23,432 nt of DNA from a virus. The stretch covers positions 1 to 23,432 of the IMG/VR virus record IMGVR_UViG_3300032333_000299. The stretch is one strand, 5' to 3'. Shown piece after piece: positions 1 to 23,432 of the stretch. The notes under the pieces were generated by a model. The model was given only the letters and a program-made list of their open reading frames with translations, searched no databases and was not told where the DNA came from. Both the position numbers and the translations under genes were made by a program. Within the stretch, counting starts at the first letter, position 1. The number at the start of each line of letters is the position of its first letter.

Positions 1-2
1 CC

Positions 3-317
3 CCGAAGGGGCCCCCGAAGGCCGCGCCGGGCTCGGATCGGACGCTGCCGGGCATCCCGAGCGACCCAGACGAGCTCGCCGAGGCGCCGCTGGCTCAGCT
101 CGACTGGTGGGGCCTCGAGATCCGCGAGGCGTTCGAGCGGGCCAAGCTCGACGGGAACATTGCGGCGCAGGCGAGCTTGGCCGCGCGCGCCGTGGCGGTG
201 CTCGAGGCGCGTCGGAAGGCGGCTCCGCCCGAGCAGGCGGACCCGAACGCGTACCCCGACCTCGTCGAGGCCGCGGAGCGCTGCAAGGCACTGCTGCGGC
301 GGAGGCACCCTGCATGA
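3..317 (+). CDS. Probable small terminase-like protein, C-terminal part (5' end outside window)
   Basis: The frame is open from the first complete codon and ends in TGA at 315-317, giving the last 104 residues of a protein whose start lies upstream of the window. The visible part begins with a Pro/Lys/Ala-rich linker. It continues into an acidic helical segment (DELAEAPLAQLDWW, then REAFERAKLDGN) and a second helix rich in Ala and Arg, ending RRRHPA. The stop overlaps the start of the large terminase gene as ATGA. Helical, Ala-rich proteins directly before the large terminase are commonly small terminase subunits, which recognise phage DNA. No DNA-binding motif is visible in this fragment, so the identity rests mainly on position. 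Confidence 0.55.
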   Translation, partial: PKGPPKAAPGSDRTLPGIPSDPDELAEAPLAQLDWWGLEIREAFERAKLDGNIAAQASLAARAVAVLEARRKAAPPEQADPNAYPDLVEAAERCKALLRRRHPA

Positions 318-1744
318 GCGCCGACGCGGCCCCCATCGACGCCCTGCTCGCGGGGCTCACGCGCGAGGAGCTCGAGGCGCGCATCGTGGAGGCGTCCGTG
401 GTGGAGCTCGCGGCGCTCTGGCACGACTGGCGAGCCTGGGCGCGACCAAAGCAGCTCCCGCCGGCTGGGGAATGGCGGTGGTGGGGCTTCCTCGGCGCTC
501 GCGGCATGGGCAAGACGTGGAGCGTCTCGCGCTACGTGAACGAGGAGGTGAGCGCGGGGCGCGTGCGGTCCATCGGCCTCGCGGCGCAGGACGAAGCCAA
601 CTGCGAGCTGCTGCTCGTGAACGGCGCTGATGGGCTCATCGCCACGGCGCACCCGCGGAACCGCCCGGAGTACCACCCCTCCACGTTTCAGCTCGTCTGG
701 CCGAACGGCGCGAAGGCGGACGTTCGCACGCCCGAGCGCCCCGGGAAGATCCGCGGGTCGAACTACGATCTCTTCTGGGCGACCGAGTTGCAAAGCTGGG
801 GCTCGGCGACGCGGATGGAGGCGTGGAGCAACATCGAGCTCTCGACGCGCGTCGGGCTCGCGCGCATCGTGTGGGACTGCACGCAGCAGCGAGGGAATCC
901 CCTACTCCGGCAGCTCCGGCGCGAGGCCGCGGAGAACCCCGAGTTGCACCGGCTCGTGGGCGGCACGATGGCGGAAAATGCCGCGAACCTGCGCGCGGGT
1001 TACGTGGCCGACATGTTGCGGCGCTACGAGGGCACGCGGAAGGGCCGCGAGGAGCTCGAGGGCATCGACACGGACGCCGAAGAGGGCGGCGCGACGGTGG
1101 CGCGCGGGGTCATCCACACGCGCCCGCTGCCCTCGCGGCTCCGGCGCCGGCTGCTCGCGGTGGACAACGCGACCACGGCGAGGCGGCGCAGCGACACCAC
1201 TGGCATCGTCGAGGCGGGGCTTGGGCACGACGGACAGGCGTACGTGATCGCCGACCTCACCGGGCGCTACCCGCCGGGCGTGTGGGCCGCGCTCGTGGTT
1301 GACCGCTACCTCGCGGGCGGGTGTGACTGCGTGGTCGTCGAGACGAATGCGGGCGGGGATCTCGTGGCGCAGAACATCCGCAGCGACGCGACGCCACGAG
1401 GGATCGCCGTCGTCGTGCTGGACCGCGGGCAGGCGCCTCCGCCGCACAACCCGAGGATCATCTATGTGCGCGAGGTGCGAGCGAAGGGCGAGAAGTCGCG
1501 GCGCGCCGAGCCGGTGGGTACCGCCTACGAGCGCGGGCGGGTGTCGCACGTCGAGGGCGCAGAGCTCGACTCGCTCGTGGACACGCTGACGACGTGGGAG
1601 CCAGGGCCGCACGCGACGAGCCCGGGCGACCTCGACGCGCTCGTGCATGCGATCGTCGAGCTGCTCGGGCTCACGGCGAGCGGTGCGCCGCGCGAGACCG
1701 TGGCCGAAAACCTAACCGACGAGGTGACACCGTGGGCCCTGTGA
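314..1744 (+). CDS. terL: Terminase large subunit (packaging ATPase and nuclease)
   Basis: This 476-aa protein would power DNA packaging into the prohead and cut the concatemer. The N-terminal ATPase has a Walker A motif GARGMGKT at residues 61-68. A Walker B-like stretch YDLFWATE at 151-158 ends in the expected acidic residue, and a WDCTQQRGNP segment follows near 188-196. The C-terminal RNase H-like nuclease shows its acidic positions in order: LAVDNATT (D284), VVVETNAGGD (E343) and GDLDALVHA (D439/D441). The length fits the family. The ATG at 314 is chosen because it overlaps the upstream stop as ATGA; a longer in-frame extension to 107 exists but would overlap the previous gene for 200 bases. 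All key residues appear intact. Confidence 0.95.
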   Translation: MSADAAPIDALLAGLTREELEARIVEASVVELAALWHDWRAWARPKQLPPAGEWRWWGFLGARGMGKTWSVSRYVNEEVSAGRVRSIGLAAQDEANCELLLVNGADGLIATAHPRNRPEYHPSTFQLVWPNGAKADVRTPERPGKIRGSNYDLFWATELQSWGSATRMEAWSNIELSTRVGLARIVWDCTQQRGNPLLRQLRREAAENPELHRLVGGTMAENAANLRAGYVADMLRRYEGTRKGREELEGIDTDAEEGGATVARGVIHTRPLPSRLRRRLLAVDNATTARRRSDTTGIVEAGLGHDGQAYVIADLTGRYPPGVWAALVVDRYLAGGCDCVVVETNAGGDLVAQNIRSDATPRGIAVVVLDRGQAPPPHNPRIIYVREVRAKGEKSRRAEPVGTAYERGRVSHVEGAELDSLVDTLTTWEPGPHATSPGDLDALVHAIVELLGLTASGAPRETVAENLTDEVTPWAL

Positions 1745-2319
1745 TCCTCGCTGCGCGGTTCGGCGATCCGGCGCTCGTCGCGCTGATCGAGCAGTCGCCG
1801 GACGGCGACACGCTGCGCGCGCTGGAGCATTCGGCGCCGTCGCTGTCCTACCCGGAGATCGCCGCGTGGTTCGTCGGGCTCGCTGACCGCTTCTCGGCTG
1901 CGCTCGTGCTCGACGCGACGAGCGTAGGGCGCCCGGTGATCGACATGTGCCGCGCGCCTGAACGCAACGTGGTGGCCGTCGTGGTGACCACGGGGACGAA
2001 CACCAGCCAAGACCCGGTGGGCTACTGGCACGTTCCCGAGCGGGCGCTTGTCGCGTCCGTGCGGGTGGCGATGCAGGGGGCGCGCGCGCGGCTGCGGGTG
2101 CCCGCGGCGCTGCCGCTCGCAGAGCCGTTCCTCGAGGCGTGGCTGTCCGGGGCCCACGAACTCGACATCGTGCAGGTGGTCGCGCTCGCGCTCTGGTGGT
2201 CGGCTCGCTGCCCGCCGAAGTCCGCCCCGACGCAGGTGGGCGAGGCCGAGGCGCTGAAGGCTCGGATCCTGCGGGAAAACTCTTCGAGGCTGCGAGCGGC
2301 GCGAAAGAAGCCGTGGTGA
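1732..2319 (+). CDS. Terminase-adjacent protein with an RNase H-fold-like motif
   Basis: This 195-aa protein starts at a GTG (1732) with GAGG seven bases upstream, overlapping the end of terL by 13 bases. A second GTG at 1741 is also possible. Its core is a predicted beta strand ALVLDATSVGRPVID (residues 57-71, D61) followed by VVAVVVTTG, a GYWHVPERALV segment and a helical C-terminus. From memory of the family, stand-alone phage proteins with a DATGVGRPV motif next to a terminase have this order and look like a degenerate or alternative RNase H-type fold, as in terminase nuclease domains. Whether it cuts DNA is unknown. TerL already has a complete nuclease domain, so this would be an accessory or regulatory copy. 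Confidence 0.7.
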   Translation: MGPVILAARFGDPALVALIEQSPDGDTLRALEHSAPSLSYPEIAAWFVGLADRFSAALVLDATSVGRPVIDMCRAPERNVVAVVVTTGTNTSQDPVGYWHVPERALVASVRVAMQGARARLRVPAALPLAEPFLEAWLSGAHELDIVQVVALALWWSARCPPKSAPTQVGEAEALKARILRENSSRLRAARKKPW

Positions 2320-2325
2320 CGAGAT

Positions 2326-2330
2326 GGAGG
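2326..2330 (+). promoter_or_regulatory. Ribosome binding site for the 2337 gene
   Basis: GGAGG lies six bases before the ATG at 2337. It decides the start, because the same frame is open further upstream and GTG codons occur near 2314. It is one of the few clear Shine-Dalgarno sites in a region where most genes use overlapping stops and starts. Confidence 0.7.
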
Positions 2331-2336
2331 TATGAA

Positions 2337-2705
2337 ATGCTGGAATTCCTGACGACCGAGACCGTGACCAAAACGAAACGCTGGCGCCTGCTCGTCGTCG
2401 AAACGACCGAGTGCGGCCCGGCCGGCGGAGCGCGCTCGGCCGCAGAAGGCGACCTGCGCGCGCTCGGCTGGATTCCCCGCGTAGAGCACGAGGCGGAGTG
2501 CGAGCGGCTCAAGGCGGCGCTCTCACCGTTCGCGCCGACGCTGGAGCGCGAAGCGCGCATGCGCGACGAGCAGGCAGTCATCGCGGCAGCGAAGGTGTGG
2601 GCCGCGCCTGGCGGCAGCGGCGCCGCCTCGCACACCCCGGAGGCGCGCCGCCTCTGCGCGGCGGTCGATCGGCTGACCGGCGAGAACGGGGCCGGCGGGC
2701 GATGA
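2337..2705 (+). CDS. Hypothetical protein (122 aa)
   Basis: The protein begins MLEFLTTETVTKTKRWRLLVVETTE, an amphipathic beta-like segment, followed by a charged helical region with WIPRVEHEAECERLKAAL and a C-terminal Ala/Gly-rich helix. The layout of a short beta start, a linker with a W-x-P motif and a helix containing E-x-E-x-L-K resembles small phage proteins of unknown role. I do not recognise a family. It sits in the packaging-to-portal cassette, 17 bases after the previous gene. Its stop overlaps the ATG of a 12-codon mini-ORF. Codon use matches its neighbours, and the start is supported by the GGAGG at 2326-2330. Confidence 0.75.
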   Translation: MLEFLTTETVTKTKRWRLLVVETTECGPAGGARSAAEGDLRALGWIPRVEHEAECERLKAALSPFAPTLEREARMRDEQAVIAAAKVWAAPGGSGAASHTPEARRLCAAVDRLTGENGAGGR

Positions 2706-2740
2706 CCGCCCCAGCGCCGCGCCGCCGGTTCCGCGCGTGA
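2702..2740 (+). CDS. 12-residue bridging mini-ORF
   Basis: ATG at 2702 overlaps the preceding stop as ATGA, and its own TGA (2738-2740) overlaps the GTG start of the next gene as GTGA. The peptide would be MTAPAPRRRFRA, short and strongly basic. Its likely job is to carry a terminating ribosome across the 31-base space between two genes so the downstream gene can be translated by re-initiation. It could be a chance ORF, but both ends match the overlap pattern used throughout this operon. Confidence 0.4.
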   Translation: MTAPAPRRRFRA

Positions 2741-2985
2741 CGTGGGAGTGCAACGGGTGCGGGGCGTGCTGCCGGGCGCTGGCCACGGGGCTTCTGTCCG
2801 ACCCTGAGGCCGCGCGCGCGCTCGACTCGGGCGACGGCGTGTGCAGGCACCTCGAGCGCGCAACGAACCGGTGCACGATCTACGAGACGCGGCCGGCGTG
2901 CTGCCGCGTGACGCCCGCGCACGCCCCGGAGGCGCTCGTGGAGGGGTGTCGTGTTCTCCGGCTGGCAATCTTCCGTGAGGTGTGA
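2737..2985 (+). CDS. YkgJ-type CxxCxxCC cysteine-cluster protein
   Basis: This 82-aa protein carries the signature of the YkgJ/UPF0153 zinc- or iron-binding cysteine-cluster family. It has C5-x2-C8-x2-C11-C12 at the N-terminus (CNGCGACC), then C36 in VCRHL, C46 in RCTIYETRP and C55-C56. The IYETRP block with the following Cys is typical of the family. Members are thought to bind a metal or Fe-S cluster; their reaction is not established. At 82 aa it is a minimal version. It starts at GTG 2737, coupled to the mini-ORF by GTGA, and its stop overlaps the GTG of the GNAT gene. Its role in a phage structural operon is unknown. Confidence 0.85.
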   Translation: MTWECNGCGACCRALATGLLSDPEAARALDSGDGVCRHLERATNRCTIYETRPACCRVTPAHAPEALVEGCRVLRLAIFREV

Positions 2986-3350
2986 CAAACAATGTCCTAC
3001 CTATGCCGGTCGTCGTTCGCGAAGCACGAGAGACGGACACCGCCTATCTGGCGTCGACGATCGCCCGTTCCGGCGAGTTGCCGGGGCGCCGGCATCTCTG
3101 CACGGACTGCGCGCGGACGATGCTTTCCGCCTGGAAGGCCGGCGGGGGCGTGCGCCTCGTCGCGGTAGACGAGGCGGATCCTGACGCGATCATCGGCTAC
3201 GTGTGCGCCGCGCCGCCGGTGCTGCATCACGTCTACGTGCGCGCGGAGTTTCGCGGGCAAGGCGTCGCGAGGAAGCTCTTCGAGGCGCTCTCGGGCCCCT
3301 GCGAGCGCGTGAGCCTGCCGTTTCGGGGCGCGCGTCTGGGGGCCGCGTGA
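2982..3350 (+). CDS. GNAT-family N-acetyltransferase
   Basis: This 122-aa protein would transfer an acetyl group from acetyl-CoA. The GNAT pattern is visible as an N-terminal strand VVVREARETDTAYL, a central strand VRLVAVDEADPDAIIGYV, and motif A at residues 81-99 (LHHVYVRAEFRGQGVARKL). The RGQGVA turn there is the acetyl-CoA pyrophosphate loop. The protein ends soon after motif A, so the motif B half is short or missing. Small GNAT-like proteins occur in other podoviruses near head and tail genes, and a structural role is possible. The GTG at 2982 overlaps the previous stop as GTGA; ATG 3003 (MPVVVRE) is an alternative start. Confidence 0.85.
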   Translation: MTNNVLPMPVVVREARETDTAYLASTIARSGELPGRRHLCTDCARTMLSAWKAGGGVRLVAVDEADPDAIIGYVCAAPPVLHHVYVRAEFRGQGVARKLFEALSGPCERVSLPFRGARLGAA

Positions 3351-3628
3351 GCGCGCTCGCCTGGCTGCAGACCATCGTAGCTGTCCGGGCGCGGGGCTCG
3401 TCGTCGTGTCACTTCGGCCCGCCGCTCGTGCTGCGGCCTGACGGCGGCGTGGAGATCGTCGAGCCCGACGGGTCGGCGGTCGTCGTGACGCCGGCCAACG
3501 TCGCCGCCTACCCTCGCGCGGCTCTTTCGGCGGGCGGAGAGGTGGCGTCTCCCGTCAAACCTCCCCTCTCAGCGGGAGGCGTTGCCTCTCCGCCCGTCGA
3601 CCCGCGTCGCGACAAGGGGCGCCGATGA
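3347..3628 (+). CDS. Hypothetical protein with repeat-bearing C-terminus (93 aa)
   Basis: The start is GTG 3347, overlapping the previous stop as GTGA. The first two thirds look folded and beta-rich (ALAWLQTIVAV, then FGPPLVLRPDGGVEIVEPDGSAVVVTPANV). The last third is a low-complexity tail in which LSAGGEVASPV is followed by LSAGGVASPPV, an imperfect peptide repeat. At the DNA level this tail carries a perfect 12-bp inverted repeat (3531-3542 with 3585-3596). The tail may come from insertion of a palindromic repeat into the gene end. No family is recognised. Confidence 0.7.
   Translation: MSALAWLQTIVAVRARGSSSCHFGPPLVLRPDGGVEIVEPDGSAVVVTPANVAAYPRAALSAGGEVASPVKPPLSAGGVASPPVDPRRDKGRR
3531..3596. 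repeat. 66-bp hairpin-forming inverted repeat
   Basis: CGGGCGGAGAGG at 3531-3542 is the exact reverse complement of CCTCTCCGCCCG at 3585-3596. Between them, CTCCCG (3549-3554) and CGGGAG (3573-3578) form an inner stem, leaving symmetric six-base internal loops. The element lies inside the coding tail of the 3347 gene and encodes the SAGG...ASP peptide repeat. It may be a REP-like palindromic element that entered the gene end, or an mRNA structure. There is no U-run after it, so a factor-independent terminator is unlikely. Confidence 0.75.
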
Positions 3629-3774
3629 TGCCCTTCGTCCGCTTCCGCGTGCTGCGCCTGCGCGCCTCTGGCGTCGCGCGCATGATCGCCGCGGTGCTGC
3701 CCGCGCAGCGGCGAGATCCGCTCGAGGGTCTCGAGCTTGCCTTGCGCACGATTCACGGGCGGGGGCGCCGGTGA
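3625..3774 (+). CDS. Small basic hypothetical protein (49 aa)
   Basis: ATG 3625 overlaps the previous stop as ATGA; a second ATG follows at 3628. The peptide is Arg-rich (MMPFVRFRVLRLRASGV near the start, ending GRGRR) with one helix-like segment, DPLEGLELALRTI. It is too short for the usual ORF cut-offs, but it fits the chain of overlapping genes at both ends: its stop overlaps the GTG start at 3771. No family is recognised. Confidence 0.55.
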   Translation: MMPFVRFRVLRLRASGVARMIAAVLPAQRRDPLEGLELALRTIHGRGRR

Positions 3775-3980
3775 GCCTCGACGAGCTGCGAGCCGCTGTG
3801 GCCGTGATGCGCGAGCTAGGCGTGCGCCGGTTCGGCGAGATCGAGCTCGACGCGCCGCCGCGGGCGCAGGTGGACCGCCCCGTCCCGCTGACGCCGGCCG
3901 AGGCGAAGAAGCGCATCGAGGAGCACAACCGCCGCGTGCTCTTCGCGGCTACCGGCGTGATGCCGCGCGAGGACGGATGA
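3771..3980 (+). CDS. Small hypothetical protein before portal (69 aa)
   Basis: GTG 3771 overlaps the previous stop as GTGA, and the stop overlaps the portal ATG as ATGA. The sequence opens with the helix SLDELRAAVAVMRELGVRRF and then a strand-like IELDAPP. After a Pro-rich linker it ends in TPAEAKKRIEEHNRRVLFAATG. Short helical proteins immediately before a portal gene are common in phages and are usually unassigned. No family is recognised here. Confidence 0.65.
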   Translation: MSLDELRAAVAVMRELGVRRFGEIELDAPPRAQVDRPVPLTPAEAKKRIEEHNRRVLFAATGVMPREDG

Positions 3981-5791
3981 CCCGCCGGGGCCGCGCCGCG
4001 CGGTGGTACGACGACGAGTGCGAGAACCGCTCGGGCGCTGCGTTCGCCGCGGTGAAGGCTGCGCGCGATCGCGACGGTGCTCGTCGCCGGCGCGCGGTCT
4101 GGCACGCCTGCCTTTACGGCGACGGTGGCACCGAGCAGCTTTCCAGCGTCGTGAGCGCGTTCGGGCCGAAGAGCCTTCAATTCAACGTGGTTCGTCGGAA
4201 CGTCGACACGACGCAGGCGAAGATCGCGAAGGCCCGCCCGCTCCCGCTCGCGCTCACGTCGGGCGGCGACTTCCGCCAGCGTCGCCGCGCGCAGAAGCTC
4301 TCGAAGTTCTTCTCGGGGATGTTCGACGAGCTCAGCGTCTTCGAGACGAGCGAGCTCGTGGCCCGCGACGCGCTCATCTTCGGCACGGGGATCAGCCACA
4401 CGTACCGCGAGGACGCGCAGATTCAGCATGAGCGCGTCTTGATCTGGGAGCTCGACGTAGACCCTGGCGATGCGCGCTACGGGCGCCCGCGGTGCCTGTA
4501 CCGCCACCAGTGGCGCGACCGCGCCGAGGTCTCCGCGCTCTACCCCGAGCACGCCGACGCCGTGTGGAGCGCGGGGACCACGACCTTCAACGACGACCCG
4601 CTTCGCGACCGTGAGAGCCGCTCCGACGAGGACACGGTGCTCGTGCTCGAGTGCTGGCGACTGCCCACGAGCGAAGGCGCTGGCGACGGCCGGCATGTGA
4701 TCTGCGTGAGCGCTGCGGGCGGGCTGCTCCTCGATGAGGAGTACGTCTACATGGACGCGCCCTTCACGCTGCTGCACTGCCTCCGGCCGCTCATGGGCTA
4801 CTGGGGCGACGGCTTCGGGCACATCCTTGAGGGGATTCAGTTCGAGCTAAACCGCGTCGCGGCGAAGGTCCAGGATTCCGAGTACATGATGGGGAGCTAC
4901 ATCCTCGTCGACGACAACAGCGGCGTGGAGGTCGAGCACCTCGACAACGGCGTTGCGACCGTGATCCGCACGAGCGGAGGCGGGGCGCCGCCGCAATGGG
5001 TCTCTCCGCCGGCGAACAGCCCGCAGACGCTGCAATACCTCGAGCAGCTCCGCGGGACGTGGAGCTACGAGGAGAGCGGCACGAGCGCGCTCTCCGCGCA
5101 GTCTCGCAAGCCCGCGGGGCTCGATTCGGGCGCGGCGCTCCGCACCTTCAGCGACATCGAGTCAGAGCGCTTCGTGCTGCTCGGCAAGCAGTACGAGCGC
5201 TACCATGTGGCGCTCGCGTGGGCGATTTACCGGCTTGCGACGGAGATCGCCGAGAGCGGTACCAAGCTCTCTGCGAAGGCCACCTACCAGCGCCGCGTGG
5301 ACCGCATCGAGTGGGCCGAGGTGAAGCTTGACCGCGCGGATCTCGTGCTGCGGTCCTACCCCACGAGCGCGCTCTCGCAGGACCCCGCCGAGCGGCGCGC
5401 CGAGCTCGCCGAGTGGGTGAACAGCGGCTTCATCCCGCCCGAGATGGCGCGCGCGCTGCTCGAGTTTCCCGACCTCGAAGAGTTCCAGCGCGTCGAGGAT
5501 GCGCCGCGGCAGCTCATCGAAGACATCATCTGGCGCCTACTCGACGCCGACCTTCGCGACGACGACGCGGTGGAGCTGCTCTACATCGCGCCGCAGCCGA
5601 GCTTTGACTTGGCGCTCTGCGTGCGCCTCGGCTCGCTGCACTACGCGCGCGCGCTGCTCGACGGCGCCGCGCAAGAGAACCTTGACCTCCTGATGCGCTT
5701 CGTGACCGACGCGCAGCAGATGATTCCTCCGCCCCCGAACATGCCGATGGCGCCGCCCGAGATGGCCCCACCGCAACCCCCCGCAGGATGA
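3977..5791 (+). CDS. Portal (head-tail connector) protein
   Basis: This 604-aa protein would form the dodecameric ring at the head vertex through which DNA passes. Supporting features are its length, its position between packaging genes and the scaffold and capsid genes, and a typical portal order. An N-terminal helical region (YGDGGTEQLSSVVS) leads to a beta-rich wing (residues about 130-290). The stem and clip region follows with GHILEGIQFELNRVAAKVQDSEYM and VEHLDNGVATVIRTSGG. A crown-like helical part carries LEQLRGTWSYEESGTSALSAQSRK, the segment that normally marks portals with a Gly/Ser-rich tunnel loop. The C-terminus is Pro/Met-rich. The start ATG 3977 overlaps the previous stop; a longer in-frame extension to 3737 would run across the two preceding small genes. 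Confidence 0.92.
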   Translation: MTRRGRAARWYDDECENRSGAAFAAVKAARDRDGARRRRAVWHACLYGDGGTEQLSSVVSAFGPKSLQFNVVRRNVDTTQAKIAKARPLPLALTSGGDFRQRRRAQKLSKFFSGMFDELSVFETSELVARDALIFGTGISHTYREDAQIQHERVLIWELDVDPGDARYGRPRCLYRHQWRDRAEVSALYPEHADAVWSAGTTTFNDDPLRDRESRSDEDTVLVLECWRLPTSEGAGDGRHVICVSAAGGLLLDEEYVYMDAPFTLLHCLRPLMGYWGDGFGHILEGIQFELNRVAAKVQDSEYMMGSYILVDDNSGVEVEHLDNGVATVIRTSGGGAPPQWVSPPANSPQTLQYLEQLRGTWSYEESGTSALSAQSRKPAGLDSGAALRTFSDIESERFVLLGKQYERYHVALAWAIYRLATEIAESGTKLSAKATYQRRVDRIEWAEVKLDRADLVLRSYPTSALSQDPAERRAELAEWVNSGFIPPEMARALLEFPDLEEFQRVEDAPRQLIEDIIWRLLDADLRDDDAVELLYIAPQPSFDLALCVRLGSLHYARALLDGAAQENLDLLMRFVTDAQQMIPPPPNMPMAPPEMAPPQPPAG

Positions 5792-6606
5792 CCCAGGAAG
5801 CACCGTCCGCACCGACAGCACCAAGCACACCCACGACCCCCGAAAGTGCGCCAGCGCCCGCCTCAGCGCCCGCTACGCCTGCGCCCTCCGGGGCAGGCAC
5901 GATGGTCTCGATTCAAGAGGCGAAGCTGGAAGCGCTCCGCCTTCGCAACGCCGAGCGGAAAGCTCGCGTCGCCGAGCAGAGCGAGCGCGCGAAACAGCTC
6001 GACGCCCGCGAGGCCGCCGTCCGCGGCTGGAATGAAAACCCGCTCGAGGGCATGCGCGCTCTCGGCGTGGAGCCAAAGGCGGCACTCGAGGCGCTCGTGC
6101 GCGAGGCCGAGCTCGCCGGGACTCCCGCGGGCGAGATCGCAGCCATGCGCCGCGAGATGGCCGCAGAGCTCGCCAAGCGCGACGCGGAGCTTTCCGCGCT
6201 GCGTGAGGCGGAGGCCGCGCGTAAGGCCGAGGCCGAGGCACGGCAGGCCGAGGCACGGCAGGCGGAGGCGAGTGCCTCTTTCCTGGCGCAACCGGCGCTC
6301 GAGGCGCTGCGCGGGCGGTGGAGTGACGCCGAGCTCGTGCAGCTCGGGAATCACTACGCCGACCAGTTGAGCGCGGGTGGTCGACATGTCACGATGCAGC
6401 AGATCGCCGAAGCAGTCGGCGCCGAGTGCCAGAAGTGGGCGAGCCGATTCGCGCCTGCGACCGAGGTCCAGCCGACCGCACCGGCAGCGCCGCGCACGAC
6501 GAACGGGGGGCGCCCCAGCACGCTAACCACGAAGGGCCTGGAGTCGGCGCCGAAGCGCGCGCTGACCTTCCACGAGGCCGTCGCGCTCGCCAAGCGGCGA
6601 GGCTGA
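5788..6606 (+). CDS. Probable scaffold protein
   Basis: This 272-aa, strongly charged protein sits between the portal and major capsid genes, where scaffolding proteins are encoded. Residues 1-37 are a disordered Pro/Ala/Ser/Thr tail. Long helices follow with coiled-coil character (about 39-75 and 110-165), including a short tandem repeat AEARQAEARQAEA. The C-terminus holds a Thr/Pro linker and a basic helix, ALTFHEAVALAKRRG, of the kind scaffolds use to bind capsid protein. It would shape the procapsid and then leave or be cleaved. ATG 5788 overlaps the portal stop as ATGA. The assignment rests on position and composition, not on a family motif. Confidence 0.8.
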   Translation: MTQEAPSAPTAPSTPTTPESAPAPASAPATPAPSGAGTMVSIQEAKLEALRLRNAERKARVAEQSERAKQLDAREAAVRGWNENPLEGMRALGVEPKAALEALVREAELAGTPAGEIAAMRREMAAELAKRDAELSALREAEAARKAEAEARQAEARQAEASASFLAQPALEALRGRWSDAELVQLGNHYADQLSAGGRHVTMQQIAEAVGAECQKWASRFAPATEVQPTAPAAPRTTNGGRPSTLTTKGLESAPKRALTFHEAVALAKRRG

Positions 6607-6610
6607 AGGA
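6605..6610 (+). promoter_or_regulatory. Ribosome binding site of the major capsid gene
   Basis: GAAGGA overlaps the scaffold stop and lies six bases before the capsid ATG at 6617. This is one of the few genes here with its own strong Shine-Dalgarno sequence and a short intergenic gap rather than an overlapping start, which fits the high output needed for the main head subunit. Confidence 0.7.
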
Positions 6611-6616
6611 TTCATC

Positions 6617-7870
6617 ATGACTGCTGCAACCACGAGCAACGTTGCTTCGATCTTCAAGGAAATCTGGCTCCCCGGGATGGAGAGCCAGTTCTATCCGACC
6701 GAGTGCCCGGCGTGGGCCCTCTGCCCCAAGACCAAGGACTGGGACGGCACCATTCTGCACGCCACCGCCGGCATCGGCGGCATGAACGGCGTGTCCTCGA
6801 CTTTCGCTCGCGCGAAGGCGAACCAGTCGCCGAGCCTCGGCGTGGACTTCCAGGTCACGAGCGCCGACCGCTTCGCCCTCTGGTCCATCGACCACAAGGC
6901 CATGCACCTCGCGCGGAACGAGCGGGGCCGGCAAGTCGAGCTCGTCGCCGACCAGACGCACGCGGCCATGGAGCGGCTGATGCTGCGCCAGGCGTCGACC
7001 ATCCACGGCGGCGTCGGCCAGGCCGTGGGGCGCATCGCCACGGGCGGCATCTCCGGCAGCACCATCACCCTCGAGGACCCGCAGACAGCGAAGAACTTCG
7101 AGGAAGGCGACATCATCTATCTCTCGGCGAACGACGGCAACACGAGCACCGACGCGCTGCTTGCGGGCGCCGGGTTCAGCGTCGTCACCATCGACCCCGA
7201 CGCCGGCACGCTGCTGATGAGCGCCGGAATCGTGGCGACCTTCGCCGCCGCCGCCGCGGGAAACTACCTGTTCATCGACGGCGATTTCCAAGCCGGCTGC
7301 GCTGGCTTCGAGTCGTGGAATCCGCTGGTGGTTCCCTCGGCGAGCTTCTTCGGTGTGCCCCGCAACACGGGCAACATCACGCGCAAGGCCGGCATCCGCA
7401 AGGACGTCTCGGCGACCGTCGGCGCGGTGAACAAGATCCGCAAGGCGCTCACGGCGGCGAGCGCGGCGGGCTCGAAGTTCACGCACATCTTCGTTGACCC
7501 CGAGTTCTACTCGTTGCTCGACGGCGAGCTCGGGAACAACGTGCGCTACGTCGACAAGCCCGCCATCTCGGCGGACGGCGGCGAGACCACCATCGGGTTC
7601 ACGGGCATCAAGTTCACCCAGCACGGCGGCGCGCCGGTGGAGATCTACCCCGACGCCTACGCCCCGCTGAACGTCGCGCGCGGCGTGAACTACGGCCCCG
7701 CCGGGTTCCGGTGGGTGAGCGCGGGTGACTTCCCGATGTGGCTCACGCCCGACGGGAAGCCGATCATGCACTCCCTCGAGGGCACCAACGCCATGGAGGG
7801 CAGGGCGGGCGGATACGGCAACTACGTCACCAAGCGCCCGCTCGACATGGGCCGGTTCAAGCTCGCCTGA
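6617..7870 (+). CDS. Major capsid protein
   Basis: This 417-aa protein lies directly after the probable scaffold. It starts MTAATTSNVASIFKEIW and has mixed alpha/beta content with long beta stretches. Examples are SADRFALWSIDHKAMHLA, a central inserted beta domain around TLEDPQTAKNFEEGDIIYLSA, and a C-terminal THIFVDPEFYSLLDGELGN followed by TGIKFTQHGGAPVEIYPD. DPEFYSLLD followed by a GIKF...PVEIYPD strand is the usual P-domain ending of HK97-fold capsid proteins of this type. No N-terminal delta domain is obvious, in keeping with a separate scaffold gene. The insertion around residues 140-225 may form a surface feature. The next gene starts on its stop as TGATG. Confidence 0.9.
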   Translation: MTAATTSNVASIFKEIWLPGMESQFYPTECPAWALCPKTKDWDGTILHATAGIGGMNGVSSTFARAKANQSPSLGVDFQVTSADRFALWSIDHKAMHLARNERGRQVELVADQTHAAMERLMLRQASTIHGGVGQAVGRIATGGISGSTITLEDPQTAKNFEEGDIIYLSANDGNTSTDALLAGAGFSVVTIDPDAGTLLMSAGIVATFAAAAAGNYLFIDGDFQAGCAGFESWNPLVVPSASFFGVPRNTGNITRKAGIRKDVSATVGAVNKIRKALTAASAAGSKFTHIFVDPEFYSLLDGELGNNVRYVDKPAISADGGETTIGFTGIKFTQHGGAPVEIYPDAYAPLNVARGVNYGPAGFRWVSAGDFPMWLTPDGKPIMHSLEGTNAMEGRAGGYGNYVTKRPLDMGRFKLA

Positions 7871-8079
7871 TGAAGGGCGGACTGCTCGCCATCCTCGAGA
7901 AACCGAGGAAGGGCGAAAGCGACGACATGGAAGAGGCTCCGGAGAGCTCCGAGGGCGACACGAGCGGCGAGAAGAAAGACGCGATGCGCGACTTCCTCGA
8001 CGCCATCAAGGCCGACGACGTGGACGCGGCGACGCTCGCCGCGGAGCGCTTCGTCATGTGCTGCCACGACGAGGAGTGA
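7870..8079 (+). CDS. Small acidic post-capsid protein (69 aa)
   Basis: ATG 7870 shares one base with the capsid stop (TGATG). The middle is strongly acidic (DDMEEAPESSEGD) and the C-terminal half is one helix, AMRDFLDAIKADDVDAATLAAERFV, ending CCHDEE. Small proteins with a C-terminal 'DFLDAIKAgD' helix directly after the capsid gene are seen in other phages and have no established role; they may be head completion or decoration factors. The longer in-frame ORF upstream is only overlap with capsid coding sequence. Confidence 0.75.
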   Translation: MKGGLLAILEKPRKGESDDMEEAPESSEGDTSGEKKDAMRDFLDAIKADDVDAATLAAERFVMCCHDEE

Positions 8080-8085
8080 GATCCC

Positions 8086-8766
8086 ATGGCCCGCTCGAGG
8101 ACGCTGACAGAGATTGCTGACGAGGCGTATCGGCTTGCCGACGCTGAGGGCATGACCGCGCGGCATCCTCGGGCGGATGTGGTCCGCTGGACAAACAAGG
8201 GCCTCGCCGAGCTCTACGACCTGCTCGTGAGCGCGCGGGGCCTCGAGTGGTACCGCGCGAGCACCACGATCGCGCTCGTCGCGGGGACCACCGACTACGC
8301 GCTCCCGGCGGCGTTCTACGCGCTCTTGGGCGCGCGCATGCTCGACGGTGGCGCGCTCTTGCCGATGTCGCAGGGTGCAAGCGCCGAGCTGCGAGACGGC
8401 TACATGCAGGGCGGCGCTGGGCCTCGGCTCTACCAACTCGCCGGGGCGAACATCACGATCCTACCGGTGCCCTCGTCGGGCTCGCTGGTGCTCGACTACG
8501 TGCCCGCGTTCGTGGACCTCGCCGACGACGGCGTTGCCACGTTCGACGGCGTCAACGGCTGGGAGACCTACGGATCGATTTTCGCGGCTCGGCTCATGTC
8601 CATCAAGGACAGCGACGAGACCAAGCTCGCGATGCTCTCGGGCGAGCTCGCGGGGATGGCGCAGCGGGTGCGCGGGCTCGCTCGCAAGCGCGACGTGAGC
8701 GCGCCGACGCGCGTGCGTGACGTGCGCGGGATGGCGGCCCACGCGAGCGCGAGGCGCTGGCGATGA
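8086..8766 (+). CDS. Head-tail adaptor (tail tubular A / gp11-like)
   Basis: This 226-aa protein is probably the adaptor ring between portal and tail nozzle. The N-terminus is a helical bundle (TLTEIADEAYRLAD, then ADVVRWTNKGLAELYDLLVS) followed by a strand and turn (YRASTTIALVAGTTDYALPAAFYALLGARM). The order of a helical start, 'TTDYALPAdFy', and a C-terminal bundle is typical of podovirus adaptors. The middle is beta-rich (ITILPVPSSGSLVLDYVPAF). The C-terminus is helical and Arg-rich. GAGGAG lies upstream of the ATG. The gene lies just before the small 8763 gene and the large nozzle-like gene, as expected for a podovirus tail. Confidence 0.85.
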   Translation: MARSRTLTEIADEAYRLADAEGMTARHPRADVVRWTNKGLAELYDLLVSARGLEWYRASTTIALVAGTTDYALPAAFYALLGARMLDGGALLPMSQGASAELRDGYMQGGAGPRLYQLAGANITILPVPSSGSLVLDYVPAFVDLADDGVATFDGVNGWETYGSIFAARLMSIKDSDETKLAMLSGELAGMAQRVRGLARKRDVSAPTRVRDVRGMAAHASARRWR

Positions 8767-9149
8767 GCGAGGTATTCCGGCAGGGGCGGTTTGTGCGCGA
8801 GGCCGCGGAGCCGGTGCGCGCAGAGCGGTTTTCTGCGGACACGCAGCCCGAGCAACTGGTCAAGCAACTCTCCTCGCTGCAGGCGATGGCGATCGAGGCG
8901 ACCGAGGCGTCACGCCGGAACCGCTCGAATGCAAAGCGGACCTTCGAAGATATCGCGTGCGGCACCGCCGGCGCCACGGTGGTCCTGCAGCACAACCTTG
9001 GCCAGCGCGCGCGGTGGCGTGTCGTGGACTGGCGCAGCACGCTCGGCGGCGGCGGCGTGGCGCTGGAGCGCGCGCTGACGGGCAACGACGACAACACGTT
9101 GACGCTTCAAAGCTACGTGGCCGGCGTCGCAACGATCGAGGTGGAGTGA
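8763..9149 (+). CDS. Small tail-associated protein (128 aa)
   Basis: ATG 8763 overlaps the adaptor stop as ATGA, and its own stop shares a base with the nozzle ATG (TGATG). The N-terminal half is helical (EQLVKQLSSLQAMAIEATEASRRNRSNA), probably a short coiled coil. The C-terminal half is beta-rich, with VVLQHNLGQRARWRVVDWRS and TLTLQSYVAGVATIEVE. The 'HNLG...RWRVVDW' pattern with a closing 'Y.aGvatIeVE' strand recalls small phage beta domains found with tail proteins. A trimeric needle or collar role is possible. No firm family is assigned. Confidence 0.7.
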   Translation: MSEVFRQGRFVREAAEPVRAERFSADTQPEQLVKQLSSLQAMAIEATEASRRNRSNAKRTFEDIACGTAGATVVLQHNLGQRARWRVVDWRSTLGGGGVALERALTGNDDNTLTLQSYVAGVATIEVE

Positions 9150-12100
9150 TGCCGCTCGTGAGGCAAGAACTGGACATCCCGCTTGTGGCCGGCCTCGCGC
9201 AAGGCCAGCGGCAGGAGAGCCTCGACCCGCTCGCGGGATTCGGGACCCTGGACAACACGGTGCAGGAGCGCGGCGGGGCGTACACGAAGCGCACGGGCGA
9301 TGTTGCGCTCGCGGCTACTTCGGCGACCGCGGCAATCGGCGTGCACGGACACCGCAACGCGGTGCCGCTGTTGCTCGATGGCGTGAACCTGCATGTCTAC
9401 GGCGGCGGCGCCTGGGCAAATCGCGGGCGTGCGCCGAACATGGCAGTGCAGCGCACCGCGCTCACCTCCTCCGGCGTGGCCGGGTACATCGGCAACGCGC
9501 CGGTGAAGGGCGCCGCGTCCCCGGTGCTCGACACCGCCGCGGCGAACGGCGTCGTGGCGGTGGTCTATGCCACGCTGACTGGGCTGATGGCGGCGTGCTA
9601 CGACGCGACCTCGAAGGCGCCGCTGCACGGCCCGGTGCAACTGCACGCGCTGATTGGTACCCTTCCGTACCTCGCGAGCCTGCAGGTAGAGGCCACGGTG
9701 GTCGGCGTCGGCAACACGCTCGTGGCGGTCTGGCGCCGCATCGCGTGGCCCGCGGCGGTGCCAGAGGATGCGATGTGGTTCTCCACGCTGGACACGACGA
9801 ACGTGTCCGGCGGATGGACCGCGCCGGTCCAACTGATTGGCGCCGGCGTCCTGTCACTGCTCGTGACCGGGCTTACGACAATCAACGTGCGCCCGAGCGT
9901 CGTGGGGCTGTCCACGCGCTTCGTGCTCGCTGCCCGCGACGTTGCGGGCACAATCACGGTCTGGAGTTACACCACGGCCGGAGTAGGTACCGCCGTCGCT
10001 CAGCCGCTCGGCCTGATGCAGCCGCTGACGTATCACGTTGCTGGCAACGAGACGACCGTATGGCTTGCAGGCTCGCAGGGCATCCTTGGCGGAAATGTCG
10101 ACCTTGTGGCGGTCGACGCCGCAACTCTCGCACCAAGCGGCGCGGTGATGGTCGGCGCGTGGCTGGAGCAGAAATACGCGGGCCAGGTCGAGCTATCCGA
10201 GTTGCAGGGAATCGTGACCACGGGCGCCAAGTCGTGCCTGATGGTGGTGGGCAATCGCTTCGAAAACGCAGCGCCGCCCGAGATGCGCCAGGGATACCTG
10301 GGATGGCGAAAGTACACGATTGACGGCGGCGGCAATGTGGCCCCGAGCACGGGGGCGAGCACCGCATTCAACCTGCACCCGTTCGCGCGTCCGTGGGTGT
10401 CCGGCGGGCGTGTCTACGTCGTCGCGACGCCATACGACACCTTCAACGCCCCGAGCAGCGCTGACCAGTTCGTCCGCAATTGGCAGAAGTGTCTATTTGT
10501 GCTCGATGTGACCGACGCGCGTACGCTTGATGGTGACGTGCTCCCGGTGGCCAACGTGGCACCGCGGACGTGCGCAGCCAACTACGGGTTCCAAAGCGAG
10601 CTGTGGTGCAAACAGATGCCGACGCTGCCCAGCGGCGCGGCGTGTCTCGCGGTGCCCATCCTGCGCTCCGGCGCGGGCGTCGAAGGGATCGATCTCGTGG
10701 AGTTCGCGCCGCAGACTTCGAGCACGAGCGCCGAGGTCGGCGGCGCGCTCGTGCTGAGCGGCGGTGCGGCGTGGAGCTACGACGGATCGCGCCCGCTCGA
10801 GGTGGGGTTTCTGGAGACGCCGCGTGTTCGCCAGGAGACGCCCGTCGCTACTGGCCTCACGGGGAGTTTCAGTTACACGGCGGTGTACGAGCACGTGGAC
10901 GCAGCCGGGAACACGCACCAGAGCGCGCCGGCGGCGCCGCAGATCGCCGTGCTGGGAAACCAGAAGGCGGTGCTGAGCATCACCACGACGAACGCGACGC
11001 ACCGCCAGATCCTTGGCGCGACAGCGGACCGCGTACGCATCGTGGTCTATCGCACGCTCGCCTCCGGGAGCACGTATTACCGCCTGGTGGACCTGGAGAA
11101 CAACGATCCGGGCAACGCCGCGTGGCAGCGTGGATACACCTCCTGGACGGACGCGCTGCCCGACGTGGACCTTGCCACGCGCGCGCGCCTGTATACGCAG
11201 CCTGGCACCATAGGGTCGAGCCTCCCGCGCGTGGCGCCTCCGTCGCTGCACCCCGTGGTCCAGCACGGCGATGTGGTGGCCGGCATCGGCGACACGGGCC
11301 GGCGGATCTGGTTCTCTGCGCCTCGCGTGGACGGGGAGGGTATTTGGTTCTCCGACGCGATGGTTGTGGACGTGGAGGACTCTTCGCCGCTGGTGGCGCT
11401 GGCGTCGCTCGACGGGCGGCTTTACGCGTTCAGCGCGACCGGGGTTCACGCCATCGATGGGAGCGGCTTCGCGGAGAACGGAACGGGCGGGTACAGCCTG
11501 CCGCAGCGCCTTTCGGCAGACACGGGATGCATCGACGCGCGCAGCGTGGTGAGCACGCCGGCCGGCGTGCTGTTCCAGTCAAGCGCAGGGATCGCGCTGC
11601 TGTCCCGCGCGGGACAGGTGACGCTGTTTGGCGGTGCGGTGCTGGATACCCTCGCGGCGTACCCAACCGTCCAGGCGGTGGCGCTCGACACGGCGAACGG
11701 GCGCGCGCTGTTTCACTGCGTCTCGGTGGGCGGCGCGGGCATCGTGTTGGTGTACGACTGGCAGGCCAACGCGTGGACTACGGCCACGCGATACAGCACT
11801 CCGAGCGTGAAGGGTGCTTGTACGATCGGCGATGTGGTGCACGTCGCGACTTCGGGCGCGACGGTGTATCGCGGAGACGCGGCATATACCGACAATACGG
11901 TATGGGTCGGGCAGACCATCGAAACGGGATGGATCAAGTTTACCGGGCTGCAGGGCTATCAGCGGATCTGGCGCGTGCTGCTGCGCTTCGTGCGCAAAAG
12001 CCCGTTCGGGCTGCGCGTGAGCTTCGCGTATGACTACGACCCCACGTACACCTCGCACACGTTCACCGAGCTGCAGGTACAGGACGCGGCGGGCACCCTG

Positions 12101-12262
12101 GAGCTCGCGCCGGCGCGCCAGCGGTGCCAAGCGCTGCGCGTGAAGATCGAAGAGCTGGAGCCGGCTGGCATCGGCACCGGGCAGGGGCTCGAGCTGACCG
12201 GGATTCGAGTCGTGTGGGCGAAAGAGTCGCGGACGCCGTTCGCGAAAGGAGCGAAGCGATGA
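9149..12262 (+). CDS. Large tail nozzle protein (gp12-like)
   Basis: This 1037-aa, beta-rich protein would form the tail tube or nozzle below the adaptor. The start LDIPLVAGLAQGQRQESLDP, followed by LDNTVQERGGAYTKRTG, matches the opening of podovirus nozzle proteins ('lenv..rkrGgy.KRpG'). The body has many propeller-like strands. Around residues 567-650 there is a fibronectin-III-like domain with FSYTAVYEHVDAAGNTHQSAP and RIVVYRTLASGSTYYRLVDL, which in phages often acts as a surface adhesion module. The C-terminus carries jelly-roll-like strands. ATG 9149 is chosen by the TGATG overlap; the longer upstream frame to 8717 overlaps two genes. At this length it is longer than T7 gp12, so extra domains are likely. 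Confidence 0.85.
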   Translation: MPLVRQELDIPLVAGLAQGQRQESLDPLAGFGTLDNTVQERGGAYTKRTGDVALAATSATAAIGVHGHRNAVPLLLDGVNLHVYGGGAWANRGRAPNMAVQRTALTSSGVAGYIGNAPVKGAASPVLDTAAANGVVAVVYATLTGLMAACYDATSKAPLHGPVQLHALIGTLPYLASLQVEATVVGVGNTLVAVWRRIAWPAAVPEDAMWFSTLDTTNVSGGWTAPVQLIGAGVLSLLVTGLTTINVRPSVVGLSTRFVLAARDVAGTITVWSYTTAGVGTAVAQPLGLMQPLTYHVAGNETTVWLAGSQGILGGNVDLVAVDAATLAPSGAVMVGAWLEQKYAGQVELSELQGIVTTGAKSCLMVVGNRFENAAPPEMRQGYLGWRKYTIDGGGNVAPSTGASTAFNLHPFARPWVSGGRVYVVATPYDTFNAPSSADQFVRNWQKCLFVLDVTDARTLDGDVLPVANVAPRTCAANYGFQSELWCKQMPTLPSGAACLAVPILRSGAGVEGIDLVEFAPQTSSTSAEVGGALVLSGGAAWSYDGSRPLEVGFLETPRVRQETPVATGLTGSFSYTAVYEHVDAAGNTHQSAPAAPQIAVLGNQKAVLSITTTNATHRQILGATADRVRIVVYRTLASGSTYYRLVDLENNDPGNAAWQRGYTSWTDALPDVDLATRARLYTQPGTIGSSLPRVAPPSLHPVVQHGDVVAGIGDTGRRIWFSAPRVDGEGIWFSDAMVVDVEDSSPLVALASLDGRLYAFSATGVHAIDGSGFAENGTGGYSLPQRLSADTGCIDARSVVSTPAGVLFQSSAGIALLSRAGQVTLFGGAVLDTLAAYPTVQAVALDTANGRALFHCVSVGGAGIVLVYDWQANAWTTATRYSTPSVKGACTIGDVVHVATSGATVYRGDAAYTDNTVWVGQTIETGWIKFTGLQGYQRIWRVLLRFVRKSPFGLRVSFAYDYDPTYTSHTFTELQVQDAAGTLELAPARQRCQALRVKIEELEPAGIGTGQGLELTGIRVVWAKESRTPFAKGAKR

Positions 12263-13215
12263 TTCCTCTGCTGATTGCTGCAGGTGTGGGCGCGGCGGCC
12301 GCGGGCGCGGGCGGCGCGGCTCTCGCGGCGTCGCGAGACCGCTCGAGCGGCGGCGGTGCGTTCGGCGGGTGGGTCGACGCGAAGGGGGAGCCGGTCCCCG
12401 AGGGCACGCCGGGAGCGCGGCGCGCGGGTGGGTACGACGCGAACGCCTACAACTACTCGAACGCCGGGATGAGCGCTTACGAGCGCCAGAAAATGTACGA
12501 CGCGCAGGCGGAGGCGGCGCAGAAGCGCGAGGCCGCGCAGGCGAACTACAGCGCGGCGCAGGGGGTGCTTTCGCAGGGAGGCGGCGACCAGGCCGAAGCG
12601 ATCGCGATGCACCGAGAGGCGGCCCTTGGAGGCGCGCCGAGCGTCGCTCAGAAGCAGCTACAGATGGGCCAGGACGCGGCCATGCGCAGCCAGGAGAGCA
12701 TGCGCGCGAGCGCGCGTGGCGCTGCTGGCGTGGCGATGGCGGACTACGGCGCGGCGGCGAACATCGCCGCAGGACAGCAGCAGACGAGCGCGCAGAGCGG
12801 GCTTCTTCGGGCGCAGGAGATGGCTCAGGCGCGCGACGCGCTCTCGGGGGCCACATCGGCGGCGCGCGCGCAGAACCTGCAGCAGGGCGCCACGATGGGC
12901 GGTTGGGAGCAGTACAACGCGGGCCTGCAGATGCAGCAGCGCGAGGCGAACGACCGCCGAGACGCGGCGATGCGGGCGGCGGCCGAAGGCGTGTCCACGC
13001 AGCAAGCGCAGATGCAGATGGCGAACCAGGCGGCGCTCCAGCGGGCGTACGAGGAGCAGCAGGCGCGCGAGGCGGCGGCGCGCGCCGGGAACAACGCGGC
13101 GAACGCGCAGACGGTCGGCATGGTCGTGGGCGGGCTGAGCGGAGCGGCGAACGCGATGGGCTCGGCGTACAGCGGGGGCGGACCCACGAAGGTCCCGCCG
13201 ACAGGGGGTAAGTGA
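12259..13215 (+). CDS. Internal virion / DNA ejection protein 1 (318 aa)
   Basis: The protein opens with a hydrophobic Gly/Ala segment, MIPLLIAAGVGAAAAGAGG, which can cross a membrane. A short Gly-rich linker and then almost unbroken Ala/Gln-rich helices follow (for example MQQREANDRRDAAMRAAAEG). It ends with a second Gly-rich hydrophobic stretch, VGMVVGGLSGAANAMGSAYSG. A small protein with a membrane segment plus Ala/Gln helices after the tail genes is the usual form of the first podovirus ejection protein (T7 gp14 / P22 gp7 position), which enters the cell envelope during infection. ATG 12259 overlaps the nozzle stop as ATGA. The assignment is by composition and place, not by strict motif. 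Confidence 0.75.
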   Translation: MIPLLIAAGVGAAAAGAGGAALAASRDRSSGGGAFGGWVDAKGEPVPEGTPGARRAGGYDANAYNYSNAGMSAYERQKMYDAQAEAAQKREAAQANYSAAQGVLSQGGGDQAEAIAMHREAALGGAPSVAQKQLQMGQDAAMRSQESMRASARGAAGVAMADYGAAANIAAGQQQTSAQSGLLRAQEMAQARDALSGATSAARAQNLQQGATMGGWEQYNAGLQMQQREANDRRDAAMRAAAEGVSTQQAQMQMANQAALQRAYEEQQAREAAARAGNNAANAQTVGMVVGGLSGAANAMGSAYSGGGPTKVPPTGGK

Positions 13216-15095
13216 TGGGCTACACGCCTGGACAGCTCGACGCGGTTTCTCGCTACCTCGGTCTCCCCCAGGGCTACGCGCCCGCGGGGATTCCGCCGGC
13301 GGCGCCCACGGTGGTGATGCCCACGGTGGAAGTGGGCCCGGCGCTTCCGGCGCCGATGCCCGTGGTCGTGCCGCAGTCGGGGACTACGGCGCCTATGCCC
13401 GTGGTGAACCCGGACGCGGACGCCCTCTCGCGGCAGCTCGGGCTTGCGCCGGCCACGCGCATGCCGGTGGTCTCCCCCTCGTCGCCCATCGCCCCGCAGA
13501 GCGTCGGGCTGCAGCTCCCTCCGGGCATCGCGCCCGCGGGGACCACGCCCGTGGTGATGGCTCCCACGCCGCCGAACGCCGTCGCGGCCCCTCCGGCTCC
13601 GGTGGCCCCGCCCGCCCCCGAGGCGGGCCCGCCAGCGCCTGCGCCGGCGCAGGCGTACCAGGCGGCGCCCCCGAGGCCCGCGGCCCCGTCTGGGCCATCC
13701 TGGACGCAGAAGCGACGCGCCGACGAGCAAGCCTACCTCGCGAGCATCGGCGACGAGCGCTCTGCGATGGGGCGTGCGAACGAAGCGGGCGCCGTGGTCC
13801 GCGACGAGGACGCGCAGGCCGAGGCGCGGCTCGCGCGGCAGAAAGAGGAGTACGCCGCGAACGAAGCGAGCTTCCAGCGCGACGAGGCGGCGGCACGCGA
13901 CGCGTTCCGGGCGCAGACGCAAAAGCAGATCGACGAGGTTCGGAACGCCACGATCGACCCCGGGCGCCTGTACCGCGACAGCGGCGCGCTCACCGGCGTC
14001 ATGGTGGGAATCGGCGGGGCCCTCGCGGGCATGGCGTCGGCCCTGAACAAGTCGGATCCCGACGCCTTCACGAAGGTCATCCAAAGGCACATCGACCGCG
14101 ACGTGGACGCGCAGGTCCGCGGGCTCGCGCAGAAGAATGCGGGCATCGCGGACCGGAATACGATGTACGCGCAGCTCGTGGCCGACAACCGCGATGCGGT
14201 GCTCTCTCGCGCGCAGACCACGGCGGCGATGCTCGAGAGCGCCCGCGGGATGGCGGCGGCCGAGAACAAGCGGCTCGGCACGCCCGAGGCGCAGGCGCGC
14301 TTTGAGGCGCTCGACGCGCAGCTTGCGCAGCGGCAGGCGCAGGAGCACGCGCGGATCGACGGCGCCGAGGAGCAGGCGGCGGCTCGCGCGATGCAGGCGC
14401 TGGCGAATGCTCGTGCGGAGGCGCAGCGGCGCGCGGAGGCTCGCGCGGATAAGATGCGGGAGTTCGGGCTCAAGCTCGAAGGGCTCCGCCTCGAGGACAA
14501 GAAGATCGAGCTTGAGCACGGCGACGGGGCGAACAAGCCCAACGGACCCAATCAGACGTTCGTCGCGGTCGGCAAGGACGAGGCCGGCAACCCGACCGGC
14601 TACCACGTGCGCGACGCGGAGACGGCGAAGAAGCGTACAGACGACCTCGCGACCGGGCGCGCGCTGCTCAAGATGTACGACCAGATCATCAACAACCGCG
14701 AGGCCGAGGGGAAGATCGGGCGCTTCACTTCGCGCGGTGAGGGGAGCCCGCTCGGTACGCCGAAGTGGAAGACGGACAACGCCGTCTTGGCCAAAAAGGT
14801 CATCCTCGCCGAGAAGAACATCGACAAGCTCGGCGCGCTCTCCGGCTCCGACATGGCCCTCGAGGATCTCGGCGACGTGAATGCCGATGATGTCCTCGGG
14901 GACACCACAACGGACCGGCTCCGGATGCGGCGCAAGCTCATCGAGGACAACTTGAGGCTGGCCGAGCAGGGCGAAGCGGGCACGAGGACTCGCAAGGTCG
15001 TAACCCCTGGCGGGCGCGCGGCGTTCGTCCCGCTCGACGGCCCCGCGAACGCGCCGAACAACCCCAAGGCCGTGAAGCGGAACCCGCTGCAATGA
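13215..15095 (+). CDS. Internal virion / DNA ejection protein 2 (626 aa)
   Basis: The first ~160 residues are Pro/Ala/Val-rich and carry short repeats. LDAVSRYLGLP and ADALSRQLGLA recur, and MPVV appears three times after P or R. The middle is long charged helix with coiled-coil character. At about residues 257-280 it breaks into a Gly-zipper hydrophobic stretch, GALTGVMVGIGGALAGMASAL, followed by IDRDVDAQVRGLAQKN. This pairing is familiar from phage internal proteins that insert into membranes. The C-terminal part (from about 430) is a separate, less Ala-rich region with KMYDQIINNREAEGKIGRF. ATG 13215 (TGATG) is preferred; GTG 13212 gives a GTGA overlap instead. No enzyme domain is seen. Confidence 0.75.
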   Translation: MGYTPGQLDAVSRYLGLPQGYAPAGIPPAAPTVVMPTVEVGPALPAPMPVVVPQSGTTAPMPVVNPDADALSRQLGLAPATRMPVVSPSSPIAPQSVGLQLPPGIAPAGTTPVVMAPTPPNAVAAPPAPVAPPAPEAGPPAPAPAQAYQAAPPRPAAPSGPSWTQKRRADEQAYLASIGDERSAMGRANEAGAVVRDEDAQAEARLARQKEEYAANEASFQRDEAAARDAFRAQTQKQIDEVRNATIDPGRLYRDSGALTGVMVGIGGALAGMASALNKSDPDAFTKVIQRHIDRDVDAQVRGLAQKNAGIADRNTMYAQLVADNRDAVLSRAQTTAAMLESARGMAAAENKRLGTPEAQARFEALDAQLAQRQAQEHARIDGAEEQAAARAMQALANARAEAQRRAEARADKMREFGLKLEGLRLEDKKIELEHGDGANKPNGPNQTFVAVGKDEAGNPTGYHVRDAETAKKRTDDLATGRALLKMYDQIINNREAEGKIGRFTSRGEGSPLGTPKWKTDNAVLAKKVILAEKNIDKLGALSGSDMALEDLGDVNADDVLGDTTTDRLRMRRKLIEDNLRLAEQGEAGTRTRKVVTPGGRAAFVPLDGPANAPNNPKAVKRNPLQ

Positions 15096-17392
15096 CCGAG
15101 CCCGCACAGGTCGCGATCGTCGACGAGGACGGCACCGTTTCGACGGTCGCCGCTGGCGACGTTGCGGCCGCGAAGCTCGAGGGCGCACGCGTCGCGTCAC
15201 AGGGCGAGATCGACAAGGCCCACTACCGCGGCGGGCTCGCGGGTGCGGCGGCGACGGCGGACGCGCTCCAGCGCGGCGCGACGTTCGGCGGGGGCGACTG
15301 GCTGCAGGTCGAAGGCGCGCGGCTGCTCGGCGGCGAGGATGCTGCCGACCAGATGCGGCAGAAGACGACCATCCTGCGCGACAATTTCGCCGACACCACG
15401 GGCATGGCGGAGATCGCCGGCGGCTTCCTGCTGCCGGTCCCCGGCGGCGGCGTGGCGAAGGGCGTCGCGGGCGCCGTGGGCAAGGGCCTCGCGGGCGTGG
15501 CAGAGCGCGCGGGGATGCGTGGGCTCGCGAGCGTCGCGGAGCACGTCCTACCGGGGGCGCTCGGCGCGGCGTACGAGGGCGGGGTGATGGGCGTCGGGCA
15601 GGCCATGTCGGAGGCCGCGCTCGGAAATCACGATCTCACGGCCGAGCGGCTTTTCGCGCACGCGAGCAAGGGCGCGCTGCTCGGCGGGGCGATCGGGACC
15701 GGCCTGCACGTCGGCGGCGCGGCTGTCGGGCGTGGGCTCGCGCGGGCCGGAGAGGGCGCCGTTGCGCTCGCCGAGCGGGGCAGCGTGTTCGCGGAGCGCG
15801 CCGGGGCCGGCCTGGAGAGCGCCACGGCACGCGCGGGCGAAGGGCTCGTCGCGGGCGTGGAGCAGCTCGGCGCGGGCGCTGCGGGTCTCGTGCGGCGCGA
15901 GGGCGAGCGCGGGGCAGTGCTACTCGAGCGCGGGGGCTCGGAGCTCGCACGTGGCGTGGAGGCCGGCGGCGAGCGCCTCGCGGAGGTGGCCAGCCACGCG
16001 CGGGTGACCGAGGCCGCCGAGGCCGCGGCGCGCAAGCTCGAGGGCCTGACGAGCGAGGGCGTGCTCTCGCGCGCGAAGGGGCTGGCCGACGAGGAGGCGT
16101 TCCGCGCGCTCGGGGGGAGCGGCGGGGCGAACGCGCGCGAGGTCGGGGCGATGCTGCGCGAAGAGGGCATCGTGACGGCCACGAGCTCGCGCACGACGCA
16201 GGCAGCGAAGGTCGAGGCGAAGCTCGCGAGCGTGGGCGAAGAGCTCGAGGGCCTCCAGCGGCAGGCGGCGAAGGGCGGCGAGGTGGGGGAGCAGATCGCG
16301 ACCGCGCAGGCCAAGCAGGCGCTGCTGCGCGATGCCCTCGCGGCTTCCGAGGCCGGCGCAGCGAAGGCCGCGCCGCGCTCGGTTGGTGAGCTCGCCGGGA
16401 TGGGCGCGCTCGCGGTCGCGCATCCGGGCGCGGCGCTCGCGCTCGGCGCGGGGAAGGTCGCGCGGGAGTACCAGGCGAACCTCGCCAGCGCTGCGTTGGG
16501 ACACGTGTCGAAGATCGAGAACATCACGGCGATCACCAGTGCGATCGACGCGAAGATCGCCAGCGCCGCCGAGGGCATGCGCGGCGTGGTCGACCCGGCG
16601 AAGCGCAGCGCGGCCATTCGGAGCGCGTCGAGCGAGCTCGCGGGGGGCATCCGGACCGGAAGCACGGACGCCGCCCGGGCGGTGCGCGAGGGGTCGCAGG
16701 CGACCGGGAGCGCGATCGACGCGCTCACGGTGGGCGCGCGCACCCGCGTGGCCGAGCCGGTGGCGCGCACGTCGTCGGCGCTCGCCGCGCGCATCGCGGA
16801 TGGGCTCGTGCAGGGCGCAGACGTGACCGCGGAGCGCGTGCGCGGCTTCGTCGGCGGGTCGCTGCGGCAGGTCGCGCCACGGGTCGCCGACGCCACCACG
16901 GCGGTTGCGACTCGGGCGGTGATGCACCTGCAGGCGATCGCCCCGCGCGCGCCCTCGCCGGTGAATGCCTTGCAGCCGGAAAAGCGGAGCATCACCCCCC
17001 AACAGGCGGCGAGCTTTGCGAAGAGCGTCGACGCGGTAAAGGACCCAACGATCCTTGTAAAACAGGTCGTGTCGGGGCAGGTTTCGCGCGAGACCGTGGA
17101 GGCAGTGCGCGCGGTATACCCGTCGCTGTTCGCCGTGATGCAAGGGCGCCTGCTCGACGAGGTGGCGAAGCTGCCGCGCGAGCTGCCGTACCCTACTCGC
17201 GTGAGCCTTTCGGTGCTATTTGATGTGGCACTCGACGCCAGCATGAAACCCGCAGTCATCGCGGGGCTTCAGTCTCAGTACTCCGCCCCCGTCGCACGCG
17301 GAACGCCTCCACCGAGACCACTGAACCCCAACGCGTTTCGCACTGCGGCGCCCGCGAGCGCCCGCCAAGAAGCCCCGCCCGGGCGGAAATGA
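15092..17392 (+). CDS. Internal virion / DNA ejection protein 3 (766 aa)
   Basis: This is a very Ala/Gly-rich protein. The N-terminus has VASQGEIDKAHYRGGLAGAA and ATFGGGDWLQVEGARLLG. Several Gly-rich hydrophobic segments follow (FLLPVPGGGVAKGVAGAVG and GALLGGAIGTGLHVGGAAVG). Residues about 210-310 are a run of amphipathic helix repeats (LARAGEGAVALAERG, LESATARAGEGLVAGVEQL and similar). The C-terminal ~100 residues are less biased and look folded: SITPQQAASFAKSVDAVKDP, then VEAVRAVYPSLFAVMQGRLLDEVAK and LPYPTRVSLSVLFD. The mix of glycine-zipper and amphipathic helices suggests a protein that opens or lines a channel during DNA ejection. No transglycosylase motif is seen. ATG 15092 overlaps the previous stop as ATGA. 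Confidence 0.75.
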   Translation: MTEPAQVAIVDEDGTVSTVAAGDVAAAKLEGARVASQGEIDKAHYRGGLAGAAATADALQRGATFGGGDWLQVEGARLLGGEDAADQMRQKTTILRDNFADTTGMAEIAGGFLLPVPGGGVAKGVAGAVGKGLAGVAERAGMRGLASVAEHVLPGALGAAYEGGVMGVGQAMSEAALGNHDLTAERLFAHASKGALLGGAIGTGLHVGGAAVGRGLARAGEGAVALAERGSVFAERAGAGLESATARAGEGLVAGVEQLGAGAAGLVRREGERGAVLLERGGSELARGVEAGGERLAEVASHARVTEAAEAAARKLEGLTSEGVLSRAKGLADEEAFRALGGSGGANAREVGAMLREEGIVTATSSRTTQAAKVEAKLASVGEELEGLQRQAAKGGEVGEQIATAQAKQALLRDALAASEAGAAKAAPRSVGELAGMGALAVAHPGAALALGAGKVAREYQANLASAALGHVSKIENITAITSAIDAKIASAAEGMRGVVDPAKRSAAIRSASSELAGGIRTGSTDAARAVREGSQATGSAIDALTVGARTRVAEPVARTSSALAARIADGLVQGADVTAERVRGFVGGSLRQVAPRVADATTAVATRAVMHLQAIAPRAPSPVNALQPEKRSITPQQAASFAKSVDAVKDPTILVKQVVSGQVSRETVEAVRAVYPSLFAVMQGRLLDEVAKLPRELPYPTRVSLSVLFDVALDASMKPAVIAGLQSQYSAPVARGTPPPRPLNPNAFRTAAPASARQEAPPGRK

Positions 17393-18060
17393 GCACTCCC
17401 ATGGACAACCTCTCCACGTTCACCACTTCGGCCTCTGCCACGCGCCCCCTTCGCGCCGGAGACAGCAAAGCGCCGAACTCCTGCGCCGCGCTGCTCATCA
17501 CGGAGACCGCGGGATCTGCGGCCCGCGTGAAGTTCTACCGCTCGGCGCTCGCCAAGCCGGGCGCGTGTGCCGGCGCGGACGGCGTGGCGGGGCTCTGCAC
17601 GGTCGGCGATCACACGGTGAAGGTCACCTACGTGACCGCGCAGGGCGAGACCGAGGCGGGCACCGCGTCGGCCACCATCACCAGCGCGGGCACGGTCAAG
17701 ATCGACCTGACGGGTATCCCTGTGCTCACCGGCGCGGGCGCGGAGCTCGTCACGGGGCGAAACATCTACATGAACGAGGCGAGCGGAGCGACCTGGTACA
17801 AGGTCGACAGCGGCGCCGCGACGGTGCCGACGATCCCCGACAACACGACGACCACGTACAGCATCAACGTGGCCGACGCGACGCTCGCGGGCTACGTCGC
17901 CGCGCCCAGCGTGAACACGAGCGGCATCCTGAATGCCGACATCCGGCTCGCGGCCTCGCAGACGTTCTACATGTCCTTTCCCAACGGCGCGGTGAGCGCG
18001 TACCTCGCCCGGTGCGAGATCACCACCGGCGCGGCCACGTCCTACCTCTACGGGCAGTGA
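17389..18060 (+). CDS. Putative tail fibre or surface beta protein (223 aa)
   Basis: ATG 17389 overlaps the ejection-protein stop as ATGA. After a Thr/Ser-rich start, two beta sections appear. The first (about residues 30-60, AALLITETAGSAARVKFYRS) looks like a small barrel. The second (about 70-165) is a fibronectin-like domain with HTVKVTYVTAQGETEAGTAS, KIDLTGIPV and NIYMNEASGATWYKVDSG. The 'YkvTyVTaqGET' and 'LTGIPv...RNIYmnEA' pattern is common in phage tail and fibre proteins, and the nozzle protein here has a related module. It may be a short fibre or head decoration protein; no receptor domain is recognised. Confidence 0.65.
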   Translation: MSTPMDNLSTFTTSASATRPLRAGDSKAPNSCAALLITETAGSAARVKFYRSALAKPGACAGADGVAGLCTVGDHTVKVTYVTAQGETEAGTASATITSAGTVKIDLTGIPVLTGAGAELVTGRNIYMNEASGATWYKVDSGAATVPTIPDNTTTTYSINVADATLAGYVAAPSVNTSGILNADIRLAASQTFYMSFPNGAVSAYLARCEITTGAATSYLYGQ

Positions 18061-18467
18061 CCGTGAACGCGCCGCTCCCGCGCCCCGCGGCGCTTCCGAG
18101 AGACGAGGCACCGACGCCCATCCCGCGCCGCTCCTCGCTGGAGGAGCTGCGCGCAGGCGAAGATCCCTACATCGCCGCGCTGGACGAGCTCCGCGCCGAG
18201 GTGCTGCGGCTCTCGGGGCGCCTGCCAGAGCTCGACGCGCGCACCTCGCGCACGGACCTCGAGCAAGAGGCGAAACTCGCCGACCACGAGACGCGGATGC
18301 AGCGGATCGAGGCGAGCGCCAAGGCGGCGGCGAGCGGGACCGACACCCTCGTGCATGCGCTTACCGGCTCGCTCTCGCCGAAGCTCCTGGGCGCCTTTCT
18401 GGCGCTCGGCACGCTCGCGCAGATCCTTCTACAGGCGTACCGCCAGATCCACGGGGGCACACCATGA
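18057..18467 (+). CDS. Coiled-coil protein with C-terminal membrane segment (XhlA-like layout)
   Basis: This 136-aa protein starts at GTG 18057 (GTGA overlap; GTG 18063 is also possible). It has a Pro-rich start and a long coiled coil (residues about 35-95, LDELRAEVLRLSGRL and HETRMQRIEASAKAAA). A single hydrophobic segment near the end, LLGAFLALGTLAQILL, is followed by a short hydrophilic tail. Coiled coil plus C-terminal anchor is the layout of XhlA-type lysis accessory proteins, which sit in the inner membrane next to the endolysin. Position near a lysozyme supports a lysis role, but no direct motif does. Confidence 0.6.
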   Translation: MTVNAPLPRPAALPRDEAPTPIPRRSSLEELRAGEDPYIAALDELRAEVLRLSGRLPELDARTSRTDLEQEAKLADHETRMQRIEASAKAAASGTDTLVHALTGSLSPKLLGAFLALGTLAQILLQAYRQIHGGTP

Positions 18468-18877
18468 CCGCGCCCATCAACGGCCCGGCCCCACTGGCCG
18501 ACATGCGCGACGTGAAGGCGCTGCGCGAGGTGGTGGACCGCGAGGCGCGCATCGCGCAGCTCCGCGAGGAAAACGCCGCGCTGTTCCGCGCCGAGGTGCG
18601 CAGCTTCATCGCGAGGGCCGAGAACGAAGCCCGGGAGAGCTCGCGCGACCGGGCCACGATGCTGGTGCACCTGCGCCGGCTGGTCGAGGTGCCCGGGGCC
18701 GAGCGCGAGACGCTGGCGCCCACGGCGTGGCTGGACCGCGCCGGCGCCTGGATGGCCGCGAGGCCTACAAATCGCGCGCTGCTCTACGGGATCGCCTTCG
18801 CGGCGCTCGCCGTCTCCGTCTCGGGGTGCCTCGCACACCCGCTGGCCCACGCGCTGCTGACCGGGAGGCCGCTATGA
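18464..18877 (+). CDS. Second coiled-coil protein with C-terminal membrane segment (possible holin)
   Basis: ATG 18464 overlaps the previous stop as ATGA. The 137-aa product has a charged coiled coil (KALREVVDREARIAQLREEN, then RAEVRSFIARAENEARESS). A single C-terminal hydrophobic segment, ALLYGIAFAALAVSVSGCLA, is followed by HPLAHALLTGRPL. The layout copies that of the 18057 gene although the sequences differ, so the two could work as a pair in the inner membrane. A holin, an anti-holin or a membrane-anchored spacer are all possible. The SGC in the membrane segment is not a lipobox, as it lies at the C-terminal end of the protein. Confidence 0.55.
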   Translation: MTAPINGPAPLADMRDVKALREVVDREARIAQLREENAALFRAEVRSFIARAENEARESSRDRATMLVHLRRLVEVPGAERETLAPTAWLDRAGAWMAARPTNRALLYGIAFAALAVSVSGCLAHPLAHALLTGRPL

Positions 18878-19152
18878 TGGGACTGGACGACGGGGACGCG
18901 GCGGCGATCGAGCGCGCGGGCATCGGCCTCGCGGTGCTGTTCGCCGGGGCGGCTGCGGTGGCGCTGGTGGGCTGGCTGCTCGCGGGGTGCACGCAGCCCC
19001 CGCGGCCCGAGACTGCGCTGGAGGCGAGCGTGTACGCCGCCGAGCTCGAGGCGTGCGCGGTGCAGGCGTCGACCTGCCCGGGCTACGTGGCGTGTCGCTC
19101 GCGGGTCGCCGCTGCGCACGGGCGGACCTACGCGGGGCGGTGCGTCCCGTGA
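18874..19152 (+). CDS. Cys-rich putative lipoprotein (o-spanin-like candidate)
   Basis: This 92-aa protein overlaps the previous stop; ATG 18874 and ATG 18877 are both possible. After a short acidic start it has a hydrophobic helix, GLAVLFAGAAAVALVGWLLAGC, ending in LAGC, a good signal peptidase II lipobox. Lipidation would leave a mature peptide beginning CTQPPRPETAL, and the Pro-rich start is typical of Rz1-type outer-membrane spanin subunits. Four further Cys in the mature part (ACAVQASTCPGYVACR and GRCVP) suggest two disulphides, unusual for an o-spanin. Its place between membrane proteins and the lysozyme supports a lysis role. No matching i-spanin with an N-terminal anchor is seen. Confidence 0.6.
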   Translation: MMGLDDGDAAAIERAGIGLAVLFAGAAAVALVGWLLAGCTQPPRPETALEASVYAAELEACAVQASTCPGYVACRSRVAAAHGRTYAGRCVP

Positions 19153-19319
19153 GCCTCCTGGTGCGCGCGTTCCTTGCCGCGGTCGAGGCGCTGGCGAGCG
19201 TCGTGGACCTGATCCGGGAGAGCGGCACCGAGGAGGAGCGCGAGGCGCTGTTGTTCGCGGCCGAGCGGATCGCATCGATTCACGCGAAGGCGAAATTCCC
19301 AGGGCTGGTGGAGCCATGA
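19149..19319 (+). CDS. Small helical hypothetical protein (56 aa)
   Basis: GTG 19149 overlaps the previous stop as GTGA, and the stop overlaps the next ATG as ATGA. The peptide is one or two helices: SLLVRAFLAAVEALASVVDLI, then a charged GTEEEREALLFAAERIASIH. It could be membrane-associated at its N-terminal amphipathic helix. No family is recognised. Confidence 0.6.
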   Translation: MSLLVRAFLAAVEALASVVDLIRESGTEEEREALLFAAERIASIHAKAKFPGLVEP

Positions 19320-19738
19320 GCGGCCCTTGCCTTTGCTCGTGGTGCGTGGAGGCGCGGCAGCGGCGCGCCGAGGAGGCCGCCGAGCTGCGCGGCCTCGCGG
19401 CCTACGACCAGGCGCGGCACGCGAAGACCTCCGCGTGGACCGACGAGGAGCGCGCCGAGATGGCCGCGCAGCGGGCGCGGGACAACGCGCCGGGCATCGA
19501 GTCGCGGTTCGTGGTGCGCGAGTCGTGGGGCAACCCTTCGGGAGCGCCGAACAGTTCGCTCAGCGCCGCGCAGGCGGGCTGGGAAGTCGCCGTCGAGCGC
19601 ATCCTCGCGGCCATGCCCACGCTCTCCGACGCGGAGCTCGACGCCATGCTGGACCGTGAGGACCGCGCCGCGGAGGCCGGCGTGCGCGCCCTGGCCATGC
19701 GCGAGGCGCGCCGGCGCTGCGGCGCGGGGTGTCCGTGA
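19316..19738 (+). CDS. Hypothetical protein with N-terminal Cys motif (140 aa)
   Basis: ATG 19316 overlaps the previous stop. The N-terminus CLCSWC could bind a metal, possibly with the C-terminal CGAGC. The rest is helical and charged (RRAEEAAELRGLAAYDQARH, then SDAELDAMLDREDRAAE). No known family is recognised. The stop overlaps the GTG start of the methyltransferase gene, so it may belong with DNA modification rather than lysis, but that is only position. Confidence 0.65.
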   Translation: MSGPCLCSWCVEARQRRAEEAAELRGLAAYDQARHAKTSAWTDEERAEMAAQRARDNAPGIESRFVVRESWGNPSGAPNSSLSAAQAGWEVAVERILAAMPTLSDAELDAMLDREDRAAEAGVRALAMREARRRCGAGCP

Positions 19739-21612
19739 TTCACCACGCCGACGTCCTCGACGCCCTTCGGGCGATGCCTGACAACTCGTTCCACGGGTGC
19801 CTCACGGATCCGCCGTATGGCCTGTCGCAGGGCAAGAAGGGCGGGACAGGCCAGGCCAGCGAGAACTTGAACTCACCCGCGGGCCGGTCGCGGGCAACCA
19901 CGGGATTCATGGGGCACACGTGGGACGCATTCGTCCCGCCTGCCGAGGTCTGGCGCGAGGTCCTGCGCGTACTGAGGCCCGGCGCGCACATGCTCGCCTT
20001 CGGCGGTACGCGGACCTTTCACCGTCTCACCTGCGCCATCGAAGACGCGGGGTTTGAGATTCGCGACTGCATGATGTGGCTCTACGGGAGCGGATTTCCC
20101 AAGTCTCACGACGTGAGCAAGGCAATCGACAAGGCCAACGGCGACTGGCGCGGCAAGGCCGGCGCAGTCACATCCGGCAACGCTGCCATGGGAGGCCCGA
20201 ACTACGCGCGTACGCCAAAGGGTGAGCCAATCGCAGAAGCCGCCCGCCAATGGGAAGGCCACGGCACCGCGCTCAAACCCGCATGGGAGCCCATCATCGT
20301 GGCACGCAAGCCCCTCGACGGGACAGTCGCGCAGAACGTCCAGCGGTGGGGCTGCGGCGCGCTGGCGATTGATGCGTGCAGGGTGGGCCATGATGAGCTC
20401 GCAAAGACGACCGCGCGAACCGCGCCGAGGTACTCGGGCCGCACCATGGCCAACGGCGTACGGGGCGGCGAACAATCCAGCGTTGCGGGTCCCGACCCCC
20501 TCGGCCGCTGGCCCGCCAACGTCATTTTGGACGGAGTGGAGGACCCTGTGCTACGCTTGCGGGACAATGTCGACCAACAAGTGGCGCGAGTCATCGGGCT
20601 CTATTTCCGTGGCATGCCAGACGTGCGGAGCGGAGACTCGCACGTTTCCGAGTCGGGCAAACCGGAAGAGGTTCTGCGGGAGAGACTGCTACGCGAAGTG
20701 GCTGAGCGCAAACCGAAGCGGAGCGAATCACAACATGGCCGGAAAGCGGCACCGCCCCGATTCCCTGGCGAAGATGCGGGAAATAAAGAAGGCACACGGA
20801 CTCTTGAGGCGGGGGCCGAACTCGGCCAATTGGAAGGGCGGGACGTACCTGATGCGCGGCTACCGAATGGTGGCAACGAGTCCGGAGGACCGCGAACGAT
20901 TCGCCGGGATGGTGAGTCCGTCCGGCTACGTGATGGAGCACCGGCTGGTGATGGCTCGCAAGCTGGGGCGCCCGCTGACGTCCAAGGAAGTGGTTCACCA
21001 TCGGAACGGCACGAAGACGGACAACAGGGTCCGGAACCTCGAGCTTTCGGACAACGCGACGCACAAGCGGGAGCACCAGTCGATCATTCGGGAACTTCGG
21101 CGCCTGAGGCGAGAGAACGAGCAATTGAGGTCCGAGCTTCTCAAATTCCAGAAGGGTGGCTGAGCTACTTCGAGCCAACCGGGCGTGTCATCAGTGGCGA
21201 GGCCGGGCAGGCCATCGACTCGCAGACGGGGACGCTACGCAACGGCGGACAGAACGCGACGAGCAGGCGGGGTAGCCAGAGCGTGGCGCATGGCGGATAC
21301 ACCGACGGTGCACCAACGCGGTTTGCCGCCGACTCGGGAGGCGCCTCCCGCTTCTTCTACCAGGCCAAGGCGAGCAAAGCGGAGCGGAACGCAGGCGTCG
21401 AGGCGAACATCCACCCCACGGTCAAGCCCCTGGCCCTGGCCCGCTACCTCGCCCGCCTCATCCTCCCACCAATCCCAGATGCGCGCATGGTCGTTCCGTT
21501 CTGCGGCTCGGGCTCTGAGGTCATCGGCGCGCTACAGGCGGGATGGTCGCACGTCGACGGCATCGACTCTTGGGACGTTGCTGTGGATATCGCGCGGGCG
21601 AGGACCGCATGA
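19735..21612 (+). CDS. DNA methyltransferase (amino-group, beta order) interrupted in frame by an HNH-gene insert
   Basis: The frame encodes 625 aa. It starts at GTG 19735 (GTGA overlap; GTG 19729 is an alternative). The catalytic motif TDPPYGLSQ is at residues 24-32. It then shows HTWDAFVPPAEVWREVLRVL, ISHH-free target region sequence, and GRWPANVILDG. The second half has RFFYQAKASKAERNAG, HPTVKPLALARYLAR (from residue 560) and the SAM-binding loop FCGSGS (589-594). DPPY before FxGxG is the order of beta-class N6-adenine or N4-cytosine methyltransferases. Residues about 273-475 are a low-complexity charged stretch without methyltransferase character, exactly where an HNH endonuclease gene occupies another frame. 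Without it the protein would be about 422 aa, a normal size. Whether the interrupted protein is active is unknown; it could protect phage DNA from restriction. Confidence 0.85.
   Translation: MIHHADVLDALRAMPDNSFHGCLTDPPYGLSQGKKGGTGQASENLNSPAGRSRATTGFMGHTWDAFVPPAEVWREVLRVLRPGAHMLAFGGTRTFHRLTCAIEDAGFEIRDCMMWLYGSGFPKSHDVSKAIDKANGDWRGKAGAVTSGNAAMGGPNYARTPKGEPIAEAARQWEGHGTALKPAWEPIIVARKPLDGTVAQNVQRWGCGALAIDACRVGHDELAKTTARTAPRYSGRTMANGVRGGEQSSVAGPDPLGRWPANVILDGVEDPVLRLRDNVDQQVARVIGLYFRGMPDVRSGDSHVSESGKPEEVLRERLLREVAERKPKRSESQHGRKAAPPRFPGEDAGNKEGTRTLEAGAELGQLEGRDVPDARLPNGGNESGGPRTIRRDGESVRLRDGAPAGDGSQAGAPADVQGSGSPSERHEDGQQGPEPRAFGQRDAQAGAPVDHSGTSAPEARERAIEVRASQIPEGWLSYFEPTGRVISGEAGQAIDSQTGTLRNGGQNATSRRGSQSVAHGGYTDGAPTRFAADSGGASRFFYQAKASKAERNAGVEANIHPTVKPLALARYLARLILPPIPDARMVVPFCGSGSEVIGALQAGWSHVDGIDSWDVAVDIARARTA
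20551..21159 (+). mobile_element. Inferred homing-endonuclease insertion (about 609 bp)
   Basis: The borders are inferred, not proven. Methyltransferase-like sequence stops near codon 272 (ILDGVEDPV) and resumes near codon 476 (LSYFEPTGR). Joining these on paper restores a sensible reading. The length is 203 codons, so the host frame is kept. The insert holds almost nothing but the HNH gene (20567-21163), leaving no room for a group I intron core. By eye it has more A and T than flanking DNA. No clear target duplication is visible; GCTAC occurs near both borders but is too short to count. Confidence 0.6.
20567..21163 (+). CDS. HNH homing endonuclease nested in the methyltransferase gene
   Basis: This 198-aa protein is encoded one base out of the methyltransferase frame and lies wholly within that gene. 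Domains in order: a zinc finger with C17, C20, C37 and C41 (CQTC ... FCGRDC); a NUMOD3-like short motif near residues 58-75 (GKRHRPDSLAKMREIKK); GPNSANWKGG (83-92); then the HNH domain with YVMEHRLVMARKLGRPL (121-137) and EVVHHRNGTKTDNRVRNLEL (141-160), where H144, H145 and N153 match the catalytic core. A Leu/Arg coiled coil follows (171-193). The ATG at 20567 is the best start although no Shine-Dalgarno is seen; the upstream open frame is methyltransferase coding read out of frame. It would nick or cut DNA at an uninterrupted methyltransferase gene and spread by repair. Confidence 0.92.
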   Translation: MSTNKWRESSGSISVACQTCGAETRTFPSRANRKRFCGRDCYAKWLSANRSGANHNMAGKRHRPDSLAKMREIKKAHGLLRRGPNSANWKGGTYLMRGYRMVATSPEDRERFAGMVSPSGYVMEHRLVMARKLGRPLTSKEVVHHRNGTKTDNRVRNLELSDNATHKREHQSIIRELRRLRRENEQLRSELLKFQKGG

Positions 21613-22367
21613 CCACCCTCCCCGGCCTCCGCCTCCCCGGCTACGTCGACGGCATCGACGTGTCCGCGGTCCAGCGCATCGCGGACCCCCAGGCGGTCTA
21701 CGACGCGGGCTTTCGCTTCGCCTTCGTGAAGCTCAGCGAGGGCGCAAACTACTGCGACCCTCGCGCGCAGAGCCACCTCGCAGCCCTTCGCAGCGCCGGG
21801 CTGCACGTCGGGGGCTACGGGTTCGCGCGCGTCGCTGGCGAGCCTCGTGCGCAGGCGCGCGCCACGGTCGACCGGTGCGCGGGCGCGGAGCACCTCGTGC
21901 GGCCCGTGCTGGACCTCGAGACGGCGCCGGCGGACTGGAGCTCGGGCGCGCTGTTCGCGTGGGCGGTGGACTGGCTGGCCGAGGCGAGCCGCGCCGGGTG
22001 CGCCCCGGTGCTCTACTCGTACACGTCGTTTTTGTCCGGCCGCCTGACGGTGGCGGACCGGCGCACGCTGCTCGCCGCGGCGCCGCTCTGGCTCGCCCAA
22101 TATCGCAGCATCACCAGCGCGTGGGCACCGGCCTCCGAGGCTGACATGCCGAAGGGCTACGACTGGCAGCTCTGGCAGTACTCGGGGGACGGTGGCCATC
22201 CGGTGCCGGGCATTCCGGGCGCCACGGACCGGAATCTGTTCCGCGGCGACGAGTCAGCGCTGCGCGCGTGGTTCGGCCTTCCGCCCGATGGCACGACGCT
22301 GGACATGGGCGGCCCGGTGCACGGGTCACACGTCGTTGACGCGGCGCTGGGGCGGGGCGAGGACTAG
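21609..22367 (+). CDS. GH25 muramidase (endolysin)
   Basis: This 252-aa protein would cut the glycan strands of peptidoglycan at the end of infection. GH25 features are clear. GIDVSAVQ has the first Asp (D17), and FVKLSEG has E44 (the family usually has KATEG). Strand HVGGYGFARV follows, then the catalytic pair VLDLET (D102, E104), and a late WQLWQYSGDG with the closing strand. No signal peptide or membrane segment is present, so it needs a holin to reach the wall. The C-terminal ~30 residues after LRAWFGLP are a short tail, not a recognised wall-binding domain. ATG 21609 overlaps the methyltransferase stop as ATGA; the frame is open upstream, but only inside that gene. Confidence 0.93.
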   Translation: MTTLPGLRLPGYVDGIDVSAVQRIADPQAVYDAGFRFAFVKLSEGANYCDPRAQSHLAALRSAGLHVGGYGFARVAGEPRAQARATVDRCAGAEHLVRPVLDLETAPADWSSGALFAWAVDWLAEASRAGCAPVLYSYTSFLSGRLTVADRRTLLAAAPLWLAQYRSITSAWAPASEADMPKGYDWQLWQYSGDGGHPVPGIPGATDRNLFRGDESALRAWFGLPPDGTTLDMGGPVHGSHVVDAALGRGED

Positions 22368-22378
22368 GGCTCCAGCCC
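22367..22378. terminator. Weak hairpin at the convergent gene junction
   Basis: GGGCT and AGCCC flank a two-base loop immediately at the lysozyme stop, followed by a T-containing but mixed stretch. It sits in the 16-base gap where plus- and minus-strand genes converge, where a bidirectional terminator would be useful. The stem is only five pairs and the loop is tight, so real termination is uncertain. Confidence 0.25.
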
Positions 22379-22383
22379 GGTCT

Positions 22384-22647
22384 TCATTCCGTCAAGGCGT
22401 CGTCGGCCTCAGCCCATTGGACCAGTTCGGTCAGCACGTTGCCCGGCTTCCCGATGGCGCGGAGGAGGATGCGGCGGGCCAGCGTCGACTCATGCAGCAG
22501 CTCCGCCACCACGCCCGAGGCGCCGCGAGGGTGCGCCCTGCCGCGCGCGCGGAGCTCCGCAGCCACCTCGGGCGGCAGGTGGACCGTGACGCGCGTGGTG
22601 TGGCGCTGGGCGTCGGGGACGGGCTTGCCCGGCTTGCGCTTGCTCAT
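22384..22647 (-). CDS. Ribbon-helix-helix-like small DNA-binding protein (87 aa)
   Basis: After a basic start (MSKRKPGKPVPDAQRH) the segment TTRVTVHLPPEVAAELRARGR (about residues 17-37) reads as the beta strand and first helix of a ribbon-helix-helix protein. ASGVVAELLHES is the second helix. The last 30 residues are an added helix (RRILLRAIGKPGNVLTELVQWAEAD). Such proteins bind operator DNA as dimers, with the strand in the major groove. The ATG at 22647 overlaps the upstream gene's stop as ATGA; an ATG ten codons earlier is possible. It is the second gene of a two-gene minus-strand operon, so it may control the palindrome ahead of the first gene. Confidence 0.7.
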   Translation of the reverse strand: MSKRKPGKPVPDAQRHTTRVTVHLPPEVAAELRARGRAHPRGASGVVAELLHESTLARRILLRAIGKPGNVLTELVQWAEADDALTE

Positions 22648-23018
22648 CGCGCGCCCCGCGCGCCCCGCGCGAGCCATCGCAGCGCGCAGCCGGCGTCCTC
22701 CGCGCGCTCGACCATGACGCGCACGGCGTAGCGGTCCGCGTCGCTGTCGTAGGACAGGCGGCCCCGCAGGCGCACGAGGCGGTCGCCCTCGCGGACAGAG
22801 AGCGAGTACTCGCGGATGTAGGCGCGGAGGTCGTCCTCAGACGAGCACGCGGACACGCCGAGGGGCTGCGTCTCGACGCGCTCTTCGTCGCACGTCCAGC
22901 CGTCCGGGCGCCGGGGGTCGAGCAGCCCCTCCAGCGTCTCCGCGCCGCGGTGGATCCTGTAGGCCACGGCGTGGCCCGTCACGTCCGCCCGCTTCGCCCC
23001 TGCTGCTCGCTTCGCCAT
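22644..23018 (-). CDS. Hypothetical protein, first gene of the minus-strand operon (124 aa)
   Basis: The start is taken at ATG 23018 (MAKRAAGAKRADV), just after a promoter-like sequence; the frame is open 20 codons further upstream but without a coding look. The middle holds DGWTCDEERVETQPLGVSAC. A mixed alpha/beta part follows (SSEDDLRAYIREYSLSVREGD, then LVRLRGRLSYDSDADRYAVRVMVE) and an Arg-rich tail. The beta ending suggests a compact fold. No known family is recognised. As a small lone protein co-transcribed with a ribbon-helix-helix regulator at a phage strand switch it could be an early host-takeover protein, which is only position-based. Confidence 0.65.
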   Translation of the reverse strand: MAKRAAGAKRADVTGHAVAYRIHRGAETLEGLLDPRRPDGWTCDEERVETQPLGVSACSSEDDLRAYIREYSLSVREGDRLVRLRGRLSYDSDADRYAVRVMVERAEDAGCALRWLARGARGAR

Positions 23019-23025
23019 GTCGTGG

Positions 23026-23053
23026 AATCTAGTACGCTGGTGTACCAGCGCAA
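23026..23053 (-). promoter_or_regulatory. Candidate sigma70-type promoter for the minus-strand operon
   Basis: Read on the minus strand, TTGCGC (23053-23048) and TAGATT (23031-23026) lie 16 bases apart as weak -35 and -10 boxes. The -10 box ends seven bases before the ATG at 23018, so the transcript would begin at or beside the start codon (leaderless). This is a local AT-richer spot in GC-rich DNA. The box matches are partial, so this is a candidate only. Confidence 0.4.
23035..23050. promoter_or_regulatory. Perfect 6-4-6 palindrome, operator candidate
   Basis: CGCTGG (23035-23040), TGTA (23041-23044) and CCAGCG (23045-23050) form a perfect inverted repeat. It lies almost entirely in the spacer between the candidate -35 and -10 boxes, touching the -35 box. 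A repressor bound here would block the polymerase. The ribbon-helix-helix-like product of the same operon is the natural suspect. Confidence 0.5.
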
Positions 23054-23123
23054 CGGGTCCACGGTCGATTGTCCGCAAGTGCCCGTAACGCTTCGTTTCT
23101 TAGTCGCATGCAACTCATCCGCC

Positions 23124-23135
23124 CGCACAAGTGCG
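23124..23135. repeat. Short inverted repeat after the 23139 gene
   Basis: CGCAC, AA, GTGCG forms a perfect five-pair palindrome three bases past the stop of the minus-strand ORF at 23139-23354. It may be a small operator half or part of a terminator stem; no T-run follows in the direction of that gene. The remaining DNA between 23019 and 23138 holds only this and the promoter/operator above. Confidence 0.3.
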
Positions 23136-23138
23136 CGC

Positions 23139-23354
23139 CTACGACCGCCACACGGGCACGACCGCCCCCGGCGCGACGGCCACGCACGCCGCCAGCTCGC
23201 GCACGATGGCGCGTCGCTCCGGCCCCGTGGCGGCCTCCCACGCGCGCGCCAAGGTGTCGACGTCGGCCAGGCGCTCACGGCGCGGCCGCGCGTCCCGGGG
23301 CGCCTCGGCGAGCCCGCGCGGAGGCGGGCACGCCGTGGAGTATCGCGCCGCCAT
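23139..23354 (-). CDS. Short hypothetical ORF (71 aa)
   Basis: The frame opens at ATG 23354 after an in-frame TAA and ends at TAG 23139. The product is helical in its middle (ERLADVDTLARAWEAATGPERRAIVREL), ending ACVAVAPGAVVPVWRS, with third positions rich in G and C as in neighbouring genes. The 'W..at..eRRaiv.eL...V.VapG' ending recalls the C-terminal tail of large serine recombinases, but nothing catalytic is present, so this is no more than a resemblance. No Shine-Dalgarno is clear. It overlaps the end of the gene entering from the right by 80 bases. Confidence 0.4.
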   Translation of the reverse strand: MAARYSTACPPPRGLAEAPRDARPRRERLADVDTLARAWEAATGPERRAIVRELAACVAVAPGAVVPVWRS

Positions 23355-23430
23355 CGGACCGGCCAGCGATTACCCGCCCCGTCTCGATATCCCACTTGCT
23401 GGGTTCGTTCTTTTGCGGGCAAAGGTAGAT
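23275..23430 (-). CDS. C-terminal end of an unknown gene running off the right edge
   Basis: On the minus strand the frame is open from the window edge to TGA at 23277-23275, giving 51 residues. The stretch IYLCPQKNEPSKWDIETGRV followed by IAGRSDGGAIL has varied, protein-like composition unlike the Arg/Pro-rich shadows on the other strand. The last twenty residues become Ala/Arg-rich. The start lies outside the window and the family is not recognised. An alternative is that this frame and the 23139-23354 ORF are one gene split by a frameshift in the 23275-23354 overlap. Confidence 0.4.
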   Translation of the reverse strand: MYLCPQKNEPSKWDIETGRVIAGRSDGGAILHGVPASARARRGAPGRAAAP

Positions 23431-23432
23431 GC

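Follow-up and report, generated by a model that had tools for sequence, protein, structure and literature searches.

The window analysed here, a 23,432-base virus contig taken at its full length, carries a DNA methyltransferase gene within which a complete HNH endonuclease gene lies out of frame. We consider it very probable that this insert is a ShiLan-type site-specific homing element that is translated as a loop without being spliced out; it would be retained in the mature protein of a functional enzyme, and its endonuclease would cut empty sites. Both reading frames are open, relatives with an empty site exist, nested HNH genes avoid stops in the host frame, and HNH lineages mostly follow the insertion site. 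In the proposed mechanism, the HNH gene would copy itself into empty phage methyltransferase alleles by double-strand-break repair and would be tolerated because, read in the host frame, its sequence has no stops. Host ribosomes would read through the insert, giving the methyltransferase a surface loop of roughly 200 residues, most of it disordered, and the HNH would be translated separately from its own start within the methyltransferase gene.

The methyltransferase gene (19729..21612; all window features given with coordinate ranges below lie on the plus strand unless they were noted by eye) has a GTG start and 627 codons, and was assigned to the DNA N6/N4 methyltransferases from its ORF, from matches to PHROG 67 DNA methyltransferase (1.2e-40) and Pfam N6_N4_Mtase (1e-9), and from AlphaFold/Foldseek, with CcrM and other beta-class methyltransferases as the top Foldseek matches. 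Its frame contains no stop from GTG 19729 to 21612, including the whole HNH stretch. As originally predicted, the DPPY half lies 5′ and the HPTVKP/FCGSGS half 3′ of the HNH: the upstream part (19729..20532) ends with ...GRWPANVILD and shares 69% identity with L082, the closest empty relative found, and the downstream part (21199..21612) shares 55%. The AlphaFold2 model is confident in both halves of the core (many blocks 90-98, the last nine 77-97), and because residues 331-470 of the insert have a pLDDT of 31-37 within this confident core, the insert looks like a disordered loop. Removal of codons 273-475, by which the original prediction restored a normal enzyme, is not needed for a continuous protein, since the host frame stays open through the insert. 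By eye, the ORF directly 3′ of the gene (21616-22367) is GH25-type lysozyme-like, and a small Cys-rich ORF (2737-2985) and an acetyltransferase-like ORF (2982-3350) lie between terminase-like and portal-like genes.

The HNH ORF (20567..21163) encodes 198 aa from its ATG in the +1 frame, its codons beginning one base after those of the methyltransferase, and matches Pfam HNH_3 (2.3e-8) and many PHROG phage HNH families (1.5e-16), which bears out the prediction of a complete HNH ORF off the host frame. Its translation includes an N-terminal zinc-finger-like Cys cluster (CQTC...CGRDC; 20615..20689) and the HNH_3 catalytic domain (PF13392; HH...N...; 20939..21064), and its TGA stop (21161..21163) falls within the host codons TGG CTG AGC. 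The start is uncertain and may be ATG 20567, GTG 20609 or CTG 20546. ATG 20567 has a weak ribosome-binding site and no clear, well-spaced one, GTG 20609 aligns with the later of the two ATGs that open the HNH of the relative L137, and CTG 20546 directly follows GGAGG (20538..20542), a possible ribosome-binding site for the HNH. A Shine–Dalgarno scan of the nested HNH loci was suggestive only, with many candidate starts at several loci.

Alignment with L082 and L137 places the inserted element at 20533..21198, that is, 222 host-frame codons (methyltransferase residues 269-490) where L082 reads GRWPANVILDE-EAGQALDVQSG; these borders depend on L082, which is just 55-69% identical, and are accurate to a few codons. 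They replace the predicted borders EDPV/LSYFEPTG (codons 273-475). The empty relative that had been sought was thus found in L082, and it supports the proposal that a homing-type HNH gene entered the methyltransferase gene out of frame. L137 is occupied at the same site: its methyltransferase is 44% identical to that of the window, its HNH there is 56% identical over 169 columns, and the two HNHs form one clade in the HNH tree (support 100/99). The two also have host-frame features in common at both insert ends. The left flank (20533..20608, upstream of GTG 20609) resembles that of L137 (V..L...N[IV]D..V...I..YF), and the right flank (IPxxWLxYFxxTG; 21145..21198), which overlaps the HNH stop, is otherwise present only in L137. 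Because a pattern scan found the right-end motif in no HNH-free methyltransferase of the set, the simplest reading is that these ends belong to the element itself. The original prediction had held that conservation of the middle part in the methyltransferase frame would speak against an insertion; the host-frame ends are indeed conserved, but they are absent from empty alleles, which suggests that they belong to the element.

A survey combining HNH-based and methyltransferase-based searches, in which every HNH was classified against methyltransferase ORFs, yielded 54 distinct same-strand nested HNHs (35 in +1, 19 in +2 and none in frame); these belong to about six site lineages and cannot be counted as independent. 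All 54 have an open methyltransferase frame. Contrary to the original prediction, the arrangement is therefore not uncommon, given these cases and prior descriptions (PMC11855218; PMC12613952; a GenBank note on Violet gp57), and hidden HNHs in phage methyltransferases are widespread, at several sites. Two further HNHs (L142 and L252) are nested antisense within methyltransferase ORFs. An explicit look for HNHs between broken methyltransferase halves revealed only two true splits, a number that could be an under-count as nested cases were recognised via a spanning ORF. These are L187 (L187:2036-3584) and the second HNH of L184 (L184:2110-4350), AT-rich relatives in which the host frame is broken at the HNH and the downstream part forms a separate ORF. 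Host-frame continuity is accordingly not absolute, and the two splits are possibly genes in pieces or decaying alleles. A hidden +2 HNH (HNH_3, 6.1e-8) was also observed in a C5-cytosine methyltransferase (PF00145, 3.5e-38; L364:3504-5549), and the class therefore extends beyond N6/N4 enzymes. Overlapping HNH and methyltransferase matches in Myxococcales and Betaproteobacteria contigs (L406, L431) probably represent prophages with the same arrangement. For annotators, big unexplained insertions in phage methyltransferases may conceal a second gene.

When mapped to the methyltransferase profile, the inserts cluster at few positions: s1 (profile about 114-125; 25 cases), s2, the ShiLan/Filuzino site (about 158-177; seven cases), s3 (about 243-254; the window and L137), s4 (about 316-325; 11 cases) and s5 (just before the VLDPF motif; six cases), the remaining sites, including s6, being single cases. 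Each of s1-s5 is used in one frame, s2 and s4 being the +2 lineages. The HNH tree groups by insertion site, with 11 label changes versus a shuffled mean of 47.7; s3, and s5 minus one row, are supported clades, and s1, s2 and s4 each have one or two outsiders or loose rows. L137 (L137:2668-5556) carries two hidden HNHs in one methyltransferase, which differ in both site and frame, and each groups with its own site. That HNH lineages mostly track the site fits what is expected of endonucleases specific for their own target. At the right junction of six s4 rows (L118, L090, L220, L221, L222 and L225), HSTVKP stands in place of the usual HPTVKP, and the Ser codon (AGC/AGT) after CAT gives the TAG stop of the HNH.

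Avoidance of host-frame stops was assessed by permuting synonymous codons within each HNH gene, which keeps both composition and protein. No host-frame stop was observed in the 48 nested HNHs tested, versus 180.8 expected; their third frame is not depleted (271 versus 233; 156 versus 157), nor is there any depletion in 73 non-nested control HNHs (532 observed versus 515 expected; 796 versus 823). Most of the signal comes from the +1 lineages (164 expected stops), and the +2 lineages s2 and s4 are weaker (0 stops versus 16.7 expected; 14 open versus 3.9 expected). Lineages s1, s3 and s5 and the StellaBean element (see below) are each significant, members within a lineage not being independent. 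The host frame is open in just 1.1-1.5% of synonymous shuffles of the window HNH, in 0.1% for the StellaBean element, and in none of 1000 shuffles each for the AT-rich cases L024 (GC 0.37), L069 (0.38), L051 (0.42) and L075 (0.44), which are individually decisive. In +1, a host stop requires an HNH codon ending in T, and because every amino acid has an alternative codon, any protein can be recoded to open the host frame; in +2, Met followed by an A-initial codon forces a host-frame TGA. These statistics support the host frame being kept open, as expected if the insert is translated within the host enzyme.

The host-frame ends at other sites are rich in cysteine. Read in the methyltransferase frame, 21 of the 23 s1 inserts that were aligned start with a C-x-C and finish with a C-x-x-C pair, and Cys pairs occur at both insert ends in six of six s5 cases and in the single s6 case, the overall pattern being CxC or CxxC at the left and CxxC at the right; such pairs are missing at the window's own site. 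The background frequency of CxxC is 41 of 2480 54-residue windows of HNH-free methyltransferases, and among 157 HNH-free segments the s1 pattern CxC...CxxC was confined to duplicates of contigs with nested cases and to L358, whose HNH at s1 belongs to a different Pfam family (PF01844). In L401, the s5 Cys pair lies within a methyltransferase whose relatives read RLVTPPGGVVLDPF, cysteine-free there. A host-derived zinc ribbon at s1 was ruled out by these 157 segments and by the empty alleles of the phages Baka and Adahisdi. An origin of the host-frame cysteines as a by-product of HNH zinc-finger codons was ruled out for the +1 frame, because a host-frame TGY needs a Val or Ala codon of the HNH directly after one that ends in T.

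The ends also travel with the element. Proteins 98.6-100% identical to the StellaBean HNH are encoded in 18 listed mycobacteriophage records of several genera, the carriers including Violet, Lamina13, Optimus, SG4, Tarkin and Applejack; the HNH is annotated as a nested gene in Lamina13 (gp62) and StellaBean (gp98), and the GenBank note on Violet gp57 reads 'HNH endonuclease domain out of frame'. In an alignment of five of these genes, the insert DNA is 98-100% identical over most of its length, and several downstream methyltransferase stretches drop to 20-50%. The unit starts shortly after GFPKS, stops shortly before GTALKP and takes in its CDC and CSWC ends, both of which are lacking in the empty alleles of Baka and Adahisdi. 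This pattern shows that the StellaBean-type element has moved between divergent mycobacteriophage methyltransferases together with its host-frame ends. Phage Abrogate (L436, methyltransferase 1104-2261) lacks 447 nt of HNH sequence, an in-frame loss, and keeps both host-frame Cys ends and a continuous 385-aa methyltransferase, which shows that element-borne ends can outlive the HNH.

For L077, AlphaFold gives a confidence of about 79-81 to the blocks with both Cys pairs and mostly below 50 to the stretch between them, and the natural reading of the pairs is a zinc clasp that would bind metal; a 31-aa clasp query had no match in phages. We tentatively put at a little under even the chance that these elements form a non-splicing mobile class with two functions, an out-of-frame homing endonuclease and host-frame ends forming a loop-closing clasp that lets the host enzyme work. 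Within that reading, a split zinc ribbon at s1, s5 and s6 and some other pairing at the window's site are conceivable, though we would not quite favor them. If the ends are a zinc clasp, both reading frames would be under selection, and selfish elements would have a third way, besides introns and inteins, to inhabit a coding gene without destroying it.

Excision of the insert at the protein level, by a non-intein splicing or processing reaction using the host-frame ends, would account for the open frame, for the conserved ends and for the persistence of these ends in Abrogate, which would then be a miniature form. This is nonetheless improbable: NCBIfam detected no intein model in the window protein, intein blocks (a host-frame Cys or Ser at the N terminus and Asn at the C terminus) were not found in the window, the ends of the Violet element (ASIY... 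to ...LEPL) and of the window have neither intein nucleophile nor terminal Asn, and the CxC/CxxC spacing would seem to resemble metal ligands rather than splice nucleophiles. As a separate observation, out-of-frame HNHs in L072 (L072:2343-4997) and L188 (L188:2017-4260) lie within an intein-like methyltransferase stretch (CLS.D.EVLT start and VTGN|S end, host frame), as if an other-frame gene had filled the endonuclease slot of an intein; this intein call is by motifs, NCBIfam being hitless.

Phage HNH homing endonucleases are often intron-borne, and if the insert were an overlooked self-splicing intron, cut out of the mRNA, its open host frame would be incidental. We regard this as very improbable, because an Rfam gathering search found no intron in the window and eight loci (most with surveyed nested HNHs; L164, phage BUCT618, nested by inspection), the insert is barely longer than the HNH ORF, and introns need no open host frame, yet 0 stops were observed versus about 181 expected. 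No intron signal was found in PMC11855218 either. The original prediction that the element is neither intron nor intein is therefore upheld for the window. Ribosomal bypass of the insert, or production of the enzyme as two separate halves, recalls L187 and L184, in which the downstream part is its own ORF, but neither mechanism would call for the host frame to stay open, as it does in the other 54 cases, and we give this reading hardly any credence. Opening of the host frame by chance of base composition in a dead or dispensable methyltransferase might be favored by high GC, which makes stops rarer, and by a methylase that is not essential, as argued in PMC11855218, but it is already largely refuted, with opening by GC content ruled out by the shuffles that predict about 181 stops and by the undepleted non-nested HNHs, and with frames open even at 35-45% GC.

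The preferred reading, a homing element translated as a loop of its host enzyme, has its closest counterpart in the 'ShiLan domain', a hidden out-of-frame HNH in mycobacteriophage methylases (ShiLan, Pacc40) described in PMC11855218 (Arsenault, Gosselin and Gogarten 2025) and first seen in PMC9957025. The 2025 paper reports that there is no intron or intein, predicts a looped-out insert and proposes leaderless translation because no ribosome-binding site was detectable; the stop-avoidance test, the additional sites and the host-frame Cys ends are not reported in the available portion of its text. For the Filuzino copy (L162), the proposed HNH GTG start comes immediately after GGAGGACGA, which makes an ordinary ribosome-binding site plausible. 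The ShiLan domain and the window element are alike in a homing-type HNH nested out of frame in one and the same family of methyltransferases, an open host frame, the lack of an intron or intein, a disordered host-frame product, an HNH that stops close to or at the right border and a patchy distribution, L082 being empty and L137 occupied at the window's site. They differ in site (ALKPxxEP at s2 versus after WPANVILD at s3), in frame (+2 versus +1) and in HNH lineage; because of site and frame, the window element is a sister lineage of the ShiLan class and no copy of the ShiLan domain. Methylases of cluster A and other mycobacteriophages, such as Violet gp57, Lamina13 gp62, StellaBean gp98 and Applejack, in which an out-of-frame HNH was described in PMC12613952, have the window's architecture in +1, but at s1, with another HNH Pfam family (PF01844 in L358, a close relative) and with host-frame CxC and CxxC ends that the window lacks. 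Inteins with homing endonucleases are likewise mobile, site-specific and read through in the host frame; their endonuclease is in the host frame, whereas that of the window is out of frame and no splicing motifs were found there. Phage HNH homing endonucleases are of group I intron-borne and free-standing kinds, which resemble the window in the type of endonuclease and in homing that is presumed to go through break repair, but the window element has no ribozyme, is not intergenic and preserves the host frame through the endonuclease. The class itself was described in 2025; new in the window are another site, another frame, another HNH lineage and an occurrence outside mycobacteriophages, and a few mycobacteriophage cases thus become a broad class with statistical evidence of a kept-open host frame.
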